A DNA stretch of 64,000 bases from Candidatus Bathyoplasma sp. NZ (GTDB lineage: Bacteria; Bacillota_I; Bacilli_A; MAG-NZ): NCBI GenBank assembly GCA_013332095.1, contig JABENI010000004.1, forward strand, positions 1-64,000, in the 5' to 3' direction. The position numbers and the translations under genes were made by a program. The notes beneath the pieces were generated by a model. The model worked only from the letters and a program-made list of their open reading frames with translations, searched no databases and was not told the DNA's origin. Below are positions 1 to 64,000 of the stretch, piece after piece. Every line of letters starts with the position of its first letter. The stretch's first letter is position 1.

Positions 1-2
1 TC

Positions 3-1604
3 CTTGCTAATCCCACTACTGATGATAATGGTGATTTTTCTGTCACATTGAATCCCCAAGATTTAGAAGATTTTACGAATTTTTATATTAAAGTTACATT
101 GGATAATGAAGCTGTCAAAATTACCGACCAAGGATTTAGCAATAGGAATACATATTTTTGGAAAAGTAGTATTATAAATAATCCACAAAATTCTACATAT
201 GATTTTGGTACACTTATTATGGATGATACCCTTGAAATAAGGAGTGTGATGAATATGTATCACTGGATAAAAGAGGGTTATGATTTTCATCTGAGAACAA
301 TAGGTCCTATAGATCAACTGAATTTAAGATGGGAAGCGGATTCTACAGCAGGTACTTATTTTGATAATTACATGTCTATAGATTCTGATAATATTGATCC
401 AGATCAGTTTGATAGTGCTGTAATATTGCATGAATATGGACATTACATAATGTTTAAAAACATTGGATTCCCAGCAAATAGTGGAGGACATCACAACCTT
501 AAAGATACTTCAACCGTAGGACTTGCTTATAGTGAGGGGTATGCATATTTTATTTCTTCACAAATAAGAAATGAGAGTACCTATTTGAATTACAACTATA
601 AGTCTGAAGTTGATAACACACTTGATTATCATGGCTTGGATTTGGAAAGTTTGGAGCTTCTTTCTACAGGTGGATGGAGAACCCCTCTTGATAATCAGGG
701 TCATGGTACAATGTTTTCTGATAGAGCTAAAATGGAAGGGTATGTCGCTGGTGTATTACATGACTTGGCTGATTCAGTAGTTGATGGTGCTGATGTTTTT
801 TCAGGAGGGTTTAATCGTGTAAATGATGTAGTGAATAGCAGTCTTTTAAATTCACCTGTAGAATTTTATGATGCATTTATGAACACTGCACAAGATGAAG
901 ATCAAAGGATGCTATTTTGGGATATTTTCGAGCAAAATAGACAATCATTTGACTATGAAGTTCCTACAGTTAGAATAGCCCAAATCAGCCCTACTATTTA
1001 TACTGTGAAGGCTTCAGATAATGTTGGAGTTACACGTACAGAATGGTTGGTTAATAACGAAATTGTTAGTACAGATTCAACGATAGATATTAATTATCTA
1101 AATTTAAGTGATGGAACATATGTATTAGTTGCAAGAGCATATGATCAAGAAGGTGATCTTAGAGGAAACATGGAAAGAGTTGCTATTCATGGTTCTAATA
1201 TAATACGCAACAAAGCTTACGGAGAAACTTCTGTGATAATAACACCTTCTTCTTCAAACAAGCCTTCAAAATTTAACTATTTTAATTCTTTAGAAAAACC
1301 TACAATAGATCCAAATATGCATCTAAAAGGTGTTTTACAAAATAGCGAAGAAGATTCTAGTAAAATCAAATCAAATTTAATTGTTGATATTAATAATAAT
1401 GAAGATTTATTCATAGATGCTTCAATAGACAATGCCATGAAGATGATAGAATTCATTGATGAAAACGATAAAATAGTTAGAACTATTACCCGACTTGATT
1501 CTGACAGATTCACAAAAATAACCGATCTAAGTAAAGGTAAATATACTATTTCACTTAAAACTTTAGGAAATATAGTAAACGTACCATTTTATATAAATAT
1601 ATAG
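3..1604 (+). CDS. Secreted zinc metallopeptidase, 5' end outside window
   Basis: The reading frame is open to the left window edge from base 3, so the true start and any signal peptide lie outside. The TTG near base 48 is only an internal codon. Seen: HEYGH encoded at 429-443, then a SEGYAYF segment about 31 residues later. HExxH followed by a downstream glutamate is the zinc site of gluzincin-like peptidases. The stretch before it looks like a beta-sandwich (CNA-B or transthyretin-like), and the stretch after about base 960 looks like an Ig-like domain ('ASDNVGVTRTEWLVN'). About 130 polar residues follow with no membrane anchor. Inference: an extracellular protease or peptidase of unknown substrate. 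Family membership below the zinc motif level is not clear. A 380-base gap separates it from the next gene, so it is probably a single gene or the end of an upstream operon. Confidence 0.7.
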   Translation, partial: LANPTTDDNGDFSVTLNPQDLEDFTNFYIKVTLDNEAVKITDQGFSNRNTYFWKSSIINNPQNSTYDFGTLIMDDTLEIRSVMNMYHWIKEGYDFHLRTIGPIDQLNLRWEADSTAGTYFDNYMSIDSDNIDPDQFDSAVILHEYGHYIMFKNIGFPANSGGHHNLKDTSTVGLAYSEGYAYFISSQIRNESTYLNYNYKSEVDNTLDYHGLDLESLELLSTGGWRTPLDNQGHGTMFSDRAKMEGYVAGVLHDLADSVVDGADVFSGGFNRVNDVVNSSLLNSPVEFYDAFMNTAQDEDQRMLFWDIFEQNRQSFDYEVPTVRIAQISPTIYTVKASDNVGVTRTEWLVNNEIVSTDSTIDINYLNLSDGTYVLVARAYDQEGDLRGNMERVAIHGSNIIRNKAYGETSVIITPSSSNKPSKFNYFNSLEKPTIDPNMHLKGVLQNSEEDSSKIKSNLIVDINNNEDLFIDASIDNAMKMIEFIDENDKIVRTITRLDSDRFTKITDLSKGKYTISLKTLGNIVNVPFYINI

Positions 1605-1985
1605 CTTTACCATCTATTTCAACATTAGTTATCATCAATGATTTAAGCGTTTTTCCAAATAATAATCTATAATTTAATCAATATTTTTTATCTAAATTCA
1701 ATAATTATCCTCTTTGCTTTTTTACTCAAAGATTAGTTCAATTTTAAAATATCAAAATTATCATTAATATTAATACGTTTACTTTTTTAACTCTGATTCT
1801 CCTAATTAAATTAATATTACAATCAAATGCTAATCTAATTCAAGAATTCCTATAAATACTGGAAAAAAAGCGAAAAACCATTCGAAAAAATATTAAAAAA
1901 GATAGAAATATTTTAAAAAAAATGTTATAATTACATAATGTATCTGATAGATGCATAAACTAATTTAAATGAAGGAGGTTTTAAA
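1605..1985. other. Intergenic region with promoter of the DUF4349 gene
   Basis: No gene is visible on either strand. Most of it is featureless A/T. Near the right end a TATAAT at 1925-1930 could be the -10 box of the lipoprotein gene, but no good -35 box was seen. It is followed by an imperfect inverted repeat, TGTATCT-GAT-AGATGCA (1939-1955), placed about where transcription would start, so it could be an operator. A strong ribosome binding site, GAAGGAGG (1971-1978), precedes the ATG at 1986. Confidence 0.45.
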
Positions 1986-2816
1986 ATGAAAAAAATTATT
2001 TATCTTTTTTTATCAGTTACATCATTGCTATTAATAACTGGATGTGTAGATAATTATGGATATTCATACGATTCCTCATATGAATATGATGAAATAGAGT
2101 TTCGAGAGAAAATGGCTTTATCACTTGATCAAGAATACGCTGACATCGACAATTTAGATAGAAACATAATTCAACGAATTGATTTATCAATTGAAACTTT
2201 AGATTATGACAAATATCGTGAAACTCTTGAAACTGCTCTTGATAGTCACGATGGTTCTATTGAAAACAGCGACGAAAATCATTATGGATATTTAATTTCC
2301 TCAAATTTTACCCTACGTGTTAAAACTGAAAATTTAGAGGCATTTTTGGAAGAAATTACAGAAGAAGGCGAATTAATGCACCTTAGTAGAACAACTGAGG
2401 ATATAACTATTTCACATTCAAATGCAATTACTCAAAAAGAAATATTAGAAGCTAAATTAGCAAGAGTATTAGAACTGATTAGCGATGCCACTACTTCAGA
2501 AATTATTGAATTAGAGCAACTCACAATACAATTACAAACAGAGTTACGTCAATTAAATATTGCTCTTACTAGTTACGACAGTTTAATTGAATATACTAGA
2601 GTAGAATTATATGTTAGAGAAATAGAGCAATTTGAAGAAAATACTTTGTGGGAAAAAACTACGAATACATTTTCTAAATCTATTGAAAGTGTAGGAGTTG
2701 TTGCAGAGTCCCTATTTCTAGTAATGATTGCTCTCATTCCATACGCAGCAATTGTAGGAATAATTACTGGAACTATTGTTTATATTATTTATGCCACTAA
2801 GAAATCGAAAAAATAA
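1986..2816 (+). CDS. DUF4349-family lipoprotein
   Basis: 276 residues. The N-terminus is a lipoprotein signal with lipobox LITGC, so Cys20 is the likely lipidated residue. The middle matches the DUF4349 pattern: a beta-rich stretch ('FTLRVKTENLEAFLEEI'), a 'HLSRTTEDIT' turn, then a long helical hairpin of about 60 residues that is probably coiled coil, then a short strand. A C-terminal membrane helix (about 240-268) ends in a basic tail. So the protein is likely tethered outside the membrane at both ends. DUF4349 proteins have no established biochemical role, although some are linked to envelope stress; no function is assigned here. Start chosen because GAAGGAGG lies 7 bases before the ATG. 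It has its own promoter region and a shared terminator downstream. Confidence 0.8.
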   Translation: MKKIIYLFLSVTSLLLITGCVDNYGYSYDSSYEYDEIEFREKMALSLDQEYADIDNLDRNIIQRIDLSIETLDYDKYRETLETALDSHDGSIENSDENHYGYLISSNFTLRVKTENLEAFLEEITEEGELMHLSRTTEDITISHSNAITQKEILEAKLARVLELISDATTSEIIELEQLTIQLQTELRQLNIALTSYDSLIEYTRVELYVREIEQFEENTLWEKTTNTFSKSIESVGVVAESLFLVMIALIPYAAIVGIITGTIVYIIYATKKSKK

Positions 2817-2830
2817 AATTAATTATAAAT

Positions 2831-2868
2831 AAAAAGGTATTGAAATAAAATTTCAGTACCTTTTTTTT
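2831..2868. terminator. Bidirectional terminator between DUF4349 gene and glnA
   Basis: Stem GGTATTGAAA (2836-2845) pairs with TTTCAGTACC (2851-2860) with one G-T wobble and a five-base loop. A run of T follows on the plus strand and a run of A precedes it, so it can stop transcription from both converging genes. Confidence 0.85.
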
Positions 2869-2869
2869 A

Positions 2870-4201
2870 CTATAAATTTAAATATCTATCTAATTCCCAT
2901 TGACTAACTTTCAGTCTGTATTCATCCCATTCTTTATTTTTAATTTTCGTAAATTTATTAATAAATTCTAATCCTAATGCCTCTTTTAAAAGATCACTTT
3001 TATTTAATTCTTTTAAAGCATCTTTTAAATTTTCAGGCAAATTACCAATTCCTAAATCTTCTCTTTCTTTTCTGCCTAATTGATATAAATTCAAATATGT
3101 TGGATCGACTACTTTTTTATTATTTTTAATACCATCTAAGCCCGCTGCTAAAATACTTGCAAACGCTAAATAGGGATTGGCCACGGCGTCAACCGAACGT
3201 ACCTCTGTTCTTGTCGCCTTCCCTCTAGCTGCAGGAATTCGGACTAATGCGCTTCTATTTGCATCACTCCAAGAAATATAACAAGGAGCTTCGTACCCTG
3301 GAACTAGACGTTTGTATGAATTCACTATCGGATTAGTAATCGCCGTATAACTTCTTGCGTGTTCTAAAACACCTGCTAACCATTTTTTACAAATATCTGA
3401 TAACTTTAATGGTTTACTTTCATCATAGAAACAGTTTTTTCCATCTTTATCTATTAACGAACAATTCACGTGCATCCCTGAACCGTTTATTCCTTCAATA
3501 GGTTTAGGCATAAACGTAGCATGTAAATTATGTCTTTTTGCTACATTTTTTACTACCAATTTAAAAGTTTGCAACTTATCACTAGCATCTAAAGCATTAG
3601 AAAATCTAAAATTTATTTCATTTTGTCCCTTCGCTACCTCATGATGAGCTGCCTCAACTAAAAATCCTAATTTTTCTAACTCTAAAACAATATCACGTCG
3701 GCAATCTTCTGCTTGGTCGATAGGTGCTAAATCAAAATAACCACCTTGATCAGAAAATTCTAAACTTACTTTTCCATCGATAATTTTAAATAAAAAGAAC
3801 TCTGGCTCAACTCCGATATTAAATTGTTCAAACCCTAATTCTTTCATTTTTGTTAAATTCTTTTTTAAAATATATCTCGGATCTGACTCACAGGGAGTTC
3901 CATCTGTTCTGTTAATATCACAAATTAATCTAGCCACATTTCCATACTTAGTATTTTCATAACTTAAAACTAGCCAAGTATCCAAATCAGGAACTAAAAA
4001 CATATCTGCTTCCTGAATTCTGCCAAATCCTTCGATACTTGAACCATCAAACATGACATTTCCCTCAATTGCACTTTCTAATTCTCTTACAGGAATTTCC
4101 ACATTTTTTAACTTTCCTAACATATCTGTAAATTGTAAACGGATATAACGCACCTTTTCTTCTTCAACGAATCTTAAAATATCTTCTTTACTGTAACTCA
4201 T
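2870..4201 (-). CDS. glnA: Glutamine synthetase, type I
   Basis: Makes glutamine from glutamate, ammonia and ATP in the cytoplasm; the main ammonia-assimilating enzyme. 443 residues, the size of the GSI-alpha form of Bacillota, without the adenylylation insert of GSI-beta. Seen: the FDGSSIEGFG loop (51-60), VEPEFFLF with metal-binding glutamates, NGSGMHVN, and RIPAARGKATRTEVRS with active-site arginines. A GTG at 4210 would extend the frame by three codons, but the AAGGAG ribosome binding site overlaps that GTG and sits 8 bases before the ATG at 4201, so ATG is the start. A TATAAT lies just upstream on this strand. No GlnR regulator gene is adjacent. The gene upstream is a PadR-like regulator, separated by a hairpin. 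Confidence 0.97.
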   Translation of the reverse strand: MSYSKEDILRFVEEEKVRYIRLQFTDMLGKLKNVEIPVRELESAIEGNVMFDGSSIEGFGRIQEADMFLVPDLDTWLVLSYENTKYGNVARLICDINRTDGTPCESDPRYILKKNLTKMKELGFEQFNIGVEPEFFLFKIIDGKVSLEFSDQGGYFDLAPIDQAEDCRRDIVLELEKLGFLVEAAHHEVAKGQNEINFRFSNALDASDKLQTFKLVVKNVAKRHNLHATFMPKPIEGINGSGMHVNCSLIDKDGKNCFYDESKPLKLSDICKKWLAGVLEHARSYTAITNPIVNSYKRLVPGYEAPCYISWSDANRSALVRIPAARGKATRTEVRSVDAVANPYLAFASILAAGLDGIKNNKKVVDPTYLNLYQLGRKEREDLGIGNLPENLKDALKELNKSDLLKEALGLEFINKFTKIKNKEWDEYRLKVSQWELDRYLNL

Positions 4202-4263
4202 AATTATCACTCCTTATAAAATTATTATATTCCATTTTATCAAAAAAATAAACATTTTTTTAT

Positions 4264-4291
4264 AAAAACTATATGTTTAAAACATATAGTT
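4264..4291 (-). terminator. Palindromic hairpin after the PadR-like gene, possibly also an operator
   Basis: Perfect inverted repeat AACTATATGTTT / AAACATATAGTT (4267-4278 and 4280-4291), overlapping the stop codon of the PadR-like gene and followed on the minus strand by TTTTTAT. It is A/T-only in most of the stem, so it is weak as a terminator. It also lies just upstream of the glnA promoter and has the ATGT...ACAT shape often bound by PadR proteins, so a regulatory role is possible. Confidence 0.5.
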
Positions 4292-4622
4292 ACTTGTTTT
4301 TAATCGCTTGATAAGTATCGGTAAAGATAGTAAGTGCTAATTTAGTTTTTTTTGCATCTATATGAAATTCTTCTAAATAGTCGCTACCTTCTTTAGTAAT
4401 TGAATATAATTTTTTATTAGGTCCGCCATCACCTTTTACCCATTTAAAAGTAACTAATTTCTCTTTCTCCAGTTTATCTAATGCTCGATAAACTCCTGCT
4501 GTATCTATTTTCGCAACTTTATTTATTTTATTTAGTTTTTTGGTAAGTTCAAAGCCATAACTATTAGTTTGATACAAATAAAGTAAAGCAAATTCAATAA
4601 TATAACGATTTTTTCTAAACAT
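4290..4622 (-). CDS. PadR-family transcriptional regulator
   Basis: 110 residues, a single winged-helix domain. Seen: 'FALLYLYQTNSYGFELTKKL' helices, the recognition-helix region 'GVYRALDKLEKEKLVTF', and the wing 'GGPNKKLYSITKEGSDYLEEF', which is the usual PadR layout. The C-terminal helix is short. The family consists of repressors that respond to small molecules or proteins; the ligand here is unknown. Ribosome binding site GAGGA precedes the ATG. Only about 18 bases separate the start from the rnfB terminator, leaving little room for a separate promoter. The gene may be expressed by read-through from the rnf operon, or from a promoter inside rnfB. It could regulate rnf or glnA; that is inference from position only. 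Confidence 0.8.
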   Translation of the reverse strand: MFRKNRYIIEFALLYLYQTNSYGFELTKKLNKINKVAKIDTAGVYRALDKLEKEKLVTFKWVKGDGGPNKKLYSITKEGSDYLEEFHIDAKKTKLALTIFTDTYQAIKNK

Positions 4623-4640
4623 GATTTTTCCTCTATTTTT

Positions 4641-4674
4641 AAAAAAGCAATATGACTAGTCACGTTGCTTTTTT
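4641..4674 (-). terminator. Terminator of the rnf operon
   Basis: GCAATATGAC (4647-4656) pairs with GTCACGTTGC (4659-4668) with one wobble, flanked by six A and six T. It can work in both directions and follows the rnfB stop on the minus strand. Confidence 0.8.
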
Positions 4675-4681
4675 CTTAATA

Positions 4682-4990
4682 TTAAACTTTTACTTTTATT
4701 GTCTTTCCATCAGGTCCTTCAGTAGTTTCTAAAAATTCTCTGATCTTTTCTAAATTTGTTCCTTTAGAACCTGGTTTACATTTAGATAATACTTCTACTT
4801 CTCCTTCTACTATTGCATTAGCAAACCCAGCACATCCTGGATAACCACACGCTCCGCAATTTACTCCTGGAAGTAATTCTAAAACTTTTTCTAATCTATT
4901 GTCTTCTTCAACGTGCAAAACATCATTTGCTACTGCTAGCCCTATCCCTAACACTAAAGCGATACCTCCTAAAATTACAAATGCCCACAT
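4682..4990 (-). CDS. rnfB: Rnf complex subunit B, short form lacking the ferredoxin domain
   Basis: Only 102 residues. Seen: one N-terminal membrane helix (4-21) and the Fe-S domain GVNCGACGYPGCAGFANAI with Cys45, Cys48, Cys53 and a later Cys71, which is the RnfB/4Fe4S (Fer4_21-like) signature. Known RnfB proteins of Bacillota usually carry one or more extra 2[4Fe-4S] ferredoxin domains after this part and are two to three times longer; here the chain ends about 30 residues after Cys71. No frameshifted continuation is visible, since only about 8 bases separate the stop from the terminator hairpin. It directly follows rnfA and is the last gene of the operon. Role: the subunit thought to accept electrons from ferredoxin. 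Confidence 0.9.
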   Translation of the reverse strand: MWAFVILGGIALVLGIGLAVANDVLHVEEDNRLEKVLELLPGVNCGACGYPGCAGFANAIVEGEVEVLSKCKPGSKGTNLEKIREFLETTEGPDGKTIKVKV

Positions 4991-4991
4991 A

Positions 4992-5597
4992 TTATATCAA
5001 CCCCTGTAATCCTACGAATGCCATGGACATGATTCCCGCAATAATTAAGGAAATAGGTATTCCTTTATATTCATCCGGTACGTTTATTGCATCTAATCTA
5101 ACTCTAATCGTACTGAATGCAAACATTATTAATCCAAATCCTAACGCTGTTCCTAATACTGCACTCATACTTATCATTAATCCTCCACCAAAACCATACG
5201 CAGTATTATATCCTGCTAAAATACTTCCTTCTGCAACTCCTAATATCGCACAGTTAGTAGTTATTAAAGGTAAAAAGATTCCCAGAGATTTATAAAGTTT
5301 TTTGGAAAACTTTTTAATAAACAATTCAACCAATTGTACTAATGAGGCAATTACTAAGATAAATGCTATCGTCCGTAAATATTCAATTTCAAACGGTACT
5401 AGTAAAATATAATAAATAATATATGTCACAAATGTCGCTACTATCATAACGAATGCTACTGCGATACTCATTCCGATACTAGCTTCAATCTTTTTAGACA
5501 CTCCTAAGAATGGACAGATACCTAAAAATCTCATTAAAATAACATTATTGACTAACATCGCACTTCCCAGTGCTGTAAACAATACGGCAAATGACAT
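4992..5597 (-). CDS. rnfA: Rnf complex subunit A (integral membrane)
   Basis: RnfA of the ion-pumping ferredoxin:NAD oxidoreductase. About 201 residues from the ATG at 5597, with six predicted membrane helices. Seen: 'NNVILMRFLGICPFLG' and 'LPLITTNCAILG', the paired Cys-containing half-helix motifs shared by RnfA and RnfE that hold an intramembrane Fe-S cluster in solved Rnf structures. An ATG at 5621 would add eight residues and overlap rnfE, but AAAGGAAGTG lies 8 bases before the inner ATG, so that one is preferred. One base separates it from the rnfE stop, and one base separates its own stop from rnfB. Confidence 0.95.
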   Translation of the reverse strand: MSFAVLFTALGSAMLVNNVILMRFLGICPFLGVSKKIEASIGMSIAVAFVMIVATFVTYIIYYILLVPFEIEYLRTIAFILVIASLVQLVELFIKKFSKKLYKSLGIFLPLITTNCAILGVAEGSILAGYNTAYGFGGGLMISMSAVLGTALGFGLIMFAFSTIRVRLDAINVPDEYKGIPISLIIAGIMSMAFVGLQGLI

Positions 5598-5598
5598 T

Positions 5599-6264
5599 TT
5601 ATTCACTTCCTTTCTTAGCATTAAAATTATTTTTCGCTGCTAATAAAAAGCCTAAAGTAATAAATGCTCCTGCTGGTAAAGCAAAGACACCTATTCCATA
5701 ATTATTTATATTAAAATCACTGCTAAACAATTTTCCAATGAAGTTGAAATCAATTATATAACCACTGCTAGGAAATGGTAAATACACCCCATAAGCAATT
5801 TGTCCTGTTGCTAATAATTCTCTAACAATTCCAATAATTGCTAACCCTAGAGTGAATCCAAGCCCCATTCCAATACCGTCTAAAAGTGATTCAACTGGAG
5901 GATTTTTAGAGGCAAATGATTCTGCTCTCCCTAAAATTAAACAGTTAACAACAATCAGGGGAATAAATACTCCTAAACTTGCATATAACTCTGGAGCATA
6001 GGCATTAGCTAACATCCCAATTATTGTTACAAAGGTCGCAATAATAACAATATACGCCGGTATTTTAATTTCATTAGGTATGAGATTTTTAAGTAATGAA
6101 ACTACTAAATTAGACATTGCTAGTACAAAAATCACCAACAATCCCATTCCAATTGAGGTTTCAAGAGTAGCAGTAACCGCTAATGAAGGGCACATCCCCA
6201 GCAAAAAAACAAATATCGGATTTTCTTTTATCAGACCTCTGAATAAGATATCTTTTTTATTCAT
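5599..6264 (-). CDS. rnfE: Rnf complex subunit E (integral membrane)
   Basis: 221 residues with six predicted membrane helices, paralogous to RnfA. Seen: 'ENPIFVFLLGMCPSLAVT' and 'FIPLIVVNCLILGRAESFASKN', the two Cys motifs expected for RnfE/NqrD. Together RnfA and RnfE form the inverted pair in the membrane core. Its start overlaps the rnfG stop by eight bases, indicating translational coupling. The C-terminus is basic and cytoplasmic. Length is normal. Confidence 0.95.
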   Translation of the reverse strand: MNKKDILFRGLIKENPIFVFLLGMCPSLAVTATLETSIGMGLLVIFVLAMSNLVVSLLKNLIPNEIKIPAYIVIIATFVTIIGMLANAYAPELYASLGVFIPLIVVNCLILGRAESFASKNPPVESLLDGIGMGLGFTLGLAIIGIVRELLATGQIAYGVYLPFPSSGYIIDFNFIGKLFSSDFNINNYGIGVFALPAGAFITLGFLLAAKNNFNAKKGSE

Positions 6265-6781
6265 TATTTACCTCCTGATGATATTTACTAATTAAATCAA
6301 CTAAATCTTTCACTGTTGTTGCCGAATAAGTAGCTCCAATTCTAGTATCAAAGTCATCGTAATTAGTGTTTGTATCATTGCCGATAAATTTATCTAAAAA
6401 TTGTTGCTCTTTTACTTTGACCGCATAAGTAGGAGTTTGATTTAATTCCACGTATTCAATACCTACAATTTCATTTTCTAAATTTATCCCAATTAAAACC
6501 GAAATATTTCCATAATCATTTAACAAATTTGCAGAATAAATCGTTCCAATAATTTGTCCATCATTATTTTTAGCCACAATTTTCGTTGAGATTCCAGCAT
6601 TAATTATTACTTTTTCATAACTTTCTGATTCAGGAAAAATTAAGATGTATTTACTCTCTTCTTTTGAAACATTATTTTCAAGAATTTTATCTTCAGTAAA
6701 ATCATTAACAAAAAACAATAATAATCCACTGATACCTGCTACTAAAAATAATTTTATGCCAATAAATATTTTATCCTTCAT
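6257..6781 (-). CDS. rnfG: Rnf complex subunit G, covalent FMN carrier
   Basis: 174 residues from the ATG at 6781: one N-terminal membrane helix followed by an extracytoplasmic FMN-binding domain. Seen near the C-terminus: DTRIGATYSATTV. ApbE attaches FMN to the Thr of a Dxx(S/T)GAT motif; here the residue before GAT is Ile instead of Ser or Thr, while Asp and Thr are kept. A GTG nine bases upstream lies inside the end of rnfD and lacks a good spacing to a ribosome binding site, so the ATG right after the rnfD stop is preferred. No apbE gene is in this window. Confidence 0.92.
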   Translation of the reverse strand: MKDKIFIGIKLFLVAGISGLLLFFVNDFTEDKILENNVSKEESKYILIFPESESYEKVIINAGISTKIVAKNNDGQIIGTIYSANLLNDYGNISVLIGINLENEIVGIEYVELNQTPTYAVKVKEQQFLDKFIGNDTNTNYDDFDTRIGATYSATTVKDLVDLISKYHQEVNNE

Positions 6782-6782
6782 C

Positions 6783-7799
6783 CTAAACACCTACCAATAC
6801 TAAAATAACTGTAGCGATAATTACTGCTGAAAAAATTGTAATACTCCGTTTAGTAAATTTAGGATTAGACCATTTATAGTAATCTAATGCTGGGGTAAAC
6901 ATATTCATAATTAAAATTGCATATACGACTCCTTCAGGCAATGCTCCATACAATCTAATTAAGTAGGTAATTGCCCCTATCCCAAATCCAAAATAGATCC
7001 GACCGGTTGCCGTAATTGGTGATGTTATGGGATCAGTCGCCATAAATACTGCTCCAAAAATTAATCCTCCTGAAAGAATTGTAAACATGGGATACGTTAG
7101 AAGCGGTCCACCAGTTGCCAATGATACCGCAAAACTTAACCCAAATACTGTCAGAATAATCGTTACCGGTACCCGCCAATCTAACGATTTACGAATTCCT
7201 AGGAAAATACCTGCTAATAAAATTATTAGAAAACTGGTTTCTCCGATACTTCCTGGCTCATTAATTCCTAAAAACATTTCAAATAAACTTACATTACCTA
7301 ACGTTGTTACTGCCGTTGTTTTATTAGCAATCCCTAATATTGTTGAAGACATAACTGTATCAACTTTATATTGCATTAACGGTCCAAAACTCAACATAAC
7401 GAATACTCTTGAAAAACCGGCAACATTGAAAATGTTAGCTCCCATGCCTCCAAATACTAATTTGGAAAAATAAACACCTGCTACTCCACCGGTAAATACA
7501 GCCCATAGTGGTATTGAATCAGATAAAGTAAGTGCATATATAATCCCACTTATTAAAGCTGTTCCATTTTTTAATGTTCCTGGTTTCTTTTTAAATTTAT
7601 AATACAAATATTCTGCTAAACAAATTGATCCTACTGCTGTTAAAATAATCATTAAACCATTTAATCTATATTTGTAAAACGCAAAACATACCACGGGTAT
7701 TAGGGCAAGTATTACATCGTACATCATTCTCTTTACATTAGCTTTTGGCTCCCTTAAATAAGGAGCAGTCTGTCTTATAAATCCTGTTTTGCTAGCCAT
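6783..7799 (-). CDS. rnfD: Rnf complex subunit D (integral membrane, flavin-binding)
   Basis: 338 residues with about nine membrane helices, typical of the NqrB/RnfD family. Seen: 'GGMGANIFNVAGFSRVF', 'FMATDPITSPIT' and 'GAITYLIRLYGALPEGVVYAILIMN', all hallmark stretches. The position that normally carries the FMN-attachment sequence (DAVTGAT in relatives) reads DTVMSST, so the acceptor Thr and Asp remain but the Gly-Ala is replaced. It lies 11 bases after rnfC and is followed closely by rnfG. In the complex RnfD takes electrons from RnfC and passes them through the membrane. Confidence 0.95.
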   Translation of the reverse strand: MASKTGFIRQTAPYLREPKANVKRMMYDVILALIPVVCFAFYKYRLNGLMIILTAVGSICLAEYLYYKFKKKPGTLKNGTALISGIIYALTLSDSIPLWAVFTGGVAGVYFSKLVFGGMGANIFNVAGFSRVFVMLSFGPLMQYKVDTVMSSTILGIANKTTAVTTLGNVSLFEMFLGINEPGSIGETSFLIILLAGIFLGIRKSLDWRVPVTIILTVFGLSFAVSLATGGPLLTYPMFTILSGGLIFGAVFMATDPITSPITATGRIYFGFGIGAITYLIRLYGALPEGVVYAILIMNMFTPALDYYKWSNPKFTKRSITIFSAVIIATVILVLVGV

Positions 7800-7810
7800 T
7801 TTACCCCTCC

Positions 7811-9109
7811 TTATTTAGCTAATTTTTTAGCTTTTCTCATATATTCCGTTAAATGTATTTTTGAAGTACATACGTACGAGCATAGTCCACATTCGATACA
7901 ATTAAATATCTTTAATTTTTTTATGGCCTCGATGTCTTTGCATTTAAAGGCATTCATAATTTGTACCGGTTGTAACAGTGTTGGACAACTATAGACACAA
8001 GAAGCACATCTGATACACGGTTCTTCTGCTGGTTCTCCTTTTTCGAATACTAAAATAGAGGTGTTAGTAACTGCAATTATTGCATCGTCGAGTAATAGAT
8101 TAGCCCCCATCATCGGACCTCCAAGAACCAAAATTTTATCTTCTTTGGTCTTATATCCGCCGGCTGCTTCAATTAATCTAGGAACGTACTCTCCTACTTT
8201 AACTTTCATTTGACACGGCTTGTTTACGGCAGTCCCGGTAATTGTAAAATATCTTTCAACTACTGGATGATTATATTTCACTGCATTATAGATAGCTACA
8301 GCTGTCGTTACATTAATTTCAATTAAACCATAATCACTTAGTAACGTTCCTTGCTTTATTTTAATTCCCAAAACATTTTTAATTAATTCTAGTTCCCATC
8401 CTTGAGGATAGTAGTCTTGGACTTCAATAATTTCACAATTTAAATCACTAAAATGCTCAGCTTGTACTTTTCTTAAAGCCTTTAATAACGCTTTTTTAGT
8501 TTCTTTTACACCTATTATCCCTTTGGAAATACCCATTGAATTCATCGCGTATTTTAATCCACCAAAAATCTCGTAACTATTTTTTTTAACAAGTTGGTAA
8601 TCGGCTGACATATACGGTTCACATTCAATACCGTTTAAAACAATCGTCTCAATTTTAGCATCGGTCGCAAATTTTATATAAGTAGGAAATCCTCCTCCTC
8701 CTAATCCTTTGATTCCGTTATCTTTAATAATATCAACAAATTGATCTTTCGTTAATTGAGCAATTTCTTGGTCAGTTCTTTCTTTAATTGTATCCGCTTT
8801 AGTCTCTTGAAAATCATTAATAATTTCTAAACACTCTACTTTTTTACCAGAGTAATTAAATTTTTTAACTATTTGACCGACAGTCCCACTGACAGTGCTG
8901 AAAATATTTTCGGTAAAAAAACCACCATCTTTAACTCCTATGCACTCTCCTAATTTTACTTTATCTCCTTCTTTGACATCCAATTCATATGAATTTAATC
9001 TCATCTCAATTAAAGTAATATAAACCTTTTCAGGTGGGTCTATTTCAACGGTCGGTAAGTTTTTTCTTAATTTTTCATCAACCGTTATTTTATTGGTTTT
9101 TCTTATCAT
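7811..9109 (-). CDS. rnfC: Rnf complex subunit C, NAD-binding
   Basis: About 432 residues from the ATG at 9109 (a GTG at 9121 is possible but poorly placed; GAGGG lies 7 bases before the ATG). Domains in order: an N-terminal barrel-sandwich region, the NADH/FMN-binding domain with GLGGGGFPTYIKF, a soluble-ligand-binding beta-grasp part, and a C-terminal pair of [4Fe-4S] motifs, CIRCASCVYSCP and CIECGLCSYVC. It is the peripheral cytoplasmic subunit where NAD is reduced or NADH oxidised. First gene of the operon, with a TATAAT-containing promoter region in the divergent spacer toward the ATP-grasp genes. Confidence 0.95.
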   Translation of the reverse strand: MIRKTNKITVDEKLRKNLPTVEIDPPEKVYITLIEMRLNSYELDVKEGDKVKLGECIGVKDGGFFTENIFSTVSGTVGQIVKKFNYSGKKVECLEIINDFQETKADTIKERTDQEIAQLTKDQFVDIIKDNGIKGLGGGGFPTYIKFATDAKIETIVLNGIECEPYMSADYQLVKKNSYEIFGGLKYAMNSMGISKGIIGVKETKKALLKALRKVQAEHFSDLNCEIIEVQDYYPQGWELELIKNVLGIKIKQGTLLSDYGLIEINVTTAVAIYNAVKYNHPVVERYFTITGTAVNKPCQMKVKVGEYVPRLIEAAGGYKTKEDKILVLGGPMMGANLLLDDAIIAVTNTSILVFEKGEPAEEPCIRCASCVYSCPTLLQPVQIMNAFKCKDIEAIKKLKIFNCIECGLCSYVCTSKIHLTEYMRKAKKLAK

Positions 9110-9200
9110 ACCATCCCTCACTTTCTAAAATATTAACTACTTTTTCTAGTACATTCCTTTTTATTATAATATATAATTGGATAAAATAAAATATTTTTTA

Positions 9201-9249
9201 TATAAATGAACCTCCTTTATTGCAAATACATACAATAAGTTGAGGTGAA
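9201..9249 (+). promoter_or_regulatory. Sigma-K-like promoter before the ATP-grasp pair
   Basis: AACC (9209-9212), a 16-base spacer and CATACAATA (9229-9237) fit the mother-cell sigma-K pattern mACm-N16/17-CATAnnnTA exactly; CATACAAT also fits the sigma-E -10 box. The weak point is spacing: transcription would begin at about 9241-9243, right at the ribosome binding site GAGGTG (9242-9247), giving an almost absent leader. A sigma-A alternative is TTGGAT (9177-9182) with TATATA 16 bases later. Confidence 0.4.
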
Positions 9250-10428
9250 ATGATGAAATGTATTATCCACATCCAGACAAATAAATCCGGAACGAGTAGG
9301 GAAATTTTAAAGAATTGTTTTAAAGAAAATTGCTTTAATATTTTACTAACTGATAGAGAAAAAATCCAAAACAAACATCAAGAATACCCAGAAATACAAA
9401 AAATATTTCTACTTAAAAACCTTAATTTTGAAGTTATTTGTGAACTTATTGAACAAAATATTATTCCCTACTACAAAATTGAAACAATTCTTAGTTTTGT
9501 TGATAACTATGTCTATTTATCTAGTAGATTAAGAGACCTTTACTGCTTTAATCCAACCAATACCAAAAGTATTGAAGTGATGGAAAATAAATTATTAACT
9601 AGAGAAATGTTTAAAGATACGGAGTACAGTATCAAACATTCGTCTAGTAAAGATGTAATTTTTAATACTATAAAATACCCAATTGTTTTAAAGCATCCTA
9701 ATTCTTGTGCTTCGAGAAACGTAAATTTAATTCATTCAGAAAAAGAGTTTAAAAATTTTAATTTAGACAATTTATTTATTGAAAATTATATTGAAGGAGA
9801 GCAATTTTTAATAGAACTATTTGTAAAAGAAAAAGAAATTTATATAATTGGGAAATTCAAACAAAAAATTTTATATTCTGATACTAATTCATTCATTATA
9901 ACTGATTATATTTTAGATCAAAACAATCAAATAACGAAAGAAGAAGATTTATTTTTTAATGCTTTAATTCAGAAATTAGAATATTTTAATGGACCGTTAC
10001 ATTTAGAGTACAAAATAAATCAAGATGTTATTAAACTAATTGAAATTAATCCTAGACCCACTGGAAATAGTATGATTGAAGCAATTGAAAAGGCGACAAA
10101 AATCAATTATGCTCAACAGTTAATTTACTTTTATTTAAATAAAAATTATATCATACCTAAAATAAAAACTAATGTTTACATCAAATTTTTAACATCTTCT
10201 AAAAACGGAAGACTTACAAAAGTCACAGGAAAAAATAAATCTTTAAGGATTCCTCATATTGATTTTATTTTTATTAAAAAAAGAAAAGGAAACAGAATTT
10301 TTCTTCCTAGACACATGGGTGATAGATTAGCCTATATTATCAGCAGTAATTCATCAATAGAAAATTTAGAAAATTCTATCAAAGAAGTTTCAAAAACTTT
10401 AAATTTCCAAATAGATGAGAATAAATAA
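9250..10428 (+). CDS. ATP-grasp domain protein, putative carboxylate-amine ligase (paralog 1)
   Basis: 392 residues, or 391 if the second ATG at 9253 is used; GAGGTG is 5 bases before that one, which is the better spacing. Seen: an N-terminal Rossmann-like part beginning 'IQTNKSGTSREIL', an ATP-grasp core with 'IVLKHPNSCASRNVNLI' (nucleotide lysine region), 'IENYIEGEQFLIELFV' and 'IKLIEINPRPTG' (Mg-binding Glu-Ile-Asn), then a C-terminal lobe with 'RHMGDRLAYII'. Members of this fold join a carboxylate to an amine through an acyl phosphate; the substrate cannot be read from sequence. It is clearly paralogous to the gene at 11404-12552 (same TN-x-GTS, NSCAS, EINPR and HMGDR blocks). Its stop overlaps the next start (TAATG), so the two are cotranslated. 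Confidence 0.8.
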   Translation: MMKCIIHIQTNKSGTSREILKNCFKENCFNILLTDREKIQNKHQEYPEIQKIFLLKNLNFEVICELIEQNIIPYYKIETILSFVDNYVYLSSRLRDLYCFNPTNTKSIEVMENKLLTREMFKDTEYSIKHSSSKDVIFNTIKYPIVLKHPNSCASRNVNLIHSEKEFKNFNLDNLFIENYIEGEQFLIELFVKEKEIYIIGKFKQKILYSDTNSFIITDYILDQNNQITKEEDLFFNALIQKLEYFNGPLHLEYKINQDVIKLIEINPRPTGNSMIEAIEKATKINYAQQLIYFYLNKNYIIPKIKTNVYIKFLTSSKNGRLTKVTGKNKSLRIPHIDFIFIKKRKGNRIFLPRHMGDRLAYIISSNSSIENLENSIKEVSKTLNFQIDENK

Positions 10429-11387
10429 TGATAATAGCTGCTATTCATATGCGTGAGCATCCCAGTAAAATTAAAAGAGTCTTGAATTATGCTGCTATGG
10501 CCAGTTTATACAACCAACAATTCTATTACTTTTCTCCAAGTAAAGTCAATTTAAAAAAGAAAGTAATCGCTGGTTATTATTATGACAACGGTTGGAAACA
10601 AAAAGAATTCCCCTTTCCTGATGTAATTATTAATATGTCTTCTCCTGCAACAACAAAACAAAACGATATTTTTTATGATTTATCTGAAATTATCCCTTTT
10701 ACCGAAGAATCAATTGGTGATAAAGAAGCAATTTATAAAATTTTAAACAATCGCTTAGAATTTAAACAGTATTTACCGCATACTGAAAAATTTTCTAACT
10801 TTGAGCAACTAGCAAAAATAAACGAAAACAAAAAAATTGTTCTGAAGCCTAGCAGTGGCTGTCAAGGAGAAGGAATTTATTTTTTAGAAAAAAAATCAAA
10901 TTTAAATTTTTTAAAAGAAATAGACCTGTCAGATTATATTGTTCAACAGTATATAAATTCAGTAACTGTTCAAGGGTATTTAATGGATTTTAGAATTCAC
11001 ACTCAAAAAAATGAGTTTGGTGAATATGTTTTAACCGCAATTTTCCCTAGAATAACAACGGCTAAAAATGATGTTACTAACTATAGTCAAGGTGGCTATT
11101 CAACTAATATTAATACCTTTTTAGAAAATAATTTTGGCAATACTGCTGAAATCGTATTTAATAAGTTAAAATTGCTAGGAATCCAAATTTCTAATTCATT
11201 AAATGACTATTACGATAATGAATTAAATGAATTGGGAATTGATGTTGGTATCGAAAATAATAACATATATTTATATGAGGTTAATTGGCGACCTGGAAGT
11301 CCTATTTTCTTCAGTGGTGAAGTAACTCAAAGTGAATACTTAATCCAATATGCTATTTATTTAGCTAAGCAAAAAGACTGTAAATAA
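10428..11387 (+). CDS. YheC/YheD-family ATP-grasp protein (spore coat-associated type)
   Basis: 319 residues. Matches the YheC/YheD ATP-grasp family: 'FPDVIINMSSP' early, 'IVLKPSSGCQGEGIYFLE' as the nucleotide loop, 'VQQYINSVTVQGYLMDFRIHTQK', 'LTAIFPRITTAKNDVTNYSQGG', and 'ELGIDVGIENNNIYLYEVNWRPG' as the metal site. In Bacillus subtilis YheC and YheD are associated with the endospore coat, though their reaction is not established. The overlap with the preceding ATP-grasp gene suggests the two act on the same product. A hairpin covers the stop codon. Both genes are as AT-rich as the surroundings, so recent transfer is not evident. Confidence 0.85.
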   Translation: MIIAAIHMREHPSKIKRVLNYAAMASLYNQQFYYFSPSKVNLKKKVIAGYYYDNGWKQKEFPFPDVIINMSSPATTKQNDIFYDLSEIIPFTEESIGDKEAIYKILNNRLEFKQYLPHTEKFSNFEQLAKINENKKIVLKPSSGCQGEGIYFLEKKSNLNFLKEIDLSDYIVQQYINSVTVQGYLMDFRIHTQKNEFGEYVLTAIFPRITTAKNDVTNYSQGGYSTNINTFLENNFGNTAEIVFNKLKLLGIQISNSLNDYYDNELNELGIDVGIENNNIYLYEVNWRPGSPIFFSGEVTQSEYLIQYAIYLAKQKDCK

Positions 11388-11397
11388 TTACAGTCTT
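11371..11397. terminator. Terminator between convergent ATP-grasp genes
   Basis: AAGACTGTAA (11374-11383) and TTACAGTCTT (11388-11397) form a perfect 10-bp stem. The loop and its edge contain the stop codon of the plus-strand gene. The A-run 11371-11375 gives a T-tail on the minus strand, so it best serves the minus gene and may act in both directions. Confidence 0.75.
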
Positions 11398-11403
11398 CTA
11401 ATT

Positions 11404-12552
11404 TTAACGTTTATTTATAGTAAATAATGTAAATATTAACAAGAAAAAATATGATAAATTCCCGCTACTGTTTGGTTTTTTTAACTGTACATTTAATCCA
11501 ATAATTTTTTTATCTTTAAAATCTGATTTCAGCACATAGCCAAATCGATCACCCATATGTTTTATTTTGTAAATAGTTTCTCCTTTTTTGGAAAATATTT
11601 TTACTTTACAAATGTTATCCTTTTTTAATTTTTCGAAGTCATAATTGATATCTTTTATTTCCATTCGCTGATTAGAGTACAACATCTTTAAATAACCATC
11701 TCTAATTATTTTAGGTCTATCAAATTTTTCATTTAAATAACAGTTTAACATAATTTCTAAATAATTTTCACCACAGATATGATTCAATAAATCATCCATT
11801 CCAAAACCAGAAATACGGGGATTAATTTCGATTAATTTAACTTCACCATCTCTAATTTTATACTCGATGTGGATATGTTGTGTTTTTATCTGCAATTTTT
11901 TTATAACTGCCGAAAGCATTTTCAATTCATTCGCTGTGAAAAGATCTAGTTTATCAACTGTATAACTATCTACAATAAAAGTATTGTATGCAGTTTTCAC
12001 TATATTTTGTTTAATTTTACAAATAAAAATTGGCTTATAATCTTTAATTAGAACTTCCATCAAATATTGCTCGCCTTTGATAAATTCTTCATAAAAATAG
12101 TTGGACCCTAAAGATCTATTGACTAAAAAAACATCTTTAGAAGCACATGAGTTAGCTTTTTTGGCTATCGTAAATTTATCAGAATAATTTTTAGAAAAAT
12201 TAATATTAAAGTCATCTTCTTTAAATTTATTTCTAATTAAAAGTTTATCTTCCATAATTTTTGCACTTGGAGTATTCAAAAATGAAACTTTAAAATAATC
12301 TGCTACTTTTGCTGCTAAATAGACATAACCATCAGCAAAACTAAATATTCCTCCTAAATCATTATTTAATTTATTATTGTTAATTGTATTAATTATTTTT
12401 TGATAAGTTAGTTCAGTTTTATAAACGCTAACATCAGCTAAATCAATATTTTTATCGGTTAGTAAATTAACTTCATAACCCATTTTAACCGCTGTTTTAA
12501 TTATTTCTGTACTCGTCCCTCTATTCGTATTTATAAAAATTAATTTTTTCAT
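11404..12552 (-). CDS. ATP-grasp domain protein with hydrophobic C-terminal tail (paralog 2)
   Basis: 382 residues, same architecture as the gene at 9250: 'INTNRGTSTEIIKTA', 'FTIAKKANSCASKDVFLV', 'EEFIKGEQYLMEVLI', 'VKLIEINPRISGFGM', and 'KHMGDRFGYVL'. It differs at the C-terminus, where the paralog ends in polar residues and this one continues with PNSSGNLSYFFLLIFTLFT and a basic end, which could be a short membrane tail. Ribosome binding site GAGGTG precedes the ATG. Upstream on this strand is TATAAT, so a housekeeping promoter is more likely here than a sporulation one. It faces the other ATP-grasp pair; the three are probably functionally linked, but the product is unknown. Confidence 0.8.
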   Translation of the reverse strand: MKKLIFINTNRGTSTEIIKTAVKMGYEVNLLTDKNIDLADVSVYKTELTYQKIINTINNNKLNNDLGGIFSFADGYVYLAAKVADYFKVSFLNTPSAKIMEDKLLIRNKFKEDDFNINFSKNYSDKFTIAKKANSCASKDVFLVNRSLGSNYFYEEFIKGEQYLMEVLIKDYKPIFICKIKQNIVKTAYNTFIVDSYTVDKLDLFTANELKMLSAVIKKLQIKTQHIHIEYKIRDGEVKLIEINPRISGFGMDDLLNHICGENYLEIMLNCYLNEKFDRPKIIRDGYLKMLYSNQRMEIKDINYDFEKLKKDNICKVKIFSKKGETIYKIKHMGDRFGYVLKSDFKDKKIIGLNVQLKKPNSSGNLSYFFLLIFTLFTINKR

Positions 12553-12633
12553 TAACTAACACCTCGTATTATACTATGATAAAAGCACAGTTTTATCAAC
12601 ATTATTTTACTATTTTTTTGAAATATAACCAAT

Positions 12634-12657
12634 AAAAAAAATGAGCTGAGCCCATTT
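12634..12657 (-). terminator. Terminator after ttcA-like gene
   Basis: AAATGAGC (12639-12646) pairs with GCCCATTT (12650-12657) with one wobble. The A-run at 12634-12641 gives a run of T on the minus strand just after the stop codon. Confidence 0.7.
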
Positions 12658-12659
12658 CT

Positions 12660-13478
12660 CTATATTTTTATCTTTTTTTTATCTAAATAAGAAATCTTCT
12701 CTTTATTTATTCGATAACCGATTACTGCATCTAAATTAACATTTTTAGCTGCTTCAAAAATAGATTTATCAATATCTGGATGAATTTTTCTATATTCAGC
12801 AATAAAACCTTTAATTTCTTTTCTCTTGCTTCCCGTTATTTTTTTAGTTACAGTACATCCACAGTTCATCGGTTTTAGTTCTGCACAATCACGCCATTTT
12901 TTAATATGTTCTTCTTTCACATAAATCAGTGGCCTAATTAATTCCATCTTATCATAATTTTGTGCTTTTATTTTAGGTAACATCGTTTTAAATTCAGAAG
13001 CATAAAACACATTTAATAATGTTGTTTCAATCACATCATCAAAATGATGTCCTAATGCTAATTTGTTACAACCTAACTCTTTGGCAAAGTTGTATAAAAA
13101 CCCTCTTCTCATCCGAGCACATAAATAACAAGGTTTTCCCGTTCCAGACTTAAGTTCAGCGATTTTAAAAACTTCTGAATTTCTTATTTTTACCGGTATC
13201 GCTAAATTTGCACAATTTTCTTCTAACCCTGCTCTATCCTTTTCGCAAAAGCCTGGATCCATCGTTATAAATTCAAGAGAAAATTTAATTCGTCCATGTT
13301 TTTGTAACTCTTGGAGACATTTCGCCAACAACAAACTATCTTTGCCACCAGAAATAGCTACTGCTACTTTGTCATTTTCTTCAATTAAGCAAAACTCATT
13401 TACCCCTTTTGTAAACTTACTCCAAATATCTTTACGATATTTTTTTATTATATTTTTTTCAACTTCTTTTAATTCCAT
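12660..13478 (-). CDS. ttcA: TtcA-family PP-loop tRNA thiolation enzyme
   Basis: 272 residues. N-type ATP pyrophosphatase with PP-loop SGGKDS (43-48), 'LALGHHFDDVIETTLLN', a CxxC pair in KPCYLCARMRRG (Cys117, Cys120) and a further MNCGC (Cys206, Cys208). The two conserved Cys plus a third are the [4Fe-4S] ligands of TtcA, which makes 2-thiocytidine in tRNA; other members of the same group thiolate other bases, so the exact target is inferred. TilS, the related lysidine enzyme, is a separate gene at 40048. AGAGGA lies before the ATG. It sits 36 bases downstream of an unknown membrane protein gene on the same strand. Confidence 0.8.
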   Translation of the reverse strand: MELKEVEKNIIKKYRKDIWSKFTKGVNEFCLIEENDKVAVAISGGKDSLLLAKCLQELQKHGRIKFSLEFITMDPGFCEKDRAGLEENCANLAIPVKIRNSEVFKIAELKSGTGKPCYLCARMRRGFLYNFAKELGCNKLALGHHFDDVIETTLLNVFYASEFKTMLPKIKAQNYDKMELIRPLIYVKEEHIKKWRDCAELKPMNCGCTVTKKITGSKRKEIKGFIAEYRKIHPDIDKSIFEAAKNVNLDAVIGYRINKEKISYLDKKKIKI

Positions 13479-13514
13479 ATTTTATTCCTCTAATAAAAAA
13501 ATAGTATTTATTTA

Positions 13515-14333
13515 CTATTTTTTATTTTTCCATTTTTTAAAAACATTATTTTCATATATTTCTATTTCTATTAAAGCGTATAATCCAAATATTAAAGGTA
13601 TGATTAGTATTGAAGAAATCAAAGCACCTTTTATCCCTGCTGATAAACTTTTATCGTATTTTGTGTTTGATATATCATTAGCATAACCTTCTGATAAAAC
13701 AAAATCAGGATGCTGTTGTAATCTTGCTACCGAAAAATAATGACCTACATCATAATAATCATTTAGTGCAGTTCTATATAATTCTCCTCCATTTAAACTT
13801 CCTACTACTAGTTGAAAGTCTTCTGTTCCACACGGTGAGGGAAAACCCTCGTGACCCTCGGAAGCCTCGTGTCTTCCGAGTTCATCAGTATCTAAATCTA
13901 ACATTGCGATTTGGATATTTGTTCCTTTAACTACCTCTAATCTATCAGAATCAATCCTTCTTTCAGAGCCATCACTTTCTCTACAATAAAGTCCGAAATC
14001 AACGTGCCCTAATTCCATATTTCCTTCAGCATCATTTTTATAATCGGTAAACGATATATACAGCCCTGTATTGAATTTATCTTCATCAAATGTTGCTAAA
14101 TGCACTTTGAATTTATAGTCATCTGTTTTTTCTTGAATCAATGGGTCTTCAACATATTTGTAACTAGTAATTTCTAGAACTTCTAATGCAATTTGATCAT
14201 TTGTTTTATTTTTTATTACACTTTCCCAGTCAATTTTAGTTGTACCCTTATCATAAGATATTTTTCCGACTAAAAATATTAAAAAAATTGCTACAACAGT
14301 CCATATGAAAATGCGTATTTTATAATTTTTCAT
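13515..14333 (-). CDS. Unknown membrane protein with extracytoplasmic domain
   Basis: 272 residues. An N-terminal membrane helix (7-25), a large soluble part (about 30-225) and a C-terminal membrane helix (about 232-255) followed by a basic tail. The soluble part is rich in acidic residues and beta strands ('DYKFKVHLATFDEDKFNTGLYISFTDY'). I do not recognise the family. The segment GRHEASEGHEGFPSPCG (around residues 155-171) is encoded by two locally GC-rich hairpins unlike the rest of the gene. GGAGG precedes the ATG. It may be co-transcribed with the ttcA-like gene downstream, but no functional link is evident. Confidence 0.6.
   Translation of the reverse strand: MKNYKIRIFIWTVVAIFLIFLVGKISYDKGTTKIDWESVIKNKTNDQIALEVLEITSYKYVEDPLIQEKTDDYKFKVHLATFDEDKFNTGLYISFTDYKNDAEGNMELGHVDFGLYCRESDGSERRIDSDRLEVVKGTNIQIAMLDLDTDELGRHEASEGHEGFPSPCGTEDFQLVVGSLNGGELYRTALNDYYDVGHYFSVARLQQHPDFVLSEGYANDISNTKYDKSLSAGIKGALISSILIIPLIFGLYALIEIEIYENNVFKKWKNKK
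13831..13880. repeat. Two adjacent GC-rich inverted repeats inside a coding sequence
   Basis: GAGGG-AAAA-CCCTC (13837-13841 / 13846-13850), extendable by CAC/GTG with a three-base bulge, is followed directly by a perfect 8-bp repeat CTCGGAAG / CTTCCGAG (13857-13864 / 13873-13880). The base composition is clearly richer in G and C than the surroundings. It resembles a small palindromic insertion that kept the reading frame. Confidence 0.6.
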
Positions 14334-14459
14334 GATAATCCTCCATCAATACTTATAATTATATATTATAATATTTAAATGTACAATATAAAATTAATTT
14401 TTATATTTCAAATTTTATATTACTATTATACATCTTCTGTCAAAAAATATTACGCTTGA

Positions 14460-14488
14460 TTGCAATTATTGATACTAAATGCTATAAT
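14460..14488 (+). promoter_or_regulatory. Promoter of the TPP-regulated operon
   Basis: TTGCAA (14460-14465), a 17-base spacer and TATAAT (14483-14488) preceded by TGC form a sigma-A promoter with extended -10, placed just ahead of the riboswitch. Confidence 0.7.
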
Positions 14489-14495
14489 TTACTAG

Positions 14496-14574
14496 CAATT
14501 AGAGGTGCCAAAATTAATTGGCTGAGATTAAACTCTTTGAACCTGCACTCGTTAATTCGAACGAAGGGAAATTG
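14496..14574 (+). ncRNA. TPP riboswitch (THI element)
   Basis: The conserved aptamer blocks are visible: GGCTGAGATTAAACTC (the CTGAGA bulge that binds the pyrimidine) followed by TTTGAACCTG, and GAACGAAGGGAA, which binds the pyrophosphate arm. CAATT at the start pairs with AATTG at the end to make P1. The order and spacing fit the THI box. It binds thiamine pyrophosphate and, with the terminator after it, should switch off the downstream ABC transporter when TPP is plentiful. Confidence 0.95.
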
Positions 14575-14628
14575 ATTGTTAAGCAAAATTTTATTTTTCT
14601 TAACTAAAAGTTTATCGATGACAACTTC

Positions 14629-14658
14629 TCTATGCCAGTAATTGCATAGACTTTTTTT
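14629..14658 (+). terminator. Riboswitch-controlled terminator
   Basis: TCTATGC (14629-14635) and GCATAGA (14644-14650) form a perfect stem followed by CTTTTTTT. It lies between the TPP aptamer and the ribosome binding site GAGAGGAG, the usual place of the expression platform. A further inverted repeat, GTTAAG...CTTAAC, between aptamer and terminator may be part of the alternative fold. Confidence 0.85.
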
Positions 14659-14676
14659 ATTGAGAGGAGTTTTGCT

Positions 14677-15432
14677 ATGTTTTCGTTTAAAAACAAACAT
14701 CTTAATTTTACTTTTTTATTTTTAGTAATTTTTTTAGTCCTACTCCAAATTTTTTTAAATATTTTTGATGTTCCTAGTTATATTTTTCCCTCTCCCACTA
14801 AAGTCGCTATCGCAATGATTGAAGTTTTAAAAATAAATAAGATTGATTTTTTACATACTTTTTCTATTGCCCTACTCGGTTTTACTCTATCTATTTTTTT
14901 AGCAATATTCTTTAGTTATTTAATTGATAAATATTTACTATTGGAAAAAATATTTTATCCAATTTTGATAGCTATGCAATCAGTTCCCACAATAATTTTA
15001 GCTCCATTATTTGCACTATGGTTTGGATATGGTGTCTTTCCTAAAATTTTAGTTGTAGTAATGATTTGCTTTTTTCCGATAATTGTTAATTTACTTCAAG
15101 GCTATAAAAGTATTGACAAAGATTATTTTAAATTGATGAAAATTTATCAAGCCTCCCATAAGCAAATTTTTTACTATGTGAAATTCAAAGGCTCGATTAA
15201 ACCGCTTTTTGCTGGTTTAAAAATTGCGATTACTTATAGTTTTATCGGTGCTATTTTTGCTGAAATGATGGGTGGACGTTATGGAATTGGCTTAGCCTTA
15301 CTCAAGTATCAAAGAGGTTTTAAACTCGAATATTCGTTCGCTATAATTATCCTTACAATGTTGATTAGTTATATTTCATTCAAAATAATAATAATAATTG
15401 AAAGAAGGTATTTTTTATATGAAAAAAATTAG
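14677..15432 (+). CDS. thiX: ABC transporter permease, thiamine pyrimidine precursor (ThiX-type)
   Basis: 251 residues with about six membrane helices, of the SsuC/TauC/ThiX permease family (BPD_transp_1). Seen: the cytoplasmic EAA loop around 'YQASHKQIFYYVKFKGSIKPLFAGLKIA' with its conserved Gly, which docks to the ATPase. GAGAGGAG lies 7 bases before the ATG. It is the first gene behind the TPP riboswitch and overlaps the next gene by 14 bases. The riboswitch and gene order permease, binding protein, ATPase point to import of a hydroxymethylpyrimidine or formylaminopyrimidine precursor (ThiXYZ) rather than sulfonates or nitrate. Confidence 0.88.
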   Translation: MFSFKNKHLNFTFLFLVIFLVLLQIFLNIFDVPSYIFPSPTKVAIAMIEVLKINKIDFLHTFSIALLGFTLSIFLAIFFSYLIDKYLLLEKIFYPILIAMQSVPTIILAPLFALWFGYGVFPKILVVVMICFFPIIVNLLQGYKSIDKDYFKLMKIYQASHKQIFYYVKFKGSIKPLFAGLKIAITYSFIGAIFAEMMGGRYGIGLALLKYQRGFKLEYSFAIIILTMLISYISFKIIIIIERRYFLYEKN

Positions 15433-16375
15433 TTTGTTGTTTTTTAGTCTCTTAGTTTTAACTGGTTGTAAAAACAACATCGATAAAACAGTTGTTACTG
15501 TCCAGTTAGATTATTTAATTAATACTAATCATACTGGATTATACGTTGCTTTAGAAAAAAATTTCTTTGAAGATGAAAATTTAAACATTTCTATAATTGA
15601 AGCAGCAACTAGTGAACCGTTAAGTGCAGTAGCATTAAACAAAGTTGATTTCGCCTACAGTTATGAAGAAAATATTATTTATGCCCACTCAAGCACAGAC
15701 CCCTTACCAATCCAAGCAATTTATGCGGTAGTCCAAAACAATACCTCAGGATTAATTTATAAAAAAAACAAGATCCAAACTGTTCAAGATTTAGCTGGTA
15801 AAACTTACGGTACTTGGAATTCACCAATTGAAGAAGCAATTATCAAAACAATTATCAAAAACAATAATTTACCTGAAAATTCTATCGACAGTATTGTTCT
15901 TAGTAACGATAATGTTTTTCAAAATTTAGCAGGAGAAATTGACTTTCAATGGGTATTTTATGGTTGGGATATGACAAATGCCATCAGTAAAGGCATTGAT
16001 GAAGATTACAGCTTCTTGTATTTACAAGAGATTGATGAGGCCCTTAATTTTTATACCCCGGTCATCGCCAGCAATAAAAATGTTGATCAAGAATTAGCTG
16101 AAAAATTTCTTACTGCCTTAAATAAAGGATATTTATACGCAATTGATAATCCTATTGAAAGCGCAGAAATATTACATAAATATGCTCCTGAATATGACCT
16201 AGAACATTTAAAACATTCCCAAATTTATTTAAGTGAACAATATGCAAAAGATGGTAGATTAGGATTGATGAAAAAAGATGTATGGCAAAATTTTTATAAT
16301 TGGATGTCTCAAAATAATATTGTTCAGACAGAAATAGATGTGGAGGAATTATATACTAATGAATTCATCAAATAA
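15419..16375 (+). CDS. thiY: ABC transporter substrate-binding lipoprotein (NMT1/ThiY type)
   Basis: 318 residues from the ATG at 15419. Lipobox LVLTGC with Cys17. The mature part is an NMT1/THI5-like binding protein: 'VTVQLDYLINTNHTGLYVALEKNFFEDENLNI' is the family's opening block, followed by 'NKVDFAYSYEENIIYA' and 'LAGKTYGTWNSPIEEA'. A TTG 21 bases upstream is in frame but lacks a ribosome binding site; GAAGG precedes the ATG. Binds the pyrimidine precursor outside the membrane and hands it to ThiX. A thiamine biosynthesis enzyme is not in this window. Confidence 0.88.
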   Translation: MKKISLLFFSLLVLTGCKNNIDKTVVTVQLDYLINTNHTGLYVALEKNFFEDENLNISIIEAATSEPLSAVALNKVDFAYSYEENIIYAHSSTDPLPIQAIYAVVQNNTSGLIYKKNKIQTVQDLAGKTYGTWNSPIEEAIIKTIIKNNNLPENSIDSIVLSNDNVFQNLAGEIDFQWVFYGWDMTNAISKGIDEDYSFLYLQEIDEALNFYTPVIASNKNVDQELAEKFLTALNKGYLYAIDNPIESAEILHKYAPEYDLEHLKHSQIYLSEQYAKDGRLGLMKKDVWQNFYNWMSQNNIVQTEIDVEELYTNEFIK

Positions 16376-17030
16376 TGTTCTTGAATTAATCAATGTGTCT
16401 AAATCTTTTGAGCATCCTGTTTTAAAAAATATTTCATTTAATATTAGGAGAAAAGAATTTATTTCAATCGTCGGTCAAAGTGGAGTGGGAAAATCTACTT
16501 TATTTGATATCATTTGCAACTTAACCTCTTATCAGGGAACAGTGGTTTCAACTGAAAAAATTGGCTATGTAAATCAAAAAGATTTACTATTACCTTGGAT
16601 GACAATTGAAGAAAACATTACTTTTTTTCAAAAATTAGCGCCTGATAGTTTTCCGATAACGGAGCCCATTTTAAAAATATTCAATTTAAAAAATTTATTA
16701 AAAAAATACCCTTCTCAACTATCTGGTGGAGAAAAGCAACGGGCCAATCTTTATCGAAATTACATCAGCAACAAAACTTTGTGGTTACTAGATGAGCCTT
16801 TTGCTAGTTTAGATTTTTTAACAAAAGAAAAAATGTACAATTGGTTAAAAGAGATAACTAAAATCTTAAATGTAACTGTTCTCTTTATAACTCATGATTT
16901 AAATGAGGCAATTTTCTTGAGTGACAAAATATTTATTTTTAAAGGAAATCCCGCACAAATAGAAAAAATTTTTATAAAGCCTTTTAATTTCCCAGAGATT
17001 AAAAGAATTTTAATTAAAAATAACTACTAA
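16359..17030 (+). CDS. thiZ: ABC transporter ATP-binding protein (ThiZ type)
   Basis: 223 residues from the ATG at 16359, overlapping the end of the binding-protein gene. Walker A GQSGVGKST, Q-loop 'VNQKDLLLPWMTI', signature LSGGEKQR, Walker B LWLLDEP and switch His in THD are all intact. The 'LLPWMTIEENI' Q-loop is typical of the SsuB/TauB/ThiZ group. An ATG 21 bases upstream is possible but GGAGG overlaps it; the GGAGG to inner ATG distance of 12 bases is long, so the start is not fully certain. Energises uptake through ThiX. Confidence 0.88.
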   Translation: MNSSNNVLELINVSKSFEHPVLKNISFNIRRKEFISIVGQSGVGKSTLFDIICNLTSYQGTVVSTEKIGYVNQKDLLLPWMTIEENITFFQKLAPDSFPITEPILKIFNLKNLLKKYPSQLSGGEKQRANLYRNYISNKTLWLLDEPFASLDFLTKEKMYNWLKEITKILNVTVLFITHDLNEAIFLSDKIFIFKGNPAQIEKIFIKPFNFPEIKRILIKNNY

Positions 17031-17035
17031 ATTGT

Positions 17036-17063
17036 TTGATATTTCCTAGTTTTATTGTATAAT
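17036..17063 (+). promoter_or_regulatory. Sigma-A promoter of the NfeD-SPFH pair
   Basis: TTGATA (17036-17041), a 16-base spacer and TATAAT (17058-17063). About 55 bases lie between it and the ATG of the NfeD gene, with AAGGAGG as ribosome binding site. Confidence 0.7.
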
Positions 17064-17119
17064 ATAGTATGGAAATTTTTGATTATTTTATAGTCATCTA
17101 AATAAAGGAGGTTTTAATA

Positions 17120-17578
17120 ATGGAAATTCCAATAGAATCAATTGCTATAATATTTTGGGGAATTGTAATAATAATCGGTATTATAGTTGAACTTATGTCT
17201 TTGGGGTTAGTGAGCATTTGGTTTTCGATAGCCGCAGTTATTCCTCTAATACTGGCAATCCTTGGTGTTGACCCATTCATTCAAATTATAGTATTTCTCC
17301 TATTAAGTGCAATCTTGATATTATATACTAGGCGAATAGCTAGCAAGTATTTAATAAAGCATAAAAAAATCACTAATTTCGATAGAGTAATCGGCCAAAT
17401 AGTAAAAGTAACTAAAGATATAACTCTCGATAACAAAGGAGAAGTTTATGTCGATGGTAAATTTTGGTCTGCTAGCGTTAATGAAAATATAGCCATTTAC
17501 AGTGATGACCATTGTAAAATAGAAGCCGTTCAAGGCGTAACATTAATTGTTAGTAAAATTAATAATAAAGGAGAGTAA
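17120..17578 (+). CDS. NfeD-like membrane protein
   Basis: 152 residues: two to three N-terminal membrane helices (about 8-75), then a soluble OB-fold domain ('DRVIGQIVKVTKDITLDNKGEVYVDGKFWSAS'). This is the short NfeD form that lacks the serine protease part. NfeD proteins work with SPFH/stomatin proteins in membrane microdomain organisation. The next gene, three bases downstream, is exactly such a protein, so the two form the usual pair. Strong AAGGAGG before the ATG. Confidence 0.85.
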   Translation: MEIPIESIAIIFWGIVIIIGIIVELMSLGLVSIWFSIAAVIPLILAILGVDPFIQIIVFLLLSAILILYTRRIASKYLIKHKKITNFDRVIGQIVKVTKDITLDNKGEVYVDGKFWSASVNENIAIYSDDHCKIEAVQGVTLIVSKINNKGE

Positions 17579-17581
17579 ATT

Positions 17582-18478
17582 ATGATTATTGGATATGTAA
17601 TAACGTTTATTATAATAGCTATTTTGGTAGTTATCTTAGCATCATCAGTCAAAATTGTTCCTCAAGCAAAAGCCTATGTAGTTGAGCGTTTAGGTGCTTA
17701 TAAAGGAACTTGGGAAACTGGCCTGCATTTCGTAGTACCGTTCCTTGACCGCATTGCTAAAAAAACATCTTTAAAAGAGCAGGTTGTTGATTTTGATCCC
17801 CAACCTGTTATCACTAAAGACAATGTTACGATGCAAATCGACACAGTTGTCTATTTCCAAATAACAGACCCAAAATTATTAGCGTACGGAGTAGAAAGAC
17901 CTTTAAAAGCAATTGAAAATTTAACAGCAACTACTTTACGTAATATTATTGGAGATTTAGAACTAGATCAAACTTTAACTTCAAGAGATACAATCAACAC
18001 TCAAATGAGGGCAATTTTAGATGTAGCAACAGATCCATGGGGAATTAAAATTAACCGTGTGGAAGTTAAAAACATCATGCCTCCAAAAGATATTCGCGAT
18101 GCGATGGAAAAACAAATGCGGGCAGAGCGTGAAAGACGTGAAGCTATCTTAATAGCTGAGGGAGAGAAAAGATCTACTGTCTTAAGAGCTGAAGGGCAAA
18201 AAGAAGCTACTATTCTGATTGCTGAAGCAAATAAAGAAGCGCAAATTAAAAAAGCTGAAGGTGAAGCAGAGGCTATCCTTCAAATTCAAGAAGCAACAGC
18301 TAAAAGTATCGAACTTATTAGAAATGCTAAAGCTGATAAAGCATTTTTAACTTTAAAATCTTTTGAAGCTTTACAACAAGTAGCTCAAGGTCAAGCAACT
18401 AAAATCATCATTCCAAGTGATTTACAAGGAATTGCTGGTTTAATGGCATCAGCTGCAGAATTTTTAGATAAAAAATAA
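17582..18478 (+). CDS. SPFH/Band 7 (paraslipin-type) membrane protein
   Basis: 298 residues. One N-terminal membrane helix (about 4-24), then the Band 7 domain with 'IVPQAKAYVVERLGAYKGTWETGLHFVVPFLDRI' and 'KEQVVDFDPQPVITKDNVTMQIDTVVYFQI', and an Ala/Glu/Lys-rich coiled coil (about 175-250) followed by a short hydrophobic end. These are hallmarks of the stomatin-like QmcA/paraslipin group, which forms oligomers at the membrane and is paired with NfeD. Role beyond membrane organisation is not established. Followed by a bidirectional terminator. Confidence 0.9.
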   Translation: MIIGYVITFIIIAILVVILASSVKIVPQAKAYVVERLGAYKGTWETGLHFVVPFLDRIAKKTSLKEQVVDFDPQPVITKDNVTMQIDTVVYFQITDPKLLAYGVERPLKAIENLTATTLRNIIGDLELDQTLTSRDTINTQMRAILDVATDPWGIKINRVEVKNIMPPKDIRDAMEKQMRAERERREAILIAEGEKRSTVLRAEGQKEATILIAEANKEAQIKKAEGEAEAILQIQEATAKSIELIRNAKADKAFLTLKSFEALQQVAQGQATKIIIPSDLQGIAGLMASAAEFLDKK

Positions 18479-18492
18479 AATAAACAACATAC

Positions 18493-18517
18493 AAAAAGAC
18501 ACTTTAAGTGTCTTTTT
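18493..18517. terminator. Bidirectional terminator between SPFH gene and mnmE
   Basis: AAAAAGACAC (18493-18502) pairs perfectly with GTGTCTTTTT (18508-18517), loop TTTAA. The A-run and T-run allow termination on both strands; it overlaps the mnmE stop codon. Confidence 0.85.
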
Positions 18518-19871
18518 ATTTTCCTAGACAAAATCTACTAAACATCTGGTCGATTAAATCTTCTGTTGTATGAATTCCCAATATCTCGTTTAATGAAAAA
18601 AATGCTTCTTGTAAATCAATACTTATAATATCAGTCGGCATCGAATCATTGGCAGAATTAAGTGCAGCATTAAGTTCTTTGCTAACTTCTTCTAACTTAG
18701 TAATTTGTCTGATGTTAGACAAGTAAATCAAATCTTTATCAAATTTTTCGACACTAGCAAATTTCCCAATCTCTTCTTTTAATTTTTCAATTCCTTTTTC
18801 TTTTAAAACGGAAATATAGACACTGTTATTTTCAAAATCACAATCAATTTTTTTATCTTTATCAATTTTATTAATAACGATTAAATGTTTCATCTCATGG
18901 ATAAAACTGATGAGTTCTTTTTCAGTATCGTTTAACTCACTACTATAATCTAAAATCAATAAAACTAAATCTGCTTCTTTTAAACAAGTTCTAGTTTTTG
19001 CGATTCCAATTTTTTCAATTGCATCTACTGTTTCTCTGATTCCGGCAGTGTCCAACAATTTAATTTGAATCCCTTTTATCGTTAAATCTCCTTCAACGAT
19101 ATCTCGTGTTGTCCCTGCAATATCTGTTACTATCGCTTTCTCATCATCAAGAAGAGCGTTTAAAATACTCGATTTCCCCACATTCGGTTTCCCGATAATT
19201 GCGGTTTTAAGTCCTTGTTTCATCAAAATACCAATTTCTGATTTTTCTAAAATATTGTTAACTGTTTTTAATAATTTATTAATTTTGGGAATTAAAATTT
19301 TTGCTGTTAATAATTCAACATCATCGTATTCAGGATAATCTATGTTTACTTCAATAATTCCAATGATATCTAGCAACTGACTTTTTAAATCGTTTATCAT
19401 TTGGTAAATATCACCCGCTAATCCTTGATTCGCCACTTTTAAACTCATTTCAGTTTTAGCACTGATAATATCCATAATTCCTTCAGCTTTAGTTAAGTCG
19501 ATTTTTCCATTCAAAAACGCCCGTTTACTAAATTCTCCTTTTTCTGCTAATCTAGCGCCATTTTTAACCAAAAGATTCAATATTTTTCTAACTATAAAAA
19601 TTCCACCGTGGCAGTTTATTTCGACAGTGTTTTCCCCTGTGAAAGATTTTTTACCTTTAAATATTACTAAGAGAACTTCATCAATTTGTTGATTATTTTC
19701 ATAATCATATATTTTTCCATAGACAGTTCGATGTGATTCAACTTGGTTTAATGCTTGTCCTTTAAAGATTTTATTGACAATAACAAAAGAATCATTACCT
19801 GAAATTCTTATTACTGCTATCGCACTTTCGCCTACTGCGGTTGATAGAGCACAAATAGTATCGCTTAACAA
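18516..19871 (-). CDS. mnmE: tRNA modification GTPase MnmE
   Basis: About 451 residues. With MnmG it installs the cmnm5 group on wobble uridine 34 of certain tRNAs. Seen: the N-terminal folate-binding domain starting SDTICALSTAVGESAIAVIRISG, the G domain with GKPNVGKSS, DTAGIRE and NKID, and the C-terminal FCLGK with the essential Cys. Start: AAAGGA touches the ATG at 19880 but sits 9 bases before the TTG at 19871, and starting there gives M-L-S-D-T-I, the normal family N-terminus, so TTG is preferred. mnmG is not in the window. Confidence 0.93.
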   Translation of the reverse strand: MLSDTICALSTAVGESAIAVIRISGNDSFVIVNKIFKGQALNQVESHRTVYGKIYDYENNQQIDEVLLVIFKGKKSFTGENTVEINCHGGIFIVRKILNLLVKNGARLAEKGEFSKRAFLNGKIDLTKAEGIMDIISAKTEMSLKVANQGLAGDIYQMINDLKSQLLDIIGIIEVNIDYPEYDDVELLTAKILIPKINKLLKTVNNILEKSEIGILMKQGLKTAIIGKPNVGKSSILNALLDDEKAIVTDIAGTTRDIVEGDLTIKGIQIKLLDTAGIRETVDAIEKIGIAKTRTCLKEADLVLLILDYSSELNDTEKELISFIHEMKHLIVINKIDKDKKIDCDFENNSVYISVLKEKGIEKLKEEIGKFASVEKFDKDLIYLSNIRQITKLEEVSKELNAALNSANDSMPTDIISIDLQEAFFSLNEILGIHTTEDLIDQMFSRFCLGK

Positions 19872-19959
19872 AATAATCATTCCTTTCCACTAAGATAATT
19901 AATTTTACTATATAGTTGTCTAAAATACTATAATTATAAACACAAATTAAAATAAATAT

Positions 19960-19967
19960 GGTATAAT
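19960..19967 (+). promoter_or_regulatory. Extended -10 promoter of dnaX
   Basis: TATAAT at 19962-19967, preceded by TG one base before it (TGGTATAAT). No clear -35 box, which an extended -10 can tolerate. About 33 bases upstream of the dnaX ATG. Confidence 0.5.
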
Positions 19968-20000
19968 ATTTTAGAAATATTTTATAGGTGGTGACTCAAA

Positions 20001-21845
20001 ATGTCATATAAAGCTTTGTATAGAACTTACCGTCCGATTAACTTTAATCAAGTTGTTGGACAAAAACATATTGTAAAAACTTTTAGAAATGCCTTGAAAA
20101 CGGATAGAGTTAGTCATGCATATTTATTTAGTGGTCCACGGGGAACAGGAAAAACCTCGATTGCTAAAATAATTGCTAAAATAGTGAATTGTTCAAACTA
20201 TCCAATTTCAGACCCCTGTGGTAAATGCGACAGTTGCCTTTCAATTTCTAACGGTTATTACAATGATATTATTGAAATAGATGCAGCGAGTAATAATGGT
20301 ATTGATGAAATTAGAGAAATTAGAGAAAACGTAAAATTCACTCCAAGTCAAGGTAGATATAAAGTATATATCATTGATGAGGTTCATATGTTAAGTATCG
20401 GAGCATTCAATGCTCTTTTAAAAACATTAGAGGAACCTCCAAAACATGTAATCTTTATCCTAGCTACGACAGAACCTCATAAAATACCTGCTACTATTCA
20501 TTCTAGATGTCAAAGATTTGACTTCAAAGGCATTTCAGCGACAGATATTAAACTTAAATTAAAAGAAATAATCGAAAAAGAAAATGTTCAGGCTTCATTA
20601 GAAGCAATTGACCAAATTGCCGAAACTGCAGATGGTGGAATGCGTGATGCTTTAAGTCTTTTAGATCAAACACTATCTTACGGCAGTGGAAAAATTACTG
20701 AAGATGATGTAAATCAAATATCAGGAACAGTATCAACAACAAAAATAATAAATTTATTTGCTAATATTTTAAAAAGTGAAATTGTATTATCGTTTAAAAT
20801 TATTGAAGATTTAATCGAAGATGGAAAAGAAGTTTCTAGAATTGTAAATCAAATGATTATTTTTTTAAAAGATGTCTTAATTTTTAAAAATGCAAAATCA
20901 ACTTTCTTTGAAAAACCGATATTCAGCAACAGTGATTTTACTGAATTATCAAATGAATTAACAAACGAATTAATCTTCTTTTATGTCGATTGTCTAAATG
21001 AATCTAACATCAATATGAAGACAACTACAAAACCTCGTATTTATTTAGAATTAGTTATTATTAAGATGGGTGACCCGGTCCAAAAAATCAACAATGAATT
21101 AGTTAAAAGAATAGAAGTTTTAGAAAAAGAGATCGTTAATTTAAAAATTACCCCTAACTATCAAATTCCTAAAACAATTGTTGAACCAATTGCAAAAAGT
21201 ATTTCAGCTAAAGCAACAGTTGAAAAACAGGAAAAAATTATTGATTTTATCGGTGTAACTGAGCATAGTCCCCCAGACTCAAAATCTACTATCAAAAAAG
21301 AATTCTCAAAAAATGTTTTTGCTGATAATGTTCCTTCAGTAAATTCAATTAATTTATATGAAATTCAGAGAATTAGTGATGTTTTAACATATGCTATAAA
21401 TAATAAGCAGGATGCTATAAATAATTTAAAAACAATTACCAACAAGTGGCATCGTTTAACAGTTGTAGCAGATGTAAATATTTTCAGTTTAATTAAAGAA
21501 TTTTGTGAAGGCGAAGTGGTCGCGGTCAGCACAACTATGATTTTAGTAACATTAGATCATGTAGATAGCGTAAACAGAGTCATGCGAGTTGAAAATTCAA
21601 TTAAAATAAAAGAACTACTGTACACTATTTATCAAATTGATTATTCGTACATTGCCTTGCCAAAAGAATTATGGCTAACTAAACGTAAAGAGTATTTAGA
21701 TCAATTGTCAATCGGTATTCAAAGCCCTAGATTAACTGAATTAAAATTTAAAGGGTTAGAATTATATGGAAAAAGGATAGAAAAATCAAAAATAGTAAAA
21801 GATGCCATTAATATTTTTGGTGAAAACATGGTAAAAATTGATTAG
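20001..21845 (+). CDS. dnaX: DNA polymerase III subunit gamma/tau
   Basis: 614 residues. Clamp-loader ATPase subunit. Seen: Walker A GPRGTGKT (45-52), zinc module Cys64, Cys73, Cys76, Cys79, Walker B IIDEVHML (about 124-131), and sensor motif HSRCQRF. Domains III-V extend to the C-terminus with a linker around residues 390-440 and a final domain ending in a basic helix, as in tau of Bacillota. Ribosome binding site AGGTGGTGA. No strong slippery A-run near the middle, so a separate gamma product by frameshifting is not evident. First gene of the conserved dnaX-ebfC-recR operon. Confidence 0.96.
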   Translation: MSYKALYRTYRPINFNQVVGQKHIVKTFRNALKTDRVSHAYLFSGPRGTGKTSIAKIIAKIVNCSNYPISDPCGKCDSCLSISNGYYNDIIEIDAASNNGIDEIREIRENVKFTPSQGRYKVYIIDEVHMLSIGAFNALLKTLEEPPKHVIFILATTEPHKIPATIHSRCQRFDFKGISATDIKLKLKEIIEKENVQASLEAIDQIAETADGGMRDALSLLDQTLSYGSGKITEDDVNQISGTVSTTKIINLFANILKSEIVLSFKIIEDLIEDGKEVSRIVNQMIIFLKDVLIFKNAKSTFFEKPIFSNSDFTELSNELTNELIFFYVDCLNESNINMKTTTKPRIYLELVIIKMGDPVQKINNELVKRIEVLEKEIVNLKITPNYQIPKTIVEPIAKSISAKATVEKQEKIIDFIGVTEHSPPDSKSTIKKEFSKNVFADNVPSVNSINLYEIQRISDVLTYAINNKQDAINNLKTITNKWHRLTVVADVNIFSLIKEFCEGEVVAVSTTMILVTLDHVDSVNRVMRVENSIKIKELLYTIYQIDYSYIALPKELWLTKRKEYLDQLSIGIQSPRLTELKFKGLELYGKRIEKSKIVKDAINIFGENMVKID

Positions 21846-21857
21846 GAGTGATTAAAA

Positions 21858-22160
21858 ATGAATCCAGGTATGATAAAAAAAATGCAACAAATGCAAAAAG
21901 AAATGATGAACACACAAAAAGAATTAGAGGAAACTATTTTCTCAGCTAGTGCTGGTGGCATCATCAATGTAAAAGCAAAAGGGACAAAAGAAATTGTGGA
22001 AATTAAAATTGACCCCGAGGCTATCGAAAGTAAAGAAGATATCGAGATGTTAGAAGATACTGTACTAACGGCAATTAACAATGTTTTAGATGAAATTAAT
22101 AAAGAAACAGAACTTAAAATGGCTAAATTCACAAGTGGACTAGGGAGCTTAGGTTTCTAG
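21858..22160 (+). CDS. ebfC: YbaB/EbfC nucleoid-associated protein
   Basis: 100 residues. 'MIKKMQQMQKEMMNTQKELEE' start, then a central beta hairpin with 'KAKGTKEIVEIKIDPEAI', and a helical end, the standard YbaB fold. Binds DNA as a dimer and often sits between dnaX and recR, as here. TAGGAGTGA overlaps the dnaX stop codon and provides the ribosome binding site. Its stop overlaps the recR start by one base (TAGTG). Confidence 0.93.
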   Translation: MNPGMIKKMQQMQKEMMNTQKELEETIFSASAGGIINVKAKGTKEIVEIKIDPEAIESKEDIEMLEDTVLTAINNVLDEINKETELKMAKFTSGLGSLGF

Positions 22161-22756
22161 TGTATCCAAAACCGCTTCGTGATTTAATTGAAGCTTTCAC
22201 TAAATACCCAGGTATTGGAATTAAGACAGCAGAAAGGTTAGCAATTCATAGCATAACCAAATTAGATACAGAGCATAATGTTACTTTTGCTAGTGCTCTA
22301 ATTGAGTGTAATGATAAACTTTCCAAATGTAAAATATGTAATAATTTAACCGAAAATAGCATTTGTGATATATGTGCTGATAATAACCGTGATAAAAGTT
22401 TATTGATGGTTGTTGAAGATATCAAAGACTTATATATTTTAGAAAAAACTAAACAATTTAACGGTTATTATCATGTATTGAACGGTGTGCTTTCTCCTAT
22501 TGATGGAATTGGAATTGAAGAGATTAACTTAGTAAATCTTTTTGAGCGCTTAAAAAATGAAAATATTAAAGAAATAATTATTGCTTTAAACGCTACTGTT
22601 GAAGGTGAGACAACAATATTATATATAAAAAAAATATTAGAAAACACTGATATTTTAGTAACAACACTTGCCTACGGTTTGGCTGTCGGTGGTGATTTAC
22701 AGTATACTGACGAAATAACTTTAAAGCGAGCATTAGAAGGTCGAATAAAAATTTAA
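22160..22756 (+). CDS. recR: Recombination mediator RecR
   Basis: 198 residues. Loads RecA on gapped DNA with RecF and RecO. Seen: helix-hairpin-helix 'KYPGIGIKTAERLAIH', zinc finger Cys57, Cys60, Cys69, Cys72, and a Toprim domain with 'LLMVVEDIKDLYILE' and 'YHVLNGVLSPIDGIG'. Uses a GTG start at 22160, overlapping the ebfC stop; the N-terminus MYPKPLRDLIEAF fits the family without change, so no other start is needed. Confidence 0.95.
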   Translation: MYPKPLRDLIEAFTKYPGIGIKTAERLAIHSITKLDTEHNVTFASALIECNDKLSKCKICNNLTENSICDICADNNRDKSLLMVVEDIKDLYILEKTKQFNGYYHVLNGVLSPIDGIGIEEINLVNLFERLKNENIKEIIIALNATVEGETTILYIKKILENTDILVTTLAYGLAVGGDLQYTDEITLKRALEGRIKI

Positions 22757-22766
22757 AAATATTTTA

Positions 22767-22805
22767 AAGATAACTTTAGTACTTTCATACTAACTTATCT
22801 TCCTT
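22767..22805 (+). terminator. Probable terminator after recR
   Basis: AAGATAA (22767-22773) pairs with TTATCTT (22795-22801), and an inner TAGTA/TACTA pair (22777-22781 / 22788-22792) extends the stem with a small internal bulge. The tail is T-rich but interrupted by C. Confidence 0.45.
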
Positions 22806-22863
22806 TCTTGTCATAACTAAAAATATCACAATTTTATGTTATACTCTTAAAGTAGGTGATAAG

Positions 22864-24630
22864 ATGTTTTTACCAATAAATAAAAAAGATATGCAAAAAA
22901 GAAACTGGGCAAATGCCGATTTTGTTTTAGTAACAGGTGATGCGTATGTTGACCATCCTTCATTTGGTGCTAGCATAATTTCTAGAGTTTTAGAAAATAG
23001 TGGGTATAAAGTTTGTATTTTAGCACAACCTAACTATCGTGATTGCGAAGATTTCAAAAAATTCGGTCCTCCAAGATTAGGTTTTTTAATTACTTCTGGA
23101 GTAGTTGAGTCAATGGTAAATAATTATACAGTTAATAAAAAACCTAGAAAACTTGATGTCTATAGTCCTGATATTAAGTTCAAAAGACCTGATAGAGCCA
23201 CTATTGTCTATGCAAATTTAGCTAGACAGGCATACAAAAATATTCCAATAATTCTAGGTGGTATTGAAGCTAGCTTAAGAAGGTTAGCTCATTATGATTA
23301 CTGGCAAGATAAAATTAGAAGATCTATTTTATTAGATTCTAAAGCAGATTTATTAGTGTACGGAATGGGTGAAAATTCTATTTTAGAAATCGCCGAATCT
23401 TTAAATACTGGTCTTTCAATTTCTGATATTACTTTTGTCAACGGTACAGTTTATAAAACTAAAGATGTATCTTATTTTGAGCATATTGAGTTACCGACAT
23501 TTACTGAATTGACAACTGATAAATTAAACTATGCTAAAAGTTTTAAAATCCAAAATGAAAATACTGAATATTTAAATTCTAAAATATTGACAGAAAAATA
23601 CGGTGATTGGTACGTTGTCCAAAATTTACCCACTCCGCTTTTAACTTGTAAGGAACTCGATGCTATTTACGAATTACCTTATGAAAAAAATAGTCATCCT
23701 AGTTACAAAGAAATAGGCGAAATCAAAGCAGCATTAGAAATAAAAAATAGTATTACTGCTAATCGTGGATGCATCGGTGGTTGTAATTTCTGTGCTTTAA
23801 CTTATCATCAAGGTAGAGTAGTTCAAGCTAGAACAGAACAATCAATAATATCTGAAGCAATTCTGTTAACTAAAACTCCTGATTTTAAAGGATATATTAG
23901 TGATGTTGGTGGTCCGACCGCTAATTTTATGGACAATATGTGCAGTAAACAATTAAAACTGGGTTCTTGTAAAGACAAATCTTGTATTTCTCCACTTTGT
24001 AAAAACCTTAAAATAACTCATCAAAAATATTTAAGTATTTTAAGAAAATTACGTAATTTACCTAAAATAAAAAAAGTCTTTATCCGTTCTGGAATTCGTT
24101 ATGATTACTTAATGCTGGATAAAGATAAAAGTTTCTTTAAAGAATTAGTAGAACATCATGTGTCAGGGCAATTGCGAGTTGCTCCTGAGCATATTTCCAA
24201 AAAAGTATTGAGTTGCATGGGCAAACCTAATATTGAAATATATGATCAGTTCGTAAAAGATTTTAAAACATTAAATAAAAAACTAGGCAAAAAACAATAT
24301 ATTGTCCCTTATTTGATGAGTTCTCACCCTAGTTGTGATTTAAATAGTAGTATTGAACTAATGCAGTACTTAAATAAAAACAATCAGTATCCTGAACAAG
24401 TTCAAGATTTTTATCCTACACCTAGCACTTTGAGTACGGTTATGTATTATACCAAAGTGAATCCGTTAACAATGGAAAAAATATATGTCCCAACAGGAAG
24501 AGAAAAAATGATGCAACGTGCTTTAATGCAGTACAAAAATCCTAAAAATTATTCACTAATTAAAGAAGCACTAATTAAGACTGATCGTCTTGATTTAATT
24601 GGTGCTACTAAAAATTATTCAAGGAAGTGA
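22864..24630 (+). CDS. YgiQ-family (UPF0313) radical SAM protein
   Basis: 588 residues. Seen: an N-terminal B12-binding-like region ('DFVLVTGDAYVDHPSFGASIISRVLE', 'PIILGGIEASLRRLAHYDYW'), the radical SAM cluster motif CIGGCNFC ('NRGCIGGCNFCALTYHQGR'), then 'VRQARTE'-type and 'QLRVAPEHISKKVLSCMGKP' blocks, and a short basic C-terminus. This layout is characteristic of YgiQ. The reaction is not known. An extended -10 (TGTTATACT, 22837-22845) lies just before the start, with AGGTGATAAG as ribosome binding site. The next gene follows after four bases. Confidence 0.92.
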   Translation: MFLPINKKDMQKRNWANADFVLVTGDAYVDHPSFGASIISRVLENSGYKVCILAQPNYRDCEDFKKFGPPRLGFLITSGVVESMVNNYTVNKKPRKLDVYSPDIKFKRPDRATIVYANLARQAYKNIPIILGGIEASLRRLAHYDYWQDKIRRSILLDSKADLLVYGMGENSILEIAESLNTGLSISDITFVNGTVYKTKDVSYFEHIELPTFTELTTDKLNYAKSFKIQNENTEYLNSKILTEKYGDWYVVQNLPTPLLTCKELDAIYELPYEKNSHPSYKEIGEIKAALEIKNSITANRGCIGGCNFCALTYHQGRVVQARTEQSIISEAILLTKTPDFKGYISDVGGPTANFMDNMCSKQLKLGSCKDKSCISPLCKNLKITHQKYLSILRKLRNLPKIKKVFIRSGIRYDYLMLDKDKSFFKELVEHHVSGQLRVAPEHISKKVLSCMGKPNIEIYDQFVKDFKTLNKKLGKKQYIVPYLMSSHPSCDLNSSIELMQYLNKNNQYPEQVQDFYPTPSTLSTVMYYTKVNPLTMEKIYVPTGREKMMQRALMQYKNPKNYSLIKEALIKTDRLDLIGATKNYSRK

Positions 24631-24634
24631 TTTT

Positions 24635-25117
24635 ATGAGAAAATTATCTAATATCTTAATATTTTGTATTTCTATTATTACCATAATTTATTATTTTTTA
24701 ACGTTATCAATTGCAGTTATATATTTTTTAAAAATAGATATTCCTACTTTTAAATTTCTAATAGATTTATTTGTTAAATATGAGATTGTATTCGTATATT
24801 CAATATTTAGTTTCTTTTTAGTGAATGCCTTATATGGTTATACTTATGATAAAAAAAGAATCTTTCCAATTATCTCTTTAATATTGTTTGGATGTTTAAG
24901 TGTATTTTATTTGGTACCTTATTTATCATTTTTTTACCTGATTCTTTATATTCTTCATTCAAAATTTCAAACTAAGTACCCTGTTTCATTATCATATATC
25001 ATCCTTGGAATATTCGCTCTAAGTATAGGTCCACTATTTTCATTGATTGGACTTGTTTTAAGCCTTTATGGTTGGGGTAAAGTATTAATAACAAGTATTA
25101 ATAATATTGATCAATAA
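24635..25117 (+). CDS. Unknown multi-pass membrane protein
   Basis: 160 residues from the ATG at 24635, where AAGGAAGTGA gives the ribosome binding site; an upstream in-frame start would overlap the radical SAM gene. About four or five membrane helices cover nearly the whole chain, with a short basic loop 'GYTYDKKRIFP'. No family recognised. It is likely co-transcribed with the YgiQ-type gene, but nothing links their functions. It faces the array of small membrane proteins across a terminator and shows only general similarity (hydrophobic, aromatic-rich) to them. Confidence 0.55.
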   Translation: MRKLSNILIFCISIITIIYYFLTLSIAVIYFLKIDIPTFKFLIDLFVKYEIVFVYSIFSFFLVNALYGYTYDKKRIFPIISLILFGCLSVFYLVPYLSFFYLILYILHSKFQTKYPVSLSYIILGIFALSIGPLFSLIGLVLSLYGWGKVLITSINNIDQ

Positions 25118-25132
25118 TTTAATATTTTTAAT

Positions 25133-25162
25133 AAAAAAAAGGGTCCATATGGAGACCTTTTT
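25133..25162. terminator. Bidirectional terminator
   Basis: An A-run, GGTC (25142-25145), loop, GACC (25154-25157) and a T-run form a short hairpin extendable by A-T and G-T pairs, between two converging genes. Confidence 0.65.
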
Positions 25163-25505
25163 AATCTGAATGCATTTCATTATTTAATTGTTTAATTCCA
25201 ATAAACATAAATACAATAGATGGTATCAAGGCAATTATCTCGATGCCTGACACTGCTAGTATCGCAATTGAATAAAAAGCTAACGTTATTACTGCACATC
25301 TTTTATTGTTTTTTATATATGCAAAAAAGTTTAATGTCACAGCTACAATTAATATCGTTTGAGCTATCAGCAAAATTAGTAAATTTAAAAAGCTCTCTCT
25401 ATCTGATAATTTTGCTTCAAAAAATAAAAAGTATGTCTTAAAAATCAATAATCCAAATCCGAATATAAAAGAAACAATGAAAACGATTTTTTTCTTTTCT
25501 AACAT
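25161..25505 (-). CDS. Small four-helix membrane protein (array member 1)
   Basis: 114 residues, four predicted membrane helices. Shares with the next array members an N-terminal K-K-K block then a hydrophobic 'VSFIFGFGLLIFKTYFLFF', a central 'NFFAYIKNNKRC', and the final 'LIPSIVFMFIGIKQLNNE'. No known family recognised. AAAGGAGA lies before the ATG. It is the most diverged of the intact members and lies about 380 bases from the others. Function unknown; the family is membrane-embedded with almost no soluble part. Confidence 0.65.
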   Translation of the reverse strand: MLEKKKIVFIVSFIFGFGLLIFKTYFLFFEAKLSDRESFLNLLILLIAQTILIVAVTLNFFAYIKNNKRCAVITLAFYSIAILAVSGIEIIALIPSIVFMFIGIKQLNNEMHSD

Positions 25506-25884
25506 ATTTTATTTCTCCTTTAATCGTTAGATAACATCACTGTTTTTAACGATAATTTATATTGTCATTAACGTAATAAATTTAATAAATTATTGTACAA
25601 TAAATTTTTTAATATAAATTCAATGATTATTAAATCACTATTAATTTAATATCATTTACCAATTTTTCACTCTTTTCAAATTCATTAATCATTTTTTTAT
25701 GTTTATATAATTTCAATATTTTAATCACTAGCCAAATAATAAATGTTCCTACCTTAATTGTTCAATATTTTAAATATGTTGTACTATTATAACACTAAAT
25801 AGCATGCTACTGTTGATATATTGTATTCCGAATACCTTCAACAAATAAAACAGTGTTATACTACTCCATAAAAAGCGACAAATA
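25506..25884. other. Intergenic region with small coding remnant and palindrome
   Basis: No intact gene. On the minus strand 25630-25761 is open for 43 codons without an ATG, and would encode one membrane helix plus 'KHKKMINEFEKSEKLVNDI'; this could be a remnant or a small peptide with an unusual start. A perfect 13-base palindrome, GTATTC-C-GAATAC, lies at 25823-25835, and a minus-strand TATAAT lies near 25790. The rest is featureless A/T. Confidence 0.35.
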
Positions 25885-26250
25885 CTAAAATATTTCTCTT
25901 TTTGAATTTAATTTTCTCAATACAACTGTTGTTAAAATAATACATGGTATTAAAATTAAAAATCCAGTTATTCCAAATACTAAACTTATTGAATAAAACA
26001 CCAATGCTCCTTTTATACATTTCAAATTATTTTTAAAATATGCTAAGAAATTTAAGACTATTGCCACAAATAATGTAAATAATCCTAAAAATGAAAAAAA
26101 TAATATGTATCTCGCTAAAATCCAAATAGTAGAGGTCATCGTAGAAACAATCACTGAAACTGCAAAAAACAAAATATATATTTTAAGCAACAATAATCCC
26201 AACCCTAATCCAAAAGAAATAAGCAACAAGATATTTTTCTTTTTAGTCAT
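25885..26250 (-). CDS. Small four-helix membrane protein (array member 2, type A)
   Basis: 121 residues, four predicted membrane helices. N-terminus MTKKKNILLLISFGLGLGLLL, centre 'LNFLAYFKNNLKCIKGALVFYSISL', end 'GFLILIPCIILTTVVLRKLNS'. Clearly related to the genes at 26480 and 27382 and to a decayed copy at 26983-27153. GAAGGAGA precedes the ATG. Part of a two-gene unit that has been duplicated in tandem. No family recognised and no catalytic residues visible; a structural, immunity-like or sensory membrane role is possible but unproven. Confidence 0.65.
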   Translation of the reverse strand: MTKKKNILLLISFGLGLGLLLLKIYILFFAVSVIVSTMTSTIWILARYILFFSFLGLFTLFVAIVLNFLAYFKNNLKCIKGALVFYSISLVFGITGFLILIPCIILTTVVLRKLNSKREIF

Positions 26251-26437
26251 TAAACTTCTCCTTCTTACCTCTCAATAATATCACATATTCGATAAAATAA
26301 AAACATCTTATCATTATCCTTATCAAATTATACATACTTGTAAAACAATTTATTAATTACACTCTAACTTACATCAAACCGATAATTATCCACACAAAAA
26401 TACATATACAATATATACTTTTTATGTATTAAATAAA

Positions 26438-26468
26438 GTCAAAAACAAAATATCTTTTTGTTTTTTAC
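26438..26468 (-). terminator. Terminator after array member 3
   Basis: GTCAAAAACAAAA (26438-26450) pairs with TTTTGTTTTTTAC (26456-26468) with one mismatch, followed by TTTATTTA on the minus strand. It is duplicated after array member 5. Confidence 0.6.
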
Positions 26469-26479
26469 CTAAATACAAC

Positions 26480-26899
26480 TTAATATTTCTTATTTAGCTG
26501 AGATATTGCAATTGCGGTTAAAACGATACATGGTATTAATATATAAAATCCTAAAAATCCAACTATGAGTGCTATCGAATACATAGTTACCGCGATAATA
26601 GCAGACGCTTTACAATTTTTAATATAGGCAATTAAATTAGCCATTACTGCTACAACAACTATTATGATATTCAATATTAGATAACCACTAACTGCACCAG
26701 GTACAAGTGGACCACTTTGAGTTTCCAAATCTTCCAAACCAGACAGTGGTACACTAGTGACAATAAGTACAAAAATTTTAATTACTATCAAAATTGCTCC
26801 TAATATATATGCAATAAGCAACAATACATTTTTCTTTTTTGGCGTAATTTCTATCTCTTCCATAATTTCTTCCTCTTTCATAATTTCTTCCTCTTTCAT
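26480..26899 (-). CDS. Small four-helix membrane protein (array member 3, type B)
   Basis: 139 residues if started at the first ATG (26899), behind a ribosome binding site AGGGAG. The N-terminus is two copies of M-K-E-E-E-I followed by a third degenerate copy; every 18-bp copy contains an AAAGAGG Shine-Dalgarno-like sequence 8 bases before the next ATG, so translation could also begin at 26881 or 26863. The body has four membrane helices with 'KKKNVLLLIAYILGAILIVIKI', 'ANLIAYIKNCKAS' and 'FYILIPCIVLTAIAISQLNKK'. Related to members at 25885 and 27382. Function unknown. Confidence 0.65.
   Translation of the reverse strand: MKEEEIMKEEEIMEEIEITPKKKNVLLLIAYILGAILIVIKIFVLIVTSVPLSGLEDLETQSGPLVPGAVSGYLILNIIIVVVAVMANLIAYIKNCKASAIIAVTMYSIALIVGFLGFYILIPCIVLTAIAISQLNKKY
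26846..26899 (-). repeat. 18-bp in-frame repeats carrying Shine-Dalgarno and ATG (2-3 copies)
   Basis: Unit ATGAAAGAGGAAGAAATT, two good copies and a third diverged one. Each unit supplies a G-rich ribosome binding site and the next unit supplies the ATG at normal spacing. The longer version occurs at array member 5. Confidence 0.8.
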
Positions 26900-26982
26900 A
26901 ATTTTTTCTCCCTTAATAAAAATTAAAGAAAAATAGATTCTTTTATTTTTTATTTAAATACAACTCAATACTTCTTATTTTA

Positions 26983-27153
26983 CTAAGATATTCCAATTAC
27001 TGTTAAAACAATATATGGTATTAAAATTAAAAATCCAATTTCCCAAACGCTAAACTTATTGAATAAAATTGCAATGCTCCTTTTACATATTTTAAGCGAT
27101 AATAATATCAACCCTAATCCAAAAGAAATAAATAAAAAACATTTTTTAGCCAT
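26983..27153 (-). pseudogene. Decayed type A small membrane protein
   Basis: A 56-codon open frame starting ATG at 27153. Its first 22 codons (MAKKCFLFISFGLGLILLSLK) match the start of the gene at 25885. The sequence then jumps by an internal deletion to the part equivalent to 'KGALVFYSISL', which is read in a shifted frame, and returns to frame at 'GFLILIPYIVLT'. At DNA level the segment TTTTATTCAATAAGTTTAG is identical to the intact copy. So this is the duplicate of member 2 that lost its middle; a product of the short frame would have only one or two helices. Confidence 0.75.
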
Positions 27154-27340
27154 TTAAATCTTTCTTTTTTGTAGTTCAATTATATCATATATTCGTTAAA
27201 ATAAAAAAAATTATTATTATCCTTATCAAATTAAACATACTTGTAACACTGTTCATTAATTATAACTCTAACTTATATCAAATCAATAATTATCTACCAA
27301 AAAACATTTACAATGTATGCTTTTTATGTAGATAAATAAA

Positions 27341-27371
27341 GTCAAAAACAAAATATTTTTTTGTTTTTGAC
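27341..27371 (-). terminator. Terminator after array member 5
   Basis: GTCAAAAACAAAA (27341-27353) and TTTTGTTTTTGAC (27359-27371) form a perfect 13-bp stem; the minus strand continues with TTTATTTAT. Duplicate of the hairpin at 26438-26468. Confidence 0.65.
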
Positions 27372-27381
27372 CTAATACAAC

Positions 27382-27882
27382 TTAATTGTCCTTATTTAAC
27401 TGACGTATTGCAAATCCTGTTAAAGCGATACATGGTATTAATATATAAAATCCGAAAATTCCGATTAATAGTGATACTGAATACATAATTAATGAGACAA
27501 TAGTAGACTTTTTACAACTTTTAACATAGGCAATTAAATTGAATATTACTGCTATGCCTACTGTTATGATGTTCAATATGAAATAACCGTTCATTATACT
27601 TTTAAATGTTAGAAAGTCCATACCGTTCGGAATTGCCACGTCAGCATATAGTGCATCTCCTTGCCCAATCCTAATCATCGAAAATAAAATTTTAATTACT
27701 AGCAAAAGTACTCCCATTATAAATGCAGTAAGTAATAATGTATTTTTCTTTTTTGTGATAATTTCTTCTTCCCTAATCTCTTTCTCTATCATAGTTTCTT
27801 CATCTTTCATAGTTTCTTCATCTTTCATAATTTCTTCCTCCTTCATAATTTCTTCCTCCTTCATAATTTCTTCCTCCTTCAT
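27382..27882 (-). CDS. Small four-helix membrane protein with repeated start region (array member 5, type B)
   Basis: About 166 residues from the ATG at 27882. The first part is an acidic repeat, M-K-E-E-E-I three times, M-K-D-E-E-T twice, then a diverged unit, followed by a four-helix membrane body ('KKKNTLLLTAFIMGVLLLVIKI', 'NLIAYVKSCKKS', 'FYILIPCIALTGFAIRQLNK'). ATGs lie at 27882, 27864, 27846, 27828, 27810 and 27792. Those at 27864, 27846 and 27828 each have AAGGAGG 8 bases upstream. Compared with member 3, the ancestral ribosome binding site before the first ATG is lost (AGAAGAAG instead of AAGGGAG), so initiation may occur mainly inside the repeat. An upstream TTG at 27912 is in frame but unsupported. 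Confidence 0.6.
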   Translation of the reverse strand: MKEEEIMKEEEIMKEEEIMKDEETMKDEETMIEKEIREEEIITKKKNTLLLTAFIMGVLLLVIKILFSMIRIGQGDALYADVAIPNGMDFLTFKSIMNGYFILNIITVGIAVIFNLIAYVKSCKKSTIVSLIMYSVSLLIGIFGFYILIPCIALTGFAIRQLNKDN

Positions 27883-27899
27883 AATTTCTTCTTCTATAA
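27774..27899 (-). repeat. Array of 18-bp units, each with Shine-Dalgarno plus ATG
   Basis: Three copies of ATGAAGGAGGAAGAAATT, two of ATGAAAGATGAAGAAACT, and diverged units at both ends. In the first type AAGGAGG ends 8 bases before the ATG of the following unit. All units are in one frame, so copy-number change would add or remove starts and six residues without frameshift. Confidence 0.85.
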
Positions 27900-27949
27900 A
27901 AATCAAAGACAAATGAATTCTTTTATTTTTTCCTTAAAGAATTTTTAAT

Positions 27950-28310
27950 AGTTCTTTTTTAGTTGAGTTATTACAAATGCAATAAAATGATAAATGATGT
28001 TAACCTTAAAAAGGCTAAAGTCCGAGTAACAATATATTGAATGTATAATTTATCCTGTTCTAATTCTCTCTTTATTATTTTTGATGTACAAAATTTAATT
28101 CAGTATTATTCTTATTGATTAAACATTCCAATTAGGTATCATGTCAATACTACATATAACTTTGAACATCTTTAATTTCCTTGACAGTTCCTGTTATTAT
28201 TATTACCATTTTTGCTTATTATTATATAACAATTTTACTCAGAACCTCTATATTAAGGCGATAACCAATAATACATTATTCTTTTTTGTGTATTTTATGC
28301 TGTTTCAATA
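27950..28310 (-). pseudogene. Decayed type B small membrane protein
   Basis: No open frame survives, but pieces in different frames match array members 3 and 5 in order. Near 28,290 'KKNNVLLVIAL' equals the KKKNVLLLIAY start. Near 28,100 the DNA for 'LNFVH-KNNKE' equals LNFFAYIKNNK. Near 27,960 the DNA reading ATTTGTAATAACTCAACTAAAA equals the ATTTGCAATACGTCAGTTAAATA end. Several frameshifts and stops. This is a third, dead copy of the B gene. The remaining bases up to 28,328 show nothing else. Confidence 0.55.
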
Positions 28311-28328
28311 ATTGTTCCCTCAACGACT

Positions 28329-28832
28329 TTAATATTCACTTTTTCGTGAATCTTCTACTTTTGTGTTTAATAAGACATCGAGTAAGCTCCTCTTTTTTAC
28401 CTTAAAATAAAGTAGTGATATTCCCAGTGGTAATCCAATTGAGATTAAACATATAATTGCATAAAAAATAATATTTTCTCTAGAACTCGTTAAAAGTTTA
28501 TAAATAAAAATCACTAGTGGAAAATACCAAGAGTATTTTAAAATAAAATCTCTTATAAATAACCGAATAAAAGTTATTCTGCCTAATACAGCCACAACTT
28601 TAATTTCAAATAATTCTTTTCCTAAAGACCCTCTTGTTAAAACACTTATTCCTCCAAAATAGAAAAGCATTCCAAATAAAAATAATGGTAAGCTCCACAA
28701 TACAGTTAAAGTTAAATTTGCGTTTTCAAATAGCAGTCTTAATATTTCGCCAGTTAATGTAATTGAAAATATGCCATATAGTATGAATATTAACAAATCC
28801 ATTAAATAAGCGCCAACTCTACGCTCATTCAT
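28329..28832 (-). CDS. RDD-family membrane protein
   Basis: 167 residues with three or four membrane helices. The RDD signature is present though not perfect: 'ERRVGAYLMDLLIFILYGI' at the N-terminus and 'LTRGSLGKELFEIKVV' followed by 'RSLLDVLLNTKV'. RDD proteins are small integral membrane proteins, some proposed as ion exchangers; function here is unknown. TCGAGGTGAT precedes the ATG. It lies upstream of the small membrane protein array on the same strand, about 420 bases away with a decayed gene between, so operon membership is doubtful. Confidence 0.75.
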   Translation of the reverse strand: MNERRVGAYLMDLLIFILYGIFSITLTGEILRLLFENANLTLTVLWSLPLFLFGMLFYFGGISVLTRGSLGKELFEIKVVAVLGRITFIRLFIRDFILKYSWYFPLVIFIYKLLTSSRENIIFYAIICLISIGLPLGISLLYFKVKKRSLLDVLLNTKVEDSRKSEY

Positions 28833-28904
28833 TTTTCATCACCTCGAAAATTATTTTATTAATCTTACTATAACATTTTTTTAATTTTTTTGATACTTTT
28901 TTAA

Positions 28905-29160
28905 GCAATTATATATTTTTATTCTACAATATCATTTTCCATAATATATTCTGGCAAATCAGCACTTACTCATTTTTTGATTTTGCCGATAAGTCATAAA
29001 CAATATTCTTTCTTCTTTACTCAATTTAAAAACATCTGACATTTTATCTATTTTTCCTTTGTCAAGACCATATTTCGGTCTTTTTCAATATCACATAAAT
29101 AGACAAAGATGTCTCTAGTTTTTCAGCAAGTTCTCTAGCAATCATATCTAACTAGTGTTT
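28905..29160 (-). pseudogene. Frameshifted XRE-type (Cro/CI-like) HTH regulator
   Basis: Pieces in several frames of the minus strand reconstruct a small regulator: 'ARELAEKLETSLSIY' (HTH), then 'KIDKMSDVF', 'LSKEERNIVYDLSAKS', and a C-terminal 'ADLPEYIMENDIV'. The last block is typical of short prophage or accessory-element HTH proteins in Bacillota. At least three frameshifts or stops separate the pieces, so it is dead. Confidence 0.6.
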
Positions 29161-29906
29161 TTTAATTACACACTGCCAAATGTCATATTATTTTTCATAT
29201 CTATCATCCCTAAAAAATTTAAATTACTTAGTTAACCAACATGCTAATTAACATATTCGTGTCCTTCATTTTTTGGTATTGTCAAGAGATTTTTTTATGA
29301 TTTCTGGACTTTTCATTCACCTAGTAAATATGTTCTTTTCAGATTGAATGCTTTTATCTACAAAAAGTTCTCTGTTTAACTGATAAAGTCCTTTTTCACA
29401 TATCAGTGATGCGAATTTTTGTATTATTCTTTACTTTGATATTGTTAAAATTCCAAACTATGTATTTTGATAAAAAAGAAGATGCTTTACTAAAAGTAAA
29501 ACACCTCCTATGTCCATTCCTTCTCTATTTGAATTTAATACCTAATGTCAATAGATTCAACCTCATTAATCCATTTTTTATTATCATTTAAGAAACGAAA
29601 ATAAACAGATACATGGTATTTATCAGCATCATGCTTAACACAATGCTCAATTATATAATTTTGTATTTTTTCTGTTTCAAAAAAATCTCTTATTTGATAT
29701 TTTCTTGGCACACAGTAACATTTTTACCAAGTTCAATAGTACTACCTTAGCAAGTTTTTGAAAAAATTAATTTAATTCAAATATTAATTACATAAGATAG
29801 AAAAAATGTACTAAAGATATTATAACTCCATTGTAAAGGAAATAATAAGAAAAGTTTTTATAACATTTTAAAGTGCCATATTTACTCTAAAAACATAAAT
29901 CTATAT
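29161..29906. other. Gene-free stretch with coding fragments
   Basis: No intact gene. On the minus strand 29535-29725 is open for about 60 codons without a credible start and reads '...RDFFETEKIQNYIIEHC' and 'KYHVSVYFRFLNDNKKW', ending at a TAA; it is the 3' end of a lost gene of unknown type. Between about 29,200 and 29,480 further minus-strand pieces ('CEKGLYQLNRELFVDKSIQSEKN') faintly recall ImmA-type proteins that accompany XRE regulators, but the zinc motif is absent. The plus strand shows nothing convincing. Confidence 0.4.
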
Positions 29907-30443
29907 TTAGTCGAATTCATAAACAATTTTACTATCATCACTAAAGTCTTTTATGGAAATAGAATTATGCACCCATTTTTTATAATATATAAGATTATTT
30001 ACCGTTTTAGGGTGGAGATCAGTATTATAATATGAACTTTCAACATGGAAAATCTCTTCATCAAATGCCGTTTCCTGTCCAACTACATGAAACCTAACTC
30101 TGATTGGATGAAACCAATATTCAAGTGGATCATCTCCTCCAGCGTGATGTTTAATCTCCTTCATCATATCTTCAGTATTTATAAATGGATATATTTCTTG
30201 AATAAAAAAATTTTCCATAATTTCATAATTTTGACTTTCTTTTATATATACATCAAAATTTATATACAAATCTACTTTTTGATATATTTTTATGTCATCA
30301 ATATAGGTATAATTCTCTTTTGTTTTCTCTAAGTAATCACTAAATCCATCGGGCTCATAATTATTATTTCTTACAAAATCACATGACACCAATAAGAATA
30401 TTGTAATAATGGTATATGTTATTATAAATAATTTTTTAATCAT
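29907..30443 (-). CDS. Unknown lipoprotein
   Basis: 178 residues. N-terminal signal with lipobox LLVSC (Cys21), then a polar domain with many Asp, Glu and Tyr residues and alternating beta-strand patterns ('KIYQKVDLYINFDVYIKE', 'HPIRVRFHVVGQETAFDEEIFHVES'). No family recognised. GAGGGGATAAG precedes the ATG. It is the only intact gene inside a 2.6-kb stretch of gene debris and its frame is clean, so it is probably expressed or recently lost its neighbours. Confidence 0.6.
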   Translation of the reverse strand: MIKKLFIITYTIITIFLLVSCDFVRNNNYEPDGFSDYLEKTKENYTYIDDIKIYQKVDLYINFDVYIKESQNYEIMENFFIQEIYPFINTEDMMKEIKHHAGGDDPLEYWFHPIRVRFHVVGQETAFDEEIFHVESSYYNTDLHPKTVNNLIYYKKWVHNSISIKDFSDDSKIVYEFD

Positions 30444-30520
30444 CTTATCCCCTCTTCACTTATAACTCTAGTACTAGTTTATTTTTCTAGTTCAAATACC
30501 CGTATTGAAATACGATACTT

Positions 30521-31060
30521 TTATATAAAAACATTATTTTTCTTCATTTTTTTTATTATTTCAAAGTTGCCATAACAGTTGCCTTCTTTATCATCATTAG
30601 ACGCAGTTTTTCTTTTTTTTCTATTATATAAAGTTCCTCTTACATCTGTTTTTCCAGTTGAAGTACTAACATATGTAGTTGTCTCACTTAGAATAAACTT
30701 ATAATAAAGTTCTTCACCTGATTTTTATGTTTCTCCTTTTTGGTCAGCACCTACTGTAACTACCTTAACATATCCAAATTTGTGTTTTTATTCACCTCAT
30801 GTCTAATAAATTTTATTGATAAAGTATATTCATCATTTTTCTTACAAAATCTATTAAACCCTTAACTAAAATATAATAACTTACACCCTTTTTAGCATTT
30901 TTATATATAATAGTTTCAGTACTAAGGCTAACTACAGAATTTTTAATTTCATTTTTATCACTGTCATATAAATATAAATCATAATCTTTATTCTCTAGAA
31001 TATTTAATAATACTATTTTTATTTTATCCTCACAAGGTGTTTTTTACAAGTACATTTTTA
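30521..31060 (-). pseudogene. Remnant of a secreted protein with two PPC-like domains
   Basis: Reading the minus strand across two interruptions gives 'DYDLYLYDSDKNEIKNS', 'ETIIYKNAKKGVSYYILVKG', 'NDEYTLSIKFIRHE', then, after a shift, 'VTVGADQKGET', 'SGEELYYKFILSETTTYVS', 'STGKTDVRGTLYN', and 'ASNDDKEGNCYGNFEII'. These match the bacterial pre-peptidase C-terminal (PPC) domain pattern (Asp-x-Asp-x-Tyr-Leu-Tyr, Tyr-Tyr-Ile-x-Val, and T-G-x-T-D...LY...NDD). Such domains sit at the end of secreted proteases. One frameshift in an A-run near 30,835 and one in-frame TAA near 30,730 kill the gene; the N-terminal catalytic part is gone. Confidence 0.6.
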
Positions 31061-31400
31061 ATATTTGTTCTCTCAAAATTACATTTACTAGGATTTGTTG
31101 TAGAGCCAACAACTCGTCATTTATAGGCACTAAATGTAATCTATTTTCTAATTTAATTAAGCAGCTTTCAAGTGGTGGCAATTCTTCTTTACAAATTATT
31201 TTATTTAAAATAGTATTAATAACCTACTTGGACTAGACACTCCACATATTGTGTTGAGTTAGCCTGTCTGTCAAAGTCTGTAAGCAAGATTTTTTTCCTA
31301 AGCACACTAATTCATACGATATGCAAGTTGTTGTTTTTCCTACTCTTCTCATTAATCTCGCATAATACTTTTTTCATTTGCGCCTTTCTTTCTTTGAGTT
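31025..31400 (-). pseudogene. Remnant of a ParA/Soj-type partition ATPase
   Basis: On the minus strand 'RRVGKTTTCISYELVCLGKK' (deviant Walker A, normally KGGVGKTTT), then after a frameshift 'ILLTDFDRQANSTQYV' (Walker A' region with Asp, normally VLLIDxDxQANST), and after a further shift 'LPPLESCLIKLENRLHLVPINDELLALQQI', the usual ParA continuation. Several frameshifts and stops; the C-terminal half is missing. Presence of ParA next to XRE debris suggests a decayed plasmid or integrated element. Confidence 0.65.
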
Positions 31401-31419
31401 TTTTGTTTTTAACTGTTTT

Positions 31420-31502
31420 GCTTAAAATTTTAAGCATAAAAAAATTGGACTAAACCAGTTAAATCGTTGGTTTTACAAAAATTTTTCTTTGTTTAGTCCA
31501 AT
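31420..31502 (-). terminator. Terminator of dusB, 5' arm inside the gene
   Basis: ATTGGACTAAAC (31444-31455) pairs perfectly with GTTTAGTCCAAT (31491-31502), followed on the minus strand by seven T. The 5' arm of the RNA stem lies within the last codons of dusB. A second perfect palindrome, GCTTAAAATTTTAAGC, follows at 31420-31435. Confidence 0.75.
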
Positions 31503-32486
31503 TATATCACTCTCATTTAATAATATTGCATATCGTTCCAGCAATTCAATAATATCTTCAATTGTTGAAATTTCATTTAATTTTCTCCTAAAAGCATTGG
31601 AATGTTTTAGCCCTTTCACATACCAAGCAACATGGCTCCGCATTTCTAAGCACGCCAATTTTTCTCCTTTTAGTTTAACCAATCTCTTTAAATGATTCAT
31701 TATTACTTTTTGTCTCTCTTTAAATTCTATAGATGTTTTAACTTCTTTTCCTTCTAAAGTATCAACTATTTCTTTTAAGATCCAAGGATTTCCTAAAACA
31801 GCTCTACCGATCATCACGGCATCCACGCCAGTTTCCTCAATCATTTTTAAAGCACTAATTCCATCAACTACGTCTCCGTTCCCAATTACCGGAATATTAA
31901 CCGCTTCTTTAACTGCTTTAATAACTTTCCAATCAGCTTTACCGGAGTACATTTGTGCTCTAGTCCGACCGTGAACAGCGATTGCCGATGCACCTGCTTT
32001 TTCAATTTTTTTAGCTAATTCTACTGCATTAATACTATTTGCATCCCAGCCTATTCTAATTTTAACTGTTACTGGTTTTGTTACTACTTCTACTACTGAT
32101 TTTACAATATCGTATACTTTATCCGGTTCAAGCAACAACTTGCTTCCCGCATCTGATTTAACTATTTTTGTCACTGGACATCCCATGTTTATATCGATAA
32201 TGTCTGCAGCACATTCCGAATCAATTATTTTAGCTCCTTCAATGATAGATTCCTTAGTCCCACCAAAAACTTGCATTGTTATTGGATGTTCAAATTCACT
32301 TACATCTAACATTTTTTTAGTTTTAATATTTCCATGCATTAACGCTTTATCAGAAACCATTTCGGCATAGATAAGCCCTACCCCAAATTGTTTACATATT
32401 TCTCTGTATGCTAAATTAGTGACTCCTGCCATCGGTGCTACTACTACTTGATTTTCAATTTCTATATCTCTAATTTTCCATTTCAT
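31473..32486 (-). CDS. dusB: tRNA-dihydrouridine synthase
   Basis: 337 residues. FMN enzyme that reduces uridines in tRNA with NADPH. Seen: 'VVVAPMAGVTNLAYREICKQFG', 'DINMGCPVTKIVKSDAGSKLL' with the catalytic Cys, 'VKIRIGW', 'AIAVHGRTRAQMYSGKADW', 'VIGNGDV', and 'AVMIGRAVLGNPWI', all Dus hallmarks; the pattern fits DusB of Bacillota. In Bacillus dus lies just before lysS; here it lies next to hslO, divergently, so the familiar cluster is rearranged. Ribosome binding site GAGGGAATG. Confidence 0.95.
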   Translation of the reverse strand: MKWKIRDIEIENQVVVAPMAGVTNLAYREICKQFGVGLIYAEMVSDKALMHGNIKTKKMLDVSEFEHPITMQVFGGTKESIIEGAKIIDSECAADIIDINMGCPVTKIVKSDAGSKLLLEPDKVYDIVKSVVEVVTKPVTVKIRIGWDANSINAVELAKKIEKAGASAIAVHGRTRAQMYSGKADWKVIKAVKEAVNIPVIGNGDVVDGISALKMIEETGVDAVMIGRAVLGNPWILKEIVDTLEGKEVKTSIEFKERQKVIMNHLKRLVKLKGEKLACLEMRSHVAWYVKGLKHSNAFRRKLNEISTIEDIIELLERYAILLNESDIIGLNKEKFL

Positions 32487-32578
32487 AAATTATCATTCCC
32501 TCTATAAAATTTATTCTACCATTTTTAACACATTATTTTCAAGTTGTGATAGAATAAAAAAAGCCTAAGGGGGATAAA

Positions 32579-33463
32579 ATGAAAGATTATTTAATAAAAA
32601 GTTTCGCATACAACAATACAATAAGAGTATTTGTAGCAAATACAACTAATTTAGTATCTGAAGCTCAAATTAAACACCAAACTCAACCAACTGCTACACA
32701 AGCACTAGGTAGAGTTTTAACAGCTTCTGTAATTTTAGGATCTTTTTATGAGAAAGGACAAACAATTGCTGCAACTATTGATGGTAACGGTCCTTTAGGA
32801 AAGATTATAGCAGAAAGTGATGCTGAAGGTAATGTTAGAGGATTTGTTAGTAATCCAAATGTTATCATCATTAATAGTAAATCGAATACATCGAATCTAT
32901 CAATTGCTGTAGGCACCGATGGTTTCCTTCACCTTACTAAAGATTTAGGTATCAAAAACATGTTTACTGGTAGGGCACAACTACAGACCGGTGAAATAGC
33001 TGAAGATTTTGCTTATTATTTAGCAGCTAGTGAACAAATTCCTAGTGCTGTTAACTTATCTGTAACAGTAAATGAAGATGGTACAGTTAAACATGCAGGT
33101 GGCTATATTATTCAAGTTACTCCAGGTTATGATGAAGATGATATTAAAAAAATCGAAAAAAAAGTTAAATCAATCCCTAGTTTAAATGACCTATTTGAAT
33201 TAGGTAAAACTCCTGAAGAAATATCAAGTATGCTTACCAGTGGAACAGCAAAAATATTAGATAAATTAAATTTACAATTTATTTGTAACTGTTCAAAAGA
33301 AAGATTTGAAAGAGGTTTATTAACTTTACCAATAACTGACCTTAAAGAATTAGCTACTGACAAAAAGGTCGATGTCACTTGTCATTTTTGTAATAAAAAT
33401 TATCTTTTTACTGAAGAAGAAATAAATATTTTAATTAACGAAAAAGAAAACTACAAAAATTAA
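32579..33463 (+). CDS. hslO: Redox-regulated chaperone Hsp33
   Basis: 294 residues. Holdase activated by oxidation of its zinc centre. The four Cys are present: Cys236-x-Cys238 and Cys268-x2-Cys271, in 'FICNCSKERF' and 'VTCHFCNKNY'. The N-terminal core ('TQPTATQALGRVLTASVIL', 'GNGPLGKIIAESDAEGNVRGFV') is standard. AAGGGGGAT precedes the ATG, and a GTGATAGAAT -10-like sequence lies about 30 bases upstream. Divergent from dusB. Confidence 0.96.
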   Translation: MKDYLIKSFAYNNTIRVFVANTTNLVSEAQIKHQTQPTATQALGRVLTASVILGSFYEKGQTIAATIDGNGPLGKIIAESDAEGNVRGFVSNPNVIIINSKSNTSNLSIAVGTDGFLHLTKDLGIKNMFTGRAQLQTGEIAEDFAYYLAASEQIPSAVNLSVTVNEDGTVKHAGGYIIQVTPGYDEDDIKKIEKKVKSIPSLNDLFELGKTPEEISSMLTSGTAKILDKLNLQFICNCSKERFERGLLTLPITDLKELATDKKVDVTCHFCNKNYLFTEEEINILINEKENYKN

Positions 33464-33472
33464 CTAGAAAGT

Positions 33473-33499
33473 AAAAAATACTTTTATAAAGTATTTTTT
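33473..33499. terminator. Bidirectional terminator between hslO and maf
   Basis: AAAAAATACTTT (33473-33484) and AAAGTATTTTTT (33488-33499) form a perfect 12-bp stem with a three-base loop. It serves both convergent genes. Confidence 0.85.
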
Positions 33500-34049
33500 A
33501 TTTTAGTATTTTATTTATTTTTTCAATTGGTAATCCGACAACATTATTATAAGAACCAATAAATTTTTCAACATATTTTCGCCCTAACCCTTGAATAGCA
33601 TAAGCTCCTGCTTTATCCATTGGCTCTCCCGTATTTACATAATTGATTATTTCTTCTTCTGTTATATTTTTAAAATAAACTTTTGTTTCATCAAAAAATT
33701 CAATTATTTTTCCTTTTTTTATAATTGAAACCCCCGTAATCACAAAATGTTCTTTTCCGCTCAAAGACTGAAGCATTTGAACTGCTTCTTTTTTATTTAC
33801 CGGTTTTCCTAAAATAGTATCTTCAATACAAACAACAGTATCTGCTGCAATAATATCAGCATTTGGATATATTTTTCTCACTACTTCTGCTTTTTTCCTA
33901 GCTATATCAATAATCTTTTCACCAAGAGATAGTTGATCATTTAAAATCTCGGCAATATCTGGCTTACAAATTAAAAAATGATAACCTGCTGCGGCTAAAA
34001 TTTCTTGTCTTCTCTTTGAACTACTAGCAAGAACTAGCATTTTCTTCAT
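33498..34049 (-). CDS. maf: Maf nucleotide pyrophosphatase
   Basis: 183 residues. Hydrolyses dTTP, UTP and modified nucleotides; named for septum inhibition when overproduced. Seen: 'LVLASSSKRRQEILAAAGYHF' (phosphate-binding Ser-Ser-Ser-x-Arg-Arg), 'IIAADTVVCIEDTILGKP' with the catalytic Asp, 'LSGKEHFVITGV' and 'KAGAYAIQGLGRKYVEKFIGSYNNVVGLP'. Its start overlaps the end of the upstream MFS gene by 26 bases, so the two are coupled. Confidence 0.94.
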   Translation of the reverse strand: MKKMLVLASSSKRRQEILAAAGYHFLICKPDIAEILNDQLSLGEKIIDIARKKAEVVRKIYPNADIIAADTVVCIEDTILGKPVNKKEAVQMLQSLSGKEHFVITGVSIIKKGKIIEFFDETKVYFKNITEEEIINYVNTGEPMDKAGAYAIQGLGRKYVEKFIGSYNNVVGLPIEKINKILK

Positions 34050-35313
34050 TTATAATTTTATTTTCATTAACAAACATTAGTAGTAACCAACCTAAGAATA
34101 ATGGTACTGTTAAAAATAAAACCGATTGATTTACTGTTAAATCAGTAAAAGCATATAGTGTTGCTAATAGGAAAGGTGAGAATATTCCTGCAACTCTACC
34201 AAATACACTGAAAATCCCAAAAAACTCATTTGATTTTTCTTTCGGTACCATTTTAGCAAAATAAGATCTTGAAATAGCTTGTATTCCACCTTGTACACTA
34301 CCTACTAAAACTGCCACAATGTAAATTAACCAAGTTCGATCAGCAGTAATTTGCCAAACAACCATTATGCTGATTGCATACACTATAATTGCCAAACTTA
34401 ACATTTTTTTAGCACCTATTTTTTTAGTAAAATTACCAAATATAATTGCACTGGGAAAAGCGACAAGTTGAACAATGGCAATCATTATCAGTAAAGTTGT
34501 GTTTCCAATATTTAAATCTCCACCAATAATTGTAGCTAGCCTGATTACACTATTTACTACATCAATATATAACAAATATGCAATCATAAATATGAATACT
34601 GGTTTATATTTTTTAAAATTCTTTGCCAATTCCAGTACCCCTTTGATAGCATTTTTAAGTGAAGGTTCTTCATCTGTTATTTTTTTTTGCTCTACATTTT
34701 TTAATAGTGGAACTGAGTAAAAAAACCACCACCCTATCGAAACAATAAAGGCAAAACTGATTGATATTCTTGTGTATGATACATCTAATATTCCAAATGT
34801 AACTAAGGCATATGGAATCAGACCAACAAATGATGGAATCATACTTCCGACATATCCCATCCCGTATCCTACTGATGAAATTTTATCGGCTCTTTCATCT
34901 GTTGTTATATCGTTGAGATAGGAATCGTAAATTACATTAGTCAAATTATATCCAATTGAACTAATTACAAATGCTATCATCAAAGATATCCAATTTAAAT
35001 CTGGAATAACTAAGAAAATTGCTCCGACTATCCCAAGTCCTAGACAAATTTTAAAATACTTTTTCTTGTTTCCATCGTATTTAATTAATGAGCCTAAAAA
35101 CGGCGAAATCAGAGCTACTATTGCGGCAATTGCTGAAGTTGTATATAGAAATACACTACTTACATATTGGCTATCATATCCTTCTGACTCTGCGACAGTT
35201 TTCGATAATATTGGAAATAAAACTGTTATTACTGTTAAAATAAAAGCACTATTTGCTATATCATATAGTACCCAACTTCTTTCTTGAACTGTCAATCCTT
35301 TTAATTTAAACAT
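34024..35313 (-). CDS. MFS transporter, UMF1/Atg22-like
   Basis: 429 residues with about 12 membrane helices. Seen: 'ERSWVLYDIANSAFILTVITVLFPI' at the N-terminus and 'GYNLTNVIYDSYLNDITTDERADKISSVGYGMGYVGSMIP', which are characteristic of the UMF1 (vacuole effluxer Atg22-like) group. A later 'VGSVQGGIQAISRSYFAKMVPKEKSNEFFG' is also typical. Substrate unknown; yeast Atg22 exports amino acids from the vacuole. CAGGAGGACTAGG precedes the ATG. Its 3' end overlaps maf. Confidence 0.88.
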   Translation of the reverse strand: MFKLKGLTVQERSWVLYDIANSAFILTVITVLFPILSKTVAESEGYDSQYVSSVFLYTTSAIAAIVALISPFLGSLIKYDGNKKKYFKICLGLGIVGAIFLVIPDLNWISLMIAFVISSIGYNLTNVIYDSYLNDITTDERADKISSVGYGMGYVGSMIPSFVGLIPYALVTFGILDVSYTRISISFAFIVSIGWWFFYSVPLLKNVEQKKITDEEPSLKNAIKGVLELAKNFKKYKPVFIFMIAYLLYIDVVNSVIRLATIIGGDLNIGNTTLLIMIAIVQLVAFPSAIIFGNFTKKIGAKKMLSLAIIVYAISIMVVWQITADRTWLIYIVAVLVGSVQGGIQAISRSYFAKMVPKEKSNEFFGIFSVFGRVAGIFSPFLLATLYAFTDLTVNQSVLFLTVPLFLGWLLLMFVNENKIINEENASSC

Positions 35314-35409
35314 CCTAGTCCTCCTGTTAATTTTCCTTACTATTAATTTTATACTACTTTTCCTACTTGGTGCAACTTTTTTTCAAAAATATATCAAATT
35401 TTTCGATAA

Positions 35410-35420
35410 AATGTTATAAT
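35410..35420 (+). promoter_or_regulatory. Extended -10 promoter
   Basis: TATAAT at 35415-35420, preceded by TGT (35412-35414). No good -35 box seen. AGGAGGATGAG precedes the ATG at 35455. Confidence 0.5.
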
Positions 35421-35454
35421 ACAAATGTCAAAACAGTAAAAGGAGGATGAGAAA

Positions 35455-36414
35455 ATGCCAGATATAGTAACACATTTACTCTTTAGTTTCAAAGTAATTG
35501 AAGAATTAAAAATGAAAGATGTTGTAGAAAATAAAGATTTTATAACTCTAGGTTCACAAGGTCCCGATTATTTTGCTTACTACAATTATTTGCCGTGGAA
35601 AAAAATAAATAAATACAATGAATTAAGTTCAATTATGCACACGACTAAAACAAGCGAATTTTTAACTAATTTAATAAATGAATTAAAAATTAATTATTCT
35701 AGAGAGTTTCATTATTTTGTTTTGGGATTTATTTCACATTTTGCGATGGATGTACATACGCATCCATATATAATTTATTCAACAGGGGTATACGACAAAG
35801 AAGATTCCAAAACTACCAAAGCAAGAGGAAAGCATTTAAAATTCGAAAGAGGACTAGATGCTTTATATTTAAAAAGCATCGGTCTTAATCCTAATAAAAT
35901 TAACCTTCAAAAACATTTTTTTACTTTTAAAGAAATACCTAATAATTTTATTGAGGTATTAAATAGGGTATTTGAAAAAACATATAATTATAAAGAAGCA
36001 GGCTCTGCTTATAGAGATGCGTACGTAGATTTTAGAAGTGTCCTTAAAGTAATAGCCTATGATCCATATGGAATCAAAAAAATTATATACAGATTTTTTG
36101 ATTTGTTTACCGGAAAATCTTCTATTGTCTATCAAAACTTATCGTATCATAATACAATAATTAAAGATGTAAATTATATGAATTTGGAAAAGGAAGATTT
36201 TTTTCATCCCTGTGATAAAGATGAAATATCTAATAAATCTTTTCCTGAACTTGTTTCAGATGCACTTGAATTCGCTGTTTCATTATCTAAAAAAATTCAA
36301 CAATATCTGGATAATAAAATTGAAATTGCTGGTGTAATCCCCAACATTAGTTATGAAACAGGTAAAATTTTAAATAATAACAATGAATTAAAATATTTCA
36401 ACATTAAATTTTAA
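35455..36414 (+). CDS. Zinc-dependent phospholipase C-like protein
   Basis: 319 residues. Matches the Zn_dep_PLPC family: 'MPDIVTHLLFSFKVIEEL' at the start (His7 and Asp3 as ligands), 'ITLGSQGPDYFAYYNYLPW', 'HYFVLGFISHFAMDVHTHPYI' with the metal-binding His and Asp residues, and a further 'GKHLKFERGLDAL'. Unlike clostridial alpha-toxin it has no signal peptide and no C-terminal C2 domain, so it is probably cytoplasmic. The family in Bacillota without signal peptides has no proven substrate. Standalone gene with its own promoter and terminator. Confidence 0.85.
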   Translation: MPDIVTHLLFSFKVIEELKMKDVVENKDFITLGSQGPDYFAYYNYLPWKKINKYNELSSIMHTTKTSEFLTNLINELKINYSREFHYFVLGFISHFAMDVHTHPYIIYSTGVYDKEDSKTTKARGKHLKFERGLDALYLKSIGLNPNKINLQKHFFTFKEIPNNFIEVLNRVFEKTYNYKEAGSAYRDAYVDFRSVLKVIAYDPYGIKKIIYRFFDLFTGKSSIVYQNLSYHNTIIKDVNYMNLEKEDFFHPCDKDEISNKSFPELVSDALEFAVSLSKKIQQYLDNKIEIAGVIPNISYETGKILNNNNELKYFNIKF

Positions 36415-36600
36415 AAGGAACTTATACGGAAAAATTAACAGAATGATACGATAGTCAATACATAAGTAGTGTATTTTTATGCACAATTGCATCAACAGTA
36501 ACTTTGATTTCACCGTTTTTAGGTTCTTTAATTAAATATAATGATAACATTCAAGCTACAGAAGAAAATCCTAATTACAGTGAAAATGTTTCATAAAATA

Positions 36601-36633
36601 AAAAGCAAGGAATCTAATCTCCTGCTTTTTTTT
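36601..36633. terminator. Bidirectional terminator between phospholipase-like gene and TraB gene
   Basis: AAAAGCAAGGA (36601-36611) pairs with TCCTGCTTTT (36620-36629) with one bulged A, followed by more T. The 190 bases before it (from 36415) hold no gene; a plus-strand open stretch 'TLISPFLGSLIKYNDNIQAT' without an ATG ends at about 36,596 and may be a remnant. Confidence 0.75.
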
Positions 36634-36638
36634 ATTGA

Positions 36639-37802
36639 CTATATAATTTCTAACAATCTCTTAAAAATATCAAATCCACTAGCATATGTCCCTATTGCAC
36701 TAAATAAATTAACCATTAAAACAATTAGTAAAATTTTAGTCACTCTATTTCGATATATTCCTTTTAATGATTGAACATCTTCGGCCAAAGTTTCAAAATC
36801 TTTAACAGTTGGGCTTTTTAGAAAAAGTTCTATAATTCCGGCTACAAAGCCTGCTGCAAAAAAAGGTATTAGCGAAGTAATTGGACCTGCTATGAAGCAA
36901 ACAATTATCGTAATAGGATTTGCTAGGGCCAACAAGGCACCTATAGCAGCAAATATTCCGTTATATAAAATCCAACTTTTTAATTGCTCTATTCCAACAA
37001 CTTTATCAATTTTAAATGAAAAAATAATAAACGTTACAATTAGCAGTGGCACCATCCATAGGAGAATTTTGCCTAAAGGATTTTTTTTAGGAATACTAAC
37101 TAAATTTTCCATATCCTGTTCTTTGTAAATTTCTTCTTTTACTCCCACTAAATGTGCTTTCCCTAAAACCGCTACTATTTTATTTCCCTTACTATTTTTT
37201 ATTTTATTTGCTAAATACTGATCGCGCTCATATATTAACGGCTCGGCAATTTTTGGAAATTCTTTTCCGATTTCATTTAAAGCAGCCGTTAACATATCTT
37301 TTTCCATCAATTCAGCTATTTCTTCTTCTGACACTTCTTCTTTACTAAAAAATTCTTTTATCAATGCACTTAAAAGTTTAATTTTATCAAAAAAATTTTG
37401 CTTCCTCCAAATGCGTTTAAAAGTAATTTGAATATTTCTATCTGCTAAAACTAACTCCGCTTGATTTTCTTTTGCTGCATTGATTGCTTCGTGCATTTCT
37501 TGACCAACGTTAATATTAGATTTATTGGCAATTTTCTTTTGATAACTACCTAAAATCAAATTCACTGCCATATAACCTGTTTTTTTCTTCTTAATAATTT
37601 CTAGTAAACTAGTGTCTGACCAATTTTCTTTTTGATTGATATTTTTATATCTCTCTTCATCTAACTCAATACAAACTACATCTGGTTTTATTTCATTAAT
37701 GACTTCTTTAACTAAGTCAGCGCTTTTTTTAGAAACGTGTGCCGTTCCAATCAATGTTATTTCTTTACCCTGATATTCTAATTTTAAAACATTATCTTCC
37801 AT
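36639..37802 (-). CDS. TraB/PrgY-family membrane protein
   Basis: 387 residues from the ATG at 37802, where GGAGA is 9 bases upstream; a TTG at 37817 is in frame but overlaps that site. N-terminal TraB domain with 'ITLIGTAHVSKKSADLVKEVI', 'VVCIELDEERY', 'VLADRNIQITFKRIWR' and 'VAVLGKAHLVGV', then three or four membrane helices in the C-terminal part ('LLWMVPLLIVTFIIF', 'NPITIIVCFIAGPITSLIPFFAAGFVAGI'). The enterococcal member PrgY/TraB lowers pheromone activity; the domain resembles erythromycin esterase/Tiki metallopeptidases. Substrate here unknown. Confidence 0.88.
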   Translation of the reverse strand: MEDNVLKLEYQGKEITLIGTAHVSKKSADLVKEVINEIKPDVVCIELDEERYKNINQKENWSDTSLLEIIKKKKTGYMAVNLILGSYQKKIANKSNINVGQEMHEAINAAKENQAELVLADRNIQITFKRIWRKQNFFDKIKLLSALIKEFFSKEEVSEEEIAELMEKDMLTAALNEIGKEFPKIAEPLIYERDQYLANKIKNSKGNKIVAVLGKAHLVGVKEEIYKEQDMENLVSIPKKNPLGKILLWMVPLLIVTFIIFSFKIDKVVGIEQLKSWILYNGIFAAIGALLALANPITIIVCFIAGPITSLIPFFAAGFVAGIIELFLKSPTVKDFETLAEDVQSLKGIYRNRVTKILLIVLMVNLFSAIGTYASGFDIFKRLLEII

Positions 37803-37927
37803 GATTTTATTCTCCAAAATTTCTGTATATACTAACTTTTATTATTATATACTATAAATAATTTTTTTAACACAATTTTACAGATTTTTTATTTCTCTTC
37901 CTATACTCTACTGTAGGGTGAACACAA

Positions 37928-40018
37928 ATGAAAAAAATATTATCAACTTTTTTTATCGGCTTTTTTACAATTTTAACGTGTAATTATAATATTGGCTTGA
38001 CAATTTACATTCCAATAGTAATAATACTTGGATTTAACAATCGTTATTTTCCTTTATTAGCTTTGGTAGGGGCACTGTTCGCAACTTATTTTTTTAGTTT
38101 AAGTCTAACACTACCGCTAATGCTTTTTACAATTATCTATTACTTATTCAAATATTTTAAATTAAAAATGTACAACGTTATAATTTTACTTTCTTCATTT
38201 CTTAATTATTTCATATATAAAGATCTTCAAATAACACTTATTTTATCTCTATCTACAATCGTCTTGTATTTACTATTATCGCTACTGATAAAATCAAAAT
38301 ATTTGATTATATCAAATAGTGGCTTTATCACTATTACTTTAATTTTTTCAACTTTAGGAGCTAGCACAGTAAGTTACCAAAATATTAATTTAGGTTATCC
38401 CGTTGCTTTGTGCAGTATTATGTTTTTATCAAATGAACGTCGATATTTTTTTAGTCTCTTCAGTTCTTTTTTAATCGCCTATTTAAACTATAAAACAAAT
38501 ATTAATATTTTAATTTTACCATTAACTGCCGTTACTTATTTTTTAAATAAAACTTTAAATTCAATCATTTTTTGCGGTCTAGTAATAAGTTTGATGTCTA
38601 CTGGTAAAATTGATGTAAATTATGCCCAAGTTACTTTCTTGATTATCGGAATTATTGAAATATTTAATTCTTTCAGTTCACCACAAATAAAAAATAAACT
38701 AGTTCATGAAAATATTTATTTAAATTATTTAAACAATTTAAATGGACAATTTTTAAACTATATTTCTTTTTTACAAGAATATTCTAAAAACAATCTAACC
38801 AACCGCGAATATTTAGAAAATATTGAATTAGCTTCTTACGAACTAGTAAACAATACTTGCCGAAAATGTTCAAATAAAAAATGTTTTGCAAACAAACAAT
38901 TAATTTTTAAAACCTTCAAATATATGTTCGAAGGTAGAACTCTAGAAACAAGGTCAAATAAAATTATGAGTTACTGCCCAAACAACCCAATTATTTCCAG
39001 ATTTATTAAAGAAAATAAAATTAAAATTAATCCTAATAATGAAAAGGAAAATTTATTATCTTTACAAATAAGTGAGTTTGCTAAATCAATTAATAATTAC
39101 ATCATCGAATCAACTAAAAAAACTAAAATAAATCCTGATTTAATAACTAATTTATACAATAATTTAAATAATAGTTTTAATGTTATAGTATTCGAAATTC
39201 AAAAAAATTATCAAAAAGATTTTTATTTTTTAATCGGTATTACCAATAAAATTACTGTTACTCAGGAAAACAAAATTATATTAATAGTTGAAAAAAATAT
39301 TAAAGAAAAAGTTTCATTGATAAAAACCGAGCAAACTAAAAATACAACTTTTTATAAATTGATTCCTAAATTAAATTTAGAAATATCTACTGGCTATTCC
39401 TCAGTTGCTAAAAACGGCTATTCAATCAATGGCGATTCGCATCTAATAAAACAAATGTCCAACGGAAATCAAATTGTCGCTTTAAGCGATGGGATGGGCC
39501 ATGGAATAAGTGCACATAAAGAAAGTAAATCTTTGATTACTATCATCGATAAAATAACTAGTAGTAACTTTGATGTCAACGCTTCTATTTCACAGATAAA
39601 TGCTTTGTTCAAATTAGAAAAACATCTATCGCATTACGCGACTTTAGATTTAATCAATATTGATTTAAAAAATGGTAGTTCAATGTTTTATAAATTTGGG
39701 GCTACTAATACCTATATAGTCAGAAAAGACGGCAATATTGAAAAATATCTCAACAACAATCTACCTCTTGGAATATTAGATAATATTGAAACATATCAAA
39801 TAAATCTTTTTGAAGGAGATTTAGTAATTGTACTGACTGACGGAATTATAGAAAAAATTAATAATTTAAATTTTGAAAAATTCATCTGTACGTTAAAAAA
39901 TAAACATTCACAAAAAATAGCTCATGAAATAATTAACTACTCGCAAATTAAACAAAATTATCAAAATTCTGACGATATGAGTGTCGTAGTGTTAAAAGTG
40001 GACAAAATTGCTTCCTAA
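37928..40018 (+). CDS. spoIIE: Stage II sporulation protein E (SpoIIE phosphatase)
   Basis: 696 residues, shorter than the about 830 of Bacillus. About ten N-terminal membrane helices (to roughly residue 250), a central region with Cys-rich 'NTCRKCSNKKCF', and a C-terminal PP2C-type phosphatase with 'IVALSDGMGHG', 'LDLINIDL' and 'LVIVLTDGIIE' (metal-binding Asp residues). SpoIIE dephosphorylates SpoIIAA and so activates sigma-F in the forespore. AGGGTGAA precedes the ATG; a TATACT lies at 37912-37917 but no clear Spo0A box was seen. As in Bacillus it stands upstream of tilS-hpt-ftsH. Confidence 0.92.
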   Translation: MKKILSTFFIGFFTILTCNYNIGLTIYIPIVIILGFNNRYFPLLALVGALFATYFFSLSLTLPLMLFTIIYYLFKYFKLKMYNVIILLSSFLNYFIYKDLQITLILSLSTIVLYLLLSLLIKSKYLIISNSGFITITLIFSTLGASTVSYQNINLGYPVALCSIMFLSNERRYFFSLFSSFLIAYLNYKTNINILILPLTAVTYFLNKTLNSIIFCGLVISLMSTGKIDVNYAQVTFLIIGIIEIFNSFSSPQIKNKLVHENIYLNYLNNLNGQFLNYISFLQEYSKNNLTNREYLENIELASYELVNNTCRKCSNKKCFANKQLIFKTFKYMFEGRTLETRSNKIMSYCPNNPIISRFIKENKIKINPNNEKENLLSLQISEFAKSINNYIIESTKKTKINPDLITNLYNNLNNSFNVIVFEIQKNYQKDFYFLIGITNKITVTQENKIILIVEKNIKEKVSLIKTEQTKNTTFYKLIPKLNLEISTGYSSVAKNGYSINGDSHLIKQMSNGNQIVALSDGMGHGISAHKESKSLITIIDKITSSNFDVNASISQINALFKLEKHLSHYATLDLINIDLKNGSSMFYKFGATNTYIVRKDGNIEKYLNNNLPLGILDNIETYQINLFEGDLVIVLTDGIIEKINNLNFEKFICTLKNKHSQKIAHEIINYSQIKQNYQNSDDMSVVVLKVDKIAS

Positions 40019-40023
40019 TATGT

Positions 40024-40029
40024 TATAAT
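40024..40029 (+). promoter_or_regulatory. Possible internal promoter before tilS
   Basis: TGTTATAAT gives an extended -10 (TATAAT 40024-40029), with TGGACA 19 bases upstream as a poorly spaced -35. It would let tilS-hpt-ftsH-rqcP be transcribed in growing cells independently of spoIIE. Confidence 0.45.
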
Positions 40030-40047
40030 AATTTTGAGGAAGATGAA

Positions 40048-41319
40048 ATGTTAAAAATAACTAAAAAATATCAAAAAAGCAAAATAGTAATTGGTGTTTC
40101 TACGGGAATCGATTCAATGGTTTTATTGAACTTATTAATTGACCATAGTATTATTGTTGCTCATATTAATCATAATAGAAGAAATGAAAGTTACCAAGAG
40201 CAAAATTATTTAAAAGATTTTTGTCTATCTAGAAAAATACCTTTTGAGACCATTACTTTAAATTTTACGGATGAAGAACTAAAAAATAACTTTCAAAATT
40301 TAGCTAGAGTTAAAAGATATCAATTTTTTTTCGAAATAATTGATAAATACCAAGCTGATTATTTAGCCCTAGCACACCACGGCGATGATTTAATCGAAAC
40401 AGTTTTAATGAATATTTCTAGAGGTAGTAGTTTAAAAGGTTACGGAGCATTTTTACCCGAATCTACTTTAAATAAATATAAAATAATCAGACCTTTAATT
40501 TATTACAACAAAGAAAATATTTTAGAGTATGCTAACTCCCATAAAATTATTTACTTTGATGATTGTTCCAACAATCAAGATTTGTATACTCGTAATAGAT
40601 ACCGAAAAAATATTATTCCATTTTTAAAAAAAGAAAACAAAAATATTCATCTTAAATATTTACAATATTCAAAAACAATTTTTGATGCTTATGAAATTAT
40701 TGAAGAGAAAAGTAATCAACTTATAGATTATAATGTTTTGGAAATTACAAAACAAAAAAAAATAATTCAGTATGATATTCTTTCCAAATTACTTAAAGAT
40801 TTTCCGATTGAACTCTCTACTAACATGTTAGATAATATTATAGATGTTTTAAAAAGCCCTCATCCTAATTTGAAGTTAAATCTCTCAAAAAACTTTTTTT
40901 TAGTCAAAGAATACGATACTTTTAAAGTTGTTGATTCCTCTGAATTAACAAATGATGATTACGAAATTGTCGCAGACAGTTTCGGGATATACTATTTACC
41001 GGATGATAGTAAAATAATAATTAGTGAAAATATTCCAAATAATAATTATTCTAATTTTAAATTATGTTATAATGAAAAAGTATTTCCAATTATTATTAGA
41101 AATCGTAAATCTGGAGATAAGATAAAATTGACAAAGGGAACCAAAAAAGTAAAAGATTTATTGATTGATTTAAAAATCACGATTACAAAAAGAAACACTT
41201 TGCCACTAATATTTCACAATGATATTTTGGTATGGATACCTACTATCCGTCAAGCATATCAATTAAAAACTAATAATTGTATTTATCTAACATATGAGGA
41301 GTCTCAAAATGAGAAATGA
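40048..41319 (+). CDS. tilS: tRNA(Ile)-lysidine synthase
   Basis: 423 residues. Attaches lysine to C34 of tRNA-Ile(CAU) so that it reads AUA. PP-loop is STGIDSM (the usual form is SGGxDS, so one Gly is Thr), followed by 'AHINHNRR', 'LALAHHGDDLIETVLMNISRGS' and 'DCSNNQDLYTRNRYRKNIIPFL', all TilS signatures. The C-terminal TilS domain ('PIIIRNRKSGDKIKLTKGTKKVKDLLIDLKI', 'WIPTIRQAYQ') is present. GAGGAAGATGA precedes the ATG. Its end overlaps the hpt start. Confidence 0.95.
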   Translation: MLKITKKYQKSKIVIGVSTGIDSMVLLNLLIDHSIIVAHINHNRRNESYQEQNYLKDFCLSRKIPFETITLNFTDEELKNNFQNLARVKRYQFFFEIIDKYQADYLALAHHGDDLIETVLMNISRGSSLKGYGAFLPESTLNKYKIIRPLIYYNKENILEYANSHKIIYFDDCSNNQDLYTRNRYRKNIIPFLKKENKNIHLKYLQYSKTIFDAYEIIEEKSNQLIDYNVLEITKQKKIIQYDILSKLLKDFPIELSTNMLDNIIDVLKSPHPNLKLNLSKNFFLVKEYDTFKVVDSSELTNDDYEIVADSFGIYYLPDDSKIIISENIPNNNYSNFKLCYNEKVFPIIIRNRKSGDKIKLTKGTKKVKDLLIDLKITITKRNTLPLIFHNDILVWIPTIRQAYQLKTNNCIYLTYEESQNEK

Positions 41320-41848
41320 TATTTTAAAAATTTTAATAAATGAAGAAGAAATTAATCAATCTTGCCAAAAATTAGGAGAGCAAATTACCAAAGACTATAA
41401 TAATAAACAACTAGTTTTAGTAGGCTTATTAAAAGGTTGTCAACCTTTTTTAGGAGATTTATCCAAAAGAATAGATACCCACTTAGAAATTGCTTATATG
41501 CGAGCATCTAGTTATACAAAAAAAGAAAGAAGCAAGGAAATTACTCTCTTAAAAGATCCAACAATTTCAATTGAAAATAAACACGTTCTAATTGTTGAAG
41601 ATATTGTGGATAGTGCTCTTACTGTCCAAAAAGTAATTAAAGAATTTAAAAAATTAAAGCCACTTTCGGTTGAAGTAGTTACTTTAATTGATAAACCAAG
41701 TGGTCGGTTAATTGATTTTGTTCCTAAATATGTCGGTCACATTGTCCCTAACGAATTCGTAGTTGGTTATGGACTAGACTATAATGAATATTACCGAAAT
41801 CTGCCTTTCGTAGGTATCTTGAAACAAAAAATATATAAAGGAGAATAG
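41309..41848 (+). CDS. hpt: Hypoxanthine phosphoribosyltransferase
   Basis: 179 residues from the ATG at 41309 (GAGGAG 7 bases upstream overlaps the alternative upstream start). Salvages hypoxanthine and guanine with PRPP. Seen: 'LVLVGLLKGCQPFLGDLSKRI', the flexible loop 'RASSYTKKERSKEI', the PRPP motif 'VLIVEDIVDSALTV' and 'FVVGYGLDYNEYYRNLPFVGIL'. Overlaps the tilS stop. Between tilS and ftsH as in many Bacillota; works with the nucleoside uptake genes at 50-56 kb. Confidence 0.96.
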   Translation: MRNDILKILINEEEINQSCQKLGEQITKDYNNKQLVLVGLLKGCQPFLGDLSKRIDTHLEIAYMRASSYTKKERSKEITLLKDPTISIENKHVLIVEDIVDSALTVQKVIKEFKKLKPLSVEVVTLIDKPSGRLIDFVPKYVGHIVPNEFVVGYGLDYNEYYRNLPFVGILKQKIYKGE

Positions 41849-41850
41849 TT

Positions 41851-43812
41851 ATGTCAAATAAAACACGTAAAATAAAACGTCCTGATATTGGAAATCTAGT
41901 TCTGTTAGTGCTTTTAGTAGCAATAATAATTGGAATCATTTTTTCTTTTAACAAATCAGCAGATGAGCCTATTGAATATACGTATAATCAGTTTCATGCC
42001 GAGATTTTAGCAGGTAATATTGACACTATGGAAAGTTCTCAAGTACCCGGTGAAGATAATAATGGAATTTATGCTGTTCAAGGAGAACTAAAAAATGGCG
42101 AATTGTTTGTTACCAAGATTCCTACAGAAAAACAATATAATACTATTATTGATTTAATTAATCATCCTGAATATCCTACTGAGGTTACAATTACGCCAGG
42201 AATAGTTAGCAATTTTACCTTTTGGACTGTTATAGGTTATCTATTTCCAATGCTCTTAATCTTTGGAGTAATAATATTCTTAATGAAAAGTACCAGTGGT
42301 GGAAATAATAAAGCATTTGATTTTGGTAAATCAAGAGCAAAATTATCGGAAATTAAAACAACTAAGTTTAGTGATGTTGCTGGTTTAGATGAAGAAAAAG
42401 AGGAATTAGCGGAAGTTATTGATTTCCTTAAAAACCCAAGCAAATATTTAGCAATTGGAGCTAGAATCCCTAAAGGTATTCTATTAATAGGTCCTCCTGG
42501 TACTGGTAAAACATTAATGGCAAAAGCAGTAGCTGGTGAAGCTGCAGTACCCTTTTATTTAATTAGTGGTTCTGATTTCGTTGAAATGTTCGTGGGAGTT
42601 GGAGCTAGTAGAGTTAGAGATATGTTTAAAAATGCTAAACAAAATGCCCCTTGTATCATCTTTATTGATGAAATTGATGCAGTTGGTCGCCAACGTGGTG
42701 CCGGTTTAGGTGGTGGAAATGATGAGCGTGAACAAACTTTAAACCAATTGCTAGTTGAAATGGATGGCTTCAGTGCAAATAGTGGAATTATTTTAATGGC
42801 AGCAACAAACAGACCGGATGTTTTAGACCCTGCATTGCTTAGACCTGGACGATTTGATCGACGAATTACAGTTCATGCCCCTGATGTTAGAGGTCGTGAA
42901 GCAATTTTAAAAGTTCATGCCCATAACAAAAAAATAGATCCAAAAGTGAAGTTATCTGTTATCGCCAAACGTACTCCTGGATTTACTGGAGCTGAATTAG
43001 AAAATTTACTAAACGAATCTGCATTATTGGCAGCAAGAGATGACCGTAAAGAATTTAATTTACAAGATATTGATGAAGCTATGGATAGAGTTTTAATGGG
43101 TCCTGCTAAAAAATCTAAAAAATTTTCACTTCAAGAACGACAGATGATTGCCCATCATGAATCTGGTCACGCTGTCATCGGAATTAAGTTAGATAATGCT
43201 AATATCGTTCATAAAGTAACAATTATTCCCCGTGGTGAAGCAGGTGGTTATGCCTTGATGTTTCCTGAAGAAGAAAGATTTTTGGAAACTAAAACAAGTC
43301 TATTAGATCGTATTACTGGATTGCTTGGTGGACGTGTCGCTGAAGAAATAATATTTAATGAAATTTCTACCGGAGCACACAATGATTTTCAAAAAGCAAC
43401 TGCTATCGCAAGAGCGATGGTAACTGAATACGGAATGAGTTCTTTAGGTCCAATTCAATACGAAAGAGGCACTGGTCCAGTATTTCTAGGTAGAGACTAT
43501 ACCAAATCAAGAGATTTTTCTGATAAAATAGCTTTAGAAATTGACTATGCTGTCAAAGAAATTATTGATAACTGTTACGAAAAAGCTCGAATAACTTTAA
43601 ATGATAATATTGATTTAACTAAAAAAATTGCTCATTATTTATTAGAAATTGAAACTTTAACAAAAGAAGATATTTATGAAATCGTGGAAACGGGCACAGT
43701 ATCTTGGTGGGAAAAAGAAAAAGATAAAGACAATGATGAAGATAAAGATACTGACAAAGGTAATGACAAAGCGAAAGAAGAGTCTGTCGATACAGAAACT
43801 CCAACTGAATAA
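41851..43812 (+). CDS. ftsH: ATP-dependent zinc metalloprotease FtsH
   Basis: 653 residues. Membrane-anchored AAA+ protease for misfolded membrane proteins and regulators. Two membrane helices (about 14-33 and 124-145) flank an extracytoplasmic domain. Walker A GPPGTGKT (214-221), Walker B '[11 protein letters not shown]', second region of homology '[11 protein letters not shown]', zinc site HESGH (437-441). The C-terminus ends in a strongly charged Asp/Lys/Glu tail ('[16 protein letters not shown]'). AAGGAGAATAG precedes the ATG. Two bases separate it from hpt, and its stop overlaps the rqcP start (TAATG). Confidence 0.97.
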
Positions 43813-44072
43813 TGCGTTTAGATAAATATTTAAAAATATCACGATTGATTAAAAGACGCCCTATAGCAAAAGAAATCGCTGATTCTGGTAGAATAAAAAT
43901 AAATTCTAAAATTGCTAAATCAAGTAGTGTTGTTAAAGTTGATGATTTAATCGAAATAGCTTTTGGTAATAAAATTGTGACAGTAAAAATTACAAATATA
44001 ATAAATTCTACAAAAAAAGAAGATGCTTCTAAAACGTACGAATTAATTAAGGAAATTAGAAATGATTTATAG
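43812..44072 (+). CDS. rqcP: S4-domain RNA-binding protein RqcP (YabO)
   Basis: 86 residues, a single S4 domain: '[49 protein letters not shown]'. This is the RqcP/YabO/Hsp15-like family, which assists RqcH in alanine tailing of stalled nascent chains on the 50S subunit. In Bacillus yabO precedes yabP and yabQ, and this order is kept, but the block has moved behind ftsH. A terminator hairpin covers its stop. Confidence 0.93.
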
Positions 44073-44087
44073 TCATTTCTAATTTTT
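44054..44087 (+). terminator. Terminator after rqcP
   Basis: AATTAGAAATGA (44054-44065) and TCATTTCTAATT (44073-44084) form a perfect 12-bp stem with a seven-base loop, followed by TTTTTATTTTT. It ends the tilS-hpt-ftsH-rqcP transcript. Confidence 0.8.
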
Positions 44088-44101
44088 ATTTTTCATACAC
44101 T
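44073..44101 (+). promoter_or_regulatory. Sigma-E-like promoter of yabP-yabQ
   Basis: TCATTTC (44073-44079), a 14-base spacer and CATACACT (44094-44101). The -10 is a perfect match to the mother-cell sigma-E form CATAYAHT and the -35 matches KMATATT at five of seven positions. In Bacillus yabP and yabQ are sigma-E genes. The -35 overlaps the 3' arm of the terminator. Confidence 0.6.
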
Positions 44102-44122
44102 TTGTTAGGAGAGGTGATAAAT

Positions 44123-44380
44123 ATGGATAAGCATCAAATAATGATACATGATAGACAAGCTATTGATTTAACTGGAGTAAAAAAATTAGGTACATTAAAC
44201 GAGTCAGAATTTTATTTAGACACAGAGTTAGGCAATTTAAAAATAACGGGGAGCAATTTAGAAATTCAAAATTACGATATTGATAAAGGATTACTTACTA
44301 TTAAAGGCAATTTAAATAGCTTTGAATATGTGGAAACTACTTCAATTTCAACTTCATTTTTCAGTAAATTATTCAAATGA
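44123..44380 (+). CDS. yabP: Sporulation protein YabP
   Basis: 85 residues from the ATG at 44123, with AGGAGAGGTGATA upstream. Seen: 'QIMIHDRQAIDLTGVKKLGTLNESEFYLDTELGNLKITGSNLEIQ', the YabP/YqfC fold of short beta strands. Made in the mother cell and needed for normal spore formation in Bacillus; precise role unknown. Its last codons overlap the yabQ start by four bases (ATGA), so the two are translated together. Confidence 0.92.
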   Translation: MDKHQIMIHDRQAIDLTGVKKLGTLNESEFYLDTELGNLKITGSNLEIQNYDIDKGLLTIKGNLNSFEYVETTSISTSFFSKLFK

Positions 44381-44802
44381 TATCGATAAACACACAGTAT
44401 TCTCTTTTATTGAATTCAATTATTTTTGGAATATATTTAGGTATTACTTATGATATTCTTAAATTTTTTGCCACTAAAAGATACTGGCTACACGTAACAA
44501 AAGATATTTTATTTTGGATAGTACAAGGGCTTATCTCTGGTTATTTCTTTTATAAAATTAGTAACGGGATAATTCCAATAATGCTTTTTTTACTATTTTT
44601 AGCAGGCTATTTAATTTATTCATTGACTTTAAAAAAATGTTTAAATAAGTATTTCATCCAAAACATTCAATCTTTAAAATCTATCGTAAAAGCAAATAAA
44701 AAATTAATCTTTTTTTTACTTGCCTTTGACCTTTACGCTAAATTACGAACTTTTATTAAAAAAGCTTTTAAAAAGCGAAAGCAAGATGTCAATAAGAGTT
44801 GA
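44377..44802 (+). CDS. yabQ: Spore cortex biosynthesis protein YabQ
   Basis: 141 residues with about four membrane helices and a basic C-terminus. 'LLNSIIFGIYLGITYDILKFF', 'DILFWIVQGLISGYFFYKISNG' and 'IRPYIFLLF'-like third helix region are typical of YabQ, which localises to the forespore membrane in the mother cell and is needed for cortex formation. The divIC gene that normally follows in Bacillus is absent; lysS comes next, after a short spacer. Confidence 0.9.
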   Translation: MISINTQYSLLLNSIIFGIYLGITYDILKFFATKRYWLHVTKDILFWIVQGLISGYFFYKISNGIIPIMLFLLFLAGYLIYSLTLKKCLNKYFIQNIQSLKSIVKANKKLIFFLLAFDLYAKLRTFIKKAFKKRKQDVNKS

Positions 44803-46332
<1,530 letters not shown>

Positions 46333-46345
46333 GCCAAATTAAAAG

Positions 46346-46372
46346 TAGTCAATAAATTGACTATTTTTTTTT
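46346..46372 (+). terminator. Terminator of lysS
   Basis: TAGTCAA (46346-46352) and TTGACTA (46357-46363), four-base loop, then nine T. Confidence 0.85.
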
Positions 46373-46380
46373 ATAAAACA

Positions 46381-46401
46381 AAAGGACTAAGATAGTCCTT
46401 T
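46381..46401 (-). terminator. Terminator of folD
   Basis: AAAGGACTA (46381-46389) and TAGTCCTTT (46393-46401) form a perfect 9-bp stem with loop AGA and A/T tails; it follows the folD stop on the minus strand. Confidence 0.8.
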
Positions 46402-46414
46402 TTAAAATAAAAGA

Positions 46415-47272
46415 TTATTTTTCTAATTGATTAATAAATGCTTCGTAAGTATTTTCCATTAAACAAGCAATTGTCATCGGTCCTACTCCACCTGGTACTG
46501 GAGTAATATGTGATGCAACTTCTTTTACACTGTCGAAATCTACATCTCCACACAATTTACCGTTATCCATTCTATGAATTCCTACATCAATAACAATTGC
46601 ACCTGGTTTAACATACTCCGCTGTCACCATTTTAGGTCTACCTGCTGCAACTACTAAAACATCAGCATTTTTAGTATGTTTAGCTAAATCAGCCGTTCTA
46701 CTATGAGTAATCGTTACAGTTGCATTTTCTCTTAAAAGCAATTGAGCAATTGGTTTTCCCACAATATTACTTCTTCCTACTACTACTGCATCTTTTCCTG
46801 AAATATTAAATCCTGCTGATTTAATCATTTTGATAATTCCCTTTGGTGTGCATGGAATTAAACTTTTTTTACCAATACTTAAGTTTCCTACATTAATCGT
46901 ATGGAATCCATCTACATCTTTTTCAATAGCAATTCTATCGATTACTTTATCTACATCTATATGTTTTGGCAATGGTAATTGTACTAAAATACCATTCACT
47001 GATTGATCTTCGTTTAATTGATCAACTAAAGTTAATAAATCGGCTTCACTAATTGTCGTAGGCTTTAAAATTAACTCTGACTCAAATCCTATTAAATTAG
47101 CTGCTTTTTCTTTCGCTCCTACATAAGTTTGACTAGCTGGGTCTTCTCCAACTAAAACTGCTACTAATTTTGGAACAGTTCCATATTTTTCTTTACATGA
47201 TGCTACTTTTTCCTTTAATTCTACTTTTAATGCTTTTGATAGTTGCTTTCCATCAATAATTTGTGCTGCCAT
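46415..47272 (-). CDS. folD: Methylenetetrahydrofolate dehydrogenase / cyclohydrolase
   Basis: 285 residues from the ATG at 47272 (AGAGGTGATAAG upstream; a longer frame to 47320 lacks a ribosome binding site). Interconverts methylene-, methenyl- and formyl-THF. Seen: 'VLVGEDPASQTYVGAKEKAA' with the catalytic Tyr and Lys, 'GILVQLPLPKHID', 'VVGRSNIVGKP' (NADP site) and 'TPVPGGVGPMTIACLMENT'. Supplies formyl-THF for purine synthesis together with fhs at 56901. Confidence 0.96.
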   Translation of the reverse strand: MAAQIIDGKQLSKALKVELKEKVASCKEKYGTVPKLVAVLVGEDPASQTYVGAKEKAANLIGFESELILKPTTISEADLLTLVDQLNEDQSVNGILVQLPLPKHIDVDKVIDRIAIEKDVDGFHTINVGNLSIGKKSLIPCTPKGIIKMIKSAGFNISGKDAVVVGRSNIVGKPIAQLLLRENATVTITHSRTADLAKHTKNADVLVVAAGRPKMVTAEYVKPGAIVIDVGIHRMDNGKLCGDVDFDSVKEVASHITPVPGGVGPMTIACLMENTYEAFINQLEK

Positions 47273-47368
47273 CTTATCACCTCTAGTTACAATTATACAA
47301 AAATGGTTTCTATAAAACAAGTGGTTACTGTCATTAAGTTTTATTTTTCTTCCTTAAATTAAGATAAT

Positions 47369-47378
47369 ATGCTATAAT
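47369..47378 (+). promoter_or_regulatory. Extended -10 promoter
   Basis: TATAAT (47373-47378) preceded by TGC, upstream of AAGGAGGAG and the ATG at 47400. No clear -35. Confidence 0.5.
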
Positions 47379-47399
47379 ACATAGACAAGGAGGAGTAAT

Positions 47400-49019
47400 A
47401 TGAACAAATCTAAATTGATTTTTTGGATCACTTTTTTAGTGATAGAGTTTTTATTAATATTTTACTTAGTATTACCAGTTTTAAATTTTAAAATATTCTC
47501 ATTTTGGCAACTTTTATTCTTTATCAGTATCCAAATATTTTTGATATTTAATTGGAAGGTGAAAATTAAATTTTCTGATAATGGTACTATTGATAATGTC
47601 AACAGTTATTTAAAGAATTCTAAATATTTCAAATATATTCTTTTAAGTATGCTTTTAATTATTGGTATAACTTTTTTCACAACATCTAAAATTTTCCATG
47701 CTAAATCATACGCCAATTTAATTGGTACAGTAAGCGCACCAATTGATTTTTCCGAAGATTTTGATGCAATTGACACTGATACAAACTTACCTATTATCGA
47801 TAACGCATTGGCTAGCATCTTAGGAGATAAAGAATTTGGAAAACACGGTAGCCTAGGTAGTGAATTTCACGTGGGAACTTTCCATGACTTAAGTGTTAAC
47901 AGTAATTTAGTAGCAGTAGCACCACTTGAATACAACGGTTTATTCAAATGGTTGGGAAATAAAGAGGGAACTCCTGGTTATGTTATGGTAGATAAGTATA
48001 CTGGAGAAGTTGAAATAAAAACTGATTCTCGCTTAAAATACACTAAATCAGCTTATTTCTCGAAAGATTTAAAACGTCATATTTATCTCAATGGTGAAAA
48101 TGCTAAAAATTATATCTTAACTGACTTCGCCTTAGAACTTGATGATCAATTTAATCCTTATTATGTAATCTCAGCATTAAGTCCTACTATTGGATTCGGT
48201 GGAAAAGATGTTAAAATGGTCTACACTGTTAATCCAACCAACGGAGAAATTAAAAGTTATAAAGTCAATGAAGTCCCTGAGTGGGTTGATACTGTTTATC
48301 CTGAAAATCTAGTGATAGATCAGTTAAACAATTGGGGTAAATACCAAAACGGATTTTTAAATAGTGTTTTTGGTCAAAAGAATGTTATTCAAACAACTGA
48401 TGGCTCAAGACGTGTTTATAATGATAATTCTGTTTATCACTATACCGGTCTGACAAGTATAGCAAATGATGAAGCAACGATTGGATTTGTTTTTGTTAAT
48501 ACTAAAACAAAAGAAGTTTCACAGTATTCAACAAGTGGAGCTACAGAAAATGCCGCTAGGTCTTCTGCCGAAGGAATGGTTCAAAACTATGGTTATACGG
48601 CAACTTTCCCTATTCCGATGAATGTTCATAATCAACCCACATTTTTTATAACATTAAAAGATGATAAAATGTTAATTAAACAGTATGCCTTTGTCAACAT
48701 TTCAGATTTCTCAAAAGTTGGAATCGGTGATACTATCAGCAACGCTTTAATAGATTACAGCAATAAATTATTAGGTAACATTGCCATAAATCCTGAATCT
48801 GACAATTTTGAAACTGTAACTGGTAAAGTTGTAAGAATAAGTGATGTTATAATTTCTGGTGAGACTTACTATTATATTTTGTTAGACGACGGTAAAATTT
48901 ATAGTGCTCGCTTTAATCTTGATAATTTTTTAATCGTCACTACGATTGGTGATGAAGTGGAGATTCTCGTAACTGATAATATTGTTTACCAATTTAAAAA
49001 TAATACTTTAGATCCTTAA
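47400..49019 (+). CDS. Unknown membrane-anchored extracytoplasmic protein
   Basis: 539 residues. Three N-terminal membrane helices (about 6-28, 33-51, 78-97), then a large extracytoplasmic domain of about 440 residues. Three places carry a strand-turn of the type V-x-x-x-T-G-E-V: 'YVMVDKYTGEVEIK', 'VYTVNPTNGEIKSYKV' and 'GFVFVNTKTKEVSQYS', reminiscent of PepSY-type or beta-propeller-like repeats. I do not recognise the family. Own promoter, very strong AAGGAGGAG, own terminator: a stand-alone gene. No catalytic motif seen. The C-terminus ('VTGKVVRISDVIISGETYYYILLDDGKIYSARF') looks like an OB-like small barrel. Confidence 0.6.
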   Translation: MNKSKLIFWITFLVIEFLLIFYLVLPVLNFKIFSFWQLLFFISIQIFLIFNWKVKIKFSDNGTIDNVNSYLKNSKYFKYILLSMLLIIGITFFTTSKIFHAKSYANLIGTVSAPIDFSEDFDAIDTDTNLPIIDNALASILGDKEFGKHGSLGSEFHVGTFHDLSVNSNLVAVAPLEYNGLFKWLGNKEGTPGYVMVDKYTGEVEIKTDSRLKYTKSAYFSKDLKRHIYLNGENAKNYILTDFALELDDQFNPYYVISALSPTIGFGGKDVKMVYTVNPTNGEIKSYKVNEVPEWVDTVYPENLVIDQLNNWGKYQNGFLNSVFGQKNVIQTTDGSRRVYNDNSVYHYTGLTSIANDEATIGFVFVNTKTKEVSQYSTSGATENAARSSAEGMVQNYGYTATFPIPMNVHNQPTFFITLKDDKMLIKQYAFVNISDFSKVGIGDTISNALIDYSNKLLGNIAINPESDNFETVTGKVVRISDVIISGETYYYILLDDGKIYSARFNLDNFLIVTTIGDEVEILVTDNIVYQFKNNTLDP

Positions 49020-49021
49020 AT

Positions 49022-49057
49022 AAAAAAACTCAATGGATATCGTTGAGTTTTTTTTTA
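49022..49057. terminator. Bidirectional terminator
   Basis: AAAAACTCAA (49024-49033) pairs with TTGAGTTTTT (49043-49052), extendable by two inner pairs, between two convergent genes. Confidence 0.8.
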
Positions 49058-49059
49058 TC

Positions 49060-49671
49060 CTAATCAAGTTTTGTGTTATCACTAGTGTTCGAATTATTTT
49101 TATCCAAATTACAAAAAAACACTATTGAAATTGTAGCTCCTAAAATAAAACATATTAAATTAACAGTAAAATTTGTCTGGAGTTCTGAAACAGTTTCTTT
49201 TTGTATTGTTCTGTTGTTTAAAAAATATTGTTTAGATATTTTAATATCATTACCAATTCTTACTTTTATATAAAACTCTATCTGCCTGTTTGATTTTATT
49301 GTAACAGATACTTTTTCATTTTTGAAAATTTTGATTTCATGTAAAATATCTGCTCTTTGAATGAAGGTGTCACCTGTATTGTTTTTTAGTTGAACTTTTT
49401 CTGATAATTTTATATACAGTGATATTTCATCGTATTTAAATCCTTTGACATTGTTAATTATGATTGATGAAGTATTTCCTGTTCTTGTAGTTTTTAACAT
49501 TCCACTTTGGTATAACCAATCATTATCTATGCTTTTTGAACTATCAAATAATAGATTATCTGTATTTAATTCTAGTTTTACCTCATCTTCTGTTTTAGCA
49601 AAAATTATTTGTCTATTAAAATTAAAAATATAAAATGTCAATCCAAATACAAATATTAATTTTAAAATCAT
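49060..49671 (-). CDS. Unknown secreted or membrane protein
   Basis: 203 residues. N-terminal hydrophobic signal (about 3-25) with a possible cleavage site at 'FAKTEDE', a beta-rich polar domain with regularly spaced Thr and Ile ('TRTGNTSSIIINNVKGF', 'VQLKNNTGDTFIQRADILHEIKIF'), then a C-terminal membrane helix (about 168-188) and a short polar tail. No family recognised. A typical small type I membrane protein layout. The 270 bases upstream, to 49941, hold no gene apart from the terminator of the deaminase gene. Confidence 0.5.
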   Translation of the reverse strand: MILKLIFVFGLTFYIFNFNRQIIFAKTEDEVKLELNTDNLLFDSSKSIDNDWLYQSGMLKTTRTGNTSSIIINNVKGFKYDEISLYIKLSEKVQLKNNTGDTFIQRADILHEIKIFKNEKVSVTIKSNRQIEFYIKVRIGNDIKISKQYFLNNRTIQKETVSELQTNFTVNLICFILGATISIVFFCNLDKNNSNTSDNTKLD

Positions 49672-49903
49672 TTTACCATTCCTTTTTATTTAATATCAAA
49701 ATATTAACATGTTTAAATTCAATAAATTAATCAATATTCAAATCTTTTGAATTATCATCTTTCATAATATGTAATATTTTTACAAATAAAATAATTTTTT
49801 TATGTTTACTCTGATTTTTCTTCATATAATTACAATAATTTTTAACTCTAATATTACTTAAAATCTTTATTATCAAAACATTTTTATCAAACTAATGCAT
49901 TAA

Positions 49904-49930
49904 AAAAAGCATGACAGTTCCATGCTTTTT
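49904..49930 (-). terminator. Terminator of the nucleoside transport operon
   Basis: AAAAAGCATG (49904-49913) and CATGCTTTTT (49921-49930), perfect 10-bp stem with a seven-base loop, downstream of the deaminase gene on the minus strand. Confidence 0.85.
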
Positions 49931-49941
49931 ATTTTTAGTTA

Positions 49942-50433
49942 TTATTTTTTATTCCAATAGCCCTCGTGGATTTTAGCTATTTCTTGATCAAAACCAGCGA
50001 TTGGTCCGATAACTTTAATATCTTTTTGCCCTCCATGAAAAATTTTCCGACATGGTACACTGAATGTTGGATTTTGTGGATTACTACCAGTTAATTTTAA
50101 TAATTCTTCTTCTGATATGGCATATGCTACTGTTCCAATATTCGCCCAGTAGATTGCTCCTGAACACATACAACAAGGTTCGGCAATACTGTATAAGGTA
50201 CAATCCCATAAAAACTGTTTAGAATATTTTTTTGATGCCGCTTCGGCTAAGGCAGTTTCTGCATGACCAGTACATTTATTTTCGCTAATTTCAACATTTT
50301 CCTGCTCTAAAATTATTTTCCCTTCTCTATCAACTAAAACTGCTCCAAAAGGGGTATTTCCATGCTCACGAGCGCTTTTTGATAACTGAGCGGCTCTTTT
50401 AAGATATTTTTTGTGATCTAAATTTTGCTTCAT
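49942..50433 (-). CDS. Nucleoside/nucleobase deaminase (cytidine deaminase fold)
   Basis: 163 residues. Zinc motif HAE (57-59) and PCCMC (86-90; ligands Cys87 and Cys90), with 'CTGHAETALAEAASKK' and 'EPCCMCSGAIYWANIGTVAYAIS'. The GHAET and the CMCSGAI stretches fit the guanine deaminase-like group better than tRNA adenosine deaminase, and the C-terminus 'IHEGYWNK' is also typical of that group. The context (last gene of the nucleoside ABC operon) supports action on a purine base or nucleoside. Two bases separate it from nupQ. Confidence 0.8.
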   Translation of the reverse strand: MKQNLDHKKYLKRAAQLSKSAREHGNTPFGAVLVDREGKIILEQENVEISENKCTGHAETALAEAASKKYSKQFLWDCTLYSIAEPCCMCSGAIYWANIGTVAYAISEEELLKLTGSNPQNPTFSVPCRKIFHGGQKDIKVIGPIAGFDQEIAKIHEGYWNKK

Positions 50434-50435
50434 TT

Positions 50436-51356
50436 CTACCTATCCTCTCTAAAATAAGATTTCCCCAGTGCTGCTGGAACTTTAGTACTGGATTTGGAGA
50501 AATAAGAAATTGAAATCAAGACTATAATCGTAACTGCATACGGTAAACTGGCTATTAAATATGCTGAGAACGGTAACTCAAAATACACTCCCACTATTTG
50601 CAGTCCTCCGAATATAAACGCTCCGATAATAGCTCTCAATGGTTTCCAACTACTAAATACTACTAAAGCGATTGCTACCCAACCTCTACCGGCTGTGACA
50701 TTGTTAAACCAAGCATTAGTTAAAATGATAGTTAGGTAAGCACCTCCTAATCCGATAAGAGCTCCGCCTAATAAAATATTTATATATTTATATTTAGTAA
50801 CATTAACTCCTGCTGCTTCAGCTGCATTTGGATCCTCTCCAATACTTTTAATATTTAATCCTATCCTCGTTTTATTGTATAAAATATACATCACAACAGC
50901 TAGAATTAAACTTAAATAAACTAATATATTTTGATTGAAAAGCACGTTTCCTATCAATGGAATTTCACTCAATAGAGGAATAGGTCTATTAACGGCTAAA
51001 CTTGCAACTCCTTCCCCAAAATTAACTCCCACATAGTTTATCCCTAGTGCAGATGATAATCCAACACCTAAAATGGTAATAGTTAATCCCGTAACTGTCT
51101 GACTTGTTTTAAAAGTAATTGTAAATACAGCATAAATTCCTGCTAGTATCATTGAAAAGAGCATCCCACCAACTAGTGCTAGTATAGCACTATCAGTACT
51201 ATACCCAAATGCAAATGCGCCAAATGCTCCCATCAACATAATTCCTTCAACACCTAAATTTAGATGTCCAACTTTTTCATTATTAATTGTTCCTAACGTT
51301 GCCAAAAGAAGTGGAATACTATAACTAACTGCTATTATCAAGTATGCTTCTATCAT
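50436..51356 (-). CDS. nupQ: Nucleoside ABC transporter permease
   Basis: 306 residues from the ATG at 51356, where AGGAGGGAATATAAG provides the ribosome binding site; an upstream start would overlap nupP. About nine membrane helices of the branched-chain/nucleoside permease family (BPD_transp_2). Seen: 'NEKVGHLNLGVEGIMLMGAFGAF', the family opening, and 'SIGEDPNAAEAAGVNVTKYKYINILLGGALIGLGGAYL', the ATPase-docking region. Partner of nupP and nupO in purine nucleoside uptake. Confidence 0.9.
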   Translation of the reverse strand: MIEAYLIIAVSYSIPLLLATLGTINNEKVGHLNLGVEGIMLMGAFGAFAFGYSTDSAILALVGGMLFSMILAGIYAVFTITFKTSQTVTGLTITILGVGLSSALGINYVGVNFGEGVASLAVNRPIPLLSEIPLIGNVLFNQNILVYLSLILAVVMYILYNKTRIGLNIKSIGEDPNAAEAAGVNVTKYKYINILLGGALIGLGGAYLTIILTNAWFNNVTAGRGWVAIALVVFSSWKPLRAIIGAFIFGGLQIVGVYFELPFSAYLIASLPYAVTIIVLISISYFSKSSTKVPAALGKSYFREDR

Positions 51357-51357
51357 C

Positions 51358-52413
51358 TTATATTCCCTCCTGTGCCTTTTCGAATTTAAATTTACTAAAA
51401 AACTCACTGGCCAATACAGATAATAATACTACCGCCTGCATAACTATCACAGAATCATTAATTCCTGGCTCTACTGATGTTAAATATTTTCCTCCTTGAG
51501 TCATAAGGGCAAAAGCAAAGGCAACAAATAGTACATTTTTAGGTTTTAGCCCTGCTAGCCAAGCAATTATAATAGCAGTATATCCAACTCCACCAGTAAT
51601 TTGTGTTGAAATAGTTTTCATAACTCCACTTGCTTGAATCATTCCAACAATTCCAAACAACGCACCACTTATAAATACTGTAATAAAAGTAAGTTTAGTT
51701 TGATTAATTCCACCATATTTTGCTGTTTTAGGACTTTCTCCAGTAACTTCAATTTCATATCCTAATCTAGATTTAGATAAAATATAGTAACAAATCCCCC
51801 CTATTATCACTGCAATAATCCAGCCTGTGTGCAAGCCAAATAATTCTGGTAAAATTGCATTTTTAGAAAACTTTGCAACTTTGGGAAATCCTAATGAACT
51901 AGGATCTGTCCATTTTACAAATTGTAAATAAGTTAAAAAATTTATTGCTATGTAATTCAACATCAACGTTACAATTGTTTCTTCTGTTTTCAACTTCACT
52001 TTGATAAAAGTAGCTAATGAAGCATATAATCCCCCACCAATAATCCCTGCTAGTAACATTAACGGCAATAGTACTATTCCTGGTAAATGATTTAGCTTAA
52101 TGGCAAAAAAAGATGCGAAGATAGCTCCAAATATAATTTGACCTTCTCCTCCGATGTTCCAAAATCTTAACTTAAAAGCAAAACTAATTGCCAGCCCACC
52201 TATAAACAGTGGAATAAACAATTTAAGCACACTTAAAATTCTAAATTTATTCCCAACAGAACCTTTTATCATTGATGTATATATAAATATTGGGTTTTTC
52301 CCCAATATTAAGAAATATAAACTCATAATTACGAAAGCTATTAAAATTGCAATTAATAAATGTAGTGACCGCTCTCTATTACTGATAGGTTTCCTCTGTA
52401 CTACTCTATACAA
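51358..52413 (-). CDS. nupP: Nucleoside ABC transporter permease
   Basis: 351 residues. Start chosen as the TTG at 52413 because a perfect AGGAGGTGA lies just before it; it overlaps the nupO stop by eight bases. About nine or ten membrane helices, with 'FRFWNIGGEGQIIFGAIFASF'-type opening ('LRFWNIGGEGQIIFGAIFA') and 'VTGESPKTAKYGGINQTKLTFITVFISGALFGIVGMIQ'. Second permease of the heterodimeric channel. One base before nupQ. Confidence 0.9.
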   Translation of the reverse strand: MYRVVQRKPISNRERSLHLLIAILIAFVIMSLYFLILGKNPIFIYTSMIKGSVGNKFRILSVLKLFIPLFIGGLAISFAFKLRFWNIGGEGQIIFGAIFASFFAIKLNHLPGIVLLPLMLLAGIIGGGLYASLATFIKVKLKTEETIVTLMLNYIAINFLTYLQFVKWTDPSSLGFPKVAKFSKNAILPELFGLHTGWIIAVIIGGICYYILSKSRLGYEIEVTGESPKTAKYGGINQTKLTFITVFISGALFGIVGMIQASGVMKTISTQITGGVGYTAIIIAWLAGLKPKNVLFVAFAFALMTQGGKYLTSVEPGINDSVIVMQAVVLLSVLASEFFSKFKFEKAQEGI

Positions 52414-53920
52414 TTGTGTCACCTCCTGAAGAAAGCATATATTTTCCAATTTCTTCTTTAGATGTAACTCTTGCAGCCAATATTTTCGAAATTCTACCTT
52501 CTGCTAATACTAGAATTCTATCGCACAATCCGATTAATGAATCTAAGTCTTCGGCAACGTATATTATTCCACAGCCTTTTCTCTTTTGCTCATTACATAT
52601 ATCATAAATTTTATGAGTAGTTTCAATGTCGAGTCCTCTAACTGGATACGAAGCAATAATAAGTTCCGGATTATTTTGTAATTCTCTTCCAAGTAGTAAT
52701 TTTTGAATATTTCCCCCTGACATTAAACTAGTTTTTTGATCAATACCAGTGGCTTTAACTTCAAAATTTTTTATAATTTCTTCAGTTAATTTTTCACTAG
52801 GTTTTTTATTCAAAATAAATCTTTCATTAATATATTCTCTTAATAGAACATTGTTCGTTAAAGACATTGAGGGAATTAATCCCATTCCTAAGCGATCTTC
52901 TGGAATATATGCATATTTACAAAAATTCAACTGAATATCTCTCACATTTTTGTTTTGAATTTCTTGACCTTTTAAGATTATTTTGCCACTATCAATTTTC
53001 TGAATCCCTACTATACTTTCACATAATGGTTTTTGCCCATTTCCACTAATTCCCGCAACCCCTAAGATTTCGCCTTTAAATAATTCAAAGGAAACATCGT
53101 TTAGGGCTTTTCTTCCCATTTTATTAGTTACAGTTACATTTTTAAATGCTAATAACAGATCATTTCCTAGTGGTTGAAATCTGGGAATGTTTAAATCCAT
53201 TGGTTGCCCAACCATCATTTCAGTCAATTTTTCTGCTGTACAATTTTTAATATCTTCGCTTTCAACTACCGTTTTACCTCGATGTAAAACGGAAACTCTA
53301 TCAGCAATTTCAAGGATTTCATTTAATTTATGACTGATAAAAATAATTGCTTTTCCTTTGTTTTTTAAATTATTGATAATAGAAAATAATTTTTGCGTTT
53401 CATCTGGTGTTAAAACTGTTGTTGGCTCATCAAATATTAATAGATCAGCTCCTATGTATAATATTTTGATAATACTTAATACTTGTTTTTCCCCGATACT
53501 CATATCATTAACAAATTTAGAAACATCAAGGTGAATATCGTAATCATTCATCAACTCATTTAATTTTTTAAGATGATTATTTTTATTAATAAAAAGTTTT
53601 TTCTCTTGACCAATTAAGATATTTTGTAATCCTGTCATTGTATTAATTAGTTTAAAGCGTTGGTATATCATCCCAACACCCAGTTCTTTTGCTTTATTGG
53701 AAGAAGTAATTGCTACTTTTTCTTCATCTATGTAAATATTTCCTGAAGTAGGTAAATAAATACCTGAAATCATATTCATAAGTGTTGATTTTCCTGCTCC
53801 ATTTTCACCTACCAAGGCGAGAACTTCCCCTTTATTTACATGTAAACAAATATTATCATTTGCGACTACTTCTCCAAATTTTTTGGTAATATTTTCAATC
53901 CTTAAAATTTGTTTAGTCAT
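52406..53920 (-). CDS. nupO: Nucleoside ABC transporter ATP-binding protein (two ATPase domains)
   Basis: 504 residues with two ABC domains, like the sugar/nucleoside MglA/NupO group. First domain: Walker A GENGAGKST, signature MSIGEKQ, Walker B LLIFDEPTTVLTP. Second domain: degenerate Walker A GISGNGQKP, signature MSGGNIQK, 'LIIASYPVRGLDIETT' in place of Walker B, as usual for the weaker site of this family. Begins five bases after the BMP lipoprotein gene; AGGAAC serves as ribosome binding site. Confidence 0.93.
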   Translation of the reverse strand: MTKQILRIENITKKFGEVVANDNICLHVNKGEVLALVGENGAGKSTLMNMISGIYLPTSGNIYIDEEKVAITSSNKAKELGVGMIYQRFKLINTMTGLQNILIGQEKKLFINKNNHLKKLNELMNDYDIHLDVSKFVNDMSIGEKQVLSIIKILYIGADLLIFDEPTTVLTPDETQKLFSIINNLKNKGKAIIFISHKLNEILEIADRVSVLHRGKTVVESEDIKNCTAEKLTEMMVGQPMDLNIPRFQPLGNDLLLAFKNVTVTNKMGRKALNDVSFELFKGEILGVAGISGNGQKPLCESIVGIQKIDSGKIILKGQEIQNKNVRDIQLNFCKYAYIPEDRLGMGLIPSMSLTNNVLLREYINERFILNKKPSEKLTEEIIKNFEVKATGIDQKTSLMSGGNIQKLLLGRELQNNPELIIASYPVRGLDIETTHKIYDICNEQKRKGCGIIYVAEDLDSLIGLCDRILVLAEGRISKILAARVTSKEEIGKYMLSSGGDTIV

Positions 53921-53925
53921 TGCCG

Positions 53926-55035
53926 TTAAGTTCCTGATATAACGCCTTTAACAAGCCAATCAATATCCTCAATTTTTGGGTCGTCTAATTCTTCGCCAAC
54001 ATTAATTTTAATTATCTCGTTATTATCATAAATTGGTCCATGAGGATTATCCCCACTAAAAATATTAAATCCATTTAGCATGTTAGCCCATAAATCATCT
54101 ACTAACTGTTGATCAGTTGCATCTGTAGTTTTTGGATTTAAAGGTGCTACTTTAACAATTTCATCTTGATATCCATAGAATCCGCTAGCAGTCCAAGTTT
54201 CCTGTTGAATTGCCTCAATTTGCTTTTTCAAATATGGTCCCCAGTTCCATATTGCTGAAGTAATGTTAGAATTTGGAGCATACTCTAACATATCAGAATT
54301 ATACCCAACTGCATACACCCCTTCATTAGCTTCTGCTGCCGCTTGAGTCGCAGAACTATCTAAATGTTGCGTTAAAATATTCGCACCGTTAGCAATTAAA
54401 GCATTTGCGACTACCGTTTCTTTAGCTGGGTCAAACCAACTATCAGTCCTCTTAACCTCTGTAGTAGCATCCGGATCTATTGATTGAGCTCCTAAAGTAA
54501 AAGCATCAATCCCTCTTATTAATTCTGGATATTCAAATGCTACTACATATCCAATTTTAACTGTTTCAGTTGGGTGCATTCTTTTATATGCTTGTGCTGC
54601 TACTGCCCCAGCTACGTATCTAGCATTAACCATTTTTCCGAAATAGTTCCCCATATTATCACTGGTTTTAAATCCTCCAGTGTGTAAGAAACTAATATCT
54701 GGAGATTCTGCTGCAACTTCCTCTACATAATCCATATACCCATATGAAGTAGCTACTATTACGTCACATCCTTGGTCGATTAATTCTCTCATTCTATCTT
54801 TTGAAGAAGCATCTTCAGGAACATCAGTTATAAATATTGTTGTAATATTGAGTTCTTGTTCGACATATTTTCTAGCTTCATCATGTGCTCTTGTCCACGC
54901 ACTCACTTCTGGTTTATTGATGTAAATATATCCAACAGTAAATTCATCTTCAGTTGTTGGTGTGTTATTATTACATCCAGTAACTACTACTAATAATGTC
55001 AATGCAAAAAGCAATAATTTTAATCTTTTTTTCAT
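53926..55035 (-). CDS. BMP-family nucleoside-binding lipoprotein (copy 1)
   Basis: 369 residues. Lipobox VVTGC (Cys21). Basic membrane protein (BmpA/NupN/PnrA) family: 'FTVGYIYINKPEVSAWTRAHDEARKYVEQEL', 'DQGCDVIVATSYGYMDYVEEVA', '[18 protein letters not shown]' and '[30 protein letters not shown]'. The family binds purine nucleosides outside the cell. GGAGGAAATAAG precedes the ATG. First gene of the BMP-nupO-nupP-nupQ-deaminase operon, behind a good promoter. A close paralog lies at 55510-56640. Confidence 0.92.
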   Translation of the reverse strand: MKKRLKLLLFALTLLVVVTGCNNNTPTTEDEFTVGYIYINKPEVSAWTRAHDEARKYVEQELNITTIFITDVPEDASSKDRMRELIDQGCDVIVATSYGYMDYVEEVAAESPDISFLHTGGFKTSDNMGNYFGKMVNARYVAGAVAAQAYKRMHPTETVKIGYVVAFEYPELIRGIDAFTLGAQSIDPDATTEVKRTDSWFDPAKETVVANALIANGANILTQHLDSSATQAAAEANEGVYAVGYNSDMLEYAPNSNITSAIWNWGPYLKKQIEAIQQETWTASGFYGYQDEIVKVAPLNPKTTDATDQQLVDDLWANMLNGFNIFSGDNPHGPIYDNNEIIKINVGEELDDPKIEDIDWLVKGVISGT

Positions 55036-55098
55036 CTTATTTCCTCCTGATTTGAATTGGCTATCTTAAAAGCATAGATAAACCTGTATCATAGTTTT

Positions 55099-55127
55099 AT
55101 TATACTCCTCTTTTTTTAATTATTCAA
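55099..55127 (-). promoter_or_regulatory. Sigma-A promoter of the nucleoside transport operon
   Basis: On the minus strand TTGAAT (55122-55127), a 17-base spacer and TATAAT (55099-55104). The leader that follows ('TTATCTATG...AAGATAGCCAATTC') is conserved in front of both BMP copies, which may reflect the duplication only, or a shared control element. Confidence 0.75.
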
Positions 55128-55264
55128 AAATTCATATTGATGTTATCGTTATATTAAAAAATTTATTAGATTGCTATAAAATTTGCTCTTAAAATTGCAA
55201 AAATAGCAAAATAAATTTCAATAACTTAAAATTTTTTCAATCATTATAACAATCATTGTTAAAT

Positions 55265-55305
55265 AAAAAAGAAACTGCAATAAATAGAATAAAATTCTAT
55301 TTATT
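55265..55305 (-). terminator. Terminator downstream of the fhs fragment
   Basis: AATAAATAGAAT (55279-55290) and ATTCTATTTATT (55294-55305) form a perfect 12-bp stem, with TTTCTTTTTTATT following on the minus strand. It is absent after the intact fhs at 56901. The rest of 55036-55336 holds only the promoter and leader of the BMP gene. Confidence 0.75.
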
Positions 55306-55336
55306 TACAGCCCCTTTATATTTATAATTATTATTT

Positions 55337-55494
55337 TTAGAATAACCCTTCAGCTTTTCCGTTCACTACATCCATACGCATAGCTGCTGGTTTTTTTGGT
55401 AATCCAGGCATTGTCATAACATCACCTGTTAAAACAACGATAAATCCAGTTCCTACACTTGGTCTTAATTTTCTAACCGTAATTCTAAATCCAG
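55337..55494 (-). pseudogene. 3' fragment of fhs left by tandem duplication
   Basis: The minus strand encodes the last 52 codons of formate-THF ligase ('[20 protein letters not shown]', '[20 protein letters not shown]', ending EGLF), nearly identical to 56901-57058 of the intact gene, with only a few base changes. It has no start and lies directly behind the stop of BMP copy 2. It marks the join of a tandem duplication that contained the end of fhs and the BMP gene. Confidence 0.92.
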
Positions 55495-55509
55495 ACTGTG
55501 TTTTTTTTT

Positions 55510-56640
55510 TTATTTATTTGAATATTTCTTATAATTTCCTGATATAACGCCTTTAACGAACCAATCCAGAATCTTAATTTCTGAATCATCTAATTCTTCG
55601 CCAACATCAACTTTCATTACCTCGTTATTATCATAAATTGGTCCGTGAAGATTATCTCCACTAAAAATATTAAATCCATTAAATATGTTAATAAATATGT
55701 CATCTACTAATTGTTGATCAGTTGCATCTGTAGTTTTAGGATTTAATTTAACCATTTCCTTTTGATCATTATAACCATAAAATCCATCAGCAGTCCAAGT
55801 TCCTTGGTGAATTGCCTCAATTCGTTTGCGCGTATATGGTCCCCAGCTCCATATTGATGAAATAATGTTAGACTCCCCTTCATTAGCTTCTGTAGGAGTA
55901 CTAGAATCTATTGGAAGAGCATCTACATATCCCACTGCATACACCCCTTCATTAGCTTCTGCTACCGCTTGAGTTGTAGTACTATCTAAATGTTGCGTTA
56001 AAATATTCGCACCGTTAGCAATTAAATCATTTGCTAGTGCAGTTTCTTTCACGGAGTCAAACGTACTATCAGTCCACTTAACTTCTGTAGTAGCATCAGG
56101 ATCTATTGATTGAGCTCCTAAAGTAAAAGCATCAATCCCTTTTATTACATCTGGATATGCAAATGTTGCTACATATCCAATTTTAACTGTTTCAGTCGGA
56201 TGCATTCTTTTATATGCTTGTGCTGATACTGCCCCAGCTACATATTTAGCATTAACCATTTCACCAAAATAATCCCCTCTGTTATCACTAGTTTTATGTC
56301 CACCAGTGTATAAGAAAATAACATTTGGATATTCTTCTGCAACTTCCTCTACATAATCCCTATACTCAAATGAAATAACTACTATCAAGTCATATCCGTT
56401 ATCGATTTTTTCTATCATTTTATCTTTTGAAGTAGCATCTGCATGAGCTAGAAAAGGAATTGACACAATATCCAAATTAGGGAAATCATACAGTCCTTCC
56501 ATATGTGCCCTATGTGCTATTACCTCTTCATTATTTGAGTACAAATACGCAACCCTAAATCTCTCTGGTTCTGTTCTATCACACCCTGTAACTAATAGTA
56601 ATAATAATGCAAAAAGCAATAATCTTAATCTTTTTTTCAT
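55510..56640 (-). CDS. BMP-family nucleoside-binding lipoprotein (copy 2)
   Basis: 376 residues, Lipobox LVTGC (Cys20). Strongly similar to the copy at 53926 through most of its length, including '[58 protein letters not shown]'. Differences: a short insertion around residue 240 ('[20 protein letters not shown]') that repeats a TEANEG-like piece, changes around the N-terminal ligand region (hydrophobic and acidic exchanges), and a C-terminal extension NYKKYSNK where the duplication join replaced the normal end. Not followed by transporter genes, so its partner would have to be nupOPQ. Possibly a binding protein with shifted specificity; the frame is intact. Confidence 0.88.
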
Positions 56641-56900
56641 CTTTTTTTCTCCTGATTCGAATTGGCTATCTTAAAACCATAGATAATCCTTTATTATATT
56701 CCTTTTTACAATTGTTGACTCAGATAATCACCTTTATACTACAGAATGTATAATATATTTTATAAAATGTCAAATAATTTTGAAACAATATAAATAATTA
56801 GTTACGTCTTTAAATATATATAGTAAGTATCTAAAAAATATTAGATTGCTGTAAAATATGTTCATAAAATAGCAAAATAAATTTCAATAACTTAAAATTT

Positions 56901-58565
56901 TTAGAATAACCCTTCAGCTTTTCCGTTCACTACATCCATACGCATAGCTGCTGGTTTTTTTGGTAATCCAGGCATTGTCATAACATCACCTGTTAAAACA
57001 ACGATGAATCCAGCTCCTACACTTGGTCTTAATTCTCTAACTGTAATTCTAAATCCAGTTGGTCTACCTAATAATTTTGGATCATCTGATAATGAAGATT
57101 GCGTTTTAGCCATACAAACTGCTAAATTATCCCAGCCGTTTTTCTTCATAGTTTTTAATTGAGTTTTAGCACGACCAGTGAAGTCCACTCCATCAGCACC
57201 ATAAATTTTTGTTGCGATTCTTTCAATTTTTTCTTCTAAACTCATATCTAATGAATATAAGTGTTCAAAAGTATTAACTCCATCATTAGTTTCAATTTGT
57301 TTTAATATATTTTTAGCTAAATTAACTGCACCTTCTCCACCTTTAGCCCATACTTCAACTAATTCTACTGGATGGTTATTTTCTTTACACCAATCTTCAA
57401 TAAATTTAACTTCTGCATCACTGTCAGTAATAAATTTATTGATAGCTACTGCATACGGTAATTTAAATTGTTGGATAGAATCAATATGTTTAGCTAAGTT
57501 TTCAATCCCAACTTTTAAAGCATCTACATTTTCAGTAGTTAATTCTTTTTTGTCCATTCCGCCGTGCATTTTTAATGCTCTGATAGTAGCAACGATTACT
57601 ACAGCACTCGGTTTAAAGCCAGCGTATCTAGCTTTGATATTTAAAAATTTTTCAGCACCTAAATCTGCTCCGAATCCCGCTTCTGTTACAACATAATCAG
57701 CTAATTTTCTACCCAAGTTAGTAGCAATTGCACTGTTACAACCATGAGCGATATTAGCAAATGGTCCACCGTGTACTAATGCTGGTGTGTGTTCTAAAGT
57801 TTGAACTAAGTTTGGTTTTAAAGCATCTCTTAAAATTAATACTAAAGCCCCTTCACATTTTAAATCACCAATCGTAACTGGTTGTCTATCATATGTATAG
57901 GCAATAACCATTCTTCTAAGTCTACCTTTTAAATCTTCTAGATCAGTTGATAAACATAACCCCGCCATAATTTCGCTTGCTACAGTTATATTAAACCCAT
58001 CTGCTCTAGGAACACCGTTTGTAGGTCCTCCTAATCCGATAGTTACGAATCTCAGCGCTCTATCATTCATATCTAAACATCTTTTCCAAACAATTCTTCT
58101 CGAATCGATATTCAATTCATTTCCTTGTTGTAAATGATTATCTAAAAGAGCACTAACTGCATTGTTTGCAGTGGTAATAGCATGAATATCTCCAGTAAAG
58201 TGTAAATTTAAATCTTCCATTGGTACAACTTGTGAATATCCTCCACCTGCTGCTCCACCTTTGATACCCATTACTGGTCCAAATGACGGCTCTCTTAATG
58301 CGATAATAGAATCTTTTCCTAATTTACCTAATGCTTGTCCTAATCCAACTGTACAAGTAGTTTTTCCTTCTCCTGCTGGTGTAGGGTTAATTGCTGTTAC
58401 TAAAATTACTTTTCCATTTTTATTAATATCAACATTTGGATTAATTTTTGCTTTATAGTTACCATAAAATTCTAAATTTTCTTCTTTTAATCCTAATTTT
58501 TTTGCGATTTCTTTAATCGGCTTCATTTCCACTTCTTGTGCAATTTCTAAATCTGATTTAAACAT
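56901..58565 (-). CDS. fhs: Formate--tetrahydrofolate ligase
   Basis: 554 residues. Makes 10-formyl-THF from formate, THF and ATP. Seen: '[22 protein letters not shown]' (P-loop), '[36 protein letters not shown]', '[53 protein letters not shown]' and the C-terminal '[18 protein letters not shown]'. AAGGGAGA precedes the ATG. Lies 19 bases after purA, in one operon. The 260 bases after it to BMP copy 2 contain no strong terminator. Confidence 0.97.
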
Positions 58566-58584
58566 ATTAATTCTCCCTTATTAT

Positions 58585-59853
58585 TTATAATATTTTCTCC
58601 ATAACGACCGTTTGCTCTCTATCTGGTCCTACTGAGAATATTTTAATTTTGATTTTAGTTAGCTCTTCAATTTTTTTCAAATAATCCTGAGCATTTTGAG
58701 GTAACTGATCAAAATTTTTAACATTAGTAATATCTTCATCCCAACCTGGTAATTCCTCATAGATCGGTTCGACTAATTCTAAATGATCTACAATGCTAGG
58801 TAAAGTATTAATAATTTCACCATCTAACTTATAAGCAGTACAAATTTTTAAAGTTTTGATTCCTGTCAAAACATCTAAGAGCATAATACTAAGTCCATTT
58901 ATTCCACTTACTCTTTTAGAATACTTTAATACAACTGTATCTAACCAACCAATTCTTCTCGGTCTTTTAGTTGTTGTTCCATACTCGTGACCTACTTCTC
59001 TAATCGTTTTAGCTGTTTCATCCTCAAACTCTGTGGGGAAGGCTCCTTCTCCTACTCGAGTTGTGTAAGCTTTTGTAATACCTAAAACGTTATTGATGTA
59101 AGCCGGTGCTACACCCGTGTACAGAGGAACCGCTGCTGCTGTTGGCGAAGAGCTTGTGACAAAAGGATAAGTTCCATGGTCGATACACAGCATTATTCCC
59201 TGTGCTCCTTCAAATAGGACTTTCTTCCCATTTTCTAAAGCTTCATTCAATAGTAGCGATGTATCACAAATCATATTTTTTACAATATCTGAAAATTGTA
59301 CTACTTCATTATAAATCTTTTGAGCACTAATTTCCACCTTTTCGCTAATTTTTTTTATTCTAACTATATTTTCTATTCTCTCTTTTAAATAATCTAAGTC
59401 CAATAAATCTCCCATTCTAATCCCACATCTGAAATGTTTGTCAGTATATGTTGGCCCAATTCCTTTTTTTGTTGTTCCGATTTTTTTCTTACCAGCTAAG
59501 TCTTCATATGCTCCATCTAGTTCTATGTGAAACGGTAAAATAATATGTGCCCGATTAGAGATTTTTAAATTAATGTTGTCAATCCCTCTACTTTTTAATC
59601 CTTCTATCTCTTCAACTAAAGCTTTTAAATTAATTACCATTCCATTAGCCATTATATTTACTTTATTTTTTGATAACACTCCACTAGGCAATAAATGTAG
59701 GGCATATGTTTCTCCGTTGAATACAATTGTATGTCCGGCGTTATTTCCGCCTTGATATCTAACAACAACTTCTGCTTCTTGAGCCAAATAATCAGTAATT
59801 TTCCCTTTTCCTTCATCGCCCCATTGGGTACCTACTACTACTACATTACTCAT
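58585..59853 (-). CDS. purA: Adenylosuccinate synthetase
   Basis: 422 residues. Converts IMP to adenylosuccinate with GTP and aspartate. Seen: 'GTQWGDEGKGKITDYLA' (P-loop), 'GGNNAGHTI', 'KKGIGPTYTDKHFRCGIRMGDLLD', 'FEGAQGIMLCIDHGTYPFVTSSSPTA', 'TKRPRRIGWLDTV' and 'LPGWDEDI'. GGAGA precedes the ATG. One base separates it from the upstream FAD protein gene. Forms a purine/one-carbon operon with fhs. Confidence 0.97.
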   Translation of the reverse strand: MSNVVVVGTQWGDEGKGKITDYLAQEAEVVVRYQGGNNAGHTIVFNGETYALHLLPSGVLSKNKVNIMANGMVINLKALVEEIEGLKSRGIDNINLKISNRAHIILPFHIELDGAYEDLAGKKKIGTTKKGIGPTYTDKHFRCGIRMGDLLDLDYLKERIENIVRIKKISEKVEISAQKIYNEVVQFSDIVKNMICDTSLLLNEALENGKKVLFEGAQGIMLCIDHGTYPFVTSSSPTAAAVPLYTGVAPAYINNVLGITKAYTTRVGEGAFPTEFEDETAKTIREVGHEYGTTTKRPRRIGWLDTVVLKYSKRVSGINGLSIMLLDVLTGIKTLKICTAYKLDGEIINTLPSIVDHLELVEPIYEELPGWDEDITNVKNFDQLPQNAQDYLKKIEELTKIKIKIFSVGPDREQTVVMEKIL

Positions 59854-59854
59854 A

Positions 59855-61249
59855 TTATTTCTCCATTTTTCTTATTATATTTCTCGCAATCCACACACCG
59901 TTAGCTCCAGCTTGTGCCAGCCCTCTCGTCATTCCTGCGCCATCTCCACCAACATATAAATTTTCTACTTTAGTTTCAAAACAATTATTTACCTCAGGTC
60001 TTGCAGAATAAAATTTTGCTTCTACGCCATAAAATAAAGTATGTTCACTTGCTATTCCTGGAGTTATAAAATCTAAAACTTCCACCATTTCAATTAACGA
60101 TTTCATCGTATTATAAGGAAGTACTAATCCCAAATCTCCTGGAATTGCCTCTTTTAATGTAGGAACGACAAATCCTTCTTCTATTCTTTTAGGTGTCGTT
60201 CTTCTTCCTACTTTAATATCACCGTATTTTTGAACAATAATCGAACCGTTTGATAACATATTTGCCAATTGTGATACTTCTCTTGCAAATTCATTTGGTT
60301 GGTCAAATGGACTTTTAAACTCATGTGAAACTAATAGGGCAAAGTTAGTATTATTACTACCTAACGCTTTATCCTTGTACGCATGTCCATTAGCTAACAT
60401 AACTCCACTGTGATTTTCTACTACCACGTGTCCACTTGGGTTAGAACAAAAAGTTCTTACAGTAGTTCCAACACTTGTTCTAAAAATAAATTTACCTTCA
60501 TAGAGATGTTCGTTGATTTCTTCCATAATAATATCGTTTGTTTCAACTCTTACTCCAATATCAACTTGATTACTGATGAATTCAATATCAAATCGACTTA
60601 GTTGTTCTTTCATCCATTCAGAGCCATCTCTTCCTGGTGCTACCACAATATATTTAGAATTTATCGTTTTTCCATTAACTTCTATACCAACAACTTTATT
60701 ATTTTCAACATTTATTTTTTCAACTTTTTTTCCAAAAATAAAATCCACGTTAAGTTTTAAATACTCATATATATTTTGTAAAATTTTTAAATTTTGTTCT
60801 GTCCCTAAGTGTCTAACCTTCGATCTAAGTAATTTAAGTCCATGACTGTAACCGCACTTTTCTATTTCTTTTACCTTGTCAGTATACGGATCTGTAATTC
60901 CGCTAGTTGCACCGTGTTTTAAATTAATTTCATCGACATACATGATCAATTCCTCAACTAGTTCGTTGTCTAAATAATCAGTCATCCAGCCACCAAATTC
61001 ACTGGTAATATTAAATTTTCCATCTGAAAATGCTCCTGCACCACCAAATCCATTGGTGATAGAACACGCTGGTTTACAACCATTAGGTGGACATTTTATA
61101 ATTTTTTTATCTAGTATAGGACATCTTCTTGAGTAAACATCTCTACCTTTGTCAATAACCAAAACTTTTAACAGTTTATTTTTTTTAGTTAACTCATAGG
61201 CTGTAAAAATGCCTGCAGGTCCTGCTCCTACAACTATCACATCGTACAT
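59855..61249 (-). CDS. FAD-dependent dehydrogenase (COG2509 type)
   Basis: 464 residues from the ATG at 61249, behind GGAGGAAAAAC. N-terminal FAD motif 'DVIVVGAGPAGIFTAYELT', then 'RRCPILDKKIIKCPPNGCKPACSITNGFGGAGAFSDGKFN' with several Cys, 'YIVVAPGRDGSEWM', and C-terminal 'NLYVGGDGAGMTRGLAQAGANGVWIARNII'. This architecture matches an uncharacterised FAD-dependent dehydrogenase family (COG2509) with a Cys-rich segment. In-operon position before purA is common in Bacillota and suggests a housekeeping role, but the reaction is unknown. Confidence 0.85.
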   Translation of the reverse strand: MYDVIVVGAGPAGIFTAYELTKKNKLLKVLVIDKGRDVYSRRCPILDKKIIKCPPNGCKPACSITNGFGGAGAFSDGKFNITSEFGGWMTDYLDNELVEELIMYVDEINLKHGATSGITDPYTDKVKEIEKCGYSHGLKLLRSKVRHLGTEQNLKILQNIYEYLKLNVDFIFGKKVEKINVENNKVVGIEVNGKTINSKYIVVAPGRDGSEWMKEQLSRFDIEFISNQVDIGVRVETNDIIMEEINEHLYEGKFIFRTSVGTTVRTFCSNPSGHVVVENHSGVMLANGHAYKDKALGSNNTNFALLVSHEFKSPFDQPNEFAREVSQLANMLSNGSIIVQKYGDIKVGRRTTPKRIEEGFVVPTLKEAIPGDLGLVLPYNTMKSLIEMVEVLDFITPGIASEHTLFYGVEAKFYSARPEVNNCFETKVENLYVGGDGAGMTRGLAQAGANGVWIARNIIRKMEK

Positions 61250-61281
61250 GTTTTTCCTCCAATTTAAATTCATCTACTAAA

Positions 61282-61310
61282 ATGTTATCAATTTTTAACC
61301 GTATAGTCAA
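61282..61310 (-). promoter_or_regulatory. Promoter of the FAD protein-purA-fhs operon
   Basis: On the minus strand TTGACT (61305-61310), a 17-base spacer and TAACAT (61282-61287). The -35 is good and the -10 is moderate. No PurBox pair was recognised. Confidence 0.5.
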
Positions 61311-61360
61311 ATTTAATTCAGTCAACTTGCATTTTTAATTATTAATATCACGTTTGCTAT

Positions 61361-61389
61361 AAAAAAAAATTATCTCCCAAAGAGATAAT
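61361..61389 (-). terminator. Terminator of spoVT
   Basis: ATTATCTC (61369-61376) and GAGATAAT (61382-61389), with nine bases of T on the minus strand after the stem. A second A/T hairpin follows nearer the stop codon. Confidence 0.8.
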
Positions 61390-61418
61390 CTTTCATCTAG
61401 TTTTTTTAATTTAAAAAA

Positions 61419-61949
61419 CTAATTTTCTAAATATTTTCCAATAAAGACACTTGCCGTTTCAGAAATATTTTTATCAACATCCGTAATTCTATCACGACTC
61501 AATATAGCAATTCCGCCAACGATATCACCATAAACATTTATTGGAGAAATCACTAAATTTTCTTGCATAACTAATTCTTCAATTATTTTAAAACCTTCTC
61601 TACTATCAATAATTATACTTTTTCTTTGCTCTAAATACTCATCTAATTTAGAGGAAAGATTCAAATTTAAATAATCTTTTTTATATTTAGAGGTAGTAGC
61701 AACTACTTTTTCTCTATCAAACACAATTACTTCTTTATTATTAACAGAATTAATCGCATCAATATATTTTTTACTAAAATTCCCTATTGCATCAACAGGA
61801 GAAAATTTTTTTAAAACTACCTCGTTTTCATGCTTCACAAAAATTTCAAGAGAATCACCTTCTCTTATTTTCATATTTCTTCTTATTTCTTTAGGAATCA
61901 CAATTCTGCCTAAATCATCAATTCTTCTAATTACACCAGTTGCTTTCAT
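61419..61949 (-). CDS. spoVT: Stage V sporulation protein T
   Basis: 176 residues from the ATG at 61949, behind GCGAGGTG (an upstream in-frame start lacks a ribosome binding site). AbrB-type swapped-hairpin DNA-binding domain at the N-terminus ('MKATGVIRRIDDLGRIVIPKEIRRNMKIREGDSLEIFV') and a GAF-like C-terminal domain ('ISPINVYGDIVGGIAILSRD'). Late forespore regulator that tunes sigma-G genes. It lies directly downstream of mfd, exactly as in Bacillus, which supports orthology. The length equals that of the Bacillus protein. Confidence 0.95.
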   Translation of the reverse strand: MKATGVIRRIDDLGRIVIPKEIRRNMKIREGDSLEIFVKHENEVVLKKFSPVDAIGNFSKKYIDAINSVNNKEVIVFDREKVVATTSKYKKDYLNLNLSSKLDEYLEQRKSIIIDSREGFKIIEELVMQENLVISPINVYGDIVGGIAILSRDRITDVDKNISETASVFIGKYLEN

Positions 61950-61979
61950 TTTGCACCTCGCTTTCAACCAATATAAAAT

Positions 61980-62008
61980 TATTTTGTGATATATTTCCTA
62001 AAATATAC
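61980..62008 (-). promoter_or_regulatory. Sigma-G-like promoter of spoVT
   Basis: On the minus strand GTATA (62004-62008), a 17-base spacer and CAAAATA (61980-61986), compared with the forespore sigma-G pattern GHATR-N17/18-CATWHTA: one mismatch in all. spoVT is a sigma-G gene in Bacillus. It lies about 30 bases before the ATG. Confidence 0.55.
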
Positions 62009-62028
62009 AAAATTTTCTACAATATTTT

Positions 62029-64000
62029 CTATATTTTCAATTTTCCCAATAATTTGTTAATACTCTCTAAATAGTGACAATTTTCATTTTTTGGGTATTT
62101 AATAGTGATTCGCCTATTCTTATAACTTAAATCAATATCTTTAGATATCTTATAAGCTTCATAAAGTAATTTTTCTCCGTCGATTAAACTGCTCACAACC
62201 GGTGAAAATCTAAATGAAAAAGTTTTTGATTTATCAACAATTTCTTCAATTTGATATTTAGTTGCCAAAGTATCAAACAGCGATTTTTCCATAAATATTT
62301 TTAAATTATTGGGAATTTTTCCATATTTATCTTTAAACTCACTAGTTAATTTTCTAACATCTTTTCTAGTTTTAATACTTTTAATTTTTTTATGAATTTC
62401 GATTTTAATTGTTTGGTCTTCAACATATTCATCAGGAATATGTTTTTGGACTTTAACCGAAGTAACGACTATTTCTTTTTTTTCTTCTACTTTTTCACCT
62501 TGTAAAAATTGAACTTCTTCATTTAACATTTCCATAAATAAATCAATTCCAACACTATCGATAAACCCTGATTGTTCTGCACCTAAAACATCTCCCGCAC
62601 CACGAATGCTCAAATCTTTCATCGCTATTTTATATCCTGATCCTAATTCAGTAAATTCTTTAATAACTTCTAATCTACTCTCTGCTTTTTGGGTCAAAAT
62701 ATTATTTTTCGGATACATCAAGTAAGCGTAAGCGATTTTATCACTTCTCCCTACTCTTCCCCTTATTTGATAGAGTTGAGATAATCCCAGTCGATGTGAT
62801 TCATCAATAATCAGCGTATTAGCATTGGGAATATCAATACCAGTTTCAATAATTGTCGTACAAATTAAAACATTAAAAAAGTTATCGATGAAATTGCTCA
62901 TCGTATCTTCTAATTCTTCTCTAGTCATCTGTCCATGGGCTACCCTAATATTGGCTTCTGGAACTAGTTTTTTTATTTTTCTAACAATTTCCTTAATATC
63001 TGCTACTCTATTGTGTAAATAAAATACTTGTCCATCGCGAGCTATCTCTCTTTCAATTGCCTCTTTAATAATCGTCTTATTTTCCGCTAAAACATATGTT
63101 TGGATAGGATATCTATTCAAAGGTGGTGTCTCTAAAAGCGATGTACTTTTAATTCCCATCAAGGCCATTTGCAAAGTTCTAGGAATTGGGGTAGCAGTTA
63201 GAGTTAAAACATCAATATTTGTTTTTAGTTCTTTAATTTTTTCTTTGTGTTCAACACCAAAACGTTGTTCTTCATCTATGATAAGCAATCCTAAATCTTG
63301 AAATTCAATATCGCTACTTAAAATACGATGTGTTCCGATTAAAATATCGACTAGTCCTTTTTTTAAATCTCTAATTATTGCTTTTTGAGTTTTAGGAGGC
63401 ACAAATCTATTCAATACTTCAACTCTTATTCCATATTTGGTAAATCTGGCTTTAAAAGTTTGATAATGCTGCTTACTTAAAATTGTCGTTGGGCATAAAT
63501 AAGACACTTGTTTTAAATTACTTACTGCTTTAAAAACTGCCCTAATAGCAACTTCTGTTTTTCCATAACCAACATCACCACAAATTAACCTATCCATCGG
63601 AGTAATAGTTTCCATATCTGCTTTAATATCTTGAATAGCTTTTATTTGATCTTCTGTTGGCGTGTAAATAAAATCTGCTTCAAATTGAGCTTGTTCCTCA
63701 TTATCAGGTTTAAATTTAAATCCTTTTACTCTGTTTCTTTCAGCATATAATTTTATCAATTTATCAGCAATATCTTTTATTTTTTTTCTAACTTTTGCTT
63801 TAGTTTTAGCCCAAGAAGATCCTCCTATACTATTTATTTTAGGTCTTCCGCCTTCACTTCCTGAATATTTTTGAATTAAATTTATATTTTCAACTGGCAC
63901 GTATAAAACTTCATCTTTTTTGTATCCAATATGGATATAATCATTTTTAATTCCTTCTAATTCAACTATTTTAACCCCTAAGTATTTTCCTATTCCATAG
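62029..64000 (-). CDS. mfd: Transcription-repair coupling factor Mfd, N-terminal part outside window
   Basis: The frame is open to the right window edge; the visible part is about 656 residues, the C-terminal 55-60 percent. Starting from the edge: RNA polymerase interacting domain ('YGIGKYLGVKIVELEGIKNDYIHIGYKKDEVLYVPVEN'), then the RecG-like translocase with Walker A GDVGYGKTE, DEEQ box 'LLIIDEEQRFGV', 'LTATPIPRTLQMAL', 'VLICTTIIETGIDIPNANTLII', 'GRVGRSDKIAYAY', and the C-terminal TRCF domain. Removes stalled RNA polymerase and recruits UvrA. The UvrB-like N-terminus lies outside the window. Confidence 0.96.
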   Translation of the reverse strand, partial: YGIGKYLGVKIVELEGIKNDYIHIGYKKDEVLYVPVENINLIQKYSGSEGGRPKINSIGGSSWAKTKAKVRKKIKDIADKLIKLYAERNRVKGFKFKPDNEEQAQFEADFIYTPTEDQIKAIQDIKADMETITPMDRLICGDVGYGKTEVAIRAVFKAVSNLKQVSYLCPTTILSKQHYQTFKARFTKYGIRVEVLNRFVPPKTQKAIIRDLKKGLVDILIGTHRILSSDIEFQDLGLLIIDEEQRFGVEHKEKIKELKTNIDVLTLTATPIPRTLQMALMGIKSTSLLETPPLNRYPIQTYVLAENKTIIKEAIEREIARDGQVFYLHNRVADIKEIVRKIKKLVPEANIRVAHGQMTREELEDTMSNFIDNFFNVLICTTIIETGIDIPNANTLIIDESHRLGLSQLYQIRGRVGRSDKIAYAYLMYPKNNILTQKAESRLEVIKEFTELGSGYKIAMKDLSIRGAGDVLGAEQSGFIDSVGIDLFMEMLNEEVQFLQGEKVEEKKEIVVTSVKVQKHIPDEYVEDQTIKIEIHKKIKSIKTRKDVRKLTSEFKDKYGKIPNNLKIFMEKSLFDTLATKYQIEEIVDKSKTFSFRFSPVVSSLIDGEKLLYEAYKISKDIDLSYKNRRITIKYPKNENCHYLESINKLLGKLKI

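Follow-up and report, generated by a model that had tools for sequence, protein, structure and literature searches.

The stretch of DNA analysed here, 64,000 nucleotides long and referred to below as the window, includes a cluster of related genes on the minus strand, two of which begin with a tandem array of 18-bp units, each combining elements of a ribosome-binding site (RBS) with a start codon. A protein search of the genome recovered five copies of the gene family, all in this one cluster: two with arrays, two with a single RBS, and one reduced to a deletion remnant. Comparison at the DNA level adds a decayed sixth paralog. The features of the cluster, with Shine-Dalgarno (SD) energies where they apply, are as follows.

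27382..27882 (-): long-array gene; its product, counted from ATG1, has 166 aa and is predicted to be a helical membrane protein
27883..27900 (-): U0, decayed RBS of ATG1 (TTTATAGAAGAAGAAATT); SD energy -2.8 kcal/mol
27829..27882 (-): U1-U3, three exact ATGAAGGAGGAAGAAATT units (MKEEEI), placed to serve ATG2, ATG3 and ATG4; -12.4 kcal/mol each
27879-27873, 27861-27855 and 27843-27837 (-): AAGGAGG copies in U1-U3, for ATG2, ATG3 and ATG4 respectively
27793..27828 (-): U4-U5, two exact diverged ATGAAAGATGAAGAAACT units (MKDEET); SD weakened (-4.9 kcal/mol) before ATG5 and ATG6
27760..27792 (-): U6-U7, degenerate units (MIEKEI, REEEI); U7, AGGGAAGAAGAAATT, is an eroded RBS
27757..27759 (-): ATC, putative ancestral start codon position, aligned with the start (ATG, MTKKKN) of the 25885-26250 paralog
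27339..27373 (-): terminator-like hairpin with a 15-bp stem, after the long-array gene
26480..26899 (-): short-array paralog, 139 aa
26900..26914 (-): short-copy RBS (AAGGGAG plus 8 nt), homologous to the repeat unit; SD energy -8.8 kcal/mol
26864..26899 (-): S1-S2, two exact ATGAAAGAGGAAGAAATT units, placed to serve ATG2 (26881) and ATG3 (26863); -8.5 kcal/mol
26843..26845 (-): ACG, putative ancestral start codon position of the short copy (T-PKKKN)
25885..26250 (-): array-free paralog, 121 aa, MTKKKN...; single RBS AAGGAG, -9.7 kcal/mol
25161..25505 (-): array-free paralog, 114 aa, MLEKKK...; single RBS AAAGGAG, -9.1 kcal/mol
26983..27153 (-): paralog remnant that has lost a large internal segment; its ORF is 56 aa
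27950..28325 (about) (-): pseudogene upstream of the long-array gene, the decayed sixth paralog, from the DNA-level comparison

Read 5' to 3', the long array runs from U0, (TTTATA)GAAGAAGAAATT, through ATG1 (27882), ATG2 (27864), ATG3 (27846), ATG4 (27828), ATG5 (27810) and ATG6 (27792), and after U6 (ATGATAGAGAAAGAGATT) and U7 reaches ATC ACA AAA AAG, where the conserved K-rich membrane core starts. The coordinates and strand that the initial annotation gave for the array are correct, the gene lying on the minus strand, and its description of 18-bp in-frame units with AAGGAGG 8 nt before three consecutive ATGs was borne out. TRF finds a period of 18 over 27763-27895 (7.4 copies, score 168), a unit number that could be slightly misassembled, the repeat coming from a draft genome. 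Exactly 8 nt lie between the end of AAGGAGG and each of ATG2, ATG3 and ATG4, and the SD-SD distance is 18 nt. Proteins begun at these three codons would be 160, 154 and 148 aa long.

Outside this core the units are weaker. U4 and U5 form an exact pair of diverged units, in which the SD has been lost while the acidic residues have been kept (E -> D), so not every unit has been retained as a start. At the 5' end, the first RBS of the long copy reads AGAAGAAG where the short copy has AAGGGAG, and the corresponding SD energies (-2.8 vs -8.8 kcal/mol) agree with the earlier claim that the RBS of the first ATG has decayed relative to the short copy; the best starts of the long copy are therefore internal to the array. 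A start at TTG 27912 was considered for this gene and set aside, its SD energy being only -1.8 kcal/mol.

The paralog at 26480 does carry a shorter form of the array, as had been proposed. Its order is AAGGGAG, 8 nt, ATG, S1-S2, one degenerate unit and ACG, and TRF reports a period of 18 over 26845-26908 (3.6 copies, score 100). The long and short copies are 58% identical. The decayed paralog, with 61% DNA identity to the short copy, preserves a single relic GAGGGAACAATT unit in which ATG has become ATT, with a stop codon soon after. This pseudogene, flanked by the array gene on one side and an RDD-family gene (28329-28832) on the other, is absent from the ORF lists.

The strength of each candidate start was calculated as the energy of pairing with the 16S rRNA 3' terminus encoded in this genome (GGATCACCTCCTTTCT, locus L007). 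By this measure ATG1 of the long copy scores -2.8, ATG2-4 score -12.4 each and ATG5-6 score -4.9 kcal/mol; the short copy gives -8.8 at 26899 and -8.5 at both 26881 and 26863, and the array-free paralogs give -9.7 and -9.1 at their one start each. For background, 366 kb of genome stretches were sampled, the window included. Taking genes as mechanically chosen longest ORFs, which makes these figures estimates, the median is -9.3 for 116 ATG starts, 10 of which reach -12.4, and -2.4 for 1,058 internal Met codons, one of which reaches -12.4 and 27 of which reach -8.5. Predicted accessibility at ATG2-4, which would depend on where the transcript starts, is only moderate.

The motif AGGAGG-N4-9-ATG is a near-exclusive mark of gene starts in this genome. 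The window has 12 occurrences where shuffles predict 1.27, all nine of the sites outside the array lie at gene starts when checked against the ORF list, and across the 366 kb it opens an ORF in 35 of 40 cases, three array sites included. A looser tandem pattern, RRRGAGG...ATG...RRRGAGG...ATG, matches only the long- and short-array genes in the whole 1.82 Mb genome, and a search for further arrays elsewhere in the genome found none.

No family in Pfam or NCBIfam reached its cut-off for the cluster proteins, and the best family match is PHROG 31229, a phage-protein family of unknown function. The short copy matches it with E = 1.3e-5 over residues 22-137, a match that begins where the K-rich core begins and leaves the array outside; the 25161 paralog matches at 5.8e-4, and the long copy, which alone gives only 0.19, is tied to the family by its identity to the short copy. 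Of 395 genomes in the class, 12 besides this one carry the family. None of these relatives has an array at its start among the starts that are readable (some loci are not), and the readable starts consist of a single ATG near the first membrane helix. Two relatives of the small membrane protein family (L299 and L301) have a long Pro/Gln-rich C-terminal tail with a conserved GYFDDYGNFHPG motif at its end. A search for the array protein or its family in viral, plasmid and phage sequences gave no match, and a search of genome contigs for close relatives returned a single match, to an unrelated MAG.

AlphaFold2, run from a 4-sequence alignment, predicts a helical bundle (mean pLDDT 81) in which the array would form a helix continuing into the first membrane helix. 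Since the predicted structure matches nothing in the PDB at E <= 0.001, it was not used to infer a function. Holin, immunity and defence roles were each rejected as assignments, no family match speaking for any of them.

The array, its SD strengths, its restriction to this lineage, the array-free relatives and the non-ATG codon where the paralogs start can all be read directly from the DNA. The array-free paralogs open with M-[TL]-[KE]KK; opposite their start codon in the alignment, the long copy has ATC (27759) and the short copy has ACG (26845). In the short copy, moreover, the RBS, AAGGGAGAAAAAATT-ATG, and the repeat unit, AAAGAGGAAGAAATT-ATG, have the same layout, a likeness predicted if the RBS was itself duplicated. 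We think it probable that the array arose by tandem duplication of the initiation region of this very gene and that translation starts mainly at ATG2-4, giving nested proteins and more initiation. Its origin and its potential for multiple starts are well supported.

The simplest history, in which the order of duplication, decay and amplification is inferred, runs as follows. An 18-bp segment comprising RBS, spacer and ATG would have been duplicated in tandem and in frame, each copy setting a complete start site upstream of the old one in the same frame, and the former leader would thereby have become coding sequence for the N-terminal MKEEEI repeat. The original start codon ahead of the KKKN-transmembrane core would then have decayed, to ATC in the long copy and to ACG in the short one, and later slippage would have multiplied the units, leaving three exact AAGGAGG units and two exact KDEET units. 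The array may have been selected, or it may be a tolerated by-product of slippage; either would fit. As it now stands, ribosomes would initiate mainly at ATG2, ATG3 and ATG4 and less at ATG1, ATG5 and ATG6, the products would be nested and differ by 6 residues in the acidic N-terminal tail, and the several start sites might recruit 30S subunits to one mRNA and so raise total initiation. Against this, given ribosome footprints, neighbouring sites 18 nt apart should sterically exclude each other.

The arrangement has a counterpart in engineered leaders (MTIS) built for Bacillus licheniformis from tandem RBS and start codon units, which gave one protein band per RBS and an output graded with unit number, up to 5-fold at six units (PMC9723656). 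In those constructs the best SD-start spacing was 8 nt, only SD-SD distances of 15-21 nt were effective, the effect was gone once the leader start codons had been removed, and the N-terminal amino acid sequence strongly affected output (PMC9723656). The natural arrays likewise consist of head-to-tail in-frame RBS and start units (the long copy has three strong ones and the short copy two), with 8 nt from SD to start (about 7-9 in the synthetic design) and 18 nt from SD to SD, and they too are predicted to yield nested N-terminal extensions. It is from the match of the 8 and 18 nt spacings to the synthetic optimum that we infer starts at ATG2-4, the nested 160, 154 and 148 aa products and increased initiation, so both the use of multiple starts and the gain in output would hold by analogy. 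The synthetic leaders differ in being designed, with hairpin-presented SDs; in the natural array some units are stronger than others, and the old start downstream has apparently been lost.

Use of multiple starts would also depend on the host, since E. coli DH5alpha used only the RBS nearest to the gene in a synthetic array, and BL21 only the nearest and the farthest (PMC9723656); we assume that the present host behaves like Bacillus rather than E. coli. The original suggestion that the repeat is an adjustable translation-start array is thus supported in part: the potential for several starts, nested proteins and greater output stands by analogy with the synthetic leaders (PMC9723656), while selection on every SD is unsupported because U4 and U5 have lost theirs and kept their acidic residues.

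The same units could be an ordinary coding minisatellite, that is, an expanding acidic tail (MKEEEI)n whose likeness to SDs comes from purine-rich Lys and Glu codons and of which one ATG is used. AARGARGAR codons do look like SDs, U4 and U5 are still acidic without an SD, and the modelled tail would run as a helix into TM1. We nonetheless find this rather unlikely, for the protein does not need AAGGAGG, and the Lys and Glu codons AAG and GAG, which fall exactly at the SD position, are rare here (usage 12% and 18%). None of the 33 other KEE tripeptides in 156 sampled ORFs is encoded as AAG-GAG-GAA, the array gene giving the only three (which may be one event), and these two observations argue that the SD did not arise simply as a side effect of the amino acids encoded. 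The SD-ATG spacing, moreover, is optimal in every strong unit, an internal Met with such an SD occurs about once in 1,000, and the SD of ATG1 is near nil (-2.8), so that even a lone start would most probably fall within the array. As for U4-U5, selection on the acidic tail and drift are equally compatible with their present state.

Slippage in the array might instead have been selected as an adjustable switch, varying unit number so as to tune output or the ratio of nested forms with no frame shift. The 54-bp run of three exact units and the separate exact pair imply recent slippage, the paralogs differ in units (about 7 vs 2-3) and in SD (-12.4 vs -8.5), and synthetic arrays give graded output per unit number (PMC9723656). 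That said, the array is restricted to family members of this genome and the decay of U4-U7 fits neutral turnover; we judge such a switch improbable, and selected tuning via unit number speculative. Contingency loci share with the array a 5'-end tandem repeat able to change number by slippage, but the 18-bp unit here is in frame, so on/off switching by frameshift, as in a classic SSR switch, does not arise. Nested forms with opposing functions, in the manner of the dual-start holin/antiholin genes lambda S and TcdE, would suit a small membrane protein of several helices whose multiple in-frame starts lie immediately ahead of TM1 and whose best family match is a phage-protein family. TcdE makes three isoforms, each from its own N-terminal ATG (PMC6200909), and the two systems resemble the array gene in having in-frame starts before TM1 and an extension gained by an added upstream start. 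Their starts, however, are unique sites and not tandem copies, the array gene has no match to the holin models of Pfam, NCBIfam or PHROGs, no endolysin was recognised among the neighbouring ORFs that were read, and the relatives have one start, all of which makes a holin-like role very improbable.

Duplication of the gene's own initiation region, the reading preferred here, may have wider bearing. It is possible, if doubtful, that frame-neutral slippage, by changing unit number, adjusts how much of this membrane protein is made and how long its N-terminus is, and that duplication of initiation regions is a natural route to extra starts and new N-terminal coding sequence. Were the starts used as predicted, the array would be a natural counterpart of a design that we found described only as a synthetic part; a literature search by phrase found no natural tandem RBS arrays, and such reports may still exist. 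It would also illustrate a path of gene evolution in which a leader's RBS and ATG are copied in frame and become coding, the start moves upstream and the old start decays. For gene callers, the N-termini of such array genes would be ambiguous.

Among 392 genomes sampled from the phylum, five others match the tandem RBS-ATG pattern. None of the five has a repeated-unit start array of this kind, at most one is an unrelated SD-ATG pair in different frames (L011), and at the pattern used no other genome of the 392 has an array of at least three strong units at a gene start.

A scan of viral contigs for tandem GGAGG-ATG units returned many coding repeats or other-frame matches and a few that look like true start duplications. 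In one independent phage gene family (147 aa), two members, L305 and L306 (= L020 and L026), carry a tandem-duplicated RBS and ATG, AAGGAGGGTGCGATG, at about locus position 585-620, with one mismatch in L306; the remaining 66 of the 68 distinct homologous start regions lack such a duplication (e.g. AAGGGGATGGCGATGACC). A SprT-like phage gene, L180:128-1123 (-), has an exact 15-bp duplication of RBS and ATG at its start (MREEKMREF...), and a search for relatives found only the gene itself. From these phage cases initiation-region duplication seems to occur elsewhere, and the parallel suggests that it recurs. Another viral contig, at L023:1-200 (-), holds an 18-bp AAGGAGGAGAGAAGAATG minisatellite (MKEERR repeats) of superficially identical layout, which looks like a simple-sequence expansion. 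Elsewhere in the window, two adjacent and similar lipoprotein-like genes, at 53926-55035 and 55510-56640 (-), precede ABC transporter genes and seem to stem from a recent duplication.
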